A DNA stretch of 64,000 nucleotides. Source: Acidobacteriota bacterium (lineage in GTDB: Bacteria > Acidobacteriota > UBA6911 > JACOSC01). The translations under genes were made by a program, and so were the position numbers. This document shows, in pieces, positions 1-64,000 of this stretch. The notes beneath the pieces were generated by a model. The model saw only the letters and a program-made list of their open reading frames with translations, was not told where the DNA came from and did no database searches. Each line of letters starts with the position of its first letter. Position 1 is the stretch's first letter. The stretch is taken from NCBI GenBank assembly GCA_016179055.1, contig JACOSC010000025.1:45586-109585 (forward strand), in the 5' to 3' direction.

Positions 1-1453
1 CTTGCAGAAGTTTTGAAACCAGAGAATTGGCGAGCATGGGAATGGTTATCGCGACAAAGGATCCTCCGCGTTTCGCCAATCCCGCCTTTTCGAGTTCTGG
101 CAATTTTAAAAGCACATTATGCCGATCCCATCCTTCCCCAAACAATTCGCAAATGACGTTAAGTTCATTTTCAAAGGCTCCGGAAATCCCCACATGCGTC
201 AGAAGCGAGAACAACTGAGCACCGTGGAGCGCATCGGGACCGAGTTCTTTTTTGATCCGATCCTCGAATTCCTGCCCTACTTGCTCGGCGAAGTCCTCTG
301 ACGTGTCTCGCAATTTGTTTCCAACACTAGCAGCCACCAGGAGCACTCCCGGAACTCCACCGGCATTACGGATAATCCAATCCTCAATGGAAAAATCCAA
401 AGGCCGGCCGGCAGCTCTCAGAAGCTTTCGGGCATTTTCTTCCGAGAGGGGCTGAAGATGTACAGACTGTACCCGTTCATCGCGCCCGTAAGACGGCGCG
501 GGGGCGTTGGCTGAGGTGGGCAACGTTATGATTAGTTTTAAGGTCGGTAACGTCAGCGCCTCACTCACCAATAAATCAATCGATTCCGAATCCGGGTCCT
601 CAACGATGCATAGGATCTCGCCCTTATCCGAAACGAGCTGTCGGTAATCGTTCAGAGCCATGGAGCGCGGGTCAAGCGCCTGGACGACATAGTGGGGTCG
701 GTGTCGAGTGGCTTCTAGAGCAAGACGGCTCTTTCCAACATCGTGCGGCCCAGTCAGAACTACCACGCGTACTCGCGGATCGTCAACCAACAATTTAAGA
801 CGATTAAGCTCGCCCTCCCGACCTGTGAGTTCGACATCTGCCCCATTATGCTTTTGACTTTGGTGTGCTTGGTAAGCCTCTTGCCAGGTCTTGAAAGATT
901 CGCGAGTAAAGTAGGCGGCGCGTAGATGTGGATTGTCATTTAGAAGCACGGCTAATTCCGCTGCGCCCACGATTTCCACATGAACCATGGATGAATTCGC
1001 GTATCCATCCAAAATGGCCTTTTTTATCGGAGGTTTGCCATCATGATTTAGATCTGCATTGACGAAGAGAACGTATCGGTCCGGGTGCCGTCCGTTTCTT
1101 TCAGTCAGATCCTTCACAGCCCCTTTGAGCGACGATTTTAAATTAGAAATGACTGCTCGACGTCCATCGGCGATCAGGTCACGCTTCTTGTATTGAAACA
1201 CATTCCAACCGGGACCAAGAATCGGCGTTGGCAGCGCATGACCATCATCGGGAAGCACGATGTCCCACTCGGCGTCAATGCCTTTATCCTTCGCATTGAC
1301 ACGCGCAGTAAACGAAGGTAGCTTTGGGCAAGCCCGTCCCGATGCGGCCCAGGCCAGGGCATCGCACAGCGACGCAAATCGATCCGGGGGCCACTCGCTG
1401 GTCCACTGTTCCAGGTGGCGTCCAGTAATCGCTTGTCCAATCAATAAAGCCAT
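1..1453 (-). CDS. Restriction-nuclease-like / STAND NTPase, 3' end beyond the window
   Basis: Reading the minus strand from the ATG at 1453 gives about 484 codons with no stop before the window edge, so the ORF track missed it. The N-terminal ~200 residues contain GIDAEWDIVLP followed by WNVFQYKKRD, an acidic-then-QxK arrangement typical of PD-(D/E)xK (Mrr-like) nuclease folds. A P-loop follows, LTGPHDVGKSRLA with its Lys near residue 241, then a Walker B-like ILCIVEDPD. This nuclease plus STAND-type NTPase layout is seen in anti-phage sensor proteins of the Avs type and related nSTAND families; the C-terminal sensor would lie outside the window. No strong Shine-Dalgarno precedes the ATG. What is seen: open frame, P-loop, QxK. 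Inference: nuclease fold and defence role. It could instead be an uncharacterised regulatory STAND ATPase. Confidence 0.72.
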   Translation of the reverse strand, partial: MALLIGQAITGRHLEQWTSEWPPDRFASLCDALAWAASGRACPKLPSFTARVNAKDKGIDAEWDIVLPDDGHALPTPILGPGWNVFQYKKRDLIADGRRAVISNLKSSLKGAVKDLTERNGRHPDRYVLFVNADLNHDGKPPIKKAILDGYANSSMVHVEIVGAAELAVLLNDNPHLRAAYFTRESFKTWQEAYQAHQSQKHNGADVELTGREGELNRLKLLVDDPRVRVVVLTGPHDVGKSRLALEATRHRPHYVVQALDPRSMALNDYRQLVSDKGEILCIVEDPDSESIDLLVSEALTLPTLKLIITLPTSANAPAPSYGRDERVQSVHLQPLSEENARKLLRAAGRPLDFSIEDWIIRNAGGVPGVLLVAASVGNKLRDTSEDFAEQVGQEFEDRIKKELGPDALHGAQLFSLLTHVGISGAFENELNVICELFGEGWDRHNVLLKLPELEKAGLAKRGGSFVAITIPMLANSLVSKLLQ

Positions 1454-1601
1454 AGCAGAAATACTCTTAACGATTCGATCTCTTCGGAAAAACTATATCA
1501 AATGGCCGACGGGAAATCCAATTTCGGAAAGGAGCGCCTTAAATTTGTATAGGCCAAGCTTCCCTGCCTGCCACTCCACCCGGCGCCGCGCCGACTTTCT
1601 C

Positions 1602-1669
1602 TCTTGCGCTTTGTGCGCTTTTTTGCGGTCCATTATTTCTTGTCGTAAAGAGGCACAAGAAGCGCAAGA
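1602..1669. repeat. Inverted repeat hairpin in the 1454-1983 spacer
   Basis: The arms TCTTGCGCTTTGTGC and GCACAAGAAGCGCAAGA face each other across about 35 bases. The right arm AGGCACAAGAAGCGCAAGA recurs almost unchanged near 37878. The rest of the 530-base spacer holds no convincing gene; the 175-aa ORF at 1260-1787 is a shadow of the STAND gene continued into the spacer. Confidence 0.5.
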
Positions 1670-1766
1670 CTATGCTTTCCGCATTTTGGATTTAACTAAA
1701 ACCCATGAAATTTGTCTAACTCCAATCAGGCCTTTGTTGCGGTATCCTCGGGCTTGTGCGTTCACG

Positions 1767-1775
1767 TGGTATTAT
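1767..1775 (+). promoter_or_regulatory. Candidate extended -10 promoter for the TorF-like porin
   Basis: TGGTATTAT fits a TGn extended -10 element. I see no convincing -35 at the usual distance. It lies about 210 bases upstream of the porin start. Confidence 0.3.
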
Positions 1776-1983
1776 AGGAATCCGTGACGGCGCGGGTGTG
1801 GGGCACGGATTGCCGCCGTCGTCATCGACATCTTCTGCTGCTGCCCTTCGGGGTTTGTCCTCGGCGCTCAAACAGGTCTCCTTATTGCCAAGCTCTGTTC
1901 GAGACACAGGGAAGATTTTGTGCGAGGGGAGAAGCAGAGCCGGGACATTACAAAAGGTAATGACCCAGAGTACGGGAGTTCAC

Positions 1984-2853
1984 ATGCTGATACTATCTCG
2001 ATCGCTTCTACGCAGGGTCGCTTGGGCCGCCCTTAGTTTTATTATTCTGGGCTATGCGGCGCCGGCCGCAGAAGAATCTGCCGAAAAGTCGCTCGAGTGG
2101 AGCGGTTCCGTGGGTGTGTTCTCCAATTATATCGCGCGCGGCTTATCGCAATCCTGGGGAAAACCGGTGTTACAGGCCGAGGTAGACGCGGCCCACAAAA
2201 GCGGATTTATCTTTGGCGCCTTTGCCTCATCCCTTAGCCGGAACCTCTATCCGGGCGGCCATACTGAAATCGACGCCTGGGTGGGGTATGAGTACCCGTT
2301 GTCGGAGGAAATGGCCGTCAGTGTCGAGGCCTTCTATTATGCTTTCCCGAAAGCCAATATCAGCAAGGCCACTTGCGGGGTAGCCATCCCCTGTCCGAGC
2401 CGGCCGCATAGCTTTAACACGGCTCAGGTACGGGTCGGGACCACGTGGCACGGTGTCACTCTCCGCCTGGATTATTCTCTTACCGATTATTTCGCTGATT
2501 CTCGGCCAACCGGCTTTGCCGGGAGCACGCGTGGGACTATGTACTGGGAGCTTAATTTCAAACAAGCGCTTCCACGGACGCAAAGTTGGACGCTTATGTC
2601 GCATCTTGGTGCTACGCGATTTCCAGTAAAATACGCGATAGCCGGTACGGGGATTAGTCAGAATCCTAATTACTGGGATTGGCATGCGGGAGTGGCGAAG
2701 GAATTTAAGGGTAAGCTGATGGGATGGCGCGCAAGTCTTCTCGGCGCCGGGGCCCTCGGTCGTTCGTTCGATAGTACTCCCTCGCTGATTAGCGTACGTT
2801 CAAAGGATCTTGGAAAACCCGTATTGGTCCTGGGTATCGAAAGGGCGTTTTGA
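1984..2853 (+). CDS. TorF family putative porin (Gcw_chp type)
   Basis: About 289 residues from the ATG at 1984, preceded by GGGAG. The upstream in-frame extension in the ORF track (to 1756) is low-complexity and unlike protein, so the internal start is preferred; an ATG at 1961 is possible. A signal peptide (two Arg, a hydrophobic stretch to YAAPAAEES) is followed by WSGSVGVFSNYIARGLSQS, the hallmark opening of the TorF/TIGR02001 outer-membrane family, then amphipathic beta-strands to a C-terminal Phe (IERAF), as in outer-membrane barrels. These proteins are outer-membrane proteins of unknown substrate. The gene stands alone, followed at once by a truncated mobile repeat. Confidence 0.85.
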   Translation: MLILSRSLLRRVAWAALSFIILGYAAPAAEESAEKSLEWSGSVGVFSNYIARGLSQSWGKPVLQAEVDAAHKSGFIFGAFASSLSRNLYPGGHTEIDAWVGYEYPLSEEMAVSVEAFYYAFPKANISKATCGVAIPCPSRPHSFNTAQVRVGTTWHGVTLRLDYSLTDYFADSRPTGFAGSTRGTMYWELNFKQALPRTQSWTLMSHLGATRFPVKYAIAGTGISQNPNYWDWHAGVAKEFKGKLMGWRASLLGAGALGRSFDSTPSLISVRSKDLGKPVLVLGIERAF

Positions 2854-2888
2854 AAAAGTCTGGCGGTTCCAAAGTAAGGTTGATATCA

Positions 2889-3028
2889 CCTGAATTTTGC
2901 ACGACAAGGAGGTTTCTCTAACAAATGATCCATTTTTGTCCGGCTCTGCTTGTTCGCGCGGATCCGTGCAAAAAAATTTTTGCACGGACGATCATCACCA
3001 CGGAGGGTAACTTAGCGATGACTGTGCG
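2889..3028. mobile_element. Truncated copy of the CCTGAATTTTGCACGA element
   Basis: About 140 bases matching the left part of the complete element at 27449-27665, with one difference seen (GCGATG versus GCGAGG). It keeps the left terminal repeat and the internal CGTGCAAAA/TTTTGCACG hairpin but lacks the right terminal repeat. The 61-aa ORF on the minus strand here is produced by this repeat and recurs at 27354-27545. Confidence 0.8.
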
Positions 3029-3074
3029 CAGGAGCGGCCTGTTTATCGCAAGAATGCATGTGTGAGTTCGAACA

Positions 3075-3200
3075 AGCCCCGTAGGGGCGGCCTGTGTAAG
3101 GTTGATTTCGTCGACGAACGCGTCCGGACAGGTCGCTCCTACGGAGCTTTAGGACCTACCATAGGAATCGCTACTATAAGCAGGCCGCCCCTACGGGGCT
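3075..3200. repeat. GCCCC/GGGGC palindromic repeat, copy 1
   Basis: The ends are a perfect 20-base inverted repeat, AGCCCCGTAGGGGCGGCCTG. A GCTCCTACGGAGC palindrome lies inside. The same architecture appears at 34823, 44507 and 56946. A fragment of the arm (AGGAGCGGCCTGTTTATCG) also lies just upstream. Confidence 0.75.
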
Positions 3201-3861
3201 GAGACGCATTGCCTGAGTAGTTACGATATTAATCTATATTGCCTCCCCCACGCACCTCAGAACCAACACGTTTATATTCTCTACGGCGGATGCGGCTAGA
3301 TAAATTTCTAAATTACATGTCCGGATGAAAAATTTATATTGACTTTTGCGCTCTCATAATTTATAAATATAAACATAACTGACCAATGGTTGGGCGTAGT
3401 TAGTCCTTTCTGTTTTTTTCAAATCAAACACTCAGCAGGCAACGATAATGTGTTTGTTACGGTATACCCTTTAGATCAACACCACATGTCAGTTGTACCG
3501 GTTTAACAAATGCCGATGTAGTGACCAGATCTGTGTAAACTTAATTTTTTATACTGGCAATCTGACCACCGCCCAGGAGGCGTCGGGAAGGAACGCACCC
3601 GTAGTCTTCATTTTTCTTGACGCTCCTCTGGTGCTACGCCAGTCTCAAGGCTGTCTGGACCGTAGTCACCAGTTAAGGTTTCCCGCTTGCCACCGCTGCG
3701 GCGGTGTCACTGAGTTTTACTTTTAACAACAGGCTCCGGTAATGGTGCAACGCGACGCACCCGTTTGGGCCTCGGTCCGAACTGCGGTCATGTTGTCCCT
3801 TATATGGAGTGGCGACTGTTGTAATTTCACCACGAGCCTGGCTCTACTGAACAGGGTTTAG
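3201..3861. other. Intergenic region without a convincing gene
   Basis: AT-rich to about 3450, then mixed sequence. The 77-aa ORF at 3493-3726 has no family-like features and no good ribosome binding site. I see no RNA gene, IS or clear promoter here. The base composition changes toward GC-rich near 3850. Confidence 0.4.
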
Positions 3862-4044
3862 CGCGACAACTGGCAGAAAAAACAAACGCTTCGAGTCCGC
3901 TACGTCGAATCCGTGCCATGGAGCGGCTCGGATTTTCTTCGTATCAGCGATGAGATCACGGCTGTTGTCTATGCGCCGTTCGATCTCGAGCACATTCCAC
4001 GCAATCCCATGGGATTAGCCGCGCCGCGGCGCCGCGTGCAGTAG
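3862..4044 (+). pseudogene. Coding-like ORF remnant ending in the kamA ribosome binding site
   Basis: Sixty sense codons lie between a stop at 3859-3861 and the TAG at 4042-4044, with no ATG in frame at the beginning. The translation (VRYVESVPWSGSDFLRIS, then APFDLEHIPRNPMG) reads like genuine protein, and its codon use matches kamA. Its stop codon overlaps the AGGAGG that serves kamA, an arrangement typical of translational coupling. I do not recognise the family. It is either the surviving 3' end of a disrupted first operon gene or a short gene with a GTG start. Confidence 0.4.
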
Positions 4045-4053
4045 GAGGAACGA

Positions 4054-5493
4054 ATGATGATACAAGGCAGGACAGAAGGTTATGACTTAGAGACCGTGCC
4101 TAACTTGAAGCCCCCGGCGGGCCCCGAGGCGCTCGAGCACATGAACCTGCTGCAGGGCGAGTTCTGGCGGAAGGTTCCCGCCTACCGAGAGATCGACGAG
4201 GCTACGTTTCTCGACCACCTGTGGCAATACCGGCACTCGGTGAAAACGCCAAAGGAACTGACCGATACCGTACAGGATCTCGTATCGGCGTCGTTCCTAG
4301 AGGACCTGCAGGCCGGCTTCTATCGCGCGCCGATGAATGTACGCGTCTCGCCATACGTGATGGCGCTCATTGACTGGACCAACCCTTACGACGATCCGAT
4401 TCGCACTCAGTTTATTCCGCTGGCCTCGCGGCTGCTGCCCGATCACCCCAAGTTGACACTCGATTCGCTCCATGAGCAGGAGGACTCCCCGGTACCCGGC
4501 ATGACCCACCGCTACGCCGACAAGGCCCTGTTTCTTCCCACCAGCGTATGCCCGGTGTACTGCCGGTTTTGCACGCGCTCGTACGCCATCGGCGGTGACA
4601 CCGACGTCGTTGAAAAGGCGGAATTGGCCACCGATCCCAAGCGCTGGCAGCAAGCCTTTGCCTACATCGCCTCCCATCCCGAATTGCAAGACATCGTCAT
4701 CTCCGGCGGCGACACTTATCAGTTGCCGGCCAAAAGCCTGAAGAAAATCGGCGACGCCCTGCTCGACATTCCCAACGTACGGCGCATGCGCTTTGCCTCC
4801 AAAGGTGTGGCGATTCTGCCGAGCAAGATCCTCACCGACCACGCCTGGGTAGACGCACTCTGCTCGGTCGTTCAGCGTGGCCGTTCGATGGGAAAGGACG
4901 TCGTCCTTCACACGCACTTCAACAGCCCGAACGAGATCACGTGGATAACGGAGAAAGCGATGCGTCGGCTGTTCGAGCGCGGGGTGACCGTGCGCAACCA
5001 GTCAGTACTGATACGCGGCGTCAATGACGATAAGGAAACGATGCGGCTGCTCGTGCGGCGTCTCGGCTATCTCAACGCGCATCCCTACTATGTCTACTTG
5101 CATGACATGGTCAAGGGCGTGGAAGACTTGCGCACTACTGTGCAGACCGCCATCGACATTGAAAAGTTCGTCCGCGGCTGCACGGCCGGTTATAACACGC
5201 CGACGTTCGTCTGCGACGCGCCCGGCGGCGGCGGTAAGCGCGACGTACATTCCTACGACTATTACGATCGCGAGAACGGCATCGCCGTTTACAGCGCACC
5301 CGGGGTAAAGCCCAACCAGTGGTTCCTGTACTTCGATCCGTTAACGCAACTGGAACCGCAGGCGCGGCGCCGCTGGACGGACCCGGCGAACCATCGAGCG
5401 ATGATCGAGGCCGCACTGGCCCAGGCCAAGCGTTGTGACGCCTTTGACCTGAGGCCGGTCTCCTTTGCAAGCGCGAACACAGAAATCAGGTAG
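4054..5493 (+). CDS. kamA: KamA family radical SAM protein, probable lysine 2,3-aminomutase
   Basis: 479 residues. The radical-SAM cluster motif is CPVYCRFC (Cys 166, 170, 173), and the PLP-lysine motif DAPGGGGK (Lys near 395) is intact, so both cofactors of the aminomutase family are supported. Family members interconvert L-lysine and L-beta-lysine in the cytoplasm; some members act on glutamate instead. Acidic residues in GVND and YLHD are retained, which suits a basic substrate, but I could not align them to the structural lysine-binding positions. AGGAGG lies 5 bases before the ATG. The next gene, a Pls-type synthetase with a lysine-like adenylation code, starts 5 bases after the stop, so the enzyme most likely supplies beta-lysine to it. 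There is no ablB-type acetyltransferase beside it, which argues against osmolyte synthesis. Confidence 0.88.
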   Translation: MMIQGRTEGYDLETVPNLKPPAGPEALEHMNLLQGEFWRKVPAYREIDEATFLDHLWQYRHSVKTPKELTDTVQDLVSASFLEDLQAGFYRAPMNVRVSPYVMALIDWTNPYDDPIRTQFIPLASRLLPDHPKLTLDSLHEQEDSPVPGMTHRYADKALFLPTSVCPVYCRFCTRSYAIGGDTDVVEKAELATDPKRWQQAFAYIASHPELQDIVISGGDTYQLPAKSLKKIGDALLDIPNVRRMRFASKGVAILPSKILTDHAWVDALCSVVQRGRSMGKDVVLHTHFNSPNEITWITEKAMRRLFERGVTVRNQSVLIRGVNDDKETMRLLVRRLGYLNAHPYYVYLHDMVKGVEDLRTTVQTAIDIEKFVRGCTAGYNTPTFVCDAPGGGGKRDVHSYDYYDRENGIAVYSAPGVKPNQWFLYFDPLTQLEPQARRRWTDPANHRAMIEAALAQAKRCDAFDLRPVSFASANTEIR

Positions 5494-5498
5494 GAGCT

Positions 5499-8400
5499 AT
5501 GAAAGAAACACAGCCAAGTAATGAACAGATAAACCCTAAAATGACTGCAGAAGTTGAAAGGACCGCCTGTGACGAATCGGCAGGGTGTCTCCACGAGCTT
5601 TTCGAAGCTTGGGTCGACCTACGGCCGGACGCCCCTGCGATCCTCAGCGATGGTCTGTGCTTATCTTACAAAGAGCTTGAAGACCGGGCCAACCGCTTGG
5701 CACGGTGTATACGCACCTACGGGGTCGGGCCCGGCGATCTGGTGGCGATTTATTTCGAGCGCTCGGCGGCGCCGATCGTCGCCATACTGGCTTGCCTCAA
5801 GGCGGAAGTCGCTTACGTGCCCATAGATCCGATTTACCCGGCGGACCGCATCCGCCATATTTTGCTTGAAGCGGAAGTGAGCCTCGTCCTCACCGAGCAG
5901 GCGCTTGCGGCCCGCGCGCAAAGCTTTTCCTCCAGCCGGTTGCTCGTCACTGACGCGCCCGGCGACGAGATCAGCGGCCAATCGGCGGCGCGCCTTTCTC
6001 GCCAGGACAGCGGACTCACGCCGCAAGATCTTTGTTACGTCATTTATACGTCCGGCACCACGGGTCGCCCAAAGGGCGTGATGACCGAGCACCGCAACGC
6101 CTGGAAATTCGTCTTAGCGTTCAACGAAGTGTGCAGCACGACGCAGGAAGATCGTATTTACCAAGGTTTTTCGTTGAGCTTCGACGGATCGGTAGAAGAG
6201 ATCTGGATGGCGTTTTCCAACGGCGCGCCCCTGGTGGTCGGCACTCCTCAGACCCCGCGATTCGGCAACGATATGGCGCGGTTCCTCAGCCGGCACGGCG
6301 TAACGTATTTTTCAACCGTTCCAACCATGCTCTCCACTATGACGGAGGACATCCCCTCGCTAAGGCAACTCGTGGTCAGCGGTGAAGTCTGTCCGCCTGA
6401 GCTGGTGGCCCGCTGGGCCCGACCCGGCCGGCGGGTTTTGAACGCCTATGGACCCACCGAAGCCACGGTCAATACCACGGTCGCCGAGTGCATGCCGGGC
6501 CGGCCCATCACGATAGGCCGGCCACTGCCCGGTTATGACGTATACATTCTGGATGACGATATGCAGCCCCTGCCCCCGGGTGAGAAGGGCGAACTCTTCG
6601 TCGGCGGAGACACTCTGGCGCGGGGCTACCTCAAACAGCCCGACCTGACCGCCGAGCGCTTCGTCACCTCTTCCTATGTCGGCAACGGTGAACCGACGCG
6701 GCTCTACCGGACCGGTGATTCGGCCTTGATCAACGTCCAGGGCGATATCGAGTTTTTTGGCCGCCTCGATGGTCAGGTCAAGATACGCGGCTACCGCGTC
6801 GAGTTGGCGGAAATCGAAACTGTGCTGATCGAATGCCCCGGCATTCGTGCCGCCACGGTCAGCCTGTTGGAGCACGACGGATTACGGGAGCTGGCCGCCT
6901 TCGTCCTGGTTGACAACGCCGGCGCGCCGATGGATCGCAATACCGTGCTGGAATTGCTGAGGGCGCGGCTTCCGGATTACATGGTCCCCGCCTACCTCGA
7001 TATCCTTCACGAGTTTCCCACCCTTGCCAGCGGCAAAGTAGACCGCAAGCGACTGCCCGCGCCGGTTTCGCCGCTGGTGCGCACTGCACGCCATATCATT
7101 CCGCCGAAGACGGATCTCGAGCTCAAGATCGTGGCGGTATGGCAACGGTTATTCGGCGTCACCGAAATTTCCATTGAAGACGACTTTTTCCTGGACCTCG
7201 GCGGCTACTCGCTGCTTGCCGCACAGATGGTCACGATGCTGCGCAGCGAGGCGGGGTTAACCGTCGCCGTGCGCGACGCGTATCGTTTTCCCACGGTAAA
7301 AAAACTGGCGGAGCAAATCGCCACGACGGAGACTCGATCGCCCGCAGAGCCTACCACGGCCGATAAGGCCAAGCTGTCGAGCCGAGCTGCGTTTGAAAGC
7401 CTTTCGCCCTGGGCCCGCCGGGCGTGCGTGGCACTGCAAGCGCATTCGCTTTACCTTTTATACGGACTGGGGACGGCTCCCTTGTGCGCCTTCCTGTTGT
7501 TGGCCCTCAATGTCAAGGAAGGCGCCCTGGCGCTTAAGCCGGCAGTCGCCGTCGGCATCGCCCTTGGGTTTGCCACTTGGCCGACGCTGCTGTGCGTGAG
7601 CCTCGCAGCCAAATGGCTGATCATCGGGCGTTACAAGCCGGGACGGTATCCGGTTTGGGGGCTTTATTACTGGCGTTGGTGGCTGGTGATGCATATGCAA
7701 GGCATGAGCGGCGCCGGCGCGCTTACCGGGACTCCCGTGCTGCGCGTGTACTACCGTTTGATGGGCGCAAAGGTCGGTCGAGATGTCGCGCTCGATACTG
7801 CGCAATGCTTTATTTGGGATCTCGTAACCATTGGGGATGAAACGAGCATCGGCGCGGATACCCAACTTTTAGGCTGTCGGGTTGTGGACGGCATGCTGGT
7901 CATGGGCCGTATCGACATCGGGAGCCGGTGTTTCATCGGCATACATTCGGCGCTGGGTCTGAACGTACGCATGGAAGACGATACACGGCTCGACGATCAA
8001 TCCTTGCTTCCCGACGGGGCCGTCATGGAGGCCGGTGAATCGCGTCGCGGCTCGCCGGCGTTGCCCGCGCCGGTGGCCGTGCCCGAGCCGAATCCTCACT
8101 GCGCGCTCCAAAGTCGTCGCTCGGCCCTGCTGTATGGGATGGCGCATTTTATCCTGATCGAACTGCTGGGCTGGCTGCTTCTGCTCCCCGCGGCGCCGCT
8201 TGCCGTCGGAATCAACTTTGCCTATGTGACCGGCGGCTGGCCGTGGGGCCTGCTCGCGCTGCTCGCTTCGGTACCGGCGGCGGAGGTGCTCTATTGCTTC
8301 TTCATCGCCGGCCTCAAAGCTTTGGCCTTGCGCCGCCCGGCGCCAGGCGTGTATCCACTGGCCAGCGTTTTCTATCTGCGCAAGTGGTTTGTGGACGAGT

Positions 8401-9527
8401 TGATTAAATTGAGCCGTGTGGTTCTGCTGCCCCTGTACACGACGCTCTACCTGCCGCCCTGGCTGCGCCTGCTCGGCGCCCGCATCGGCGCGCGCGCCGA
8501 GCTGTCCACAGTATGGTATTTTTCTCCCGAAACTATGGACGTCGGAGAAGAGAGCTTTTTTGCGGACGGCTCGATAATCGGAGGAAAGAGAATCTTCCGC
8601 GGCCAGTGCGAGATCGGTGTAAACCACGTCGGCCGCCGCAGCTTCGTGGGCAACAGCGCCATACTGCCCGTCGGACGCGGACTGGGGGACAAGTGTTTGC
8701 TCGGCGTACTTTCGGCGCCGCCCTGCACGGCAGAGGCTGCGGTCCCCGACGGGACCGAATGGTTAGGCTCGCCGGCCTTCGCTCTGCCCCATCGGCGAAA
8801 AGTAGAAGGTTTCTCAGATGCCGTGACCTATCGGCCCACGCCGAAACTCTATTTCCAGCGGGCCGTTATCGACGGTATGCGAATTCTAATCCCCGGCTAT
8901 ATCGCCACGGTCGTCGGCGGCGCCTTTTTCGCGGCGCTTTACTTCTGCCGGCTGTGGTTCGGAACCGTCGGGCTGTTTGCGCTGGCGCCAGTGTTGGGAA
9001 TCATCACGTCGATCGTGCTTTGTTGTATCGTGGCGGGGTTAAAAAAACTGGTGATGGGAACTTTTCAGCCGGTCATAAAACCCTTGTGGTCGCCCTATGT
9101 CTGGTTTAACGAAATGATAAACGGCATCTACGAATCAGTCATGGCCCCGGCGATGGCGACCTATTTGGGAACGCCTTTTGTGGTGCCCCTACTGCGTTTA
9201 ATCGGATGCAAAATCGGCCGTCGCACCTTCATTGACTCGACACTGTTCTCGGAATTCGATCTCGTTGAAGTCGGCGATTATGCCGCGCTCAATCACGGAT
9301 CGGTGGTGCAGACGCACCTTTTTGAAGATCGCATTATGAAGTCTTCGTATGCGAAAATCGGCGACGAGTGCTCGCTGGGCAACATGGCCATTATTCTTTA
9401 TGATGCGGAGATGCAGCAAGGAGCCTCGCTGGGCCCGCTCTCGCTCTTGATGAAAGGGGAGACGCTCGGCCCCTATACCCGCTGGCACGGAATTCCTACG
9501 GTGTCGGCTCGGTCTTCGGAGACCTAA
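5499..9527 (+). CDS. Pls/PosA-type single-module NRPS (poly-lysine synthetase-like)
   Basis: 1342 residues, close to epsilon-poly-L-lysine synthetase (about 1320). Order: adenylation domain (~20-535; YTSGTTGRPKG, NAYGPTEATVN, YRTGD, GKVDRK), carrier domain with LGGYSLLAAQ (phosphopantetheine Ser near 571), then a membrane part with three repeats, each a hydrophobic hairpin followed by a hexapeptide-like segment opening with GAKVG, GARIG or GCKIG. This is the Pls terminal architecture: no condensation or thioesterase domain, with the three tandem domains polymerising free monomer. Hand alignment to PheA gives a pocket code D-G-E-S-V-S-A-V-N-K, close to lysine codes as I recall them. AGGAG overlaps the kamA stop. 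Predicted product: a beta-lysine (or lysine) homopolymer or conjugate made at the inner membrane. High GC compared with the flanks suggests transfer. Confidence 0.85.
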   Translation: MKETQPSNEQINPKMTAEVERTACDESAGCLHELFEAWVDLRPDAPAILSDGLCLSYKELEDRANRLARCIRTYGVGPGDLVAIYFERSAAPIVAILACLKAEVAYVPIDPIYPADRIRHILLEAEVSLVLTEQALAARAQSFSSSRLLVTDAPGDEISGQSAARLSRQDSGLTPQDLCYVIYTSGTTGRPKGVMTEHRNAWKFVLAFNEVCSTTQEDRIYQGFSLSFDGSVEEIWMAFSNGAPLVVGTPQTPRFGNDMARFLSRHGVTYFSTVPTMLSTMTEDIPSLRQLVVSGEVCPPELVARWARPGRRVLNAYGPTEATVNTTVAECMPGRPITIGRPLPGYDVYILDDDMQPLPPGEKGELFVGGDTLARGYLKQPDLTAERFVTSSYVGNGEPTRLYRTGDSALINVQGDIEFFGRLDGQVKIRGYRVELAEIETVLIECPGIRAATVSLLEHDGLRELAAFVLVDNAGAPMDRNTVLELLRARLPDYMVPAYLDILHEFPTLASGKVDRKRLPAPVSPLVRTARHIIPPKTDLELKIVAVWQRLFGVTEISIEDDFFLDLGGYSLLAAQMVTMLRSEAGLTVAVRDAYRFPTVKKLAEQIATTETRSPAEPTTADKAKLSSRAAFESLSPWARRACVALQAHSLYLLYGLGTAPLCAFLLLALNVKEGALALKPAVAVGIALGFATWPTLLCVSLAAKWLIIGRYKPGRYPVWGLYYWRWWLVMHMQGMSGAGALTGTPVLRVYYRLMGAKVGRDVALDTAQCFIWDLVTIGDETSIGADTQLLGCRVVDGMLVMGRIDIGSRCFIGIHSALGLNVRMEDDTRLDDQSLLPDGAVMEAGESRRGSPALPAPVAVPEPNPHCALQSRRSALLYGMAHFILIELLGWLLLLPAAPLAVGINFAYVTGGWPWGLLALLASVPAAEVLYCFFIAGLKALALRRPAPGVYPLASVFYLRKWFVDELIKLSRVVLLPLYTTLYLPPWLRLLGARIGARAELSTVWYFSPETMDVGEESFFADGSIIGGKRIFRGQCEIGVNHVGRRSFVGNSAILPVGRGLGDKCLLGVLSAPPCTAEAAVPDGTEWLGSPAFALPHRRKVEGFSDAVTYRPTPKLYFQRAVIDGMRILIPGYIATVVGGAFFAALYFCRLWFGTVGLFALAPVLGIITSIVLCCIVAGLKKLVMGTFQPVIKPLWSPYVWFNEMINGIYESVMAPAMATYLGTPFVVPLLRLIGCKIGRRTFIDSTLFSEFDLVEVGDYAALNHGSVVQTHLFEDRIMKSSYAKIGDECSLGNMAIILYDAEMQQGASLGPLSLLMKGETLGPYTRWHGIPTVSARSSET

Positions 9528-9596
9528 CGGCCACGAAGAACCCTAGTCATAGATTGATCGGCACTTTCGATGTCCCTTTCGCGTCAACCTTGATAG

Positions 9597-12500
9597 TTAC
9601 GCGGATGGGCGAGCCTCGGCGTACACCGTTGTCGCTACTTTAACCGTCGGCGAGGCCGTCGCGGATTTGGGCTGCACCTTCCAAAACATCGGCGCAAAGT
9701 TATCCCATTGCGACAACACTTCGGCGGCCCGGGCGCTCTGGGTTTGCTTGTGATGACGCTCGATCATACCGCGCATCCGGTCAATCTCTTCGAAATCAGT
9801 GAGGCGCAATACTTCCACGGTCTGTTTATTGCAATGAGACTGAAATCGCTCCGTCTCATCCAAAACGTAGACGGTACCCCCCGTCATCCCGGCCGCAAAG
9901 TTCTTGCCGGTTTCGCCTAGCACCAGAACCGTTCCGCCGGTCATATATTCGCAGCCATGGTCCCCGACACCCTCGACTATGGCCATGGCGCCGCTGTTGC
10001 GGACGGCGAAGCGCTCTCCCGCGCGACCGGCAGCATAGAGTTCGCCGCCGGTGGCGCCGTAGAGTACCGTATTGCCAAGCAAGACATTTTCATGGGAGAC
10101 GAAAGTCGCCTCGGCCGGAGGTCGTATGGCGATGACGCCGCCGGTCATGCTCTTACCCACATAGTCATTGGCCTCGCCGATCAGAACCAGCGTCATGCCG
10201 GGAACGCAGAAGGCGCCGAAGCTCTGGCCGGCGCTGCCGCGGAAATAACACTCGATGGTGTTTTCCGGCAAACCGCGGTTGCCCCAGAGCTGTGCAATCT
10301 CGCCGGCGAGCCGAGCCCCAATCGCGCGATCCGTATTGCGAATTAAGTACTCAAGAAAGATCGGCCGCTTTTCGATAACTGTCGAGCGCGAGTCCATGAC
10401 GAGCCGCTCATTTAGAGGATTTTCGGCGACGCGCGGGGCGGCGTCCGCCAAGCGCCGCGGCGCGTCGTGATCAACCGTGGCCAAGACTTGGCTAAGATTG
10501 ATAGGCGCATAATCACCGGACTTTGGTTCCAGCAGATCCGCACGGCCGACGATCTCCTCCATTGTACGAAATCCCAACGTCGCTAGAATCTCGCGTGTTT
10601 CCCGGGCCACGTATCGCAGGAAATTGATGAGGTGCTCCGGCTTGCCATCAAAGCGGCCGCGCAACTCCTCACGTTGCGTGGCTATGCCTTTCGGGCACGT
10701 ATTCATATGGCACTGACGGGCCATGACGCAGCCCAGCGCTACTACCGCCGCCGCGCCGAAGCCGAACTCCTCGGCGCCCAGCAGCGCGGCGACCACGACA
10801 TCACGGCCGGTCTTGAGTCCGCCATCCACTTGCAGGCGCACGCGGCTGCGCAAGCCGTTCCATCGAAGAATTTGCTGCGCCTCCGCCAATCCCAATTCCC
10901 AGGGGACGCCGACGTTTTTGATCGATCCCAACGGCGACGCTCCCGTCCCGCCATCATAGCCGCTGATCAAAATGGTATCGGCGTGCGCTTTGGCGACACC
11001 GGCGGCAACCGTACCCACTCCGGCTTCCGCAACCAGCTTAACGCTGATGCGCGCCCGTGGATTGACCTGGCGCAAATCGTAAATGAGTTGCGCTAAATCT
11101 TCGATGCTATAAATATCGTGATGCGGCGGCGGAGAAATTAAACTGACGCCGGGCACTGAGTGTCGTATGGCGGCAATCTCGGCGGATACTTTATGACCCG
11201 GCAGTTGCCCGCCCTCGCCCGGCTTGGACCCTTGCGCGATCTTGATCTGCAATTCTTGGGCGGCCATGAGATACTCGGTCGTGACGCCAAACCGCCCCGA
11301 CGCCACTTGCTTGACCGCGCTATTGAGCCGGTCTTCTCCCGATGCGGAGCGAAAACGGCGGGGGTCCTCACCGCCTTCGCCGCTGTTGCTTCGCGCTCCG
11401 ACGCGATTGGCGCCGGCGGCCAGCGTTTCATGGGCTTCTCGACTTAAGGCTCCGTGCGACATCGCCGATGTGACAAAGCGACGGACAATTTCTTCAACGG
11501 GTTCCACTTCGGCTAGCGGTATCGGCGTTCCGGTGCGAAACTGCAAGAGATCGCGCAACGCCGTCGGTGGTCGTTTTTCCACAAGCTCCCGATAAAGCCG
11601 GTATTGTCCCTCATAATCGGATTGGCGAACGGCTTGGTGTAGAGCCTTGAATACCTGCGGATTGAAAGCGTGATACTCGCCATCGGCGCGGAAGCGATAG
11701 ACGCCGGCATCTTCCAGCCGCGTAGAACCGGACTCAAAGGCCGACGCATGGCGGAGGAGAAGTTCCTGTGCCAAATCTTTAAATCCAATTCCGCCGATGC
11801 GAGAAGGAGTGCCGGGAAAACACCGATCGATGATTTCTGCGGAGAGTCCGAGGGCTTCAAAAAGCTGGGCGCCACGATAGCTACTCAACGTAGAAATGCC
11901 CATCTTCGACATGATTTTCAAGAGGCCATTCTCGAGCGCCAGTTTATAATTATGAAGGATGGTGCGAGCCGTAAGGCATTCAACGTCACCGTTAGAAACC
12001 ATGGCTGCCATCGTAGCAAAGGCCAGGTAGGGATAAAGGGCGTTAGCGCCGTAGCCCAGCAAAGCCGCGCAGTGATGTTCCTCAAAAGCGCATCCGGTCT
12101 CGACGACCAGGCTGGCTTGGCCGCGCAAGCCCGAACGAATCATGTGATGGTGGACGGCCCCCACGGCCATAAGCATAGGGATGGGCGCCTGGTCGGGACT
12201 GACGGGACGATCCGTAAGGATCAATATTGAATTCCCTTCTCGTACGGCGGCAGCCGCCGTTTCGCAGAGCGCGCTGATCGCCACGGCAAGGGCTTCGCTC
12301 CCTTCCGAGGCATCAAAAAGACACGGCAACGTCTTGGAGCGGAAAGTGGGACCCGTCAGCGACTGCAGCCATGCTACCTCCGTCCGAGTGAGAATCGGCG
12401 TCTTCAATTTGATACCAGTGGCGTTTTCTTCGCAGTCCACCAGCCATTGTCCCCGGTTGCCCAGGAATGTCGTGAGCGACATGACCAGCTTTTCACGTAA

Positions 12501-14093
12501 GGGATCGATGGGAGGGTTGGTCACTTGAGCGAAGAGCTGCTTGAAATAGGTAAATAGCGATCGCGTTTTCTGAGCGAGCACAGAAAGCGGCGTGTCATCG
12601 CCCATGGAGCCGATGGCCTCTTTGGCCTCGAGGCCCATGGGCTTCATCATACGTTCCAGGTCTTCTGCGGTGTATCCGAAAGTTTTTTGCTGCCTGAGCA
12701 ACTGCTCCGGCAGAAACGACTCGGCTTCGATGTCGTATAGACTCACTTCCACCGGCACCATCCTGCGACGTACCCAATCGCCGTAAGGATTTTCCCCAGC
12801 TAGTTGCGCTTTAATAGCGGAATTATCCAGAATGATACCCTTCTCCATATTCACGGCAATCATTTGACCGGGACCTAGCCGCCCCTTGCTTACCACGCGT
12901 GCTGGATCGATGGGGAAGACGCCGACCTCCGAAGCCAGACTCAGCAGGCCATCGTCGGTAACTTGATACCGAGCCGGCCGCAGGCCATTGCGATCAAGCG
13001 CCGCGCCCACTACGGCGCCGTCACTGAAAATCACCGCCGCCGGTCCATCCCATGGCTCCATAAGGGGAGCATGATAATCGTAAAAGGCTTTGAGATCGGC
13101 GCTCAGGCCGGGAACCGTTTCATAGGCCTCCGGAAACATCATGGCCGCACTGCGCAGTATTGTGCGGTTGGAATGGGTCAGGAATTCTAAAACGTTGTCG
13201 ACGCCGGCCGAGTCGCTGCGCCCCGGCTGCACAATAGGACGTAGTTGATCAGACGCCGCCGCATCCCAAAGGGTCGCCGGTAGATGAGCTTCGCGCCCCG
13301 CCATCCAATGGCGGTTGCCTTTGATCGTATTGATTTCGCCATTATGCGCCACCATGCGAAACGGATGAGCAAGCGACCAATTGGGAAACGTATTGGTGCT
13401 ATAGCGTTGGTGGAAGAGAACCATGGCCGTCTCGAACAGCGGGTCCTGGAGGTCACGATAGAACTCCGGTAGATGCGCCGGCGTCATGAGGCCTTTATAA
13501 ACGATAGTCTTATGTGAGAGTGATGGAATGTAAAACCGCTCTATCGACGACGTTCTCGCTTCAATCGCTTTACGGGTCAGGTATAAGGCTCTTGCGAAGC
13601 CGGCGCCGGACATTCCTTCCGGGCGCGCCAGCAATACTTGCTCGATATACGGTCGCGTGGCGGCCCCTTTGGGGCCGAGGGCAGATAGCTCTACCGGCAC
13701 CTCGCGATAACCAAGCAGTGATAGGTGGTGAATCCGCATAGCGTTCTCGATAGCCGTCCGACAAAACTGCTGCGCTTCCATATCGTCCGGTGGAAGAAAG
13801 AGCATGCCGACGGCTAGGCGGGAAGGATCGATGGCTGCAATCCCTCGCGCAGCCAACGCGGCCGCGAGAATTTTATAAGGCAACTGTGTCAGCACGCCGG
13901 CGCCGTCTCCGGTCTGATCGTCGGCATCCACCGCGCCGCGATGAGCCAAACGATCTAAAGCATGTATCCCCATATCCAGAATCGTACGGCTGGAGTGGCC
14001 GTTAATACTGGCGACGAAACCGACGCCGCAGGCATCATGCTCAAAATCCGGCGAATATAATGGCGGATGAGCACGCTGAAGAGCATCAAACAT
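9597..14093 (-). CDS. gltB: Glutamate synthase large subunit
   Basis: About 1498 residues from the ATG at 14093, which has AAAGGA 9 bases upstream; the tracked start at 14102 is a TTG. The class II glutaminase domain begins at DACGVGF (nucleophile Cys near residue 22 after propeptide removal). The central and FMN domains follow, with the 3Fe-4S ligands in CVMARQCHMNTC (C-x5-C-x4-C). The C-terminal GltB structural domain has the usual glycine-rich repeats. It makes two glutamates from glutamine and 2-oxoglutarate. No gltD small subunit is adjacent, so the electron donor is encoded elsewhere or is ferredoxin. The gene converges with the Pls gene across 69 bases with no obvious terminator. Confidence 0.96.
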   Translation of the reverse strand: MFDALQRAHPPLYSPDFEHDACGVGFVASINGHSSRTILDMGIHALDRLAHRGAVDADDQTGDGAGVLTQLPYKILAAALAARGIAAIDPSRLAVGMLFLPPDDMEAQQFCRTAIENAMRIHHLSLLGYREVPVELSALGPKGAATRPYIEQVLLARPEGMSGAGFARALYLTRKAIEARTSSIERFYIPSLSHKTIVYKGLMTPAHLPEFYRDLQDPLFETAMVLFHQRYSTNTFPNWSLAHPFRMVAHNGEINTIKGNRHWMAGREAHLPATLWDAAASDQLRPIVQPGRSDSAGVDNVLEFLTHSNRTILRSAAMMFPEAYETVPGLSADLKAFYDYHAPLMEPWDGPAAVIFSDGAVVGAALDRNGLRPARYQVTDDGLLSLASEVGVFPIDPARVVSKGRLGPGQMIAVNMEKGIILDNSAIKAQLAGENPYGDWVRRRMVPVEVSLYDIEAESFLPEQLLRQQKTFGYTAEDLERMMKPMGLEAKEAIGSMGDDTPLSVLAQKTRSLFTYFKQLFAQVTNPPIDPLREKLVMSLTTFLGNRGQWLVDCEENATGIKLKTPILTRTEVAWLQSLTGPTFRSKTLPCLFDASEGSEALAVAISALCETAAAAVREGNSILILTDRPVSPDQAPIPMLMAVGAVHHHMIRSGLRGQASLVVETGCAFEEHHCAALLGYGANALYPYLAFATMAAMVSNGDVECLTARTILHNYKLALENGLLKIMSKMGISTLSSYRGAQLFEALGLSAEIIDRCFPGTPSRIGGIGFKDLAQELLLRHASAFESGSTRLEDAGVYRFRADGEYHAFNPQVFKALHQAVRQSDYEGQYRLYRELVEKRPPTALRDLLQFRTGTPIPLAEVEPVEEIVRRFVTSAMSHGALSREAHETLAAGANRVGARSNSGEGGEDPRRFRSASGEDRLNSAVKQVASGRFGVTTEYLMAAQELQIKIAQGSKPGEGGQLPGHKVSAEIAAIRHSVPGVSLISPPPHHDIYSIEDLAQLIYDLRQVNPRARISVKLVAEAGVGTVAAGVAKAHADTILISGYDGGTGASPLGSIKNVGVPWELGLAEAQQILRWNGLRSRVRLQVDGGLKTGRDVVVAALLGAEEFGFGAAAVVALGCVMARQCHMNTCPKGIATQREELRGRFDGKPEHLINFLRYVARETREILATLGFRTMEEIVGRADLLEPKSGDYAPINLSQVLATVDHDAPRRLADAAPRVAENPLNERLVMDSRSTVIEKRPIFLEYLIRNTDRAIGARLAGEIAQLWGNRGLPENTIECYFRGSAGQSFGAFCVPGMTLVLIGEANDYVGKSMTGGVIAIRPPAEATFVSHENVLLGNTVLYGATGGELYAAGRAGERFAVRNSGAMAIVEGVGDHGCEYMTGGTVLVLGETGKNFAAGMTGGTVYVLDETERFQSHCNKQTVEVLRLTDFEEIDRMRGMIERHHKQTQSARAAEVLSQWDNFAPMFWKVQPKSATASPTVKVATTVYAEARPSA

Positions 14094-14616
14094 AATACGC
14101 AATCCTTTCTGAAGTCCTCAGCCCAAATGCTAAGGCGCGGCAAGAGCCCGCGTCGATCACAATTTCGCGCGGAGACACTAAGCCCGCGCCACTAACCAAG
14201 AACCTTCTGTTTATATATGAATTGGCCGCGCCACCCGATGGCCGGCCACGGCGTGCGGCCTTGCTTACGCCATCGCCCTATTTTGGACCGCCGCCCCGCC
14301 TATCCCGATCCGGGGCCTTATACGGCGTAACTATCTTTTACTATAATTGCATAAGATAAGTAAAATAGAATTATTTCATAGATTCGATAAGCAAAACTCA
14401 TAGGAGTGCTATGCAGAATAATCATTATTTGCATCGAGTTTAATTATGGCGCGGGATTATTTCCAGGTATCGGTTGGCAAAGATCTTTACCACTCTGCTA
14501 CCGCATATTAGCCCGTTTGTGCTGAGAATCTTGCCAAAATGGAAAAAGAAATTCTTATGTTATCAGAGTTCACCGAGGGATACGGGTTTCATACACTCTT
14601 GCTACGGATACCGTCT
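14094..14616. other. gltB upstream region
   Basis: No gene is convincing. 14333-14410 is markedly AT-rich and is the likely promoter zone for gltB on the minus strand (TTGCTT and several AT-rich hexamers), but no single -35/-10 pair stands out. The 201-aa ORF starting at 14539 arises from the repeat that follows. Confidence 0.3.
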
Positions 14617-14722
14617 TTAGCCGCGGCACTCCTCATAGTAGATTCCAGCAGACCTGGCCCCAGCGTCCGATGCACGTCGATGGCGGCTACGATAATTTGT
14701 TCTGTGATCTTGTTCAAATCCG
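14617..14722 (-). pseudogene. GxxExxY family protein remnant, frameshifted
   Basis: One minus frame reads NKITEQIIVAAIDVHRTLGP then GLLES, the conserved N-terminus of GxxExxY proteins. The expected continuation YEEC appears in the next frame (YYEECRG) and stops at once. A one-base deletion followed by truncation explains this. The fragment abuts the hairpin-cluster repeat at 14728, which may have caused the loss. GxxExxY proteins have no settled function. Confidence 0.75.
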
Positions 14723-14727
14723 TTGCA

Positions 14728-15019
14728 GCGATTCGCGGCGGGGCGCGAAAACAATCCCAAAGGGATTGCGGAACAAAGCCCAGGGTTAGCCGCGTCCCCG
14801 CGGCCAACCCTGGGAATGCGATACGCATTGGATCCAACCCCCAAGGGGTTGCGGCACGACCGAGGAACCGACGCAACCCCGTTGGGGTTGCTAATGTCCG
14901 CCGATCTTTTCCCAGGGTAGCTCGTGCCTCGCAACCCTGGGCTTGGAGACGGAATCCCGTTGGGATTCTGAAACGGTCAAAATATTTTCAGGAAGTGCCA
15001 TTCAGGCATTTATTCATGC
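14728..15019. repeat. 290-base hairpin-cluster repeat, copy A
   Basis: A run of short hairpins: AATCCC/GGGATT, CCCAGGGTT/AACCCTGGG, AACCCC/GGGGTT. A near-identical copy lies in reverse orientation at 25922-26213. The peptides produced in the ORF track (SNPNGVA and similar) are shadows of this repeat. Confidence 0.85.
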
Positions 15020-15190
15020 AGTCTGTTGGGTTCTGGCTCGTCCGGGTTAGGGAGCAAGTTGAAGATCACAGGTGGGGAGACCATACTTTAACCGCTCAAA
15101 ACCTTGCACCGTTATTCAGGTTGTACCCCCCAAATTCATCTTGATTATCCAGAGATAAGCGCTGGTCTGCAATTTGCTAAAGTACCATGT

Positions 15191-15221
15191 ATTGACGTAT
15201 ACCTTGGTATAAATCGTCAAT
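15191..15221. promoter_or_regulatory. Imperfect palindrome, candidate operator
   Basis: ATTGACG and CGTCAAT arms enclose TATACC and GGTATA, giving a dyad upstream of the fluoride riboswitch. TTGACG could also be a -35 element, but the following TATAAA is too close. Function is a guess. Confidence 0.3.
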
Positions 15222-15367
15222 AGGTAATGCTTGAAATTTAAAGGAAGGTTTATTGTAGGAGAAAGGCAATGATAGCGCTCTTAATTATAGGCTATATGGG
15301 AGCATTGTACATGAGGCTTCTTGAGCGGATACGATTGACTTTTACACATCCCTTTCATAAACTTCTA

Positions 15368-15436
15368 TTGGTGGCGATGGGGTCCGCCAGGGAGTGCCCG
15401 CTCCCAAACCGTCCCAGCTAGGACTGATGGCTCCTA
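15368..15436 (+). ncRNA. Fluoride riboswitch (crcB motif)
   Basis: GGCGATGGGGTCCGCC forms the first conserved stem-loop, an internal stem follows (GGGAGTGCCCGCTCCC), then the aptamer closes with CTGATGGCTCCTA. These match the conserved crcB-motif core (GGCGATGG...CGCC and TGATGRCTCCTA). It ends about 36 bases before the antiporter start. With no U-tract terminator between them, control is probably translational through the AAGGAG at 15461. A 51-codon ORF from 15270 runs across the aptamer and is rejected as a gene. Confidence 0.92.
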
Positions 15437-15472
15437 AATAATTAGTCACCTTCAAAGAGAAAGGAGCTATGA

Positions 15473-16645
15473 ATGGACCTCTACGTGGGACTGCTGCTGG
15501 CAGTCTTAACCTTTATAGCGAGTTTGCTCTCTATTAAGTTGGGACTTTCGGCAGCCATCATAGAAATCACGCTCGGCGTCATCGCGGGGAATTTTCTTGG
15601 TGTAACACAACTTGACTGGGTAAAATACATTGCCGGCTTCGGCGGAATCCTGCTGACTTTTCTAGCCGGTGCGGAAGTAGACGTGCAAGTTATGCGCGGA
15701 AAGGCCAAGGAAAGTATTCTTATCGGGACACTCTCATTTGCTATACCGTTTCTTGCTACAATGCTACTCTGTCGTTATCTGCTGCATTGGGACTGGCCAC
15801 CGGCGCAAATTGCGGGCCTGGCTCTGAGCACAACATCGTTGGCTGTGGTCTATGCCGTCCTTGTCGAGTCTGGCCTTACGCATACTGAAATCGGCAAGAT
15901 TATCATGGCTAGTACTTTCGTGACGGATTTTGGCACCGCCGCGGGGCTTTCCCTGCTTTTTATTACACCCAACACAAACACCCTCGGGTTCGGAGTTGTC
16001 TCTGTTGGAATCATTGCGCTGGCGCCTCTCGTCATGCCGCATTTTGTTCGCCGCTATGGCGCGCGTGTCATCGAGCCGGAGATTAAGCTCCTCTTTTTAC
16101 TCCTGCTGGCGCTGATGTACTTTGCTCATAAAGGCGCAAGCCATGCCATCTTACCGGCATTTGTGCTAGGTTTGGCGCTCTCGCGGTTATTCCATAGCAA
16201 TCCGGAGCTCCAGCGCAAACTGCGTATCGTTGCCTTTGCTTTCATCACGCCAATTTTCTTTTTAAATGGGGGATTAAATATTTCGTTACCACTGCTCTGG
16301 GCAAATATCAGTCTCTTCCTAATTCTTTTATTTGTGAAACTCATTGCTAAGTTTGTCGGCGTCTACCCGATCTCAAAGTTCTTCCTTCCGCGTGAAGCTA
16401 CCTATACAACGCTGTTGATGAGTACCGGCCTTACGATGGGTACCATCAGTTCGATGTTCGGCTATCAAGCCGGGATTATTAGTCAGGCGCAGTTTTCTGT
16501 ATTAGTAGCGGTCGTGATTGCCAGCGCCATTGTTCCGACGTTTTTGGCCCAACGTTTCTTTCATCCACATCATGCGCTCGAAGCTATAGGTGGCGAGGTT
16601 GACCCGGAACTCCTGGAGAGCAAGAGGTCAAATCCACGCCCATGA
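15473..16645 (+). CDS. Cation:proton antiporter (CPA family), fluoride-riboswitch controlled
   Basis: 390 residues, almost wholly hydrophobic with about 11-12 membrane segments, in the Na_H_Exchanger fold. LSTTSLAVVYAVL and the conserved ion-path Asp in STFVTDFGTAAG are visible. It is shorter than KefB/KefC because the C-terminal RCK/TrkA part is absent. The inner-membrane protein would exchange protons for a monovalent ion. Fluoride riboswitches are known to control Fluc channels, CLC-F and a subset of Na+/H+ antiporters, so the gene is predicted to be induced by fluoride and to aid fluoride resistance directly or by ion balance. AAGGAG lies 6 bases before the ATG. The next gene converges. 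Confidence 0.88.
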   Translation: MDLYVGLLLAVLTFIASLLSIKLGLSAAIIEITLGVIAGNFLGVTQLDWVKYIAGFGGILLTFLAGAEVDVQVMRGKAKESILIGTLSFAIPFLATMLLCRYLLHWDWPPAQIAGLALSTTSLAVVYAVLVESGLTHTEIGKIIMASTFVTDFGTAAGLSLLFITPNTNTLGFGVVSVGIIALAPLVMPHFVRRYGARVIEPEIKLLFLLLLALMYFAHKGASHAILPAFVLGLALSRLFHSNPELQRKLRIVAFAFITPIFFLNGGLNISLPLLWANISLFLILLFVKLIAKFVGVYPISKFFLPREATYTTLLMSTGLTMGTISSMFGYQAGIISQAQFSVLVAVVIASAIVPTFLAQRFFHPHHALEAIGGEVDPELLESKRSNPRP

Positions 16646-16843
16646 TCGCAATGAACATATCACTTGCTCCGGAATTAGGCTGACCCCAACCGAGTGCCAC
16701 TCCGTCTTGACTTCGACGTTTCCTCGTATCGAGAAAAAACCATATCAGGTTATGGGTTATCTACGTCCGTTTCAATTATTATGTCGACTTATCTAGGCAA
16801 CGTTATATAGTAACGACGGCTCTCTTAAGGCTGACCGGTATGG

Positions 16844-18361
16844 CTATGGCCGGGTGGACGGCTTTCCCCGATTCGCCATGAGCGCTTCAATTTCCGTAAT
16901 GGTGCGGGGACTGCCGTTGCTCAACAGTTCGTAGGAGGTGTCTGTCACAACGACGTCGTCCTCAATGCGTATACCAATGTCTTTATATTTCTTGAGCGCC
17001 GGTTCGATGGCCGTTAGAAATTTATGTTGCTCGGGATCCTTGCGCAGATTATCCAACGCCGCCTCCCGTATGTAGATTCCCGGCTCAACGGTCAATACCA
17101 TCCCTGGACGAAACGGTTCGTCGCGATCGCCTACGTCATGCACGTTCATTCCCAACCAATGCGAGACGCCGTGGGGAAACCATAGGCGGTACTGTTCACT
17201 GTCCTTGTCCGTGATCAAGCCCACGCGCAGCAGCCCTTCCTTAAGGAGATCGACCGCTCGCTCATGGACATCGGAAATACGCGATCCGACGCGAACCTTG
17301 GTGAGCGCGGCGTCGGCCGCTTGCAGAACAATAGAGTAAATCTCCGCTTGGGCAGAGGTGAATTTTCCATTGACCGGGACCGTGCGCGTGACGTCGGCGC
17401 TGTACTGCTTATACTCGGCCCCAACGTCCATCAAAGCCAGATCGCCATTCTTCATGGCGACGTCGCGTGGAGAATAGTGGAGTACGGTGGCATTGGCGCC
17501 CGATCCCACAATCGGCGGATAGCCATAGCCGCTCGTATTGCTTTTACGGAAGACGTATTCGATGAGCGCGCCGATTTCGAATTCCTTAACGCCGCTGTTT
17601 ATGGCTTTAATCGCCTCGTTGAGCGCGTGATTGGTAACGGTTGTGGCCCGGCGAAGCAAGCTGATTTCATAGGGAGACTTTACCAGCCGTAGCCCGGCCA
17701 GCCATTTCGAAACATCGCGCACCTGAATGCCGAGAAAATTTTCTCGGATACGGTTGGCCAATTTCCACTCTCGATTGGCTTGCCCCCGCAGCCCGGGTCC
17801 ATTCTCCAGAATCAAATACGTCTGCGCTTCTCCCCGATCCAGCGCGGAGAAAAAGGTTTCAAATTCTGTTGAGCGAGCATAGCGGCGAGGTCCAAAATGG
17901 CGACGGCTTAGCGTGGCTTCAAGAAAGCTGTCAAATTGCGCGGTGCTGTGGATGACGCTGATTCCGCTGATTTGGTCCGCTTCCTCACGCGTCAGATTTT
18001 TTCCGAACCAGGTTTCTTTGGAGAGGTCGCGGTCGGGGATAAACAGGATCTCTCGCGCCGAAGAATTGCCCGGGAGGAGGACGAGAGTGACGTCGGGCTG
18101 AGTGATTCCCGTCAGATAATAGAGATTGCTATCCTGGCGATAAAGGTAATCCACGTCGCGCTCATAGTTTTTTACTTCTCCACTGAAGATGACGCACAGG
18201 GCGTTTGGGCCCAGCTTATCCATCAGCGCGGCTCGGCGACGCACGACTTCCTGCCGAAGGGTTTCTCTGTCGCCTTTGTCTTGCGCCATTACGGCCGCCG
18301 CCGGCAGCCCGGCCACGGTCAACAGTAAAATCATGAGTGCTCGACCAACCCAATTCATCAC
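16844..18361 (-). CDS. Secreted Xaa-Pro aminopeptidase (M24B, PepP-like)
   Basis: 505 residues. A signal peptide to AAAVMAQ precedes the N-terminal aminopeptidase P domain (RRAALMDKLGPNALCVIFSG). The pita-bread M24 catalytic domain follows with metal ligands in LMDVGAEYKQYSADVTRTVP, HGVSHWLGMNVHDVG, TVEPGIYI and RIEDDVVVT, all intact. It removes an N-terminal residue preceding proline, probably in the periplasm. GGAGGA precedes the ATG. Both neighbours are unrelated and it looks monocistronic. Confidence 0.93.
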   Translation of the reverse strand: MMNWVGRALMILLLTVAGLPAAAVMAQDKGDRETLRQEVVRRRAALMDKLGPNALCVIFSGEVKNYERDVDYLYRQDSNLYYLTGITQPDVTLVLLPGNSSAREILFIPDRDLSKETWFGKNLTREEADQISGISVIHSTAQFDSFLEATLSRRHFGPRRYARSTEFETFFSALDRGEAQTYLILENGPGLRGQANREWKLANRIRENFLGIQVRDVSKWLAGLRLVKSPYEISLLRRATTVTNHALNEAIKAINSGVKEFEIGALIEYVFRKSNTSGYGYPPIVGSGANATVLHYSPRDVAMKNGDLALMDVGAEYKQYSADVTRTVPVNGKFTSAQAEIYSIVLQAADAALTKVRVGSRISDVHERAVDLLKEGLLRVGLITDKDSEQYRLWFPHGVSHWLGMNVHDVGDRDEPFRPGMVLTVEPGIYIREAALDNLRKDPEQHKFLTAIEPALKKYKDIGIRIEDDVVVTDTSYELLSNGSPRTITEIEALMANRGKPSTRP

Positions 18362-18464
18362 GTAGTATCCTCCATAGCCCGTTCGCGGTAGTCGCGTTAT
18401 GCGATCCTATGATTCAGCATTGCTGTCTTCAACACCCGCGCCGGGGTGATCATGAGACGAGATC

Positions 18465-18648
18465 GTAACTGTTCACGGGGGTCGGGGATCGGGCGATATT
18501 ACTTGGATTTCATTTCCAAAGACTTCCGCAATCCGTTACGCATCCGCCCTATAACACAATCTCTAAATTATCATAATTTCTAAGAGTCATCGGCACTACC
18601 GGGCCCATGGTCCCTGAGCCCTGACCCCAGATCGCCGTGAACATTTAC
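18465..18648. mobile_element. IS66-like MITE, copy 1 (8-bp TSD ACGAGATC)
   Basis: 184 bases with ends GTAACTGTTCAC and GTGAACATTTAC. It is flanked on both sides by ACGAGATC, a perfect 8-base target duplication. The sequence is about 85-90 percent like 20906-21088 by eye. GTAA-type ends with 8-base duplications are the signature of IS66-family insertion sequences. No ORF inside. Confidence 0.85.
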
Positions 18649-18667
18649 ACGAGATCTTACGCATTTC

Positions 18668-18696
18668 TTAACACCGCCGCTCATCTATGCTATTTT
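18668..18696 (+). promoter_or_regulatory. Promoter TTAACA-17-TATTTT with TGC extension
   Basis: A -35 TTAACA, a 17-base spacer and TATTTT preceded by TGC sit upstream of the small membrane protein. The surrounding CTATGCTAT is shared with promoters near 37952 and 41154. Confidence 0.5.
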
Positions 18697-18882
18697 AGGA
18701 TAGCCAAGTTCTAGGATATCGGCAATAGCAGGTGTACGGATGTTTCCATAGGAGCCGGGGTTGCCACGTGGCGCGCCGCTGCGTGGCACCGTATACTGTG
18801 CGCCAGTGCGGTATTGGTTTTTTCCGTCCTATGGAACTTTATCGCGGCGATCTACGTTGAACTATCCGAACGGAGGTTTGTT

Positions 18883-19221
18883 ATGAAACCCATCAAACCG
18901 CAGGTTGCCTTGATCGTGGCGGTTCTACTGGCCTTATTCCTGGTCTATGAAATCTTCCTAGGCGGCCTAGCCTTTTTGGTCTGGTTCTTTACCAAGTTTC
19001 TGGTAGGCTTTCTCGTATGGCTGTTGGTGGGAGTGGTGCTGGTTAAGTTTTCAAAGCCGTTGGGACGCTCCTATTTCTTCGCCTCGCTTGCGTTGCTGGG
19101 TGTTTACCTCTTTTGGTTGGCGTTGAAGGGGTTTTTCTTCTGGTCAAAAACCTTGATCCTGATCGTACTCGGTGTAGTCGCATTCTATATGGCGGCGCGC
19201 TTGTGGCGACGCATCCTTTGA
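18883..19221 (+). CDS. Small integral membrane protein, unknown function
   Basis: 112 residues from the ATG at 18883, preceded by GGAGG; the longer tracked start at 18814 lacks support. Four closely spaced hydrophobic segments (VALIVAVLLALFLVYEIF, FLVGFLVWLLVGVVLV, FFASLALLGVYLFWLAL, LILIVLGVVAFYMAA) with short positively charged turns imply a compact inner-membrane protein. I recognise no family. It has its own promoter and converges with the aldehyde dehydrogenase gene. Confidence 0.7.
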   Translation: MKPIKPQVALIVAVLLALFLVYEIFLGGLAFLVWFFTKFLVGFLVWLLVGVVLVKFSKPLGRSYFFASLALLGVYLFWLALKGFFFWSKTLILIVLGVVAFYMAARLWRRIL

Positions 19222-19327
19222 TGCGGGCAACTTCATGCCTGGCGGTGGAGCCTCTTACGAGACGCTACGGATTCCCATTCACCGGTGCGGCGTTGGCGTT
19301 GGGACCCCTTCTGCCCGGGCCTCTCTA

Positions 19328-20848
19328 TTATCCCATCAGTTTTTTTCTTAGCGAAGAGTGGAAGAAGAAATTAAGGGCGCGCGTCATGATACGGGCGCTT
19401 TTCTTAGAGTAGGGATACCATGTGAGCTCACGCGTCAGTCCCAGCTTGTCGACCAGAACCGATTGTGTGGTGCAGTAACGGCGGATCCCGGCTTCGCCAT
19501 GGCGATGGCCGAGCCCGCTTTCTTTGATGCCCCCAAAAGGCGATCCAGTGGCCACAAAATTAACCATGCAATCGTTCACACAGACGTTGCCGGCTTGCAG
19601 CCGGCGCGCCAGCGCGAGCCCCTTACGTTGGTCGCCGCTCCATATACTCGAATTGAGCCCGTAGCGCGAATCGTTGGCCAGCCGCAGGGCTTCATTTTCG
19701 TCGCAAACACGCATGATCGGCAGCACGGGGCCGAAGGTTTCTTCGGTCATGATCTCCATGGAATGATCGACCTTGTCGAGCACAGTGGGCTCGTAGAACA
19801 GGCCTTTGAAGTTGGGATTTCGACGCCCGCCAGTCAAGACTATGGCGCCTTTGCGTACGGCGTCGGCGACGTGGCGTTCAACAATTTGGAGCTGGCGAGG
19901 CATGGTCATCGAACCAACGTCCACGGAAAAGTCGTGATCGATTCCCTGACGCAGCTTCCTGGTCTTCTCCACCACCCGTTGCGTGAACGCTTCGGCGATC
20001 GGCGCCTCGACATAAACGCGCTCGACCGACATGCATATTTGGCCGGAATTGGCGAAGGCACCCCACACCGCGGCGTTGGCCGCACGTTCCACATCGGCAT
20101 CCTTAAGCACAACCATCGGATCTTTACCGCCCAACTCAAGCACGACGGGAATCAAGCGCTTGGCCGCCGCCTCCAGGACGCGCCGGCCGGTGGCTACGCT
20201 GCCGGTGAAGGATATCATATCGGCCGCCTCGATAAGGGCGGCGCCCGTGCTGCCGTCGCCGGTTACGGTTTGCACTACACCGGCCGGAAAGCCCACTTTC
20301 TCGCAAATCTCGGCGGCCAGCATCGCCGTGCGCGGCGTGAATTCCGAGGGCTTGATGATAACCGTGTTGCCGGCCATCAAGGCCGGGATGGTTTCTCCGA
20401 GGGTCAAAGTCAAAGGAAAGTTCCAGGGACAAATGAAGCCGACGGCCCCCACGGGATGGTAAGCTGTAAATACTTTCTTGTGTCGCAACAACCAATGCAG
20501 GGGAGCGCCGCGATCACGCAGAAATCTCTTGGCATGCTTCGCATAGAAATCGATAGCAAAGCAAATGTAAGTAACCTCGAGCAGCAGCGCTTCGCTTTTG
20601 GGTTTGCCTGTTTCCGAGCAGATGACCTCGGCCACTTCATCGCGATGATCCAGCAAGTAATCCCGCAGACGCCACATTAGCGCGGCCCGCGCCTCAAAGT
20701 TCCCCTGGCTCCAATCTTGAAAGGCGCGGCGGCTACGTTGATACGCGGCTTGCACGTCGGCGGAAGTTTGTATGGGGACTTCGCAAATTTTTTCCAAAGT
20801 GGCCGGATTGACGACTTCAATTGTATTTGCGGATGGCGCTTCCAGCAT
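19328..20848 (-). CDS. Aldehyde dehydrogenase family protein (NAD(P)-dependent)
   Basis: 506 residues. The catalytic Glu motif (VVLELGGKDP) and the nucleophile in FANSGQICMSVERV (Cys 272) are intact, as are FICPWNFPLTL and the C-terminal FGGIKESGLG. It oxidises an aldehyde to the acid in the cytoplasm. The sequence resembles the succinate-semialdehyde/general ALDH branch, but the substrate cannot be read from context. GAGGAAG precedes the ATG. A hydrophobic/basic tail (RIMTRALNFFFHSSLRKKLMG) might give peripheral membrane contact. The 440-aa ORF on the opposite strand is a shadow. Confidence 0.94.
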   Translation of the reverse strand: MLEAPSANTIEVVNPATLEKICEVPIQTSADVQAAYQRSRRAFQDWSQGNFEARAALMWRLRDYLLDHRDEVAEVICSETGKPKSEALLLEVTYICFAIDFYAKHAKRFLRDRGAPLHWLLRHKKVFTAYHPVGAVGFICPWNFPLTLTLGETIPALMAGNTVIIKPSEFTPRTAMLAAEICEKVGFPAGVVQTVTGDGSTGAALIEAADMISFTGSVATGRRVLEAAAKRLIPVVLELGGKDPMVVLKDADVERAANAAVWGAFANSGQICMSVERVYVEAPIAEAFTQRVVEKTRKLRQGIDHDFSVDVGSMTMPRQLQIVERHVADAVRKGAIVLTGGRRNPNFKGLFYEPTVLDKVDHSMEIMTEETFGPVLPIMRVCDENEALRLANDSRYGLNSSIWSGDQRKGLALARRLQAGNVCVNDCMVNFVATGSPFGGIKESGLGHRHGEAGIRRYCTTQSVLVDKLGLTRELTWYPYSKKSARIMTRALNFFFHSSLRKKLMG

Positions 20849-20905
20849 CGTGTAGCTTCCTCATCTGATCGTCTGCCGCGGCCCGACCACCGATCAAAGT
20901 CATTT

Positions 20906-21088
20906 GTAACTGTTCACGGGGGTCGGGGGTCGGGCGATATTACTTGGATTTCTTTTCCAAAGACTTCCGCATCCGTTAAGCATCCGCTCCACTACCCAAT
21001 TTCTAGATCACGACAATTCCTAACAGTCATCGGTACCGCCGGGGCCTTGACCCCTGATCCCTGACCCCAGATCCAGGTGAACACTTAC
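20906..21088. mobile_element. IS66-like MITE, copy 2 (8-bp TSD A[G/A]TCATTT)
   Basis: 183 bases with ends GTAACTGTTCAC and GTGAACACTTAC, flanked by AGTCATTT and AATCATTT (7 of 8 identical). It is inserted right after the stop codon of the PuuD-like gene, so the duplicated bases include that stop. Similar throughout to 18465-18648 in the same orientation. Confidence 0.85.
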
Positions 21089-21090
21089 AA

Positions 21091-21804
21091 TCATTTTATG
21101 AACCCAATCCAGGGATAGTGGCTGGCGGCGCCCATGAAGAAGAGCATGGGGAAAGACAAATAGAAGTTAGCTCGAGAGGCCAGAAAAGCCTGGCGCGCCA
21201 GTTTGGCCGATTCCGGGGGAATCGCCGTGCCCTGCGCGGCGTTTGCGGCGATCCACGCAATAATCCGTTTCTGGTTTGGCCAAATGATCCCCCATACGTT
21301 GAGCATCATAATCACGCCCAGACCGCCACCCAGCGCGATCGATAGGGACTTACTGCTGACTTTTGGACCGCCTAACATGGCTATTAAGATGCCCATCATA
21401 ATCACAACCACAAGGCCAACCACGATGGCCAATATGGGTCCCTTGTTGAGGGGACCCGAAGTGGGCACGAACGCGGCATATATAACGGCGTAGGTGACCA
21501 GCACAACGCCAAACCAGATCCCAATCGCCGACCCCATGTTGGGCTCGTCCTTCAATACGCTCATGTAGTACATTATTCCAATCAGGACGGTTACGACCGC
21601 GCCCCAGCGGAACCACCAAAGGGCGCGGGGCATTAACTCCGGTATCACTTTGCCTTTGGTCGGACCATCCAGTTTCTTCATAAACTCGACGTTGACCAGG
21701 TTGAAGAAGTAAAGCAGTCCGATCCAGGTTATCCCCGCCACGAAGTGAAGCCAGCGGAGCGCCATCAAATAAGTGGAATATGCATCCAACGTAGAGACTT
21801 CCAT
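21091..21804 (-). CDS. PuuD-like urate hydroxylase/oxidase membrane domain protein
   Basis: 237 residues with about six to eight membrane segments. The opening ALRWLHFVAGITWIGLLYFF matches the membrane domain of PuuD-type urate oxidases, which in pseudomonads carries a C-terminal cytochrome c. That cytochrome domain is absent here, and no purine genes are nearby, so activity on urate is uncertain; such truncated homologues are common in several phyla. AAGGAGGA lies before the ATG. The stop codon lies within the target duplication of a MITE. Confidence 0.8.
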   Translation of the reverse strand: MEVSTLDAYSTYLMALRWLHFVAGITWIGLLYFFNLVNVEFMKKLDGPTKGKVIPELMPRALWWFRWGAVVTVLIGIMYYMSVLKDEPNMGSAIGIWFGVVLVTYAVIYAAFVPTSGPLNKGPILAIVVGLVVVIMMGILIAMLGGPKVSSKSLSIALGGGLGVIMMLNVWGIIWPNQKRIIAWIAANAAQGTAIPPESAKLARQAFLASRANFYLSFPMLFFMGAASHYPWIGFIK

Positions 21805-22223
21805 GGGTTCCTCCTTAGGTTTTTTCGGTTAGTGCCCACGTTCTTAATGGGTGTTGTAACGTGCCGAACCGTTCATGTCGTTCTATCATTAGTTGGAGTG
21901 CCTTTTTGCCGGTAAAACCATAACCAAAACGCGGTATGCAAATCTTCGTCATAGTCTTCCGATCTGATAATGTGATTCCAGATCAAGGCCCCTCCACCCC
22001 CGATACGCGCCCATCGGCCGATATAGATAGACTGGACTCACAATACCTGCCGATAGAAATACATTATTTTAGCGGCAACTATAACGAGGACTCTAAGCTT
22101 TGTCAAGAAAAGCAGGAATTTCATGAGATTTGATGCGCACTGCGTCCACGGTTACTATTAATATTGGTTGAAAAGGTCCGCTTGCCCTTCCCGATACTAT
22201 CAAGCGGTACGCTGGTAGGGGTC

Positions 22224-22252
22224 TGTACAAACCTAGCCTAATATGCTAGCAT
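22224..22252 (+). promoter_or_regulatory. Candidate promoter and overlapping operator of the TA pair
   Basis: TGTACA, 17 bases, TAGCAT with a TGC extension. The inverted repeat CTAGC-(7)-GCTAG at 22233-22249 overlaps the -10 region, a position suited to repression by the antitoxin. Lies 35 bases before the antitoxin ATG. The remainder of 21805-22286 holds nothing I can name. Confidence 0.4.
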
Positions 22253-22286
22253 CAAATTAGGTGCAAATTAAGTGTAGAGGTGTATT

Positions 22287-22568
22287 ATGCTCGACATTAG
22301 CAAAGATATACATTCGCTGAGCGACTTTAAAAGGAATACGACGGATTTTATCCGTCAGATGAAGAAGAACGGCCATCCGGTGGTGCTCACCATCAACGGA
22401 AAAGCCGAGCTTGTTGTACAAGACGCTACTTCCTACCAACAGCTTTTAGAGCTGGTAGACCGACTGGAAGCCATCGAAGGCATTAAACACGGTATTGATG
22501 CCGTGAAGGCTGGAAGGACGGAGCCTCTAGAGAAGGTGTTTGCAGGTATTCGACGCAGGAAGCGATAA
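22287..22568 (+). CDS. Type II antitoxin, Phd/YefM family
   Basis: 93 residues. The N-terminal half has the Phd/YefM DNA-binding pattern (HSLSDFKRNTTDFIRQMKK, then PVVLTINGKAELVVQD). A charged, likely disordered C-terminus (AGRTEPLEKVFAGIRRRKR) would bind the toxin. GAGGTG precedes the ATG. The toxin gene starts on the base after the stop, the usual coupled arrangement. Predicted to neutralise the toxin and repress the operon through the CTAGC dyad. Confidence 0.9.
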   Translation: MLDISKDIHSLSDFKRNTTDFIRQMKKNGHPVVLTINGKAELVVQDATSYQQLLELVDRLEAIEGIKHGIDAVKAGRTEPLEKVFAGIRRRKR

Positions 22569-22874
22569 GTGTATCGGATAGAGATAACGGCGACGGCGAA
22601 GAGTGAGATACAAAAGGCGTATGATTGGTATGGGGAGCATTTGCCTGCTGGTGCGGAACGTTGGCTAAACGGTTTGTTGCGCAAGATAGAGACGCGCAAG
22701 AGGCAGCCCGCGCGTTGTCCGCGGGCACGAGAGAGTGATGCGTTTGCGATTCCGGTAAGGCAAATTCTCTATGGGAAGCGCGGCGGGGCCTATCGTGCGC
22801 TTTTTCAGATTATAAACGAGGCAGTATTTATTCTTCATGTTCGGCACGCAGCCAGGGCTGATGTGGAGCCGTGA
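22569..22874 (+). CDS. Type II toxin, RelE/ParE family
   Basis: 101 residues from a GTG start directly after the antitoxin stop. Family features: YRIEITATAKSEIQKAYDWY at the N-terminus, then RQILYGKRGGAYRALFQI and FILHVRHAAR, the beta-sheet and C-terminal HxRHxxR region of RelE/ParE folds. Whether it cleaves mRNA or poisons gyrase is not decidable here. Downstream lies the cobalamin riboswitch, with no linkage implied. Confidence 0.9.
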   Translation: MYRIEITATAKSEIQKAYDWYGEHLPAGAERWLNGLLRKIETRKRQPARCPRARESDAFAIPVRQILYGKRGGAYRALFQIINEAVFILHVRHAARADVEP

Positions 22875-23011
22875 AGAGCGCCCTTACCCAGACATTTTTT
22901 TCGGAAAGTGCTAAGACTTGACCATGTTCCGCGTGGATGACCCGCGGGCGCTTGACTCCTTATCAATGGTGTGATAGGGTTTCAACGTTATTGATCTGTT
23001 CTTTCAAAAAC

Positions 23012-23262
23012 TCCTAGAGGTGATTGACCCCTGCAAGGGTCAATCAAGAGGGAAGTTGGGTGAGTTGATTCATGAGTCTTGCGCCTAGAGGCGGCTCATC
23101 GGTCAACAAGGCCCACGCGGTCCCGCCACTGTAATCGGAGAGCGATATTTCTTTGCCGGCGATAGACGCGGCGGTCACTCTGGTTAAGGCCAACAATGGC
23201 CGGCCGGGGGAAGGCCCGAAATTTTCGCGAGGATCCGTAAGTCAGGAAACCTGCCTCGGGAG
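23012..23262 (+). ncRNA. Cobalamin riboswitch
   Basis: The core CACGCGGTCCCGCCACTGTAA (23114 onward) and the B12 box AGTCAGGAAACCTGCC (23240-23255) are clear. The leading AGGGAAGTTGGGTG region fits the aptamer 5' side. It is followed by an intrinsic terminator and then btuF, so adenosylcobalamin should shut off uptake genes by transcription termination. Confidence 0.95.
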
Positions 23263-23307
23263 AAAATTCGGTTAGCTCTTCGCGGAAAAGAGTCCGTCCG
23301 GTTTGGA

Positions 23308-23352
23308 AAAACCTCCTAACTCTTTTTTCGAGGAGTTAGGAGGTTTTTTTTT
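23308..23352 (+). terminator. Intrinsic terminator of the cobalamin riboswitch
   Basis: CCTCCTAACTC pairs with GAGTTAGGAGG and is followed by nine or more T. It lies 45 bases after the B12 box, the position of an expression platform. I see no perfect anti-terminator. Confidence 0.88.
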
Positions 23353-23469
23353 GCCGGCCAGTCAGTCGAGGGTTTTAAAATGGGATCTACGATCCGCGCG
23401 ACGTGTCTGAATCGTGAACAAAGCGCGCTATATCTTGGCTTTATACAAGCCTCGCCGCTTCTGAAAAAA

Positions 23470-23570
23470 ACTCCGGTGAAAAAGAACCGGTAGCGGTAGC
23501 GACCGGGTATGTCAAGTCTTGGCATACCCGCTCGCTACCGCAGTTGGTTCTGTTTTTTTATTCGTCGTAG
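23470..23570. repeat. CCGGTAGCGGTAGCGACCGGGT palindromic repeat, copy 1
   Basis: GAACCGGTAGCGGTAGCGAC and the inverse arm CGCTACCGCAGTTGGTTC enclose a GGGTATG/CATACCC stem. A related copy including the outer flanks (ACTCCGG..., TTTTTATTCGTCG) is inside the coding sequence at 58591-58691; core palindromes also occur at 31042, 36240 and 47485. Confidence 0.75.
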
Positions 23571-23598
23571 ATCTTCGCCGTAGGCATGAGGAATTCGC

Positions 23599-24555
23599 AT
23601 GAGCAAAGAATTGCACAACGCTTCATCGATGGCGCTGAGTGGCGCTGGTCTCTTCCTACGCTTTTTAATGCTTTCTCTGCTCTGGTCAGGCGTCGCCTGT
23701 GGGACGTCCGGCGCCGGCCGTCAAACGCGGCCGCCGGCTGATGGAAAGCGGCGTTTGATTGATCAAGTAGAGCGCGTCCTTTTCGTCGCACCCAACCCCT
23801 CTCGCATTATTTCGCTGGCCCCTAGCGTGACGGAGATTCTTTTTGCCTTAGGTGTCGAGGATCGTGTCGTGGGTGTGACCAACTTCTGCCATTTCCCCGA
23901 CGGCGTAAAACCGAAGACGCGCATCGGCGACTTACAGAATCCGAACCTGGAGGTTATTGTCTCGTTGCGGCCGGATCTGGTTATTGCTACGACCAGCGGT
24001 AACGTTAAAGAGTCCATTGACAAAATGGCGGAATTGAATCTGGCCGTTTACACGCTCAATGCCTCCACTCTGGAAGAAATTCTACGGTCGATACGAGATG
24101 TGGGTGATATTACGGGAACTCAACAAAAGGCGGCCGCGGTGGTCGGCGATTTGCGTCGCCGTCTGTTGGCCGTCCGACAACGAGGGCAAGGCCGGCCAAC
24201 CCCTCGTGTGCTTTATCTTATCTGGCATGACCCTATCGTGGCGCCGGGCGGGGATTCCTTTATCACCGACGGCTTGCGCTGGGCCGGCGGCGATTCCATA
24301 ACGGCGGATACCAAAGCTCGATCCCCGCGCTACAGCGCGGAAGAAATCATAGCTAAGCAGCCGGAGTATATCTTCGTTCCCAAGGGCGAAAACCCGGTCA
24401 CCCTGTCGTACTTTCTCGAGAGCCCGGGCTGGGCCACGCTGCCGGCCGTCATTGAGCGACGGATCTATTTCATCAGCCCGGCCATTCAGCAGCCGAGCCC
24501 GAAATTGATCGACGGCATTGAAGAGGTAGCAGGAATACTGCACGGTCCACCATGA
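23599..24555 (+). CDS. btuF: Cobalamin ABC transporter substrate-binding protein (BtuF-like)
   Basis: 318 residues. The N-terminus MLSLLWSGVAC is a plausible lipoprotein signal with Cys 35; the Gly at -3 is not ideal. The body has SRIISLAPSVTEILFALGVEDRVVGVT and the RPDLVIATT segment of helical-backbone type III binding proteins. The partner would be the permease at 24711. Position downstream of the cobalamin riboswitch makes vitamin B12 the expected ligand. GAGGA lies before the ATG. It captures periplasmic B12 delivered by the TonB receptor at 27819. Confidence 0.9.
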   Translation: MSKELHNASSMALSGAGLFLRFLMLSLLWSGVACGTSGAGRQTRPPADGKRRLIDQVERVLFVAPNPSRIISLAPSVTEILFALGVEDRVVGVTNFCHFPDGVKPKTRIGDLQNPNLEVIVSLRPDLVIATTSGNVKESIDKMAELNLAVYTLNASTLEEILRSIRDVGDITGTQQKAAAVVGDLRRRLLAVRQRGQGRPTPRVLYLIWHDPIVAPGGDSFITDGLRWAGGDSITADTKARSPRYSAEEIIAKQPEYIFVPKGENPVTLSYFLESPGWATLPAVIERRIYFISPAIQQPSPKLIDGIEEVAGILHGPP

Positions 24556-24570
24556 GCTCATTACGCCTAA

Positions 24571-24647
24571 GAGCGCCGGCATCCTTGCCGGCATGGGTGG
24601 ACGCGGTCCGCTAAGGGATTCGCCCCGACGGTAGTCGGGGCGCTCTC
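24571..24647. repeat. Hairpin repeat between btuF and btuC
   Basis: GAGCGCC and GGCGCTC ends enclose CCGGCATCCTTGCCGG and GGGTGGACGCGGTCCG. A related copy is at 31625-31698. It could form a stable hairpin in the operon mRNA; no U-tract follows, so it is not read as a terminator. Confidence 0.7.
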
Positions 24648-24710
24648 AGGTCTTTTAAGAGGAGGCTGTCGCCTGAGTGGGACTTGTATCCAACGGTAGG
24701 TTGATCCATT

Positions 24711-25847
24711 ATGTGTGCATCCAAAAAAGTTCCAGCCGTGAAATCGAACTTAAGGGAAGACGGGACCGTTTCTTCTGAGCTTCTCGCGTTGGTGGTCCCT
24801 CTCACGCGCGTAAGGATATTTATAACGGTCTTGGGCTTAATGTTGGGGCTGGCTCTTACTATTTTACTTTGCCTTTTTGTAGGCAGCGCCCATGTATCAC
24901 CGGCGGATGTCTTATCACGCATGACAAGCCCGTGGCGCGCCTTTCGGGGAACCACGCCATACGCCGCGGACATTGATGTGATCCTATTTTCAATCCGTCT
25001 TCCGCGCCTATTGTTGGCCGCCATGGTGGGCGCCGCATTGGCCACCGCCGGCGCCGCCTTTCAAGCGCTACTGCGGAATCCGTTGGCCGACCCTTATGTT
25101 CTTGGCGTGTCCAGCGGCGCGTCCTTCGGCGCCATACTGGCAACGATGGGCAGCTCGTTAATCGGCCTCTCCTCGTGGCAGGCCGCCGCCAATCTCACAC
25201 GGCCGGTAGCCGCATTCCTCGGCGCGCTCATGGCCATTGGGTTGGTGTACGTGGTGGCTGGCGGCCGGCGCGGCCGGTCTTCCAGTCGTCTCTTGTTGGC
25301 CGGGGTAATCATGTCTTCTCTCTTGATGTCCGTAAATATTCTGTTGCTAACCACGACCCGCCAAATGGAGATTCGCGGATTTTTCTTTTGGCTGATCGGA
25401 GATCTCAGTCATCCGGTGCGGCTGGATCTTTCCATGGCCGTCGTTTTGGTTGTCGTAGTGATGGGCGCGCTGGCGATCTACAGTTTGGCGCGGAGTTTGA
25501 ACTTGATCGCCGTTGGCGAAGAGGACGCGCGAACGCTGGGCGTGCCGGTGGAATCCGTACGAACTACTATTTATCTGGTGACCTCACTCATGACCGGTGC
25601 AGTCGTCTCGATCAGCGGCTCGATTCCATACGTGGGATTGATCATTCCGCATATTGTTCGGTTGAGCATTGGCGGCGATTATCGTCTATTGCTGCCGGCG
25701 GTCTTTTTTGCCGGCGCGATATTTACGGTGGTCGCCGACACGTTGGCCCGTATAGTGATCTCGCCGGCGGAGCTGCCGGTGGGGGTGATTACCGCCCTTT
25801 GCGGCGCGCCGGTTTTTCTTTCCTTATTACGCAAGAGGGGAACGTGA
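24711..25847 (+). CDS. btuC: FecCD-type ABC permease (BtuC-like)
   Basis: 378 residues with about ten membrane segments and family motifs RLPRLLLAAMVGAALATAGA, NPLADPYVLGVSSGASFGA and VGLIIPHIVR. It forms the inner-membrane channel for B12 with the ATPase at 26669. A hydrophilic 35-residue N-terminal extension precedes the first segment, so the true start may lie further in. The 821-base gap to btuD is filled with repeats, which is unusual inside a transporter operon. Confidence 0.92.
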   Translation: MCASKKVPAVKSNLREDGTVSSELLALVVPLTRVRIFITVLGLMLGLALTILLCLFVGSAHVSPADVLSRMTSPWRAFRGTTPYAADIDVILFSIRLPRLLLAAMVGAALATAGAAFQALLRNPLADPYVLGVSSGASFGAILATMGSSLIGLSSWQAAANLTRPVAAFLGALMAIGLVYVVAGGRRGRSSSRLLLAGVIMSSLLMSVNILLLTTTRQMEIRGFFFWLIGDLSHPVRLDLSMAVVLVVVVMGALAIYSLARSLNLIAVGEEDARTLGVPVESVRTTIYLVTSLMTGAVVSISGSIPYVGLIIPHIVRLSIGGDYRLLLPAVFFAGAIFTVVADTLARIVISPAELPVGVITALCGAPVFLSLLRKRGT

Positions 25848-25921
25848 CGCGATGTGGATTTTTCGTATCTTCTCAATAAATCGGGGTAACCTAATCCGGA
25901 CGATCCGGAACCAAACAGACG

Positions 25922-26213
25922 GCATGAATAAAGGCCCGAATGGCACTTCTTGAAAATAGTTTGCCCGTTACAGAATCCCAACGGGATTCTGTCTCAAAGC
26001 CCAGGGTTGCGAGGCACGAGCTACCCTGGGAAAAGGTCGGCGGACATTGGCAACCCTAACGGGGTTGCGTCGGTTCTTCGGTCGTGCCGTAACCCCTTGG
26101 GGGTTGGATCCATGGCGCATCGCATTCCCAGGGTTGGCCGCGGGGACGCGGCCAACCCTGGGCTTTGTTCCGCAATCCCGTTGGGATTGTTTTCGCGCCC
26201 CGCCGCCAATCGC
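25922..26213. repeat. 290-base hairpin-cluster repeat, copy B (inverted)
   Basis: Reverse complement of 14728-15019 with scattered differences; both boundaries are sharp (GCATGAATAAA at one end, CCCCGCCGC at the other). It lies between btuC and btuD. ORFs on both strands here are shadows of the repeat. Confidence 0.85.
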
Positions 26214-26282
26214 TATGGAGTAAATGCCAAACATCTCTATGAGCAACGAGCCAAAATGTGCGTGGAACAATGGAGCCTATGC

Positions 26283-26332
26283 ACCGCCAAGACGCCAAGA
26301 TAAACGCCACCTATTCTTGGCGTCTTGGTGGT
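26283..26332. repeat. CCGCCAAGACGCCAAGA inverted repeat
   Basis: ACCGCCAAGACGCCAAGA faces TCTTGGCGTCTTGGTGG over a 16-base loop. It lies in the btuC-btuD gap. No T-run follows. The remaining 26333-26668 holds no gene or clear signal. Confidence 0.7.
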
Positions 26333-26668
26333 TTAATTTCTGAGGGGTGCTCTATTCCGATTACTGGTATTTTAATTTGCCGAACCTGTAGTGTGCCCCG
26401 ACTTATTGAGAAGATACGATTTTTCCCTGTTCCATGGGAAGACCAGGCCAAGAGATGGTGCCTTTTTAGAGCTCTCCGGTGACGGCATCGAGTTTGCGGG
26501 TGCGCTGATTTCGATAGGACGTAGGTAAAAAGGAAGAATGTATTTAACCATGCGCTTATGCAGCCTCGTTAGGGCTAACCGTTAACTTTGGTTTACATGA
26601 TCTTCCGATCCTACGGAGCACATACTATGGGGGCTCACGTCCGCATTAAGCGTACCAGGTGTTAATCC

Positions 26669-27448
26669 ATGGGTCCGTTAGTTCTTGAAGGACAGCATAT
26701 TAATTTTTCGTACGACCGGCCGGTGCTGGCCGATATCAGCCTGTGCCTGTATGGAGGGGAAATTCTTGGTATCGTCGGACCCAATGGGGCTGGAAAGACA
26801 ACCCTGCTGCGGATTCTTTACGGCAGTTTGACGCCCTTCAGCGGTGAAATCAGGATATATGGAAACGAATCGCTGCAACAATTAGGCCGCCGGGCTATAG
26901 CCCGCCGCCTAGCGGTGGTTCGGCAAGAAACAACTATTGGACTCCCGATTTCAGTCGCTAATTTTGTCATGCAAGGACGGTACCCGCATTTATCCGGATT
27001 TGGCTTTGAGCGCGCGAGTGATGTAAAGATCGTGGCGGAGGCCCTGCAACAGGCCGCCAGTCACGGCTTGGCCGGCCATGAAATTCATGAGATTTCCGGC
27101 GGTGAGCGGCAGCGGGTCCTGCTGGCCAGGGCCCTCGCGCAGGAACCGCAGATCTTGTTGCTCGACGAGCCTACCGCCAATCTTGATATGAAATACCAGA
27201 TTGAGATTATGGCGCTGGTACGCGGCCTAACTTGTAAGCGGGACATGGGAACCATCGTGGTTACCCATGACCTCAATTTAATTTCCGAGTTCGCTGACCG
27301 GCTCCTGCTGCTCAAGGACGGACGCATGGTATGTTGCGGCGCCCCGGCCGATGTCATGACGAGCGATAGGATCCGAGAAGTGTTTGAGGTGGAGGTCCAG
27401 GTTGATATAAATCCCGCAACCGGCCGACCGCGAGTGAGCTACGTATGA
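26669..27448 (+). CDS. btuD: Cobalamin/iron-siderophore type ABC ATPase (BtuD/FhuC-like)
   Basis: 259 residues with an intact nucleotide site: Walker A GPNGAGKTTLL (Lys 43), signature SGGERQRVLLARAL, Walker B ILLLDEPTANLD and the switch His in VVTHDL. It energises import with the BtuC-like permease. No clear Shine-Dalgarno is seen at the ATG. The stop TGA is part of the TATGA target duplication of the mobile element that follows, so the insertion spared the reading frame by landing exactly at its end. Confidence 0.93.
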   Translation: MGPLVLEGQHINFSYDRPVLADISLCLYGGEILGIVGPNGAGKTTLLRILYGSLTPFSGEIRIYGNESLQQLGRRAIARRLAVVRQETTIGLPISVANFVMQGRYPHLSGFGFERASDVKIVAEALQQAASHGLAGHEIHEISGGERQRVLLARALAQEPQILLLDEPTANLDMKYQIEIMALVRGLTCKRDMGTIVVTHDLNLISEFADRLLLLKDGRMVCCGAPADVMTSDRIREVFEVEVQVDINPATGRPRVSYV

Positions 27449-27665
27449 CCTGAATTTTGCACGACAAGGAGGTTTCTCTAACAAATGATCCATTTTTGTC
27501 CGGCTCTGCTTGTTCGCGCGGATCCGTGCAAAAAAATTTTTGCACGGACGATCATCACCACGGAGGGTAACTTAGCGAGGACTGTGCGTTCTCAGCTAAT
27601 CAGCGTAAAACAACGCTGAAGCCTTGTTTCCAGACGATCCTGGTGATTCTCGTGCAAAATTCAGG
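27449..27665. mobile_element. Complete MITE with CCTGAATTTTGCACGA ends and TATGA duplication
   Basis: 217 bases. The ends are perfect 16-base inverted repeats (CCTGAATTTTGCACGA). TATGA occurs on both sides (27444-27448 and 27666-27670). An internal CCGTGCAAAA/TTTTGCACGG hairpin and AGGAGG-like stretches are present, but there is no transposase. Ends of the form CCTnnATT and a 5-base duplication resemble IS1380-group elements (inference). It separates btuD from btuB. A truncated copy lies at 2889-3028. Confidence 0.9.
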
Positions 27666-27818
27666 TATGAACAATCACAAGGAACATCAGAAAGCAGACT
27701 TCCAATGGCGAACCTAAAGAAATATGGATCGGTGATGCGGGGTTTGGCGCCGGTCCTGAAGTGCCCGTAACCATGAAGGACCCAATTAAATTAGAACTGC
27801 CAATTAAAAGGAGGCGTT

Positions 27819-30065
27819 GTGAAAATTGTTAATTTCGTATTTAGCACGGTGATGGCTCTCGCGTTATTGTGGGGAACGGCTTTCGGAGGCTCGATAAAAG
27901 GAACGGTCCATGATGAGACGGGATCGGTCATACCGAATGCCAAGGTTACTCTGATTCTAGCGACGGGATCTTCCCTAACCCAACCTACCAACGGGCGTGG
28001 GGAGTTTAATTTTGAGCCGCTCAAGGCCGGCTCTTATCAGGTCGTTGTCGGTGTGACTGGTTTCCGCACCGACATTACACAGGTCGTCGGACTGGCCAAT
28101 GACCAGACGCGGAACCTCGATTTACGATTGCAGATCAGTGCGATCCCCGAAGAAGTCATCGTGACTGCGGCGCGCACCGAGACGCCGCTTACCCAAGTCG
28201 GCGCCAGCGCGACGGTCCTCACCGCTAGAGATATCGAGGACCGTCAAGCCCAGACTGTCCTTGAGGTCTTGCGAGCCGTACCCGGTCTCTCGGTCGTACA
28301 ATCGGGACGCCGCGGAGGCATTACGTCGATTTTTGCGCGGGGCGGCGATTCCAAATACAATCTAGTGCTGGTGGATGGGATACAGGTAAATGATTTCGGC
28401 GGATTTTTTGACTTTGGCCACTTGCCTACCGATAATATTGCGGGAATCGAGGTCCTACGCGGCGCGCAGAGCGCGCTATACGGCGCCAATGCCATCGGGG
28501 CCGTAGTTAACGTCATTACCAAGCGGGGGGCCGGTGAGCCCCATTTCACCGTGTCGGGCGAGGGCGGCAGTTATGCCACGCGCCGGTTCACCCTGGGAGG
28601 GAATGGGCTTAACCGCGGATTCGACTGGGGGTTCAACCTTTCTCGCCTGGATACCGATGGCGTCGTGCGCAATGATGATTACCGGAACCAGAACTTGTCG
28701 CTTAACCTGGGCTATCGCTTTGCCGAGGATCGCCGTTTGCAGATCAAGTTTAATGCGCTGAATAATGAGGGCGGCGCGCCCGGCCCGTTTGGGCCCGCTC
28801 CCTGGCAGAACCCGGCGCCCGATCTCATTGAGCGCTTCAAGAACAACGATTTCATTTACGGGGCTTCTTACGATCATGGATTTAGCGCCCGGCTCAAACA
28901 ACGGTTCGTCGGGAGCGTGGTTAACCGGCGCGGTTTCTTTGCCAGTTCGTATGGCCCTTCTTTTGACAATAATTTTCGCGGAGTATTCAAAACGGAGAGC
29001 GATTATGCCCTCTCTCGCCACAACCTGTTGTCGTTCGGTATGGAATACGAGCGCGAGCGGGAGCGCAACACCTTTATTACTGATCGAAATAACCGGCCCT
29101 TTGATCTCTTCCGCAATAACTTTGGTTATTTCGTGGAGAATAAGTTTGAGTGGGATGGCCGATTATTTGTCAACACCGGCCTACGGCTGGAGAATATTCG
29201 AACGCGCTTGCTGCCGGGATTTACGACGATACCGCGCACATCGGTAGTTTCAGTGAACCCGAAAATGTCAGCGGCGTATTACCTGCGGCCGCTCGCCTCC
29301 GCTGGAAACATAACTTCGACAAAGCTCCATGGCAGTTTCGGGACCGGCATACGGGCGCCCAGCGGCGGTTTTGAGATCGCTTTCTCCAACCCGATAAATT
29401 CGCCATTGCGCCCCGAGCGCACACGCAGCTTTGACATCGGCCTGGAGCAGGGTCTTATTGGTGAGCGCGTGTTGGTTGGCGCCACTTACTTCTATAATCG
29501 ATACAAGGACCTAATTATTGTTTTTGGGAACGAAGCCAGTCGTCGAGCGCTGCGGTCGGATAACATAGCCAATGCGCGCGCCCAAGGCGTCGAGCTCTCC
29601 CTGTCGTTGCGACCCACGCACTCGCTTACGCTGGGCGGCGCTTACACGTTCTTGGATTCGACAATCTTGGCGTTGACCGGGACGGATCGTGCGCAGCCGC
29701 CGTATCTGGTAGGCGACCCGCTCTTGCGACGGGCGCGGCATTCCGGCTCCTATTTTGCGACGTGGCGAAATCGGCGACTGACGCTGCAAACGGATGCCGC
29801 CTTGCGCGGCATGACACGCGACGCGCACCCGATATGGGGTCTACCGCCGTTTGGGGCGTTTTTCGTGAACGGCGGCTACATCAAGGCCGGCGCCGGTTTT
29901 TCTTATGAACTGGCGAATGGACTACAGTTGTATGGCCGAATCGACAACATGGCCAATCAAAAGTACGAAGAAGTTTTCGGCTTTCGCTCGTTGCGCATCA
30001 ATTTTGTGGCGGGCCTACGCGCGCAGTTCGGTGGAGAGTCGGGCATTCGGTTGTTTTCCAAGTAG
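27819..30065 (+). CDS. btuB: TonB-dependent receptor, probable vitamin B12 receptor (BtuB-like)
   Basis: 748 residues from a GTG with AAAGGAGG 4 bases upstream. Order: signal peptide to TAFGG; carboxypeptidase-regulatory-like domain (~24-105, GTVHDETGSVIPNAKV); TonB box EEVIVTA; plug domain (~115-240, VLEVLRAVPGLSV, DGIQVND, IEVLRGAQSALYG, GAVVNVITK); then a 22-strand-type barrel to the C-terminus, which ends LFSK rather than with an aromatic residue. The regulatory-like domain ahead of the plug is common in Acidobacteriota and Bacteroidota. It would bring B12 across the outer membrane for BtuF. Whether it is still transcribed with btuD across the MITE is unknown. Confidence 0.88.
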   Translation: MKIVNFVFSTVMALALLWGTAFGGSIKGTVHDETGSVIPNAKVTLILATGSSLTQPTNGRGEFNFEPLKAGSYQVVVGVTGFRTDITQVVGLANDQTRNLDLRLQISAIPEEVIVTAARTETPLTQVGASATVLTARDIEDRQAQTVLEVLRAVPGLSVVQSGRRGGITSIFARGGDSKYNLVLVDGIQVNDFGGFFDFGHLPTDNIAGIEVLRGAQSALYGANAIGAVVNVITKRGAGEPHFTVSGEGGSYATRRFTLGGNGLNRGFDWGFNLSRLDTDGVVRNDDYRNQNLSLNLGYRFAEDRRLQIKFNALNNEGGAPGPFGPAPWQNPAPDLIERFKNNDFIYGASYDHGFSARLKQRFVGSVVNRRGFFASSYGPSFDNNFRGVFKTESDYALSRHNLLSFGMEYERERERNTFITDRNNRPFDLFRNNFGYFVENKFEWDGRLFVNTGLRLENIRTRLLPGFTTIPRTSVVSVNPKMSAAYYLRPLASAGNITSTKLHGSFGTGIRAPSGGFEIAFSNPINSPLRPERTRSFDIGLEQGLIGERVLVGATYFYNRYKDLIIVFGNEASRRALRSDNIANARAQGVELSLSLRPTHSLTLGGAYTFLDSTILALTGTDRAQPPYLVGDPLLRRARHSGSYFATWRNRRLTLQTDAALRGMTRDAHPIWGLPPFGAFFVNGGYIKAGAGFSYELANGLQLYGRIDNMANQKYEEVFGFRSLRINFVAGLRAQFGGESGIRLFSK

Positions 30066-30176
30066 TCCATCCCCGTAATCAGGCATCGGCGAATCCAATG
30101 GAACAGTCGTCGTGTGCCGTGTGCCGCTCTTACTTCCCGCGGAGTTAACGAGCTGAGGCGCACGCCTTGGCGTGGC

Positions 30177-30770
30177 CTATAGTCGCCGGCAGAGATCTCT
30201 GTATTTCTCAGGCGTATCCACGTCGACGAGGATGGTGTCGTTCCCCGTTTCAACCTCCAGCACTCTTTCCGGTACTTTGCGCACGACGGCTTTCGCGCCT
30301 TGATCAATGGGGGCCAGCAGAAGCTCGCGATAAAGCGATTTCGCTAAAAGGACCGGATGACCGCGCCGGCCATGGCACGTCGGAACAATAATCGGCTGTC
30401 CACTCTGCTCGAAGCCTTGTAGCAGGGCGCGCACGACTTCAGGATCCAGCAACGGGTTATCGACGAGGCAAACCAATATTCCGGCGGCCGGTTCTGCGGT
30501 TTCAATGACATGACGGATGGCCGCCTGCAATGAGGTTAGCTGCCCGTCGGCATAGTGCGGATTAAAAACAATGTCCGATCCCACTAGCCGTGTGCGGCGC
30601 TGAATAAGGTCGGCCTCATGGCCAAGAACGATCTTGATGGTAGGAAAATTCAGAGTCTTCAATACGTCGACGATGTGTTCGAGAAAGGTCGTTTGAAAGA
30701 TAGGAAGCAACGGCTTGGGTTGACCCATGCGCCGAGATTCGCCGGCCGCTAAAATGACTGGAACGATCAT
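30177..30770 (-). CDS. MocA/MobA-like nucleotidyltransferase
   Basis: 197 residues from the ATG at 30770, where the family signature starts (VPVILAAGESRRMGQPKPLL). The tracked start at 30932 adds 54 residues with no family character. LVCLVDNPLLDP is the metal-binding Asp region and RRGHPVLL is the conserved GHP motif of MocA-type cytidylyltransferases. It probably transfers CMP or GMP to a molybdopterin or another phosphorylated acceptor. No molybdoenzyme genes adjoin. AGGAG is unusually close (1 base) to this ATG. Confidence 0.85.
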   Translation of the reverse strand: MIVPVILAAGESRRMGQPKPLLPIFQTTFLEHIVDVLKTLNFPTIKIVLGHEADLIQRRTRLVGSDIVFNPHYADGQLTSLQAAIRHVIETAEPAAGILVCLVDNPLLDPEVVRALLQGFEQSGQPIIVPTCHGRRGHPVLLAKSLYRELLLAPIDQGAKAVVRKVPERVLEVETGNDTILVDVDTPEKYRDLCRRL

Positions 30771-30986
30771 GCTCCTAATTATGTATCGGACTAAATCCCG
30801 ACGCAAGTCAGGAAAGGTCGAATTAGTCGCCAAATTAAATCGCCTCTCAGTACGCAGTTCCGCATAGGGGCCACGCCGCGGCAGCGTGAATACTTCGTCA
30901 AAGGGATTCGTGCGGGATGACACTCGGCTCAAATGGGCCGAGGGATGCTTCGATCTAGCCGGAGGGTTTCTGCACGATTCCTGATT

Positions 30987-31139
30987 TCAAATTTTGTACT
31001 CGTTCCACCGCTCACGCCTTAGGGCACCCATCCGACACGTCGCCGGGAACGCTAGCGACCGGGGTAAGCGCCGTATGGCACATAGACCCGGTCGCTACCG
31101 CTCCCGGTTCTGTAGCAGTGCAGGCCCCCTGAACAGTTT
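30987..31139. repeat. Composite palindromic repeat (related to 47431-47591)
   Basis: The stretch from TGATTTCAAATTTTGTA through GGGAACGCTAGCGACCGGGG and GGTCGCTACCGCTCCCGG to CTGAACAGTTTA parallels 47431-47591 base for base in outline. The outer ends are decayed forms of the GTAAC/GTTCA ends. The inner part is the CCGGGAGCGGTAGC palindrome. Confidence 0.7.
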
Positions 31140-31256
31140 AAAAAATTGCTTACGTGAAGATTTTTGGGAACGTTTGGTCTGCTCGTGCAATTCTATATAT
31201 GGGCCTGTGAACGAATGCTGTAAAGGATGCGCAAGACGTGAAAAGGAAGAAACGCT

Positions 31257-31622
31257 ATGATTATCAATTTTAGAAAAGTTTGGCAATGGGTGCAAAACGA
31301 GGGTTCGCGAGAAGCAGCGGCGCCGGCGGCGCCCATGCGGGGTTGCCCAGCCTGCGCAACAACCGCAGGCCAATCGCTGACCGGAAAGCTTAAACATTTA
31401 GTGCAAGCGCATTTGGATGCCGAGGAACGCTGGTTGCTGAAGCTATTACTGAGCAACTATCATGTGAATGATCTTTGCGCGGTCCTCGGGATTGGCCCCG
31501 ATGCGGTGCGAAATAGGATCGTCGCGCTACGAGTGAGAATACTTACGTTGCTTAACCAGCAACAAGCGGACGACACTGTCAAAAGGGCTTTCCATCGATT
31601 GGTCTCAGGTCCGTGGTTCTAA
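31257..31622 (+). CDS. Small helix-turn-helix-like protein, unknown
   Basis: 121 residues, ATG preceded by AAAGGAAG. An N-terminal GCPAC pair of cysteines is followed by a helical region (LTGKLKHLVQAHLDAEERWLL) and LLLSNYHVNDLCAVLGIGPD with AVRNRIVALRVRI, which reads like a sigma region 4 or LuxR-type helix-turn-helix. I cannot assign a family. No sigma region 2 is present, so a sigma factor is unlikely; a small transcriptional regulator or a remnant is possible. It stands alone between repeats. Confidence 0.55.
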   Translation: MIINFRKVWQWVQNEGSREAAAPAAPMRGCPACATTAGQSLTGKLKHLVQAHLDAEERWLLKLLLSNYHVNDLCAVLGIGPDAVRNRIVALRVRILTLLNQQQADDTVKRAFHRLVSGPWF

Positions 31623-31624
31623 CG

Positions 31625-31698
31625 GAGCGCCTGCATCCTTGCCGGCAAGGGTGGACGCGGTCCGCGACGGGATTCGTCCGGCAGGGATGCCGGCGCTA
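31625..31698. repeat. Hairpin repeat, second copy of the 24571 type
   Basis: GAGCGCCTGCATCCTTGCCGG, GGGTGGACGCGGTCCG and the closing CCGGCAGGGATGCCGGCGCT match the repeat at 24571-24647 in order. Confidence 0.7.
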
Positions 31699-31753
31699 CC
31701 GTGGCTGTTTAACCGCGTAAGTAGGGTTCGAGTCACGTGTGTAAATCTATTTT

Positions 31754-31890
31754 GTAACTGCTCAGCCCAAGGCGGCGGTTCCGTAGCGGCTGGGTAGCCT
31801 AATGCGTGGGTGGTTGAGCAATTACGAAATTTGAAATCAGAAATAGCGCGGAAACCCTCCGGCTTGGTCGAAGGCGTGGCTGAACAGTTA
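31754..31890. mobile_element. IS66-like MITE, copy 3 (8-bp TSD TCTATTTT)
   Basis: 137 bases with ends GTAACTGCTCAGCC and GGCTGAACAGTTAC, flanked on both sides by a perfect TCTATTTT. The inner sequence differs from copies 1 and 2 but shares TTACGAAATTTGAAATCA (inverted) with the 47431 repeat. Confidence 0.85.
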
Positions 31891-31962
31891 CTCTATTTTT
31901 TAAAACTGAGGCTTGGGAGGAAGCGGGCAACGTGTGTCATGCCGTGGAGGCGCCTTCGAGTG

Positions 31963-32004
31963 AAAAAAAGTTGTGGGGCTTGTTGAGAGTTGCACAAGCC
32001 CCAC
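31963..32004 (-). terminator. Intrinsic terminator of the charged-repeat protein gene
   Basis: On the minus strand GTGGGGCTTGT pairs with ACAAGCCCCAC, followed by AACTTTTTTT, 19 bases after the stop at 32023. Confidence 0.85.
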
Positions 32005-32022
32005 GGGCACGGGAAATCGAGA

Positions 32023-32511
32023 CTAGTTACTCCGTCGGTCATGCCGAAGGTCTTTGCGATCTTTTCGCACATCCTTGCGGTCGTGGCGACGATCTTTCAA
32101 ATCGCCCTTGAGGTCTTTACGATCTTCATGGCGATCTTTTCGGTCTTTCTGTAGATCGCTACGATCTTTCTTGATGTCGGCGTTATCTTTGGCTAAATCC
32201 TTCTTCTCTTTTTTCACTTCCGCCGCATCGCCTTCTCGCTCGGCCTCTTTCAGCTCGCGCCGATCCTGGTTTCGGTCCCTGATGTCACGGTTGAGATCCT
32301 TCTTGTCCTGGCGAATGTCCCGGCTGTCCTGGCGAATGTCGCGTCTATCCTTACGGATATCCTTTGTATCTTCCCTTATGTCTCGTCTGTCCCCTCGTAT
32401 ATCTTTCTTATCTTCCTTAATGTCCTGCGATTGGACATACGTTACAGGAAAAGCCCAAAGGGCGAACACTGTGCCAAGGGCTATAACGGTCGGTTTCATT
32501 CTAAACATCAT
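32023..32511 (-). CDS. Secreted highly charged heptad-repeat protein
   Basis: 162 residues from the ATG at 32511 (GGAG 7 bases upstream); the tracked start at 32622 is less likely. A signal peptide (VIALGTVFALWAFPVTYVQS) is followed by an almost unbroken run of seven-residue units of the form KDIRxDR or RDIRQDK, made nearly only of Lys, Arg, Asp, Glu plus Ile or Leu at one position. With one hydrophobic residue per heptad this suits a single charged alpha-helix or a weak coiled coil rather than a globular domain. A terminator follows. No function is known to me; a periplasmic spacer or polyion-binding role is a guess. The opposite-strand Ser/Arg-rich ORF is its shadow. Confidence 0.8.
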   Translation of the reverse strand: MMFRMKPTVIALGTVFALWAFPVTYVQSQDIKEDKKDIRGDRRDIREDTKDIRKDRRDIRQDSRDIRQDKKDLNRDIRDRNQDRRELKEAEREGDAAEVKKEKKDLAKDNADIKKDRSDLQKDRKDRHEDRKDLKGDLKDRRHDRKDVRKDRKDLRHDRRSN

Positions 32512-32834
32512 AGTCACACTCCATTTATTTTTTTTGAATTCGTGCTGTCCATGCCAGCATCGTTCTGACATACGAGTAGACTTATCGTGAAAAGGAAAGT
32601 TTCGCTTTATAATTATTTTCAAGAAAGGCCAAAATTGGGTTGTTTTATATAGAGGTCGTACTTGATTTACTGGACAAAGAGAGGCCGCCTGACCGTAAGT
32701 TCCAAAGGAATGTGCTCCGCAGGAGATTACTTGTGCCCATCAACGCGAGACAAACGCCCAGCCAGGGACCGGTGAAAAATTCGGCGGGTTGACATAACCG
32801 TGCAACGCGCTCTATCAAGCTTAACAACAATCGG

Positions 32835-34637
32835 TCACTCGGTGTCCGTGGACTGTATGCGCAGCTCGCTTAGTTGCGCCGGACTTACCGATGAGGGGGC
32901 CTGCGTCAGTGGACAAGTCGCGCTGGCTGTCTTGGGGAACGCAATAACCTCGCGCAAAGATTTTTCGCCGGCCAAGATCATCACTATACGGTCTAACCCG
33001 AGGGCAATCCCGCCATGGGGTGGCGTGCCGTATTGGAGCGCGTTTAAAAAGAAACCAAATTTTTCTTCGGCTTCCTCTTTCCTTATGCCGAGGGCCTGGA
33101 AAATCGTGCGCTGATGGTCTTGCCGATGAATACGTAGGGACCCGCCGCCAATCTCCATTCCGTTGAGGACCAGATCGTAGGCTTTCGCCCGCACCGCTTC
33201 CGGAGCGGTTGTTAGACGGTCGATGTCTTCGTCGAGCGGAGCGGTGAAAGGATGATGCATAGCCATAAAGCGACGTTCTTTCTCGTCATATACGAACAGC
33301 GGAAACTCGGTTACCCATAAGAAATTGTAGCGACCGTTGTCGATGAGATTTTCTCGCCGGCCGAGGTGTAAGCGCAATCCCGAAAGAATCTCCGAAACGT
33401 TTTTCAAAGCGCCGGCGGCGATCAAGACCAGGCTGTCGGGGTTCGCCTGAGCCCGCCGCAAAACCGCGCGCAAGGTCTCTTCGGTTACGGCTTTGGGAAA
33501 CGAAGACTTGACGCCGTCGCCGTCTGGTCGCACCCACAAAAGGCCCTGGGCGCCGAATTGCTTGGCGACCTCGACCAAGTCGTCGAGCTCCTTGCGCGAG
33601 TAACGGCCGCCGCTCGGAACCGTGATCGCTTTAACATAACCGCCTTTTTGAACGATGTCCTTGAACACACGGAACTCGCTCTCGCGGAATAGGTCGGAAA
33701 GATTAATCAGCTCCAGGCCAAACCGTGTATCGGGTTTATCGGAGCCGTAGCGTTCGATGGCTTCCTGATACGTCATGCGCGGAAACGGCGTCGTGACGGT
33801 CACGTTGGCGCATGCGAAAGCCTTAACCATTAATCCTTCGATAAGGCCAAAGAGAACCTCTCGCTGCGGAAAGGACATTTCAATGTCGACTTGCGTGAAC
33901 TCCGGTTGGCGATCGGCGCGCAGGTCTTCATCGCGAAAACAGCGAACGATCTGAAAGTAGCGGTCAAAGCCGGAGATCATGAGGATCTGCTTGAAGAGTT
34001 GGGGCGACTGCGGCAGCGCGTAAAAACGGCCGGGTTGCACGCGGCTCGGCACTAAATAATCGCGTGCGCCTTCCGGCGTAGATTTGGTCAAGAAGGGCGT
34101 CTCGATCTCCAAGAACCCTTGCTGATTCATGTACTCGCGTATGGCCCAACTTACCGCGTGTCGCAACCGTATGTTGCGTTGCATTTTTGGGCGGCGCAGG
34201 TCAAGATAGCGATAAGCCAGCCGAAGTTCCTCGGGCGCCCGTACATCATCGGTTAACTCAAAGGGCGGCGTTTGGGAGTCGTTAAGCCAATAGATGCGGT
34301 CGGCAAGCAGCTCAACCTCGCCGGTTGGAAGATTGGGATTGATGGTCTGCGGATCGCGCGCCACCACGGTTCCCTCGACGGCCAGAACGTATTCCGGCCG
34401 CAGGGCCTCGGCCGTTCGGTGGGCCTCGGCGTCGGCGTCGGATCGAACAACGATCTGTGTGATGCCTTCACGATCGCGCAAATCTATGAAGATGATTTGT
34501 CCCATGTCGCGCCGGCGATCTACCCAGCCCATGAGCAGTGCGCGTTGCCCGACCGAGGACGGACGTAACTCGCCGCAGGTATGGGACCTTACGAGGTTGC
34601 CCATGTTTTCCAATTTCGGCTCTACTTTTGACTCCAT
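32835..34637 (-). CDS. aspS: Aspartyl-tRNA synthetase
   Basis: 600 residues, the bacterial length with GAD insertion. The OB-fold anticodon domain ([22 protein letters not shown]) leads, then class II motif 2 ([23 protein letters not shown]), the GAD region (~290-420) and motif 3 ([14 protein letters not shown]). The C-terminus is longer and less conserved than usual past IAFPKT. GGTGGAT precedes the ATG. It charges tRNA-Asp, whose gene lies 1.3 kb away at 35913. Confidence 0.97.
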
Positions 34638-34822
34638 AAACTATCCACCTTCTTCATGCGCGGTCTTCCATAAAAATTCGAACCACAGAAATTTGATTGT
34701 GGCCTGCACCGTGAGCCCGCTACTGAACCAATATCGCCAAGCAGGTCGGACCGTGAAAAGGTCGTATGCGTTCTTACCCCGCGCCGTGTCCGACTCTCAA
34801 CGTGTTACACCAGCACGATTCA

Positions 34823-34987
34823 AGCCCCGTTAGGGGCGGCATGTTTATAGCTCGAAGCCTAGGTGTTTAAACGCTAGCTCCGTAGGAGCGGCATGTAAAT
34901 CCTGGTCGCCGATCACATGCCGCTCCTACGGAGCTTGGCACTTATTTCGGATGCCTATACTATAAACATGTCGCCCCTAACGGGGCT
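34823..34987. repeat. GCCCC/GGGGC nested palindrome, copy 2
   Basis: The outer arms AGCCCCGTTAGGGGCGGCAT and the inverse with CTATAAACATGTCGCCCC close a second palindrome, AGCTCCGTAGGAGCGGCATG and its inverse, inside. The whole could fold as one long hairpin. The rest of 34638-35115 shows no gene. Confidence 0.85.
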
Positions 34988-35115
34988 AATCGTTACATAG
35001 ATCCGGCAGTGCCTTACTGCCTTTACGTGTATATCGTACTGTAATCACACCCAACCCTCACAGGGCCGGTCGCATAATTGGGATTACGCCTACCGATTGT
35101 CGTCCCATCGTCGCC

Positions 35116-35628
35116 TTAGGGATTTCTTTGATACTCTTCCTTATATTCCAAATAATTCTTGGCGTACTGATCGATAAGGGCTACCTCCGCGTCGCTCAAG
35201 GTTCGTACCACCTTGGCCGGTATGCCCATGATGAGGCTCCTCGGAGGCACTTTAGTACCGGGCGCGACTAGGGCGGCGGCGGCCACGATGGATCCTTCAC
35301 CGATTTCAACATCATCCAGTAGCGTGGCGCGCATGCCGATCAGGCAGTGCGACCGTATGACACACCCATGCGCGATCACACCGTGTCCCAGGGTTACCCA
35401 GTCCTCGATGATGGTGGGGTACTTATCCTTCACCACGTGAAGAATGCACCCATCCTGAACGTTGGAGTAATCTCCGATGCGGATTGGCATAATATCGCCA
35501 CGCACCACGGCCTGGAACCATATGCTGGCGTGATGGCCCACGTGGACGTCGCCGATAACCTGGGCGCTTTCTTCAATGAACGCCGTCCCCGAAATACTCG
35601 GATACTTTCCTTTATAAGATTTAAGCAT
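35116..35628 (-). CDS. Gamma-carbonic anhydrase family hexapeptide protein
   Basis: 170 residues of left-handed beta-helix repeats. The family pattern is clear: ASIWFQAVVRGDIMPIRIGDYSNVQDG, then LGHGVIAHGCVIRSHCLIGM. The three metal-binding His (ILHV, GHG, AHG positions) are present. Members of the YrdA/PaaY group are trimers; some hydrate CO2, others have uncertain activity. GGGGGAGA precedes the ATG. Neighbours give no functional link. Confidence 0.93.
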   Translation of the reverse strand: MLKSYKGKYPSISGTAFIEESAQVIGDVHVGHHASIWFQAVVRGDIMPIRIGDYSNVQDGCILHVVKDKYPTIIEDWVTLGHGVIAHGCVIRSHCLIGMRATLLDDVEIGEGSIVAAAALVAPGTKVPPRSLIMGIPAKVVRTLSDAEVALIDQYAKNYLEYKEEYQRNP

Positions 35629-35793
35629 CGGCTCTCCCCCTATTGCAGAGTCAGAGCGATTATTATACGGGAATGGCCAGGGGGGATAAAGGGGAAAAAG
35701 GAAGGGACCCCGGAATTCACGCCGAGGGTGCGGCCCCTGAGCGGGAATTTCTGATGCTATGAGCGCCGGTCTTTATTTTTAATTTTTTTCTGG

Positions 35794-35799
35794 TATAAT
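35794..35799 (+). promoter_or_regulatory. Extended -10 promoter upstream of tRNA-Asp
   Basis: TGGTATAAT is a consensus extended -10. The -35 region (CTTTAT at 35771) is poor. It lies about 115 bases before the tRNA. The surrounding run of T and A is AT-rich compared with the flanks. Confidence 0.55.
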
Positions 35800-35912
35800 A
35801 CTGTTCGCTTGTGATCGTGAGTGATTCGATAAGTGAGGTCGCGTAAGCGAAGCGTCAGTTAGAGAAGTCGCCGGATGGCAAGCGCCTTTCAGCATAAGTA
35901 AATGGAATGGGC

Positions 35913-35989
<77 letters not shown>

Positions 35990-36206
35990 TATTCTCCTAC
36001 CGCGGCTGCTGCCATCGTCAGTATTTGTATTAGCGCAATAATATTTCTGTCGCGTGAGCCTGCTAGTCAAGGCGGGAGTGCGAAAGTTCTCTCCGATGGC
36101 GAGTCCCCGAGCTTGGTTTGACCACATGTAGATAGCGGGATGAAAATTTGGGCGGGCCTAGCGCAACGAGGCTATCAACTCGTGCCCTTTGCGCCGTATA
36201 AATTTC

Positions 36207-36290
36207 GTAACGGTTCAGGCGGTCTGCATTGATACAGACCGGGTCTATGTGCCATACGACGCTTATCCGGTCGCTACCGCTCTCGGTTCT
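36207..36290. repeat. Partial GTAAC/CCGGTCGCTACCG composite repeat
   Basis: GTAACGGTTCAGGCGGTCTGC with TGATACAGACCGGGT is the inverted right half of the 47445 repeat, followed by CCGGTCGCTACCGCTCTCGG. The 5' arm of the palindrome is decayed. Nothing else is identified in 35990-36206. Confidence 0.6.
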
Positions 36291-36356
36291 GTATGGGATG
36301 ACCGCCCTACGGCGTGGAGGGGTTGCACAGGTACGTAAAATATTTGAGATTCTTGT

Positions 36357-36388
36357 GTCCTGGCGGGCGTAGCTACGCCCGCCAGGAC
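36357..36388. repeat. Perfect 32-base palindrome
   Basis: GTCCTGGCGGGCGTAG is followed directly by its exact reverse complement with no loop. It lies 26 bases beyond the stop of the sugar dehydrogenase gene. No U-run follows on either strand. Confidence 0.8.
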
Positions 36389-36413
36389 GTGGGCCGCTCT
36401 CGCGGTTTCAGAC

Positions 36414-37592
36414 TTATTGTGGACGAAGACGTATGACGCGATCATCTCCAGCCAGCGGCGTGGCGCGGCCGTCGCGATTGCTGGTAGTAAAATAGAGGAA
36501 GCCGTCCGACCCGGCGATCATATCGCGAATCCGACGAAATTGATCTTGGGCGAGTCTCGCCTCCTCAACAATGGTCGTGCCGCCGAGCTGATCAAATAAC
36601 AGGCGGTGAATATGGCGAGCCGCGGGATTAAAATTGAACCCCGAGGTGCCGAAAAAGAAACTGCCGGTCCACATGGGAAGTTGGTCGCCATAATAGAACG
36701 TAGCGCCGTGGGGAGGCACCGTTTCCGGGAAGAAGAGTCGTATCGGGTCCATATAGTTGGGATCGCCGCAAATGCCAATGCAATTGGGCCAGCCATAGTT
36801 GACGCCGGGATAGATGATATTTACCTCATCGTTGGATCTGGCGCCAAGCTCTCCGGAAGGCCCGTGCTCGGTCTCATAGAGCTGGCCGGAGCTGTCCCAA
36901 GCCAATCCTTGGGGATTGCGGTGCCCGTAAGAGTACACTAGCGGCGCCTCATCGGGGAACGGATTATCGGCCGGAGCCGAGCCATCCAGGTTCATTCGCA
37001 AGATTTTGCCTGACAGCGAGGAGAGACGCTGAGCGTTGTCCGGTACGCTGGCATCGCCGGTTGTAACATAGAGAAGATTGTCAGGCCCTACTTTAATCTG
37101 GCCGCCGTCGTGAATCGACTGACCCGGAATCCCCGCGAGCAATACGGTATCGATGGTGGCGCGGTTATTATTTTCGATGAGCCGCACTACACGGTTTTTG
37201 AGCAACCCGCCCTCGCGGTAGGTGTGATAAACGTACAGATAATGGTTGGCGGCAAAATCCTGATCGAGCGTAATCCCACATAAACCGCCCTCGCCGGCAT
37301 GGGCGACGACGCCGGTCATGTCGATAACCGGTTGCGTGAGCAGAGTGTCATTGATGATGACCCTCACGCGGCCGGGTCGCTCAGTCACAAATAAACGACC
37401 GTCCGGATCAAATACGAGGCTCCAGGGTACCACCAGACCCGACGCAATGGTTTGGGCCACGACCGTCACGCCCGTGGATGGGTCGACCGCCACCGGCTCG
37501 GTTGGTAGGTTGGAGATTTGCGTCAGCCCGCGCGCCAAAAGAACGCTGGACAGAACTGCGGCCGTAAAAAATATTAGTGTTCTTTTCTTCAT
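36414..37592 (-). CDS. Secreted PQQ-dependent sugar dehydrogenase (GSDH family)
   Basis: 392 residues. The signal peptide is AAVLSSVLLARGLTQ. Six-bladed propeller features include VPWSLVFDPDGRLFVTERPGR, GEGGLCGITLD, the catalytic-region IHDGGQIKVGPDNLLYVTTGDA, GHRNPQGLAWD, EHGPSGE and NYGWPNC. This is the soluble aldose dehydrogenase (YliI-like) family. It would oxidise sugars in the periplasm with PQQ. AGGAGG lies before the ATG. No PQQ biosynthesis genes are nearby. Confidence 0.93.
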   Translation of the reverse strand: MKKRTLIFFTAAVLSSVLLARGLTQISNLPTEPVAVDPSTGVTVVAQTIASGLVVPWSLVFDPDGRLFVTERPGRVRVIINDTLLTQPVIDMTGVVAHAGEGGLCGITLDQDFAANHYLYVYHTYREGGLLKNRVVRLIENNNRATIDTVLLAGIPGQSIHDGGQIKVGPDNLLYVTTGDASVPDNAQRLSSLSGKILRMNLDGSAPADNPFPDEAPLVYSYGHRNPQGLAWDSSGQLYETEHGPSGELGARSNDEVNIIYPGVNYGWPNCIGICGDPNYMDPIRLFFPETVPPHGATFYYGDQLPMWTGSFFFGTSGFNFNPAARHIHRLLFDQLGGTTIVEEARLAQDQFRRIRDMIAGSDGFLYFTTSNRDGRATPLAGDDRVIRLRPQ

Positions 37593-37787
37593 GTAAAATC
37601 CTCCTACAATTTTTCAGTGAACAACCCCACCCCATGATTGGCCAATAGAAGATCGACACGCCGCGTCTAATCCTCTACAAATTTTTAGCTAATAACCCCC
37701 AAGAGCTTTCACTCATCTGGTCATGATTATACTCAAAAAGAAAGGCGGTTGCAATCGCCCTGTTTTCAAACTTAAGTTCGATTATAT

Positions 37788-37872
37788 GAAATGCGCCTTG
37801 TCCTAAGCGGCAGGATGCCGCTTCCACGATAAGAAATGCGCCTTGTCCTAAGCGGCAGGATGCCGCTTCCAC
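37788..37872. repeat. Tandem duplicate of a 40-base hairpin unit
   Basis: Two identical 40-base copies separated by GATAA. Each contains AAGCGGCA and TGCCGCTT arms. AGGCACAAGAAGCGTAAGA follows, matching the arm at 1650-1669. The 69-aa minus ORF with repeated EAASCRLGQGAF is a shadow. Confidence 0.85.
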
Positions 37873-37934
37873 CTTGAGGCACAAGAAGCGTAAGAATATT
37901 TCGGCCGGCTCTCCCGATCGCCGAGGACTAGCTG

Positions 37935-37963
37935 TTGCGTTCCATATTCCACTATGCTATATT
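37935..37963 (+). promoter_or_regulatory. Promoter TTGCGT-17-TATATT with TGC extension
   Basis: A good -35/-10 pair with 17-base spacing, 322 bases before the hybrid kinase. The -10 sits in CTATGCTATATT, shared in form with 18686 and 41154. Confidence 0.55.
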
Positions 37964-38284
37964 CGCGCATGGCTCCGAGATCGCATGAATCGTGTGTCTT
38001 TGGCGCCTAATATTTATCATGAGCCGCCATCAGGAGTGGACTAGCGGACGGCTTCGCGGGTCCTGCGGCATCGCGCGGCGTTTCTACGCACCTTTCATGA
38101 CAATCTTATCAGCTAAAGTCGTCATTTTCTCTTGCCGGCGTCATTGCAATACTTCTTCTATCTTAAATAGAAGCGGGTCCCGCCATGCCGGAGTCTTGAT
38201 TCAGGATCAAGGGGGAAGTAAGCCGCACGTATGACGCCGAGAATTAGTTGACGAGGATGAAGGGAACATCAGCAAGGGGGCGAT

Positions 38285-41086
38285 ATGCGGTTTTTGATCC
38301 TCGAGGAAGATTCATTGGCGCGCACGCGCATGATTGCGGCTTTGCGCGAACAATCCAACGAATATGAGTTTTTGGAGATTGCGCGGCCGGAGGACTTCCA
38401 AACCGCTTTAAGTCGGCCTAACTTTGACTTGGTGATTACCGATTACCAGCTTAGTTGGACCAGCGGTTTGGAAATCTTAAAGCGGATCCGAGAGCGCCAT
38501 ATACATTTGCCGGTAATTATGGTCACCGAAGCCCTCTGTGAAACGGTAGCGATGGAAGGGCGCAAGTGGGGGCTCAGCGATTATCTTCTCAAGCATCATT
38601 TCAATCTCTTGCCGCTGGCGGTGGGGGATGCTCTACAAAGAGCCACCCTACAGTCTGAGCATGCGCGGGCGATTCGGCCATTGGAGACTTGCGAGGAACG
38701 CTACCGGGTAGCCGCCGAACTCCCTACACCGGGCGTTAATAGCGATTTAAACGACCTACAGCGAGCCGAGTTTGTGCTCCGCCAGTCCAAACAGGAGTAC
38801 GAAGCGCTGGTCGATTCTATCGATGGCATTGTATGGGAGGCCGATCCAGGCACATTGGGCTTCACATATGTCAGCCGGCAGGCCGAACGGATACTGGGCT
38901 TTCCGATTGCTACCTGGATCCATCAGCCAGCTTTCTTGGCGGAACATATTCATGCCGATGACCGAGAATGGGTGCTTAGGGATATATACGCGGCTGTTGC
39001 GGACCAGAGACGTCACGAGTTGGAGTATCGCATGTACGCGGCCGACGGCCGCACGGTCTGGCTGCGCCAACTTGGCTCATTGGGGATCGATGACGAGCGC
39101 GTGGCAAAACTTAGAGGCGTGATGTTTGACGTGACCGCGCGCAAGCAGGCGGTCGAACAACTCCAATTGAGCGAGAACCACTTACGGACGATAATCAACG
39201 CCGAACCTGAATGTGTTAAAACGTTGGACCGCGACGGAATCCTGCTGGATATGAACCCCGCCGGTCTGGCAATTATTGAGGCCCCTTCCCGCGGTCACGT
39301 GATTGGTCAACCCATGTTGCCGATGGTAGTTCCAGAATATCGGGACGCGTTTCAGGCCCTGGTGACGGACGTATTTGACGGAAAAGAGCGCGCCTTGGAG
39401 TTTGAAATTTTGACCCTCAACGGCCATCGGCGATGGCTGGCGACCCGTGCCGTTCCTCTGCGCGACCCGCGGAATGAGGTTACCGCGCTACTTTCCATCA
39501 CCAGGGATATTACCGAGCAGAGACAGGCGCAAGCCGCGCTGCAAGCCAGCGAGGATCGTTATCGCAAGCTCTTTGAGAACGCCAATGACGCCATGTTTAC
39601 TTTGGACCTCGAAGGGAACTTCACGTCTGTAAATAAGGCGGGAGAACGGATTCTCGGCTACCCGCGCGATGAGATTCTTAAAATGGACATCAGCCATTTC
39701 TTGATGCCGGCTGATTTGTCGCGAGCGCGGCAGATCCCTAGCCGTGCCGGATTTGGGACGATCGCCATCACGGATGAGTTCGAGGTTCTGGTGAAAGGCG
39801 GTTGCCGTGTGGCCCTGGATATTGGATTGCAGCCCATTTTACACGAAGGCACCCTGGTCGGGATCCAAGGCCTTGCGCGTGACGTCACGGAGCGGAAACG
39901 GTTGGAGTCGCAGCTTCGGCACGCCCAGCGTATGGAATCCATCGACACTTTGGCCGGGGGGATGGCGCATGATTTCAATAATATTTTGACCGGCATAATC
40001 GGGTACTGTGACTTAGCGATGCGGGATCTCTCCCTCGACCATCCCCACTACAAAAGCTTACGAGAGATTCAGAAGCTCGGCGAGCGGGCCGCCAATTTGA
40101 CTCGCCAACTCTTAACCTTTGCGCGCAAACAGGCCCTAGAGCCGCGCCCGATTCATATTAACGCCGTCCTCGCGGACCTTAGTCAGTTTATCCAGAGAGT
40201 CCTGGGCGAGAATATTGTGTTCAGAGTGATCACGCGCGGCGATTTAGCTCAAATTCACGCCGACGTCACCCAAATTGAACAGGTGCTGATGAACTTGTGC
40301 ATCAATGCGCGCGACGCCATGCCACAGGGTGGAACGTTGTTGATCGAAGCCCAAGATGTCAAATTGGACGAATCTTTTTGCACGAACCATCCTTGGGCGA
40401 AGCCGGGTGATTACCTCCAAATCTCGATAACCGATACCGGGACCGGTATTGACCGAAACACTCAAGAGAGGATCTTCGATCCTTTCTTCACAACGAAGGA
40501 ACCGGGGCGTGGCACTGGACTTGGACTTGCCATTGTTTATTCTATCATTCAGCAGCATCGAGGGATGATTGAAGTCCAGAGCGCCATCGGGCGCGGAACG
40601 ACCTTTAGGATATATCTGCCGGTGCAAGCCGGTGTTGCTCTTGTCACTGAAGCGGACGACGTCCAAACGCTCCAGGACGGCAAAGAGACCCTATTAGTTG
40701 TCGAAGACGAAGCCGTGATTCGCGACCTGATGGTCGGCGTGTTGCGAGAACAGGGGTATCAAATGCTGACGGCGGCTAACGGGAATGAAGCCTTACAGGT
40801 GCTCCTAGAGAAATTAGCGTTGGTTAATCTGGTGGTTTCGGACGCCGTGATGCCGGGGGTTGGCGGCCGAGAACTTTACGAAATACTCAAGTCACACAAA
40901 CCCTCATTACGATTACTGTTCATCAGCGGCAATAAGATTCAGATGTTGCGCGAAAGCTTTGAGTCCACGGAAGGCCTCGACTTTCTCGAGAAGCCCTTTA
41001 AGCCCTCCGAGCTAACCCAGAAAGTTCGTCAGCTTCTGGATCGGCCCCATCGGGCGCGCTGGGGGCAGACCGGCCGGGGCGAATAG
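38285..41086 (+). CDS. Hybrid sensor histidine kinase (REC-PAS3-HisKA-HATPase-REC)
   Basis: 933 residues, no membrane segment, so cytoplasmic. Order: N-terminal receiver (1-120, acceptor Asp 53 in VITDYQLSWTSG); three PAS/PAC units (~165-285, ~290-415, ~420-540); HisKA with AGGMAHDFNNILTGIIG (His 562); HATPase with NLCINARDAM, DTGTGID and GTGLGLAIVYSI; C-terminal receiver (~815-930, Asp 853 in VVSDAVMPGVGG). All phosphotransfer residues are intact. No separate output regulator is adjacent, and the next gene is a TPR-DUF4388 protein of the kind linked to signalling and surface motility, a possible partner. The first receiver lacks the usual acidic triad context (LILEEDS). Confidence 0.94.
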   Translation: MRFLILEEDSLARTRMIAALREQSNEYEFLEIARPEDFQTALSRPNFDLVITDYQLSWTSGLEILKRIRERHIHLPVIMVTEALCETVAMEGRKWGLSDYLLKHHFNLLPLAVGDALQRATLQSEHARAIRPLETCEERYRVAAELPTPGVNSDLNDLQRAEFVLRQSKQEYEALVDSIDGIVWEADPGTLGFTYVSRQAERILGFPIATWIHQPAFLAEHIHADDREWVLRDIYAAVADQRRHELEYRMYAADGRTVWLRQLGSLGIDDERVAKLRGVMFDVTARKQAVEQLQLSENHLRTIINAEPECVKTLDRDGILLDMNPAGLAIIEAPSRGHVIGQPMLPMVVPEYRDAFQALVTDVFDGKERALEFEILTLNGHRRWLATRAVPLRDPRNEVTALLSITRDITEQRQAQAALQASEDRYRKLFENANDAMFTLDLEGNFTSVNKAGERILGYPRDEILKMDISHFLMPADLSRARQIPSRAGFGTIAITDEFEVLVKGGCRVALDIGLQPILHEGTLVGIQGLARDVTERKRLESQLRHAQRMESIDTLAGGMAHDFNNILTGIIGYCDLAMRDLSLDHPHYKSLREIQKLGERAANLTRQLLTFARKQALEPRPIHINAVLADLSQFIQRVLGENIVFRVITRGDLAQIHADVTQIEQVLMNLCINARDAMPQGGTLLIEAQDVKLDESFCTNHPWAKPGDYLQISITDTGTGIDRNTQERIFDPFFTTKEPGRGTGLGLAIVYSIIQQHRGMIEVQSAIGRGTTFRIYLPVQAGVALVTEADDVQTLQDGKETLLVVEDEAVIRDLMVGVLREQGYQMLTAANGNEALQVLLEKLALVNLVVSDAVMPGVGGRELYEILKSHKPSLRLLFISGNKIQMLRESFESTEGLDFLEKPFKPSELTQKVRQLLDRPHRARWGQTGRGE

Positions 41087-41156
41087 GGGTGGGGCGGTCC
41101 AGCCCGACGCCGTGACCGGCGCCGCCCAAGAAATTTTCCCATATCCGTACGGGCTA

Positions 41157-41165
41157 TGCTATAAT
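41157..41165 (+). promoter_or_regulatory. Extended -10 promoter of the TPR-DUF4388 gene
   Basis: TGCTATAAT is a perfect extended -10 inside GGGCTATGCTATAATTA. The -35 region is poor. Lies about 110-120 bases before the start. Confidence 0.5.
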
Positions 41166-41270
41166 TACAGGCGTTCCCCCTCCAACCAATAAAACTGATA
41201 AAATGCCGGCCATGTTTTCCGCAGGCATCGCGGCGAAGGGTGTTCATGTCTGAAGGCCATTAGGCGCAGC

Positions 41271-43265
41271 ATGGAGCCCGGCAGAATGAATTTGGGTGAG
41301 CCCATGTCTAAAAAGGAGCGGTGCATCCGCAAAGCCGAAAGTTATGTCCTGGCTAGTCGCATTGATAAAGGAGTTGAGGCCTACATGGAGGCCTTTGAAA
41401 GCGACTCCTCAGATTTTCAGGCGCTGATTTTAGCCGGTGATCTTCTTATCAAACTGGGCAACGATGAACAAGCTTATAAAGTCCTCTTACGCGCGGCACG
41501 CGGTTATTCGGCGCAAGGGCGACTGTCTGACACTATCCGAATCTACCGAAAAATTAACCGCATACGACCGGCCGATATCGAGGTCGTGCTGACTCTGGCC
41601 GGCCTTTACCAGAAGACTAACCTGCCATCTGACGCCGTGCGTTTTCTGATGGACGGCGCCAAGTTATTGCTCGAGAATCGTCACACCGACGCCAAAGGCC
41701 ACGCCCATATTCAACAGTTGATCAACCTGGTGCAGACGAGCATGCGCAGCCGGCAGGACGCCGAGTTGGTTATTGTCCAGGCGCACTTGTATGAAAGAAT
41801 TGATCGTCAAGAGGAAGCCTATGCCTTGTACTGGCAGGGCGCTACCATGTTGGAGAAGGAAGGCAAGCTTGAGCGCAGTCTCGTCATTCTCGACCACTTG
41901 CTTGAAAAACGGCCGACGGATATCGCTCTAGTGGAGATGTCTACCAGCATCATGACCAAACTGGGGCGGTCGCCGGAAGCGCTTTTCTTGCAAAAGCAAC
42001 TCCTGGAGAAAAATTCCGAAGATCCTCGCCTGCTGCGCGTAATGATAAACACCTTAATTGCGTTGGAGAAATATGATGAAGCCGAAGCGGCTAGTCTCAG
42101 GCTGTATGGCCTGGATAAGACGTTTTACAATGAATTTCTCCAATTTGTTTATCTTCTCGTTTCCCGCCAAGAATTTAATCGGGCTCTACGCGGCATACGG
42201 GAAATGGTGTCCTACTCCAGTTACCTGCAAAAGACCGAATTGGCGTACCTGGTTAAGCGTATACTTGGGCATGAGCCGGATCATATTCCGGCGATGCAAG
42301 TGCTCGCTGAGATTTATGAACGCTACGATGACATCACACAAGCGCTAAAAGTTTATCCCCTCTTATTCGACGCGCTCTATCGCGCGAGGGAGACCAAGGA
42401 AGCTTATCGCGTCGGTCAACGGATGGTCGAACTGGGTTACAAAGAGCGAAGTTTTCTCAAGAACTATGACAAGGTATTCATGCTGATCGCCGGGGGGCCG
42501 GAGGCGAGTGCGTGCGACACCGAACCATGCGATGAAGCCGGCAACCAAGGCGGCGGCAATGGTGATCGTACGCAAGGCGCGGAATCCGCAACTAAGATGA
42601 CCTGGGCCCTGCAATCCGGCCAGGTGGAAGGGGAAGAGAGCCTGACCGCCAGCGTTGACCTGCTGGTCCGCTATGGGCATCTAGATAATGCCATGCAGGT
42701 GCTTAAATCATACTTGGAGACGGAGCCTCGCAGTTTGGTTCTCCGGGACAAACTTAAGTCGGTTTATTTAACGGCTAAACTGATGAGCAACGCGGCGAAG
42801 GAGTGCATTGAGCTCTATAAGCAATATTTGGAGCGCGGCATGCGAGACAAGGCGCAAGAGAGTTTACGAGAGGCGCTGAAGCTCGAACCGACGCTCTCGC
42901 TGAAATCCTTGGATGGCGGAAGAGAGTCGGTCACCGGATTTGTCGGTGACTTTGGGCTGTTTACCATTGTCGAGGTGATTCAGTTTATCGAGAACTCGTG
43001 TAAAACCGGGATCCTCAAAATCGTATCCGCCACGGAGGAGGGTCGCTTGCTATTCAATAGCGGGCAAGTGGTTGATGCCATGGTGGGCGATAAGGGCGGC
43101 ATACAGGCGCTCTACCACTTGATTCGCGTTGAAGTCGGCAGTTACGAGTTCGAACCGCGAAAGAACAAATTCGCTGAAACGATACACATCAACACGATGA
43201 ATCTTCTCTTGGAGGGCTTGCGGCTGCTTGACGAAGAGCGGGCTCGCCAAGCCGTGGCTCACTGA
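41271..43265 (+). CDS. TPR protein with C-terminal DUF4388 (PATAN-like) domain
   Basis: 664 residues; the ATG at 41286 (after GGAG) or 41304 may be the true start. Residues ~10-540 are a helical solenoid with TPR-like repeats (AYKVLLRAARGYSAQGRLSD, IYRKINRIRPADIEVVLTLA). The C-terminal ~100 residues (GFVGDFGLFTIVEVIQFIE, TGILKIVSATEEGRLLFNSG, GQVVDAMVG) are the DUF4388 domain found in signalling and gliding proteins of Myxococcota, Acidobacteriota and cyanobacteria. Cytoplasmic, probably a scaffold. It follows a hybrid histidine kinase in the same direction with its own promoter. Confidence 0.85.
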   Translation: MEPGRMNLGEPMSKKERCIRKAESYVLASRIDKGVEAYMEAFESDSSDFQALILAGDLLIKLGNDEQAYKVLLRAARGYSAQGRLSDTIRIYRKINRIRPADIEVVLTLAGLYQKTNLPSDAVRFLMDGAKLLLENRHTDAKGHAHIQQLINLVQTSMRSRQDAELVIVQAHLYERIDRQEEAYALYWQGATMLEKEGKLERSLVILDHLLEKRPTDIALVEMSTSIMTKLGRSPEALFLQKQLLEKNSEDPRLLRVMINTLIALEKYDEAEAASLRLYGLDKTFYNEFLQFVYLLVSRQEFNRALRGIREMVSYSSYLQKTELAYLVKRILGHEPDHIPAMQVLAEIYERYDDITQALKVYPLLFDALYRARETKEAYRVGQRMVELGYKERSFLKNYDKVFMLIAGGPEASACDTEPCDEAGNQGGGNGDRTQGAESATKMTWALQSGQVEGEESLTASVDLLVRYGHLDNAMQVLKSYLETEPRSLVLRDKLKSVYLTAKLMSNAAKECIELYKQYLERGMRDKAQESLREALKLEPTLSLKSLDGGRESVTGFVGDFGLFTIVEVIQFIENSCKTGILKIVSATEEGRLLFNSGQVVDAMVGDKGGIQALYHLIRVEVGSYEFEPRKNKFAETIHINTMNLLLEGLRLLDEERARQAVAH

Positions 43266-43404
43266 GGCCGTCGCGGACGCAAACACACACCTCTACGTAT
43301 GGTCGTTTCCTGCCAGGAGTTCCCGGAGCCCGGTCGCCGTCGTTTCATGCGGAGCCGCGCCAAGCGCAAGATAGTTTTACACCGCTACGCGCCGGAGCCG
43401 AGTC

Positions 43405-44415
43405 TTAATAGTCGCAATCCATTTGCACGTTTAGCAGCGTCATTACTTCACTGATCGAATTGAAGACCGCCACTTCGTCGCTGCCGGCAAACACCAATCC
43501 GACGGGATTATTGCTCGCATCGACTACGGGAGATCCGGAATCCCCCGCGTCGACAAAGACGGCCGCGTTATCGGCAATAACTTGCCCGGTAAAAAAGGTG
43601 GTACCGCAGGAGCCATAGCTCACCTCGACGGTCGCATTTACTTCCGTGACCTGGCTCGTGGTATCGCCGGTGGTTCGCCCGCTCTTACGAACCATGTCGC
43701 CGACGTCGGCATTGCGTGGCGTCCGCGTGGGGAAGCCAATGTCCAGGATTTCCTCCGAAACCGTATTGGCGCCGAATTCTTTCACGAAGGCCGCATCGAC
43801 GCGGTTTTCTCCGCGAAAATTTATCCGAACAAATCTTTCTAAAAATCCGATGATAAGCGCATTCGGGCGGCAGTCCAAGTCGTACCGGCCCAAGTGGCTT
43901 TGCCATGACCAGCGCGGGGCTTCATTTGGGCATAAGTACGAGCCGGCGGCCACGGCGACGTGATTGTTGGTGACGTATCCCGTGACGGAGGGATCGGCGC
44001 TATCGCATACTTTAAATCCGAGCGTGCCGGCCAAGCAACCCAACGTATTGCTGGTCGAGGCCCCCAATAATACGGGCAAGCCCTGCTGGCGCCGATGCGC
44101 CGCCCCGCCATCGAGAGCATAAATGGCGCCGGATTCTTTGACCCTCACGGGGAAGTCATCCAGCGTAGCGGGAATTTCACTGGGGACAGTCCCCGGCGAA
44201 ACATACACGGAAACAATCCATTCCTGTGTATCATTTTGGCGGCCGATCCCCACTGCACGTACGTTGGGATTTTGGAAAAGCGCCGCTTCGTATTTCGACT
44301 GAACCATCATCGCTTCCGCCAGCGAGTGACTCTGTATCGCCTGTGAAAACACGGCAGCGTTGAAAAGCCCAATCAAGAACAAAAAGAGACCAATCATCCG
44401 CGGGAGTTTTCGCAT
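43405..44415 (-). CDS. Secreted trypsin-fold serine protease (Nal1-like)
   Basis: 336 residues with a signal peptide ending near AVFSQA. A candidate triad is visible: His 152 in VTNNHVAVAAG, Asp 207 in NRVDAAFV, Ser 293 in DAGDSGSPVVD. The N-terminal ~110 residues (NVRAVGIGRQ, VSVYV, FPVRVKESG) form the small domain commonly seen ahead of this protease in bacterial homologues of plant NAL1. Two Cys in CGTTF and the C-terminal DCDY may form disulfides. Expected to act outside the cytoplasm; substrate unknown. AGGAGAA precedes the ATG. Confidence 0.82.
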   Translation of the reverse strand: MRKLPRMIGLFLFLIGLFNAAVFSQAIQSHSLAEAMMVQSKYEAALFQNPNVRAVGIGRQNDTQEWIVSVYVSPGTVPSEIPATLDDFPVRVKESGAIYALDGGAAHRRQQGLPVLLGASTSNTLGCLAGTLGFKVCDSADPSVTGYVTNNHVAVAAGSYLCPNEAPRWSWQSHLGRYDLDCRPNALIIGFLERFVRINFRGENRVDAAFVKEFGANTVSEEILDIGFPTRTPRNADVGDMVRKSGRTTGDTTSQVTEVNATVEVSYGSCGTTFFTGQVIADNAAVFVDAGDSGSPVVDASNNPVGLVFAGSDEVAVFNSISEVMTLLNVQMDCDY

Positions 44416-44449
44416 AAGGTTCTTCTCCTATGGTTTAGAATGGGGTGTG

Positions 44450-44903
44450 ATTTCCATATGATGTACTCGACTAGATGGAAATTATCATCAGATCAGGATA
44501 AGTATCAGCCCCGACAAGGTCGGGGCGGCATGTTTATAGCCAAGTGTACCCAGAAGGAGGCCTCAAGCTCCGTAGGAGCGACATGCGGTCGGTCATGATG
44601 GTTCACATGCCGCCCCCACGGGGCTTGGATCTAAAAGCTAGCAGCCACTGCGATAAACATGTCGCTCCTTAGAAACTGCGGATCCGTTCACGGGTGGTGG
44701 ATACCCCCGGCTTCCGCGGGGGGTCTCTTGTGTGGTCCCAGTGAACCCCGCGAACAGTTATGAAACTTCCCTAGTTTCATCCTGGTATCTGCTTGCCGTC
44801 TTCGCAAGCTGGGGGACTCCTTAGAAACTTCCCCAGTTTCCTCGGTATTCTGCGTGTCGTTTTACGACAAGCTGGGGGACTCCTACGGAGCTTACATCGT
44901 ACC
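44450..44903. repeat. Composite repeat island, copy 1 (partner of 56892-57245)
   Basis: It starts with GATGTACTCGACTAGATGGA and AGATCAGGATAAGTATCAG, then the GCCCC/GGGGC palindrome (44507-44670), GAAACTTCCCCAGTTTC and GCTGGGGGACTCC units, and ends ACGGAGCTTACATCGTACCG. The same start and end occur at 56900-57240. Interrupted by a MITE at 44678-44761. 44904-45167 contains no convincing gene. Confidence 0.8.
44678..44761. mobile_element. Nested short GTTCACGGG element inside the repeat island
   Basis: About 84 bases between two GAAACT hexamers, with inverted ends CCGTTCACGGG and CGCGAACAGTTA, related to the IS66-like MITEs. It splits a GAAACTTCCCCAG-type unit that is intact in the 57-kb copy. 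Boundaries are approximate. Confidence 0.55.
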
Positions 44904-45167
44904 GAAACCACAGCCCTTTGGGGTTCCTAAAAAGGGAAGCCCCTCCAACCAAATTCCTGTGTGCGCCCTTTCTCGGCCGCGCCGCTTATTTCGGCTATCC
45001 CTGGTTCGTTGGCGCCGGCCGCATGGTTGTTGGCTCAGACTGCGGCTCTCAAGAAATGATGCGGCCTGTCCACCTGGCTGATTATAGCTTCACGTTTCAG
45101 CATCGTCAATCAGATTCTTGTGGCCGACTTTGCGAGTGACCTTGGCCCGCACAATAGGACGCCGGCG

Positions 45168-46028
45168 TCACGGAATCACGGGCGAAGGAGAACTCTTTGG
45201 CAAACTCATGATGAACTGCTTGATTCTTTCCAAGTAAGCGAAGCCTCCCACGTCGTAAACGTCATTGTGTTCCGCCCCGTTGATAGCGAAGAAATACTTA
45301 GGCTCATTAGCCGTCTGGTACAGTTGCTGTCCCATGGAATGGGGAACCACTGTATCGTGTGTGCCGTGCATGATTAGAATCGGAGAACGTATTCGCTTGA
45401 TTTTGTCCAAGGAGTCGAAACGGCTCTTGGGAACATATTCAAAGAACGGTATGGGAAATGCTCGGCGCGCCATGCTCCGGCCCGAGGTAAAGGAGCTTTC
45501 AATAATTAATCCACCGCAGTGGCGCTGCGCCGCCAAATCGATAGCGACCGCGCCGCCCAGGGAGCGGCCATAAAGAACAATATCCATAGCCTTGATGTCG
45601 CGCTGACCGACCAAGTAAGCGTACGCGGCCTCGGCGTCGCAATAAACGCCGCGCTCATCCGGTGAACCCTCGCTTCTCCCATAGCCGCGATAATCCAGAG
45701 CCAGCACATTTAGACCTAAGCCCGAGAAATCTCTCCATTGGGCCAGACCGTGGGCAATATTTTCAGCGTTGCCATGAAAACAGAGCAGAGTCTTGGCTCG
45801 GGTGGAAGACGCGAAATAAAACGCGTTCAGCTTGACGCCATCCGAGGTTTTGATCCACACAGATTCCAGGCCGGAAAATGCGGTCGGCGACGGATCAAAG
45901 CCTTCCGGAAAGCGGGGCGGAAAATAGATGAGACGGTTTTCCATCAACCGCGTCAAAACCACTGGCAGCATCAGTAGGGCTCCGCAGCCCAGTATGACGC
46001 CCAGAGTGATTCGCCCAAAGGAATTCAT
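45168..46028 (-). CDS. Membrane-anchored alpha/beta hydrolase (BEM46/ABHD-like)
   Basis: 286 residues. One N-terminal membrane segment (ITLGVILGCGALLMLPVVL) tethers the domain to the inner membrane. Catalytic elements: oxyanion region FHGNAEN, nucleophile Ser 156 in YGRSLGGA, Asp 225 in HGTHDTVVP, His 254 in NGAEHNDV. The SSFTSGRSMAR segment is typical of the BEM46 group, whose substrates are mostly unknown (esterase or thioesterase likely). GGAGA precedes the ATG. Confidence 0.9.
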   Translation of the reverse strand: MNSFGRITLGVILGCGALLMLPVVLTRLMENRLIYFPPRFPEGFDPSPTAFSGLESVWIKTSDGVKLNAFYFASSTRAKTLLCFHGNAENIAHGLAQWRDFSGLGLNVLALDYRGYGRSEGSPDERGVYCDAEAAYAYLVGQRDIKAMDIVLYGRSLGGAVAIDLAAQRHCGGLIIESSFTSGRSMARRAFPIPFFEYVPKSRFDSLDKIKRIRSPILIMHGTHDTVVPHSMGQQLYQTANEPKYFFAINGAEHNDVYDVGGFAYLERIKQFIMSLPKSSPSPVIP

Positions 46029-46421
46029 GGTTTATTTCGGTCTCCCTACCTACGGCCACGATTGTATTTTCTCGTTGGCCCTATGGCTCATCATATACGG
46101 TCATGCCGGTTAGTGGCAAGAGGTGCGCGGTAAGCCGGGACGCCCTACGAAGGAAGATTGAATGAGAGCCGTAGCCCTCTGTGAACTCCGTGTCTCTGTG
46201 GTGAGAGGGGAGAACCCTTGTTGGAGGGATTTCAAAACCGTCAAAACCCTATGAATAAATGGCGAAACCCCGCCTCTCGACGGTATCGACAGACGGCGGC
46301 CCTGTTTAGTAGAGAGTCGAAATCGCCGTCGGTGGCCGGTTTTCCTTTGCAAGCGCCCTGCGGCCACGGTAAAATTTAAGTGAGACTAGGTTCTCACTGT
46401 GCGTGAGGGAGCCGCTGATCC
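46029..46421. other. Intergenic region with a CTCTGTG motif
   Basis: Contains CTCTGTGAACTCCGTGTCTC followed by TGTGGTGAGAGGGG. On the minus strand this reads like the CCACAGAGACACGGAG stretches scattered in many genomes, often upstream of GxxExxY genes. The 85-aa minus ORF here is not supported as a gene. Confidence 0.4.
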
Positions 46422-47123
46422 ATGTCCAAGAAACCCTATGTTAGGCCGGTATTTCTCTTTCTGGGCGGTGCGGTATTAATTTCGCTGTTGGCCGCCTTGG
46501 GGGCGAGTTCGATTATCATATTGAACATTCGTCGGTCTGCCGATCTTCATACTTACACCAGTGTGGACACCGTCCCGCCCGATCACGTCGCGATCGTATT
46601 TGGCGCTTCGGTGCACCACCATGCCTTGAGCGATGTGTTGCACGATCGGGTGCAGACCGGCATAGCCCTCTATCAAAAAGGTAAGGTGCGAAAGTTACTG
46701 ATGAGCGGGGACAATCGGTATCTAAATTATAACGAGCCGATGGCCATGAAAAAATATGCGATGTTGCAAGGGATACCGGCTCGCGACATCGTTCTTGATT
46801 ATGCCGGTCGAAGTACTTACGATACGTGTTATCGGGCCAAGGCGATTTTCGGGCTGGATTCGGCGATCTTAGTGACGCAGAGCTATCATCTGCCGCGTGC
46901 CTTATACTTGGCCCGTTCCATGGGAATCGATGCGGTGGGCGTTCGCGCCGAACAGCAGGCTTATCGCGGGCAGCCTTATTTTAGCCTACGCGAGCAAGTC
47001 GCGCTGTTGTACAATTGGGTCAAGATTAATTTCATTAAGCCGGTTCCCATCTTGGGCGACCCTCTGCCGATTGAGGTTGAGGGTGCGCCTACGCAAATTA
47101 ATGCCAACTCGCTGGATGAATAA
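46422..47123 (+). CDS. SanA/ElyC-like DUF218 (YdcF superfamily) membrane protein
   Basis: 233 residues. One N-terminal membrane segment (~10-33) is followed by the DUF218 fold: VAIVFGASVHHHALSDVLHDRV, KLLMSGDNRYLNYNEPMAMKKYA, RSTYDTCYRA and LVTQSYHLPRALYLAR. This is the SanA arrangement; E. coli SanA affects envelope permeability by an unknown mechanism. Periplasmic. No operon partner: a repeat follows. Confidence 0.9.
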   Translation: MSKKPYVRPVFLFLGGAVLISLLAALGASSIIILNIRRSADLHTYTSVDTVPPDHVAIVFGASVHHHALSDVLHDRVQTGIALYQKGKVRKLLMSGDNRYLNYNEPMAMKKYAMLQGIPARDIVLDYAGRSTYDTCYRAKAIFGLDSAILVTQSYHLPRALYLARSMGIDAVGVRAEQQAYRGQPYFSLREQVALLYNWVKINFIKPVPILGDPLPIEVEGAPTQINANSLDE

Positions 47124-47430
47124 TCCGTGCGCTCGACCAAGCCGGAGGCTTGGCAGCTATTAGCCGGTGGTTGAGCGCAGCGATACCACCGGTCAACGAA
47201 CGAAAAACGGAGGCACCACAGAGGGGTGCGAGCCTGCGGGACAATACCCTATGCCATCAACTTACTTAGGCTTTCATGTGATCCCAAATATCTTGATTGA
47301 AGCCGGGCCAGGCGACTTGTGCTGGCACCCCGCCGGGGTGCGCCGGTTTTCATGGCGTGCGTTCCGGTGGTATCGCTGCGCTCAACCACCGGCTAATGGC
47401 TGGAAACCCTCCGGGTTTCCAGGCGATTCT

Positions 47431-47591
47431 TGATTTCAAATTTCGTAATGGTTCAACCACCCACGCCTTAGGGCACCCAGCCGATACAGAACCGGGAGCG
47501 GTAGCGACCGGGTCGGCACGATGTTGCCAGGCGCGCGCCCGGTCGCTACCGCTCCCGGCTCTGTATCAGTGCAGACCCACTGAACAGTTAC
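47431..47591. repeat. Composite GTAAC/GTTCA repeat with CCGGGAGCGGTAGC palindrome
   Basis: The ends GTAATGGTTCA and TGAACAGTTAC face each other. Inside is a long hairpin with arms ACAGAACCGGGAGCGGTAGC and GCTACCGCTCCCGG. No matching 8-base duplication is seen, so this is an old or rearranged copy. 47124-47430 also carries short direct repeats of CGGTGGTATCGCTGCGCTCA type. Confidence 0.75.
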
Positions 47592-47642
47592 GGCGAAGGT
47601 TGGTGGAGTCGATGGAAATCCAGCGGCTCAAGGAGCGTTGAC

Positions 47643-49037
47643 ATGACGACTTTGCAATTTCTCGGCGGAGCGGGAACCACGACGGGATCGAAGCACTTGC
47701 TTACGCATAATGGCCGTCGCGTACTGGTCGATTGCGGATTATTCCAAGGGTTCAAAGAACTGCGTCAGCTTAACTGGGCGCCATTCCCAATGAAGGCACA
47801 GGATATCCAAGATGTAATACTGACGCACGCCCATATTGACCACTGCGGTCACCTGCCCCGTTTAGTTCTTCAGGGCTATGAAGGGCCGGTGCACGCCACT
47901 AGCGCCACCGCCGATCTGGTGCCGATCATGCTGCTTGATTCGGCCAAGATCCAGATGGAAGATGCGGCCTTCGCCAATAAGAAACGCTTCACACGGCATG
48001 CTCCAGCGCTGCCTTTGTATTCTATTGCCGATGCCGAAAAAGCCATAGAGCGGCTGCGCCCCCACGGCTACGAGAACGAGGTTAAGCTGAACGCAGAGCT
48101 CTCCTTTGTGATGCGCGATGCCGGCCACATTCTTGGATCCGCCACGCTGGAAATCAGACTGGCGACGGAGAGCCGTGGCATGAGCCTGATTTTCTCCGGC
48201 GATCTTGGCCGCTACAACACGCCCATCTTAAGAGATCCCGTGCCCATTACGGAAGCGGACTACTTGGTCATCGAGTCAACTTATGGAAACCGCCGGCATG
48301 AGACCGAACCTCCCTCGGACGCGTTGGGCAAAGCCATACGAGAGACCGCGGCTCGCGGGGGGTCGATTATCATTCCGGCCTTTGCGGTCGGTCGCTCGCA
48401 AACCCTACTGTATCTCCTACGGGAATTACGGGAGCAGAAGGCGGTTCCGGATATTCCTGTCTACTTGGATAGCCCCATGGCGGTGAATAGCACAAACATT
48501 TTTCGCCAACATTCGGCGGACTTCGATGCCGAAACCTTGCAGTTGATCCACGCCGGCAACAGTCCGTTTGCGTTCCCCGGCCTACGGTTGATCCAAAGTG
48601 TTGAAGAGTCCAAAGCTCTAAACACTAGACCGTACCCTTGCGTGATTATTTCATCGAGCGGCATGGCCACATCAGGGCGTGTGCTGCACCACCTGCGCTG
48701 GCGGTTGCCTGACCCGCGCAATACGGTGCTGCTGGTTGGATATCAGGCGGCCGGGACACGGGGGCATCGGTTATTGGTCGGAGAGAAGCAACTCAAGATT
48801 CATGGGGAGGTAGTGCCGGTACGAGCGGAAGTTCGGAATATTGGTGGCCTTTCCGCCCACGCCGATTATCATGAAATATTGATGTGGCTACGCAATTTCA
48901 AACGCCCGCCGCGACAGACCTTCATTGTGCATGGCGAGCCGGAATGTAGCGCCGGCCTGGCCGAGCACATACAAAAGGAGCTGGGCTGGCCCACTTACCG
49001 CCCACACCTAAAAGAAACGGTAACCCTGGAGCCGTAA
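47643..49037 (+). CDS. MBL-fold beta-CASP ribonuclease-like protein
   Basis: 464 residues. The metal site is LTHAHIDHCGH (62-70), with the later ligands in DAGHILGSA and FSGDLGR. The beta-CASP domain has ESTYGNR, the SSSGMATSGRVLHHL motif and the C-terminal RMMBL segment (HADYHEI, FIVHGEPE). These are the features of archaeal CPSF-like and bacterial RNA-specific MBL proteins; RNA processing is the likely activity. AAGGAG lies before the ATG. Cytoplasmic; no operon partner. Confidence 0.93.
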   Translation: MTTLQFLGGAGTTTGSKHLLTHNGRRVLVDCGLFQGFKELRQLNWAPFPMKAQDIQDVILTHAHIDHCGHLPRLVLQGYEGPVHATSATADLVPIMLLDSAKIQMEDAAFANKKRFTRHAPALPLYSIADAEKAIERLRPHGYENEVKLNAELSFVMRDAGHILGSATLEIRLATESRGMSLIFSGDLGRYNTPILRDPVPITEADYLVIESTYGNRRHETEPPSDALGKAIRETAARGGSIIIPAFAVGRSQTLLYLLRELREQKAVPDIPVYLDSPMAVNSTNIFRQHSADFDAETLQLIHAGNSPFAFPGLRLIQSVEESKALNTRPYPCVIISSSGMATSGRVLHHLRWRLPDPRNTVLLVGYQAAGTRGHRLLVGEKQLKIHGEVVPVRAEVRNIGGLSAHADYHEILMWLRNFKRPPRQTFIVHGEPECSAGLAEHIQKELGWPTYRPHLKETVTLEP

Positions 49038-49619
49038 TGGTCAAGTTGCCATACGATGCCGTAAGAAATCTTTCAATGTCGACAAAGGACTTTTGTAACA
49101 GTTCAGCCTCCGAGGCGTTAGCCCATTACCCAAACTTTAGCCCTAAACCGAACAATGGCTAAACCGGCCGTGTAGCGCCTAATGACTTTAGCCGTGCCTT
49201 TCAAGGGACGGTGGGTCCATCGCGTCCTATATTACAGGTATTCCCGCCCAGTAGGTGTCATGGATTCGCGCATAGTGGCGCACCGTTGACAAATCTTGCC
49301 GGCGGTCCATGCCCCTTCCCGAGTGCTCATAGGGAACGCGACCAAGTAAGTTGAAAATGTGTCGAATAGGTTCGCCATGGTTCATAGGGTTCATCACGCT
49401 GGAATGCCTATGTAACTCGGCACGACCCGCCACATCGCAACCAGTCGCCATAGCGACTCTGATGGTTGTTACGTAAATCCGATTAAGCAGTTCACCTCAG
49501 TCGCAGCCAAATTTATTTAGAAAAAGGATCCGCGCCTTACTACATGCTCCTGGCATAAGATTTGCTGATTTACCGCGAAACTAGGAGAGGATCTCCTGGT
49601 CTAAGCAAAGGAGTGCTTC
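49038..49619. other. Spacer before the exopolysaccharide locus
   Basis: GTAACAGTTCAGCCTC at 49095 is a single IS66-like end without a partner that I can find. A minus-strand ORF (49227-49451) contains NHGEPIRHIFNLLGRVPYEH and RQDLSTVRHYARIHDTYW, which looks protein-like but has no recognisable family or ribosome binding site; possibly a gene fragment. No clear promoter pair was found upstream of 49620. Confidence 0.35.
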
Positions 49620-52600
49620 GTGAGGACCCTTTTGACCCCCAAGAAAGTCATCCATTGTACGTCAATATTGGCCCGGAGAGGACTAGTGCTGAGTCATGTC
49701 GTCATTAGCTGTTTAGTGTGCATGCTGACTCTCGCCGTACCGGCTCAGATACCGGCCCCCGGCAAGAGCAGTCGCCTGAAGGGCCAGCCCCAAAGGTCGT
49801 TGCCAAGCCCTCCCATTAAGACCGTTACTGGGTCTGAAAGTCAACGGATCCAGGATGTGTTGGCTTTTGTGGGAAAGTATCGCGCCTATGCCGGAGCGCA
49901 GGCCCTCATTGATCAAATCAAGGACACGAGTCGCCTTGGGCAGTTTCTTCGTGAATACAAACTGGTGGACGCCCAAACCGCCGGCAATCAAAATTTCCTG
50001 GACAAACTGCAGGATCAGATTTACCAGGATTTGATAGGGAATTTATTAAGCTACCAGAAGACGGCCGAAGCCGTGGCGGTTTATCGACAGATGCTGAATG
50101 CCCGGCCCGGCGATGCGTCGCTGAAATTCGGACTAGCCCGACTGCTCAGTGAAGAGCCAGGCCGTTACTCCGAAGCCTTGTCCATATACGACGGCTTGCT
50201 CAAGGAAAAAACGGAAAGCTCCGCGGCACGTCTCGGTATGGCGCGCGTGCAAGCCGCGCTCAGAAACTTCCCTGAGGCTCTACGGCATTTCGGCATCGTC
50301 TTGCAAGCCCAGCCGCAGGATTTCTCGCTAAAGCTGGAATACATCCGCCTGCTTTCCGAGAGCGGTCGCTATGCGGACGCCGTGCAATTATTGAATCAGA
50401 TAAGCGCGCGGGCGCCGGAAAGCTTGGCGGTTAAAACGGAATCCGCTCGTCTTAAAGTTCGCATGAACGACCTGAAGTCGGCCGATGAAGAATTAACGAT
50501 CTTAATGAATGATCCCAAAATTACGCTTGCCCTACGAAAAGAGGCGTACGCCATTCACAAGGAACGTCTAGCCAAGCAGGACGAGCTTTCCTGGCGCCGC
50601 CACTTCGCCACCATGCTTTGCCAGGACAGGCGTACCTTTGACCTGGCCGCGTTGGAATACCAAGAAATTATTAATCGCGGTCGGGCGACCGCGGAGGACC
50701 GCCTGGCGTTGGCGCGCCTGCTCAGTTGGCAAAAGCAATTTGACGACTCGATAAAGATTTATCAGGCGATGCTCACGACGGATCTGTCTTCGCTGCTGGT
50801 TCTATCGGAGTTGACCAGCGTACTCCGTTGGGCGGGCCGCTTTTCGGAAGCGCTCGTAATCACCAATCGGCTGATCGCCATGCGGCCCGCCGCCGCGGAG
50901 CACAAGCTCGAGAAGGCCCGGATTCTTGTCGAACTCAAGCAATACGAGGAGGGGCTGCAGATCTATCGCGACCTCATCCCGGCGGACCCGCAGCCGGCCA
51001 TGCTGCAGGTGGAATATGCACGAGCGCTACGGGAGAGTGGGCGAGTGCAGCAAGCCTGTACCGCGTACGAGCAGATCTTGCCCATGGTAGTGGGAACTGA
51101 TATTGCGCTTGAGTATGCTCGCACGCTGATCGACGCGCGCCGTTACGCCGACAGCGATCGTATCTATCAGCAAATCCTGGCTGAAAAACCTGACGACCCT
51201 GTGCTCAAGCTCGAGTATGCGCAAGCCCTGTCGTGGCGGAACGATTTCAATAGCGCGCGCCATTATTTCGATCAGGGGACCAAGAGCGCGTTTGAAGCCC
51301 GTCGGACTTTTGGGAAATTGCTCTTCTGGAACGGAAAGTATGAGGAAGCCCGCGCGGAATTCCTGTCGCTGCTTAATCTGAAGGATAATGATCGCGAGCT
51401 ACGGTTGGACGCGGCCCGGGCGCTGGTTCGTCTGGAACAGTTTGAAGAGGCCCTTAATGAATTAGAGCAATTGCGGGCGGAGCATCCGGATAATCCGGAG
51501 ATCGCCGCCGAGCACGCACAAGCTACGGTATTGAGAAAGCAAAGAGCAGCGAACCTGGAAAAACCAGAGGCGCCCACTGCCCATGTTAAGCCTGCCGTTA
51601 TGCCGCCCGCCGCGCGCGCAATCTCTCAAAAGTCGCTAAACACGTTAAACCCGATAATGATTGCCCCATTACGAGCCAATCCCCCGGTCACCGCGAAGGA
51701 TCTGGAAGAGTTCGAGAAGAGCAAGCAAGCGCTCGACGCCGCCGGCGATGACGACCAATTGCGATTGCAAGTAGCCCACCAAGCACTGTGGGCGAAGAAA
51801 TATGGCGAGGCCGTGAAACGTTTCCGCGCGATTATCGCGGATAATCCCTCTGAGACCGAGGCGTACGTGGGTCTGGCGGAAGCTTATCTGTATCAGGATG
51901 ATTATGCCAACGCGCTTCGCCTTTTCCAAAGAGCGCTGGCTGACGATGCTGACAACATTCGCGCCCGCTTTGGACTAGCGCAGATTTACGCCTATGGCAT
52001 GAAGCTGCAAGATCCCCACCGCGCTCGGAAAGAGCTTGGGCAAGTGCTGGCGCTTGCCTTCACGCATGTTCCGGCGTGGGAGACTTACAACGACTTAAGC
52101 CGAGAGTTCAGCCGGAGCTTAGGCCCTTTCTCGCAGAACCTTCGCGACTCGGATTTCTTCTCGAGGTTCAGCGCCGGCACGGATTATCGGTATCCCTTCC
52201 GCCGCCATACCACTCTGGTCGGCAACTATCGTTATCAGGTTGTTCGCCAGGATTTCCGCCGTCGCTTTGTCGGCCGCGACTACAGTTCCTGGTTTGGCCG
52301 GACGTTTACCGGCCGCAGCTATGAATTTGGCCTTAAGCAACGAGTCTCTGCCAAGGCGCAATTCCAAGGGACCCTGGGTAAAACCAATTTCAACGGAGGA
52401 CGGTCTTTCCTGAATGCTTTCGCCTTGCTTGAATACACTCCGCGCTCCGACCATCTCTTGACGGTGGGCTATGAGCGCGAACCGGCTATCGTCTTTTTGA
52501 ATACGATCATGGTTTTGGGGGCAGGGCTCTACGGGAATCGCTTTCAGGCGGGACACACGTATGATTTCCATAGCCGGTGGGAGCTTACTCATAATTATCA

Positions 52601-53054
52601 GTGGACGCGGTTGGCAAGTAATCGCTCATATGAGGCGCCCTATAACGCCATTCGGCAAGTCGAGGCCTCGGTTCGGCGCCGAATCACCCGGGACTTCCGC
52701 TTGGGCGCCGGCTATTCCTTCGTGGCATTTCGCGAGCATTCTTTGCTTTATTATTCGCCGCGTGGCGATCGTAGCTTACGCGGCGATTTCTCTTTTCAAA
52801 AATCCAATCGGTGGGTAAGTGCGACGCTCTACGGCGCGGTGGCCAAGCTTTTCATGGACCGGTCCCATGGCTATTATATTTTGGCAAAGACCGATCTTAC
52901 CTTTCACCCCTCCCGTGATGTTCAGCTAGACCTTTCCTACCAGCCGCTGTACAGCAGCGCCGGCAGCGTGTTGGGTTTTAATCGTTATCGGTATCATACG
53001 GTGTTGATCAACCTGCGCTATTGGTTGGACAATTACCGCGATCGGATTCAGTAA
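49620..53054 (+). CDS. TPR / outer-membrane barrel exopolysaccharide exporter (PgaA-like role)
   Basis: 1144 residues from a GTG with AAAGGAG 6 bases upstream. After a signal peptide (VVISCLVCMLTLAVPAQ), residues ~70-830 carry many TPR units (AEAVAVYRQMLNARPGDASL, NNPEI-type loops). From ~845 the sequence switches to alternating aromatic strands (GTDYRYPFRRHTTLVGNYRY, VSAKAQFQGTLGKTNF) ending VLINLRYWLDNYRDRIQ, an outer-membrane barrel of about 14-16 strands. TPR solenoid plus barrel is the design of PgaA, BcsC and PelB. The GT2 synthase follows 105 bases later, so it is predicted to export that polymer. A Pro/Ala-rich linker (~645-690) divides two TPR blocks. Confidence 0.82.
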   Translation: MRTLLTPKKVIHCTSILARRGLVLSHVVISCLVCMLTLAVPAQIPAPGKSSRLKGQPQRSLPSPPIKTVTGSESQRIQDVLAFVGKYRAYAGAQALIDQIKDTSRLGQFLREYKLVDAQTAGNQNFLDKLQDQIYQDLIGNLLSYQKTAEAVAVYRQMLNARPGDASLKFGLARLLSEEPGRYSEALSIYDGLLKEKTESSAARLGMARVQAALRNFPEALRHFGIVLQAQPQDFSLKLEYIRLLSESGRYADAVQLLNQISARAPESLAVKTESARLKVRMNDLKSADEELTILMNDPKITLALRKEAYAIHKERLAKQDELSWRRHFATMLCQDRRTFDLAALEYQEIINRGRATAEDRLALARLLSWQKQFDDSIKIYQAMLTTDLSSLLVLSELTSVLRWAGRFSEALVITNRLIAMRPAAAEHKLEKARILVELKQYEEGLQIYRDLIPADPQPAMLQVEYARALRESGRVQQACTAYEQILPMVVGTDIALEYARTLIDARRYADSDRIYQQILAEKPDDPVLKLEYAQALSWRNDFNSARHYFDQGTKSAFEARRTFGKLLFWNGKYEEARAEFLSLLNLKDNDRELRLDAARALVRLEQFEEALNELEQLRAEHPDNPEIAAEHAQATVLRKQRAANLEKPEAPTAHVKPAVMPPAARAISQKSLNTLNPIMIAPLRANPPVTAKDLEEFEKSKQALDAAGDDDQLRLQVAHQALWAKKYGEAVKRFRAIIADNPSETEAYVGLAEAYLYQDDYANALRLFQRALADDADNIRARFGLAQIYAYGMKLQDPHRARKELGQVLALAFTHVPAWETYNDLSREFSRSLGPFSQNLRDSDFFSRFSAGTDYRYPFRRHTTLVGNYRYQVVRQDFRRRFVGRDYSSWFGRTFTGRSYEFGLKQRVSAKAQFQGTLGKTNFNGGRSFLNAFALLEYTPRSDHLLTVGYEREPAIVFLNTIMVLGAGLYGNRFQAGHTYDFHSRWELTHNYQWTRLASNRSYEAPYNAIRQVEASVRRRITRDFRLGAGYSFVAFREHSLLYYSPRGDRSLRGDFSFQKSNRWVSATLYGAVAKLFMDRSHGYYILAKTDLTFHPSRDVQLDLSYQPLYSSAGSVLGFNRYRYHTVLINLRYWLDNYRDRIQ

Positions 53055-53159
53055 TGCGCCCGATAGGTAGAAGGCTGCAACCGGCTATTTCAGCTCCTTG
53101 TGCTCTTCCGCCGTACTGCATGCCGTGCGGGAAGCGCGCATGGTTTGTGGACTGACGCC

Positions 53160-54488
53160 ATGATGAACGATGCTAAGCCTCGAAGGAAAATCGCATTTTA
53201 TGTATTCGCCGCGGTCGGCGCGCTCTGGCTGGGGCTGCGGATGATCCCGCAAGGAATACAGGTGGTTAGTCTTTACTTGGAAAACCTCGCCGTGGGGGCT
53301 GCCTGGCTTTTAGTATTTTTCCTGACGATCTTGATCATTCGCTACGTATTGTTCCTCGCCCTGGGTTATCTGCACAGCGTGCAATCCGACATATGGCCGC
53401 AGAGCCGCTACCACTTTCGCTTCTCGGTGCTGATTCCGGCCTTTAACGAGGGCAAGCTGATTGACAAATCGATTGCCTCGGTGTTGGAGATGGAGTACCA
53501 GAACTACGAGGTCATTGTGATCGACGATGGGTCAACCGATGATACGTACGAACACGCCAAGAAATGGGAGGGCGATTACGGGAAGGCCCAAGTACGGGTT
53601 CTGCGCAAGGCCAACGGAGGCAAAGCACGCGCCTTAAACTGCGGAATAGCCGCGGCGACCGGTGAATTGATATTTTGTATGGACGGCGATTCGCGCTTGG
53701 CGCCGCAAACTCTACGGGTCATGGCCCGCCGGTTCCAGGATAAGAGCGTCGGCGCAGTGGCAGGCCGCGTTCACGTGGCCAACATGGATACGCTGCTGAC
53801 CAAACTACAAGAGCTGGAGTACATACAGGGTTTGAATTTTTGCCGGCGCGCCGAGAGTTTCATGAGCGTGGTCGACACGGTGCCCGGCCCATGCGGAGCA
53901 TTTCGCCGGGATGTTCTGCTGGATTGTGGCGGCTACGATTCGGATACCTTCGCCGAAGACTGCGATATTACCTTGAAGATCCTGCGGCGCGGTTGGAGAG
54001 TGGTGTACGAGCCGGAAGCCCTCGCCGTCACGGAGGCGCCGGAAGGCATTCTAAACGTTTTCAAGCAACGGTATCGCTGGACGCGCGGCAAGATCCAGTC
54101 GGTTAATAAACATCGTTCGGCGTTATGGCATCCCGCCGCGGACCCGTTGTATTTTTTTATTTCTCTACACTTGGTATTTGAATCGGTGGTTTGGCCGGTC
54201 ATGAACATTTTTGCCAACCTATATTTTATCTGGTTGGGTTGGATGTATGGGTTGACGACTTTGCTGCTTTTTTGGTGGGTGCAATGGACGTTGTTGGATG
54301 TTGCTGCGGCCATATACTGTGTGGCCATGGACGAAGAGCGGCTAGCTCTGGTCCCCTTCGCTCTGCTTTACCGGATTGGTTACATATATTTGATCGATAT
54401 TTGTAAGCTGTTCGCCACGTGTGAGGAATTCATCGGCCTGAAGATGGACTGGGGGAAACTGGAAAGACAAGGGAAACTCGGAGGTTAA
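53160..54488 (+). CDS. Processive family 2 glycosyltransferase (PgaC/IcaA/NodC-like)
   Basis: 442 residues from the ATG at 53160; the tracked GTG start at 53100 adds an unlikely extension. Two N-terminal membrane segments, then the GT-A domain with FNEGKLIDKSI, VIDDGSTDD (~120), FCMDGDSRL (DxD), FAEDCDITL (catalytic Asp region, ~265) and QRYRWTRGK (~302, the QxxRW processivity motif), then about three C-terminal membrane segments. This is the arrangement of synthases making beta-1,4 or beta-1,6 polymers such as poly-GlcNAc. No PilZ domain is fused. The small Hfq-like membrane protein starts 5 bases after the stop. Confidence 0.93.
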   Translation: MMNDAKPRRKIAFYVFAAVGALWLGLRMIPQGIQVVSLYLENLAVGAAWLLVFFLTILIIRYVLFLALGYLHSVQSDIWPQSRYHFRFSVLIPAFNEGKLIDKSIASVLEMEYQNYEVIVIDDGSTDDTYEHAKKWEGDYGKAQVRVLRKANGGKARALNCGIAAATGELIFCMDGDSRLAPQTLRVMARRFQDKSVGAVAGRVHVANMDTLLTKLQELEYIQGLNFCRRAESFMSVVDTVPGPCGAFRRDVLLDCGGYDSDTFAEDCDITLKILRRGWRVVYEPEALAVTEAPEGILNVFKQRYRWTRGKIQSVNKHRSALWHPAADPLYFFISLHLVFESVVWPVMNIFANLYFIWLGWMYGLTTLLLFWWVQWTLLDVAAAIYCVAMDEERLALVPFALLYRIGYIYLIDICKLFATCEEFIGLKMDWGKLERQGKLGG

Positions 54489-54493
54489 GCGCT

Positions 54494-54883
54494 ATGGGAA
54501 TTGTGTCGCTGCTGTCAACGATCATATATGTCGCCACTTTTTTCACCATGTTCCTGGCGGTCTTTTCGTATATCGCGTTCAAGCTGCGCGAGGGCCGTAG
54601 AAAGAAATCCAAAATCGTGACGCCGGCGTCGCCCTCGCAAAAGCGCCGGCGATTGCTGCGCGTTTATTTGGTGGAGCAGATCGAGTTGGTCGGTACTTTG
54701 AAATGGTACGACAAGCTGGGCATTCGTATGGTTCTGACGGACGGACGCGAAGTGACGGTGTGCCGCCATTCCATTTTGTACTTCGAAGAATTAGACACCG
54801 TTGAAATGCTTAACGAGGCCGATGCGAATGAAGTGGTCACAACGTATACGCACACCGGCACAGCGGACCAAGGTCGGAGATGA
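54494..54883 (+). CDS. Membrane-anchored protein with an Hfq/Sm-like domain
   Basis: 129 residues. Residues 4-29 form one membrane helix, followed by a basic stretch (FKLREGRRKKSK). Residues 54-101 read LLRVYLVEQIELVGTLKWYD then IRMVLTDGREVTVC and RHSILYFEEL. This lines up with Hfq along its Sm1 (YLVNGIKLQGQIESFD) and Sm2 (YKHAIS) motifs, including the conserved Asp (73) and His (92). The C-terminal ~28 residues are polar. It occupies the position that PgaD holds in pga operons, directly after the synthase (5-base gap, GGAGG upstream). The fold assignment is by eye; it could be an Sm-like module that no longer binds RNA. If it does, it would face the cytoplasm. Confidence 0.7.
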   Translation: MGIVSLLSTIIYVATFFTMFLAVFSYIAFKLREGRRKKSKIVTPASPSQKRRRLLRVYLVEQIELVGTLKWYDKLGIRMVLTDGREVTVCRHSILYFEELDTVEMLNEADANEVVTTYTHTGTADQGRR

Positions 54884-54962
54884 CGGCAAGTCTGTTGGCT
54901 GGGCTTGGAGATCGTTGAGATGATTGGCGTGCGCGCTTTCACTTTTCGATGGGTACGTTTCC

Positions 54963-56891
54963 ATGGGTATGCTTCGTTATATTAAAATTAGGGGCCAGTG
55001 GTTGATTAGCGCACTTACCCGCTACTTTGGGTTGCTTAGTGTGCTGATTCTCGGCGCGCTTGCCCTCGGCACCGGCGCGTTTCTTCTGGTGCTGAACTCC
55101 GCTTACGGAATACTCCCCAGCCATCTGTTGCTCGCTGGAAGGGAGACCGCAGGGGCGTCGTCATGGCGCGTGGCGCTCTTGTCGTCCGGGTACAGCATAG
55201 CGGCCTATGAGAAGATGCAGGCCAACCATCGCGTGCAGATCGGTATATGGTCTAACTTTTTAAGAGACGCCGGGGCAGAGGTTCATGTCATTGATGACGC
55301 CGATCTGGAGGGAGGCCTCGACCCAAAGATTCAGGTCCTCGTGGTGCCCGGCAGCCTGGCGCTTAGCGATCAAGCGCGCCGCCAAGTAAGCAGCTTTGTT
55401 AAAGCGGGCGGCGGATTGATTGTGGAAGGCGCCTCAGGCACCAGGGATGCTCAAGATCATTGGAAGGGGTGGGATTTCATTAGGGAGTTGTCCGGCGTGG
55501 AGGGTATTGAAGTTCTTCCGGCGCAGGGTCAGGAACGCCGATTTATCACGCTGGTGGCGGGTTCGCCACTGACCGTACAGCTTCCGGCCGGGCTGAAATT
55601 GGAGAATGGATTCTTCGGCGAAAACTATGCCGTGCGGTCAGGCCTATCTTCCGCCTACTGGTCGGAGTGGGTTCGTCCAGCAGCGCCGTCGGCGCCCTAT
55701 CTGTCGGCCATGACGCGCAACGTGTATGGCAAAGGCAGAGTGGTATGGCTGGGATTTGGTCTGGACGCTATGAGCGAAGCGCCGATAATGCGCCGCGCCC
55801 TTCTGCAATTGTTGGGCAACGCTCTCGCATGGGCCGCCGAACAGCCGCTTTGGCAAGTCGCGCTTTGGCCGCATCAGGAGCAGGGGGCGGTCAATATAAC
55901 CTTTGATTGCGAGAATGATTTTGGCAATCTTTACCACGTCTTAGACATGCCGGAGGCCCAACGATTGCGCTTTACTTTTTTTATGCTTTCTTCCGTGGCG
56001 CAGAAGAATCCCGCGCTGGTTAAGCAGGCGGCGACCCGTGGCGAGATCGCGGTGCACGGTGACGACCATGCGGCTTTTAGCGGGCAGACGCCGGAAGACC
56101 AGGCACAGCGCTTGACGCGGGCGCAGAGCGTATTGCAAGCGTTAAGCCAGACCGCGATCGTCAGCTTTCGCCCCCCCGAGCAGAGCTATGATGCCAACAC
56201 GCTGGCGACCTTGCGCAAACTCGGCCTGACCAATATCTTTGCCGATTATCTGGGCACGGCTTCGCCGCGTCTGGAACATGAAACTAAAGTGGGACGCAAT
56301 TTTCGTCTCCCATTTGTGAATAACGAAACGACCCTGGTCAGGATACCGAGACCGGCTTATGACGATTACGATTTGTTCGGGCGCGCGCCGCATACGGCTA
56401 ATCAGGCCTTGGAGCTCGCCTTGGCGGACATGAATCAGATTATTCACGACGGCGGCTTATATGTTTCCAGTATGCATACGACGTCGCCCTGGGGCGGGCT
56501 CAACCCCGATAAGCTTCCCGTACTGGCGGGCTTGATTAAAGCAGTGCAAGGCCGCCCGATCTGGGTCGCGACGGTTAAGGAAACGGCGGCGTGGTGGCTC
56601 GAGCGCTCGCAGATTCAGATATCGGTCAACAAGTATTCCGACTCCGTCATCCTCTTGCAGGTTACCAATGGCAATGATCACGCTCTTGAAAATCTTCCGC
56701 TCGAGCTTCATTTGCCGCAGAATTTTACCGGCCTTGATATTCAAAGTTCTAAAGTGGATTTTCACCCGCCGAAATGGAAAGCGAGCGAGACCGGCAGGCT
56801 GAGCGTAGTTATTCCGAGTATCAAACGTGGGGAGAGCAAGAGCTATATTCTGACTGCAAAACCCAATACGGCTGAGAATAAAGGGGTGTGA
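54963..56891 (+). CDS. GATase-like / CE4 deacetylase-like membrane-anchored protein, paralogue 1
   Basis: 642 residues from the ATG at 54963; the tracked start at 54924 is a TTG. One N-terminal membrane segment (~12-40). Residues ~70-290 resemble the class I GATase-like fold (VLVVPGSLALSD, FVKAGGGLIVEGASGT, GKGRVVWLGFGLD). Residues ~305-540 form a NodB-like barrel: ITFDCENDF (Asp 315), HGDDH (His 365, 369) and FRPPEQSYD correspond to CE4 motifs 1-3, with DCEND in place of the usual DDG. A C-terminal beta domain follows (~555-640). Probably modifies the polymer in the periplasm, as PgaB does. The 57343 product is a full-length paralogue. Confidence 0.8.
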   Translation: MGMLRYIKIRGQWLISALTRYFGLLSVLILGALALGTGAFLLVLNSAYGILPSHLLLAGRETAGASSWRVALLSSGYSIAAYEKMQANHRVQIGIWSNFLRDAGAEVHVIDDADLEGGLDPKIQVLVVPGSLALSDQARRQVSSFVKAGGGLIVEGASGTRDAQDHWKGWDFIRELSGVEGIEVLPAQGQERRFITLVAGSPLTVQLPAGLKLENGFFGENYAVRSGLSSAYWSEWVRPAAPSAPYLSAMTRNVYGKGRVVWLGFGLDAMSEAPIMRRALLQLLGNALAWAAEQPLWQVALWPHQEQGAVNITFDCENDFGNLYHVLDMPEAQRLRFTFFMLSSVAQKNPALVKQAATRGEIAVHGDDHAAFSGQTPEDQAQRLTRAQSVLQALSQTAIVSFRPPEQSYDANTLATLRKLGLTNIFADYLGTASPRLEHETKVGRNFRLPFVNNETTLVRIPRPAYDDYDLFGRAPHTANQALELALADMNQIIHDGGLYVSSMHTTSPWGGLNPDKLPVLAGLIKAVQGRPIWVATVKETAAWWLERSQIQISVNKYSDSVILLQVTNGNDHALENLPLELHLPQNFTGLDIQSSKVDFHPPKWKASETGRLSVVIPSIKRGESKSYILTAKPNTAENKGV

Positions 56892-57245
56892 TTGCCGCGT
56901 GATGTGCTCGAGCTAGATGGAAATTATTATCAGATCAGGATAAATATTAGCCTCGTAGGGGCGTCATGTTTATAGACATGAATATTCAGAAGGAGGCCTC
57001 AAGCTCCGTAGGAGTCCCCCAGCTTGTCGAAGCGACACGCAGTATAAAGAAGAAACTGGGGAAGTTTCTAAGGAGTCATTCATGTCGCGTTGCGACGCTC
57101 TGAAACAATAAAACTGTATTTTCTTAGGAGCGACATGCTCAATTGTGATGGTTCCCAGGCCGCCTCTACGGGGCTTGGGTCTAAATGCTAGCTGCCCCTG
57201 CTATAAACATATCGCTCCTACGGAGCTTACATCGTACCGAATTCA
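56892..57245. repeat. Composite repeat island, copy 2, between the deacetylase paralogues
   Basis: GATGTGCTCGAGCTAGATGGA and AGATCAGGATAAATATTAG open it; a GCCTCGTAGGGGC arm, AGTCCCCCAGCTTGTCGAAG and AACTGGGGAAGTTTC follow; it ends GGAGCTTACATCGTACCGAA. Same order as 44450-44903 but without the nested element, and with one segment inverted. Confidence 0.8.
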
Positions 57246-57342
57246 CACCGCATCGTTGGAATCAAGGCGGAAAGAATGCGGTTTTCTAACGTTTACGCCA
57301 TAAGCGGCACGATGCCAGGAAAAGTAAAATCCGGGAGAAAGC

Positions 57343-59274
57343 ATGATTCGAAGTCACAACTTAGTAAGGCTATTGGGGGTGCTGTTGGGTTGCCTGATCA
57401 TCGCCGGCTCCGGGATGGCCAAGAGCCGGAGTTTATACGGGCCCGTGGCCCTAGTGAATTCCGAATATACGCAAAAATTTTATCAAAGGCGGAAAGCCGA
57501 CTACTCGCTATTGCTGGCCATGTGGCAAGAGGCCATACGACGGCAAGGCGTCGATTATCAAATTATAACGGACGATGACCTCGCTACCCGCAATCTTCTC
57601 AAATATTCGGCGCTGATATTGCCGGGCGCGGCCGCCCTGAGTGACCGTGCGTTGGCCTCGGCAGAGCGCTACGCCGCCAACGGTGGGGGGCTCTTGCTGG
57701 GGGGCGCGGTCGGCACGTTGGACAGCGCCGGCCAGTGGCGGGGATGGGACTTCGTAAAGTCGCTGGCGGGGTTGACTGAGGTGCGAGCCCTGCGCAAGCA
57801 GGATTATAAGAGCCTCTATTTGACGCTGATCGGGGACTCTCCGCTCACGCTTAACCTGCCCGCCGGGCTGCGCATTGAGAATGAATTTTATAACGAAAAT
57901 TATGCCGGCATCTCCGACCGGCAAGCCGCCTACTGGGCCGACGCGGCCAACCCGCTTTACGTGTCTACGCCGGACGTGTTTTACACAGCCCTACAATCCG
58001 CGCAGTACGGTCAAGGACGCGTCGTATGGTTTGGGTTTAATCTTGAATCCATGAGCAATCTTGTAGAAAACCAACGAGCCTTGCTGACACTTATTGCAAA
58101 CAGCGTGCGCTGGCTCCGTCAGGAACCGATGGCGCAGGTGGCCTTGTGGCCGCAGAGCAAAAGATCCGCGGTAAGCTTGACCTTTGATTGCGAGAATGAT
58201 TTCGCCAATCTGTCCAATTTGCTCAACCGTCTGGATGTCTCGCAGTTTCGTTTCACCTTTTTCATGCTCTCCTCCATGGCCGAACAGTTTCCGCAGGTAG
58301 TTCGGCGGGCGACAGAATTTGGCGAGGTGGCGATCCATGGCGACGATCATTCGATTTTTAAGCGGCAATCCTACAACACGCAACTACAGCGTCTAGCGCG
58401 CGCACAGGCACGGCTCCAAGCGCTCAGCGAGGAGCATGCGATCAGTTTCCGTCCCCCGCTGCAAGGATTTGACGCTCAAACCCTACTGGCCATGTCCAAG
58501 ACCGGCATACGAAATTTCTTTTCCGATTATAATTTGTCTTCGATGCCTTATTTTCAATCGGTGGACCGCGCGCGCAGCGCCTCCGAAAATAACTCCGGCG
58601 AAACAGAACCGGGAGCGCTAGCGACCGGGTGCACCGAGGCCCCGACTTACCCGTCCGCTACCGCAGGCGGTTCCGTTTTTCATTCATCGTGGCGCCCCAA
58701 ATGGGGCACGAACAACGCCGCCGACAATGCGCTGGTAACCTTCCCGCGGCCGCGCTATGACGACTACGATCTCTTTGTGCGGTATCAATTGAGCAATGAC
58801 CAGGCCATCAAGTACGTTGCCGAAGATTTTGCGCGTGTAGATAAGGAGCGCGGACTCTATGTGTTGAATATGCACACCACTTCGCCGTGGGGTGGATTAA
58901 CGCGGCGCCGGATCCGTGTCCTCTCAACCTTGATCCATCAGTTAGCGGGCCGCACGGAAATCTGGTTTCCCACTATTCGCGAGGTGGGCGAGTGGTGGCG
59001 CTTGCGCAGTCAGATTGACCTGGAGGTATCCAGAGACGTGGACAACGTCCTGCGATTGGAAATAACCAATCATAATAATCAGCATCTGAACGACGTGGTG
59101 GTTGAAACGTATCTGCCCAATGCTTACGCCGACGTGAAGATCTTCGAAGAAGCCGCTCAAGTTGGAACGTGCCGAGTGGAGAAGCAACAAGACAAGTGGA
59201 TCATACGTATTCCCGCGCTGCAAGCCCGCGAAGTGAAACATCTCCTATTGACGCCAACCCAACCCGCCGAGTAA
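57343..59274 (+). CDS. GATase-like / CE4 deacetylase-like secreted protein, paralogue 2
   Basis: 643 residues, GGGAGAA before the ATG. Unlike paralogue 1 it has a cleavable-type signal (LLGVLLGCLIIAGSGMAKS). The GATase-like domain (~35-265; LILPGAAALSD, YAANGGGLLLGGAVGT, GQGRVVWFGFNLE) and the NodB-like domain (LTFDCENDF, Asp 282; HGDDH, His 332 and 336; FRPPLQGFD) follow, then the same C-terminal beta domain. Between FFSDYNLSS and TFPRPRYDDYDLF there are about 33 extra residues (ETEPGALATG...) encoded by a palindromic repeat (58591-58691). The frame is kept. Two deacetylase-like genes in one locus suggest successive or alternative polymer modification. Confidence 0.8.
   Translation: MIRSHNLVRLLGVLLGCLIIAGSGMAKSRSLYGPVALVNSEYTQKFYQRRKADYSLLLAMWQEAIRRQGVDYQIITDDDLATRNLLKYSALILPGAAALSDRALASAERYAANGGGLLLGGAVGTLDSAGQWRGWDFVKSLAGLTEVRALRKQDYKSLYLTLIGDSPLTLNLPAGLRIENEFYNENYAGISDRQAAYWADAANPLYVSTPDVFYTALQSAQYGQGRVVWFGFNLESMSNLVENQRALLTLIANSVRWLRQEPMAQVALWPQSKRSAVSLTFDCENDFANLSNLLNRLDVSQFRFTFFMLSSMAEQFPQVVRRATEFGEVAIHGDDHSIFKRQSYNTQLQRLARAQARLQALSEEHAISFRPPLQGFDAQTLLAMSKTGIRNFFSDYNLSSMPYFQSVDRARSASENNSGETEPGALATGCTEAPTYPSATAGGSVFHSSWRPKWGTNNAADNALVTFPRPRYDDYDLFVRYQLSNDQAIKYVAEDFARVDKERGLYVLNMHTTSPWGGLTRRRIRVLSTLIHQLAGRTEIWFPTIREVGEWWRLRSQIDLEVSRDVDNVLRLEITNHNNQHLNDVVVETYLPNAYADVKIFEEAAQVGTCRVEKQQDKWIIRIPALQAREVKHLLLTPTQPAE
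58591..58691 (+). repeat. Palindromic repeat inserted in frame inside the second deacetylase-like gene
   Basis: ACTCCGGCGAAACAGAACCG, GGGAGCGCTAGCGACCGGGT and ACCCGTCCGCTACCGC, then GGTTCCGTTTTTCATTCATC follow the intergenic repeat at 23470-23570 including its outer flanks. It interrupts a region that is colinear in the paralogue at 54963-56891. Confidence 0.85.
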
Positions 59275-59394
59275 GTCGAGCCGGCGCCGCAGGGGTCTCT
59301 GGGTTTGGACATTGGTTACAGCCCCGCGCGATCCTTTCGTCCCCCACCACTTCGAGCGAGCGCCCCACCATAGCCTGAAGCTGTTTCCGTAGCT

Positions 59395-59715
59395 CTGAAG
59401 GAGCGTTCTATAAAAGCCAAGGGCAAGCGGAGCGCCGCCCCTGGTACATAACATGGCCGAAGCTTTGCGCCCTGAAAGGGCGCGCTACCCTTCGGTTCGA
59501 TGAATACAGATGGAAGACACCGACGGCGGCCTAGGAAATGATCTTCATTAGTGTGCCGTTTCAGACTGACGTGCTGGGGACGATTTCTTTCCTGGGGCGG
59601 CGCTGCGCTTGCCCCTGGTTATTAAATGCGCTCCTTCGGAGCTTTGGATTGTAGGCGGCACGCCGCTCCCAACAAATGTCCAGACTCCACGACCCCGCGG
59701 GGCTTGATGTTGGCA
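59395..59715. repeat. Composite repeat with GGGCAAGCGGAGCGCCGCCCC arms
   Basis: AGGGGCAAGCGCAGCGCCGCCCC-type arms face each other (about 59425 and 59595), with GCGCCCTGAAAGGGCGC, GCTCCTTCGGAGC and CCCCGCGGGG palindromes nearby. The same units reappear at 63430-63800. No gene in 59275-59760. Confidence 0.65.
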
Positions 59716-59761
59716 TCCTTGCGTTTCTTATGATCGAATTTCAGTTCGAGGTAATAACGTC

Positions 59762-59790
59762 TTGCCATCGCGCGGTTTCTGTGATAGATT
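59762..59790 (+). promoter_or_regulatory. Promoter TTGCCA-17-TAGATT with TGA extension
   Basis: Good -35, 17-base spacer and extended -10, 118 bases before the DUF1549-type gene. Confidence 0.5.
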
Positions 59791-59907
59791 AAGAATTAAT
59801 CATCAGCAGAGTCACAGCATTTCAAATCTTCGGACGTTTTTTCAAATCCGACTTACCAGTGGCCGACCAATCATGGCAAAGAATGGCTGCTTACGCGGAG
59901 TAAAAAT

Positions 59908-61815
59908 ATGAAAACATGGATAAGAAGCCTGGCGCTTATCGCATTGGCGATAGGTATTTCCGCAGGGATTGGCGCTTACGTTCATATATCGGCGATGAAG
60001 TCCGAGTCGAGCGGCGCGCTCCAATGCCCGGCCCGCGGAAAATATCCGATGTCCGTCAGCAAGCCCCTACGAAGCCCAGCCCAAGGGAAGCAAGCTGACT
60101 CGCGCAGGGGTTTGGGTGTAATTCCACGCAGAAACTTCATTGATGATTTCATTTTCGACAAGATGGACCAAGATGGTGTGGTTCCCGCTCCACTGAGTCC
60201 CGACGAGGAATTCATACGGCGCGTGTACCTGGATCTGACCGGTCGTATTCCTTCCTCCCAAGATGTTCGTGATTTTCTTAGCAGCGAGGATCCCAACAAG
60301 CGGGATAACCTAATTGATGCCCTCATCGCCAGTGAGGCGTTTATCGATAAATTAACGCTCTATCTCGGCGACAAATTAGAAAATACCGCGGTGGGTCTCA
60401 ACAATTCCTCAGGCGGATTAAATTTCACCGGAAGAACCAAATATTATAATTACCTACGAGATTTCTTGGCGAGGAGGCGGCCCTATAACGAATTGCCGGG
60501 GGAACTGATCAACGCCAACGGCAACACGTATCAGATTGGGCCGGCCAACTACATCGCCCGCGAATGGCAGGCGGGCGGCTATATCCTTCAGGACATGCAG
60601 GATGATCTGGTCAATCGAACCGCTTCGGTCTTTTTGGGGACGGTGACGCTTTGCGTGAATTGCCACAACGGCTCGCGCTTCGCCAGCGCCAATTTGAATC
60701 TATGGCTGCAACAACGAACTCGTAGCGAGCTTTGGGGCATGTCCGCTTTCTTCTCCGGCGCTCAATTTGGTCGGCAGGTTTATCAAAAGCAAGTCAACGT
60801 GGAGTATTATTACGACATAACTGAAAGGCCTAGCCTGGGTTACGACACCTTTGCCACCGGCGGTATACGACCGGAAAGGCGACAGGGTCCCGACCGGTAC
60901 GTGTTGCCCAGAGACATTTTCAGCGGGGATGAGTACCCTCTTACCGATCTACGCTCATCGCTCGCGCAGTCGGTGGTCGCCAATCCGCTGTTTGCGAAAG
61001 CCGCGGTAAATTACTTGTGGGCCGACTTGATGAATCTGGGCATTGTGGATCCGCCCGGCGGGTTTGACCCGGATCGACTCGATCCGTTGAACCCACCGCC
61101 GGCGCCCTGGGAAATCCAGCCATCCCATCCGGAATTGTTGGACGCTCTGGCCGGCGAGTTTGTCAATGGCGGTTACGACCTGCGGTCCATGGTCGCGCTC
61201 ATTGTCAAGTCCAGCGCTTATCAGTTATCGACACGTTATGACGGCGCATGGGATGATTCTTACCTGCGCTATTTTGCACGGCGTATGGCGCAGCGAATGA
61301 GCGCCGAGCAAATACATGACTCCATTTCCCAAGCCACCGGTGTTTTTGGCCGCTACAAGATTCCGCAACGCAACGAGGATCGCCGCGATGCCAATTGCCC
61401 GAATGTCACCACTACTGTGCAGTGGGCGCATCAACTGCCGGATCCCATCGAACCCAACTGCAACCCAGACGCCGGGGCGCGCGGCTTTATTAACGCTTTC
61501 GAACGCGGCAGTCGTTATGGTGATGCCCGGAAAACCCCCCCTACCGGATCGATCACGCAAGTCTTAACCTTGCTCAACAACACGTTCATGATCGCGCGCG
61601 TGAGGGATAATCCGGATCGACTGGTGAAGCGCCTGCTTGATCAAGGCGTGAGCGACGAGGCCCTTGTGGAGGAGTTGTTTATCGCCACACTCTCCCGCTT
61701 TCCGACGGATAGTGAGCGGACGGCCAGTCTGGCGGCGCTGCAAGTCAGTCGGCAGCAAGGGGCCGAAAACTTGCACTTGGCGTTGTTGAATAAAATCGAT
61801 TTTCTCCTGTATTGA
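59908..61815 (+). CDS. DUF1549/DUF1553-type protein with a CxxCH heme motif
   Basis: 635 residues with an N-terminal membrane/signal segment (SLALIALAIGISAGIGAYV). DUF1549 features: NFIDDFIFDKMDQDGVVPAP, EEFIRRVYLDLTGRIPSSQD. LCVNCHNG (Cys 249, 252, His 253) is a c-type heme-binding motif. The second half (LFAKAAVNYLWADLMNLGIV, HPELLDALAGEFV, YQLSTRY, RRMAQRMSAEQI) matches DUF1553. Such proteins are numerous in Planctomycetota and also found in Acidobacteriota, nearly always paired with a DUF1501 protein, as here (58-base gap). The reaction is not established. Confidence 0.88.
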   Translation: MKTWIRSLALIALAIGISAGIGAYVHISAMKSESSGALQCPARGKYPMSVSKPLRSPAQGKQADSRRGLGVIPRRNFIDDFIFDKMDQDGVVPAPLSPDEEFIRRVYLDLTGRIPSSQDVRDFLSSEDPNKRDNLIDALIASEAFIDKLTLYLGDKLENTAVGLNNSSGGLNFTGRTKYYNYLRDFLARRRPYNELPGELINANGNTYQIGPANYIAREWQAGGYILQDMQDDLVNRTASVFLGTVTLCVNCHNGSRFASANLNLWLQQRTRSELWGMSAFFSGAQFGRQVYQKQVNVEYYYDITERPSLGYDTFATGGIRPERRQGPDRYVLPRDIFSGDEYPLTDLRSSLAQSVVANPLFAKAAVNYLWADLMNLGIVDPPGGFDPDRLDPLNPPPAPWEIQPSHPELLDALAGEFVNGGYDLRSMVALIVKSSAYQLSTRYDGAWDDSYLRYFARRMAQRMSAEQIHDSISQATGVFGRYKIPQRNEDRRDANCPNVTTTVQWAHQLPDPIEPNCNPDAGARGFINAFERGSRYGDARKTPPTGSITQVLTLLNNTFMIARVRDNPDRLVKRLLDQGVSDEALVEELFIATLSRFPTDSERTASLAALQVSRQQGAENLHLALLNKIDFLLY

Positions 61816-61872
61816 TCCATGCGGCATGACCGTGTACGGGCGAAAGATTTTTCGCCCCTTAGGAGGCGCGAG

Positions 61873-63294
61873 ATGACAGATCAAATCAAGCAAATAGGTG
61901 GTAACACTCTTAGTGAACGTGGACAGGCGGCCCCAACGCGGCGTGAATTCATACAGACGAGCGGCAGCGCTGTTGCTGGCTACGCCCTGACCCAGATTGT
62001 CGGCACGGGAAATCTGCTGAGAGCGCAAGGTCCTGACCTGATCAACACCGCCAGGGGCTGTATTTTTATTATGCTGAACGGCGGTCCCAGTCACATTGAC
62101 ACTTTTGATATCAAGCAAGGGAGCTGGACGCCGGCCGACTTCGGCGTTCGCATGATCGGCGACGTCGCCATGCCGGCAGGATTGTTTCCCAACCTGGTAC
62201 AGCATATGGATCGCGTGGCCATTGTTCGCTCCGGGCGATCGTGGAGCGCCGTGCACGCGATTGCTCAATATTGGATCTATTCCAGTCAGAATTTCAATCC
62301 GGCCTTTCTACGGGAGCGTCCCGCCTTTCCCTCGATCATGGCTTTTGAGTATGAGGGACGGCGAGGGCCGGATGACGTCCTGCCGCCGTTCGTTGCGCTT
62401 AATGGGGCGTTGTTTGCCGGGGTTCCTGTCGGAGTGACCGTAAGCAACGGGTTTTTGTCGGCGCTTTATGCGCCCTTCCTTGTCACGCCCAATCCCACGG
62501 GCGTTCCCAGTTTAACGTCACCCTTCGGGCAGCCGCGCTTCGAAACATTTTATGGCCTTTTGGAGACCGTGGATGCCGAGCACCGCGGCGATAACCCGCC
62601 CATGGGTAAACCGGCCAGCGATTACTCCGATTTCTATAAGGCCTCCCGCCGTATGATGTACAATCCCGCGGTCGAGGAAACTTTTCGTTATACTACGGAA
62701 GAACGCGACCGCTATGGCAATACCGGCTTTGGCAACGCCTGCATCGTGAGTCGTAATTTGATGACGACCAACAAAGGGACGGTCTGCGCTTTCATACAAA
62801 ATGGTGGATGGGACAATCATGTAGGAATTTACACTCCGACGGCGCACTATCGCAACTGTACTACGCTGGATCTGGGCCTCTCCAACCTAATTACGGATTT
62901 GGCGGCGGCGCCGGGACGTAATCCGGGAACCAGCGTTTTAGACGAAGTGCTCATCGTTATCACCGGCGATTTTGGCCGAACGCCGGCGAGTCGCTACGGA
63001 CCCACGGGGCTAAATCCTACGGGCGGTCGAGATCACTGGAATTTGTCACAATCTTTGGTGTTTATCGGCGGCGGTGTTCAAGGCGGCCGCGCCATAGGAG
63101 CGACGGATGCTAACGGCGAGTCGATCGTCGATTTTGGTTGGTCCGAAAATCGTCCGATTTACTTTGAAGATGTAGGGGCCACGATTTATTCCGCCTTGGG
63201 AATCGACTGGACGAAAGAAGTGGCGCTTCCATCGGGTAGGCCCTATCAATATACCCGTACTGGCTTCAAGCCGGTAAGTCTGCTTTTCCAATGA
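61873..63294 (+). CDS. DUF1501 (sulfatase-like) Tat-exported protein
   Basis: 473 residues from the ATG at 61873 with AGGAGG 6 bases upstream; the tracked start at 61819 is unlikely. A twin-arginine signal (TRREFIQTSGSAVAGYAL) indicates folded export. Alkaline-phosphatase-superfamily features: IFIMLNGGPSHIDTFD, NGGWDNH and VITGDFGRTPAS with GGRDHW near the C-terminus. The DUF1501 family is related to sulfatases, with no proven substrate. Co-directional with and just after the DUF1549-type gene, its standard partner; heme and Tat targeting suggest a periplasmic redox-linked pair. Confidence 0.93.
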   Translation: MTDQIKQIGGNTLSERGQAAPTRREFIQTSGSAVAGYALTQIVGTGNLLRAQGPDLINTARGCIFIMLNGGPSHIDTFDIKQGSWTPADFGVRMIGDVAMPAGLFPNLVQHMDRVAIVRSGRSWSAVHAIAQYWIYSSQNFNPAFLRERPAFPSIMAFEYEGRRGPDDVLPPFVALNGALFAGVPVGVTVSNGFLSALYAPFLVTPNPTGVPSLTSPFGQPRFETFYGLLETVDAEHRGDNPPMGKPASDYSDFYKASRRMMYNPAVEETFRYTTEERDRYGNTGFGNACIVSRNLMTTNKGTVCAFIQNGGWDNHVGIYTPTAHYRNCTTLDLGLSNLITDLAAAPGRNPGTSVLDEVLIVITGDFGRTPASRYGPTGLNPTGGRDHWNLSQSLVFIGGGVQGGRAIGATDANGESIVDFGWSENRPIYFEDVGATIYSALGIDWTKEVALPSGRPYQYTRTGFKPVSLLFQ

Positions 63295-63394
63295 GGACGG
63301 ACAATGTCGGGCGTGCGACGGCGATGCTGATCGAGCGGCCGCAGAAGGGCACGCGCTTAGCGGGTTTCACCTATGCGACATCGCTCTTGGCGTG

Positions 63395-63800
63395 GTCCTG
63401 AAGTTCGATCATAAGAAACGAGCGGATGCCAAAATCCACCCCCCTGCGGGGCCCTGGAGTTTGGACATTTTGGAGCGGGCCGGTGTCGATCCTGCGAAGC
63501 AGGCGAACCATAAAGTCGCACGCGCCCTGGCAGGGGCGCAAGGAGATTAGCCTGGGGCAAGCGCAGCGCCGCCCCAGGACTCATGGCCTCATCCACCACG
63601 AGCGCCCCGGCAGGGGCGCTGAGAGGCGCTTGGCCTACCAGAGTCCCTAGCGCTGAAGATGCGATGATAATGCAGCATCAAATGAGTCTATGACCTCTCG
63701 ACGCCCCTGCCGGGGCGCCGGTGTTCTAGGGAACTCGCCGACCTGGGGCGGCGCTCCGCTTGCCCCAGGCTAATGTCCCGGCGCCCCTCTGGGGCGCTCT
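63395..63800. repeat. Repeat cluster of CGCCCCnGCnGGGGCG and CTGGGGCGGCGC units
   Basis: Palindromic units such as GCGCCCCGGCAGGGGCGC and CGCCCCTGCCGGGGCG, plus GCCTGGGGCAAGCGCAGCGC with its inverse CTGGGGCGGCGCTCCGCTTG, and repeated GGAG(T/A)TTGGACATTT. Related to 59395-59715. ORFs on both strands here are shadows. 63800-63915 shows nothing further. Confidence 0.65.
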
Positions 63801-63915
63801 GGAGATTGGACATTTCAAAGAGCAAGTATTTCCGGCCAATCACGATTGTTCGCGAGCTTAAACGACATGCAGAATAAAGATGAAACTAGTATATCGTTTC
63901 ATTGAAACATATCCA

Positions 63916-64000
63916 TTATGCTGAGAGGGCTTCGAACTTTTTCCAACGATGCACCACTGGAGCCTGGTTGATTTCAGCAATGCCTTGCAGGATACGGTTC
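63916..64000 (-). CDS. C-terminus of a gene cut by the right edge
   Basis: An open minus-strand frame enters from the right edge and ends at TAA (63916-63918). The 27 visible codons read RILQGIAEINQAPVVHRWKK with a short tail. The basic, Trp-containing ending is compatible with a transposase tail, but the stretch is too short to assign. It was not in the ORF track because its start is outside the window. Confidence 0.4.
   Translation of the reverse strand, partial: NRILQGIAEINQAPVVHRWKKFEALSA

Follow-up and report, generated by a model that had tools for sequence, protein, structure and literature searches.

REPs that lie inside open reading frames and add peptides to the encoded proteins have already been documented (PMC3733652). 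That report describes intragenic dimers of GTAG/CGTC REPs that are wholly contained in ORFs and add about 20-80 residues, with most copies of the families intergenic (Di Nocera et al. 2013; PMC3733652); it also cites the Rickettsia palindromic elements (RPE) of Ogata, Claverie and colleagues, which are palindromes found in frame in protein genes. We analysed a stretch of 64,000 nucleotides from an Acidobacteriota genome (contig JACOSC010000025.1; hereafter the window), in which the second of two deacetylase-like genes carries an in-frame palindromic insert. This insert is best matched by the REP dimers that are ascribed to RAYT transposases, a known phenomenon; in-frame insertion of a palindrome is a known yet uncommon kind of event.

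The insert shares with the intragenic GTAG/CGTC REPs a dimer inside an ORF, an added peptide and a family whose copies are mostly intergenic (PMC3733652). It differs in that its unit is a ~140-bp composite with a second hairpin, in that the GTAG is found inside the core, and in belonging to another phylum and another host gene. With the REPIN/BIME and RAYT systems (PMC3116915, PMC8266576) it has in common two inverted cores around a loop, hundreds of dispersed cores and a true RAYT gene in the genome, but in the window family the dimer has additional conserved sequence on either side, and no RAYT directly flanked by this family was found in the loci searched. The RPEs, as mobile palindromes in frame inside protein genes, are a functional analogue; they come from an unrelated lineage and are often intragenic in Rickettsia, whereas here only 1 of 123 near-complete copies clearly is. 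We found no earlier description of such an insert in Acidobacteriota in the literature, and the deacetylase insert is a clean example of a non-coding mobile palindrome lengthening a protein.

Results and Discussion

An in-frame REP-type element in a deacetylase-like gene

The features discussed are collected in Table 1. The product of the host gene has Glyco_hydro_42M/ThuA-like and Polysacc_deac_1 domains, as does that of its upstream neighbour apart from ThuA. The element codes for residues ~413-458 of the host protein and is placed after FRPP and ahead of MHTTSPWGG, outside the motifs that both paralogues have conserved. Its flanks, cgcctccgaaaat at 58578 and cgccgccgacaat at 58716, are similar to one another and are spaced by exactly 138 bp, or 46 codons. 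At this position the paralogue has its own loop, an ordinary one of 28 residues, and it is because of this loop that the net gap in the alignment of the two proteins is 39 residues and not 46. An AlphaFold prediction of the host protein gave a mean pLDDT of 44, with too few sequences for a usable model.

Table 1. Coordinates of the window element, its host and family, and of RAYT-like domains nested in frame in other genes (window positions unless a locus is given; G000 is the window's genome)
Feature	Location	Strand	Evidence or remark
In-frame REP-type element: two inverted REP cores, loop, second hairpin, tail	~58578..~58719	+	BLAST, nhmmer, covariance-model matches
5' junction cgcctccgaaaat	58578..58590	+	similar to cgccgccgacaat at 58716-58728; read from sequence
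Inverted arms of element	58601-58630 and 58649-58678 (58601..58678)	+	repeat search; 77% complementary
Second small hairpin (gcgcccca/tggggcac), regular 3' part of unit	58692..58709	+	copy alignments, fold
Host gene, deacetylase-like, 643 aa, open through insert	57343..59274	+	ORF; Pfam Polysacc_deac_1, Glyco_hydro_42M
Tandem paralogue without element, 37% identical to host	54924..56891	+	ORF, Pfam, alignment
Intergenic copy of family	23455..23594	+	BLAST, nhmmer; 78% identical to consensus
Third, partial family copy	47469..47568	-	nhmmer 48 bits
Weak fourth match	36238..36292	-	nhmmer 27 bits
RAYT-like (Y1_Tnp) in 1199-aa DUF1156/HmaB-like methylase	L229:1781-5377 (G000, C54)	+	in-frame
RAYT-like (Y1_Tnp) in 1384-aa type IIG Eco57I enzyme	L230:1652-5803 (G000, C197)	-	in-frame
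RAYT-like (Y1_Tnp) in 1369-aa type IIG Eco57I enzyme	L231:386-4492 (G000, C232)	-	in-frame
Acetyl-CoA synthetase with RAYT module	L254:1672-4548 (G261)	-	in-frame
Acetyl-CoA synthetase with RAYT module	L255:2166-5072 (G289)	+	in-frame
PriA helicase with RAYT between 3'BD and DEAD domains	L256:3339-6356 (G370)	+	in-frame
Further Acidobacteriota DNA methylase ORFs with RAYT	L238:1003-3777, L250:1060-6492, L251:1924-5679, L252:1991-5755, L257:2719-6690		in-frame

A first-pass annotation of the window had taken about 100 bases, 58591-58691, to resemble an intergenic repeat at 23470-23570 and to add about 33 residues at a site where the paralogue has none. The two sequences are indeed homologous; a BLAST search of the whole genome (5.3 Mb, 334 contigs) with 23455-23575 as query gave 53 matches, of which C160:104163-104275, equivalent to window 58578-58690, was found at E=1e-16 and 77% identity, besides dozens of other copies. 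The repeat is present where it was placed, but the true unit is longer and the added segment is ~46 residues rather than ~33. Likewise, the paralogue does lack the element, but its own loop occupies the site. The unbroken frame is borne out by the open ORF and the 46-codon spacing. Mobility, which had also been proposed, is supported by the dispersal of over 100 copies whose ends are sharp and shared, and by the absence of the exact core from 37 class relatives, and the copy in the host gene supports the claim that the repeat can add a protein segment in frame.

The fold of the element as RNA has a predicted energy of -53.9 kcal/mol (z -1.8). In aligned copies the family starts with CTCCTCTGAAAATAAC... 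and finishes with ...GGGGCATGAACAACTCC; between these ends a pair of inverted REP cores and their variable loop are followed by CATTCGTCGTGG and by the second hairpin (GCCCC...GGGGC). Most family copies include this 3' part, which consists of the second hairpin and the tail GAACAAC. The unit length is ~140 bp and that of the REP core ~26 bp, and some units of the family are arranged in tandem. A family-wide permutation test of the flanks for a target-site duplication reached z ~2 in the best registers among several, which is not convincing.

The family in the genome

A covariance model built from 30 copies placed the family at a minimum of 149 sites in the genome, a lower bound given that 150 candidates were scored. 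An nhmmer profile applied to ~0.66 Mb of fetched genome stretches found 181 pieces, 123 of them near-complete; the genome holds at least 123 such copies. The exact 26-bp core AGAACCGGGAGCGGTAGCGACCGGGT is present 179 times (95 forward, 84 reverse), often in pairs; REPs are short units of 20-40 bp in high copy number that are mostly intergenic, and the core agrees with this. The consensus fold of the family, together with the inverted arms in both window copies (58601-58678 and that at 23455), identifies these as palindromic inverted dimers. Within the core (AGCGGTAGCG) all or nearly all copies have GTAG, but in an internal position that is not clearly a hairpin end; in REPs of the GTAG superfamily this tetranucleotide is at one end of the stem-loop.

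Only the copy at 58578..58719 has homologous protein demonstrable on both sides, out of the 123 near-complete ones. The other ORFs that span copies, part of which were covered by a Pfam scan, either appear to be over-extended upstream (deformylase, aminotransferase, S51 peptidase, sigma factor) or have no Pfam support. A CIA30-like ORF of L003 is a possible second intragenic case; its Pfam match is found only 3' of the element, and a downstream start is possible.

The intergenic window copy is flanked by a cobalamin riboswitch (23001-23272) on one side and by a BtuF-like gene that starts near 23599 on the other, and it could affect the transcript of that gene. The window also contains a fluoride riboswitch at 15364-15443 (42.7 bits).

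Probable origin and mobilisation of the element

We consider it very likely that the second deacetylase-like gene was the target of a non-autonomous mobile element of the REP type, with a RAYT-type mobiliser the likely agent and the resulting peptide probably tolerated. The insertion of the ~140-bp unit would have followed the divergence of the gene from its neighbour; since 138 bp is divisible by three and one frame is free of stops, the reading frame would have survived with a new 46-residue loop between FRPP and MHTTSP. It would probably have been moved by a Y1/HUH transposase of the RAYT (TnpA-REP) type whose gene lies at another locus of the genome. A RAYT is present at C243:50082-50489 and scores 104 bits, above the cut-off of NF047646 (NCBIfam). 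Exact REP dimers are found ~0.7 and ~1.4 kb upstream of it, with another gene in between; in the loci searched, no RAYT directly flanked by the window's REP family was found. That a RAYT mobilises this REP is likely by analogy with REPs in general (PMC8266576, PMC3116915) rather than from direct flanking.

Alternatively, the element may be moved by something other than a RAYT, either an IS200/IS605-like TnpA acting on the end hairpins, which would make the family a PATE/MITE-like derivative, or an unrelated transposase. This is the less likely reading but it deserves some weight: there are 19 Y1_Tnp matches in the genome, and all five of the stand-alone proteins tested were called IS200/IS605 by NCBIfam. 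Furthermore, the unit has a hairpin near each end and conserved tetranucleotide-like ends (CTCC), an arrangement that we take to resemble the ends of IS200/IS605 elements. Against this, the element ends were not found beside any of the eight IS200-like Y1_Tnp loci searched, so there is no autonomous partner there, and the 26-bp core is common to REP-rich Acidobacteriota that do not have the outer ends, which fits a REP better than an IS-specific MITE.

The direction of the event is judged from relatives. A search for orthologues with an empty site was negative in 38 class genomes (E<=1e-10) and in GTDB220 contigs, and the 396 phylum genomes, searched at E<=1e-12 or 1e-15, yielded no full-length orthologue of the host gene. 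The exact REP core has no copy in the 37 class relatives searched, on which ground the insertion is very probably the derived state. The core is found in 11 of the 396 phylum genomes. Named carriers are Blastocatellia, Pyrinomonadaceae and other Acidobacteriota MAGs, in which the longer query matched in short pieces only. With 179 cores in this genome, none in the 37 relatives from its class and an identical core in Blastocatellia and Pyrinomonadaceae, the family would either have arrived horizontally or have been lost elsewhere.

Fate of the inserted peptide

Of 594 aligned codons in the paralogue pair, 246 specify the same residue, 135 of these by different codons, and the differences at codon positions 1, 2 and 3 are 0.47, 0.37 and 0.61. 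The pattern points to a long history of purifying selection on the pair, without singling out the time after the insertion. The insert itself matches the family consensus at 88% identity, which ranks it 34th of 123 copies, and its 15 substitutions are distributed 7/4/4 over codon positions 1/2/3; in this small number of changes there is no sign of selection for the inserted peptide. Among the six frames, the one in which the insert is read is open in more copies of the family than any other (46 of 111), and the lengths of the units leave all three remainders on division by three. A surviving in-frame hit therefore needs no special mechanism. The peptide is most likely tolerated rather than useful.

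The first-pass annotation had called the repeat domesticated, meaning that the segment was kept after insertion since the peptide now functions, for example as a linker or substrate-binding loop. The ORF is still open, and the insert is nearer to the consensus than the median copy (85%), as would be expected if this were so. It is nevertheless quite improbable: the 7/4/4 pattern, albeit from 15 changes, has no third-position excess, the divergence of the insert is too low for an open frame to demand explanation, and it is a single case among 123 copies. Neither an orthologue showing retention nor a sign of peptide function was found, and the term is not supported. That the resemblance arose by chance, or that an ordinary ancestral protein segment merely looks like the repeat, is hardly credible, since nothing speaks for it beyond the absence of an orthologue, and it is contradicted by the E value (1e-16 in a genome of 5.3 Mb), by the 100 and more other copies, by the presence of the core in other Acidobacteriota and by the paralogue, which lacks the segment.

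RAYT domains nested in frame in other genes

RAYTs are usually described as stand-alone, domesticated genes. In the window's genome, RAYT-like domains are instead found in frame within three large ORFs (Table 1). In both type IIG ORFs the RAYT is flanked by palindromic repeats that can be read as peptides (STGIPACALPETQ; DAASSR...KRQDAAST); many of the spacings are multiples of three, and L231 has GTAG-tagged palindromes. When the 1384-aa ORF was searched against 396 phylum genomes, uninterrupted type IIG relatives were found in G247, G177, G069, G386 and G184. Nested RAYTs were found in other genomes of the phylum as well: type IIG ORFs with a RAYT are present in G110 and G125, the module lying after or before motif I; DUF1156 ORFs with a RAYT occur in G149 and G186, at a site different from that in the window's genome; and an N6_N4 MTase in G157 has an in-frame RAYT. 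In the further methylases of Table 1 the RAYT position varies relative to the MTase motifs. The REP families at the nested RAYTs differ in sequence from that of the window.

Hosts are not limited to methylases. The RAYT in the PriA helicase is flanked by repeated peptides (SADTPVRIAGSSGE...SVRTPI). The two acetyl-CoA synthetases come from two species of one genus and have the RAYT module at different sites; at the site used in the other, each lacks a RAYT and has just a short REP-like peptide (RNADTPVRVP; TADTPVRPSAKHE...DADKSVRGP). Each therefore serves as the reference site of the other, free of the transposase.

What is directly seen for these modules is the open nested frames, the uninterrupted type IIG relatives and the two acetyl-CoA synthetases with different sites. 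From these sequences it is possible, if somewhat less than probable, that coding sequence is a regular landing place for Acidobacteriota REP systems, short REPs adding loops and complete REP-RAYT-REP modules residing in frame inside large genes. The transposase domain would then be translated within type IIG or DUF1156 methylases, acetyl-CoA synthetase or PriA, with the REP peptides as linkers, and no member of this set of "translatable" mobile elements would be smaller than the deacetylase insert. Such putative elements would be somewhat like inteins in distribution, but without splicing.

The nested RAYT domains are more important than the deacetylase insert that led to them. They are found in several unrelated large genes within a single phylum and at differing sites, which raises the question of how RAYT modules spread, and also whether RAYTs are expressed from host genes. 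No description of RAYT domains inside methyltransferase or restriction genes was found in the open-access literature; "unexpectedly long proteins" have been discarded as gene fusions or annotation errors (PMC6006769).

Two observations on single ORFs may be added. The 1811-aa type IIG ORF of G125 (L250) contains long in-frame tandem peptide arrays (VEQTFLSVSSPEQTQAEMPAPHSQHQ; VEQAFLPVTQQQTQTEMSLSRS), which are apparently translated repeats. In G311, a restriction enzyme subunit (L253:1701-4925) in which Pfam calls no Y1_Tnp has a RAYT-like segment, detected by tblastn, between its helicase and EcoEI_R_C domains.
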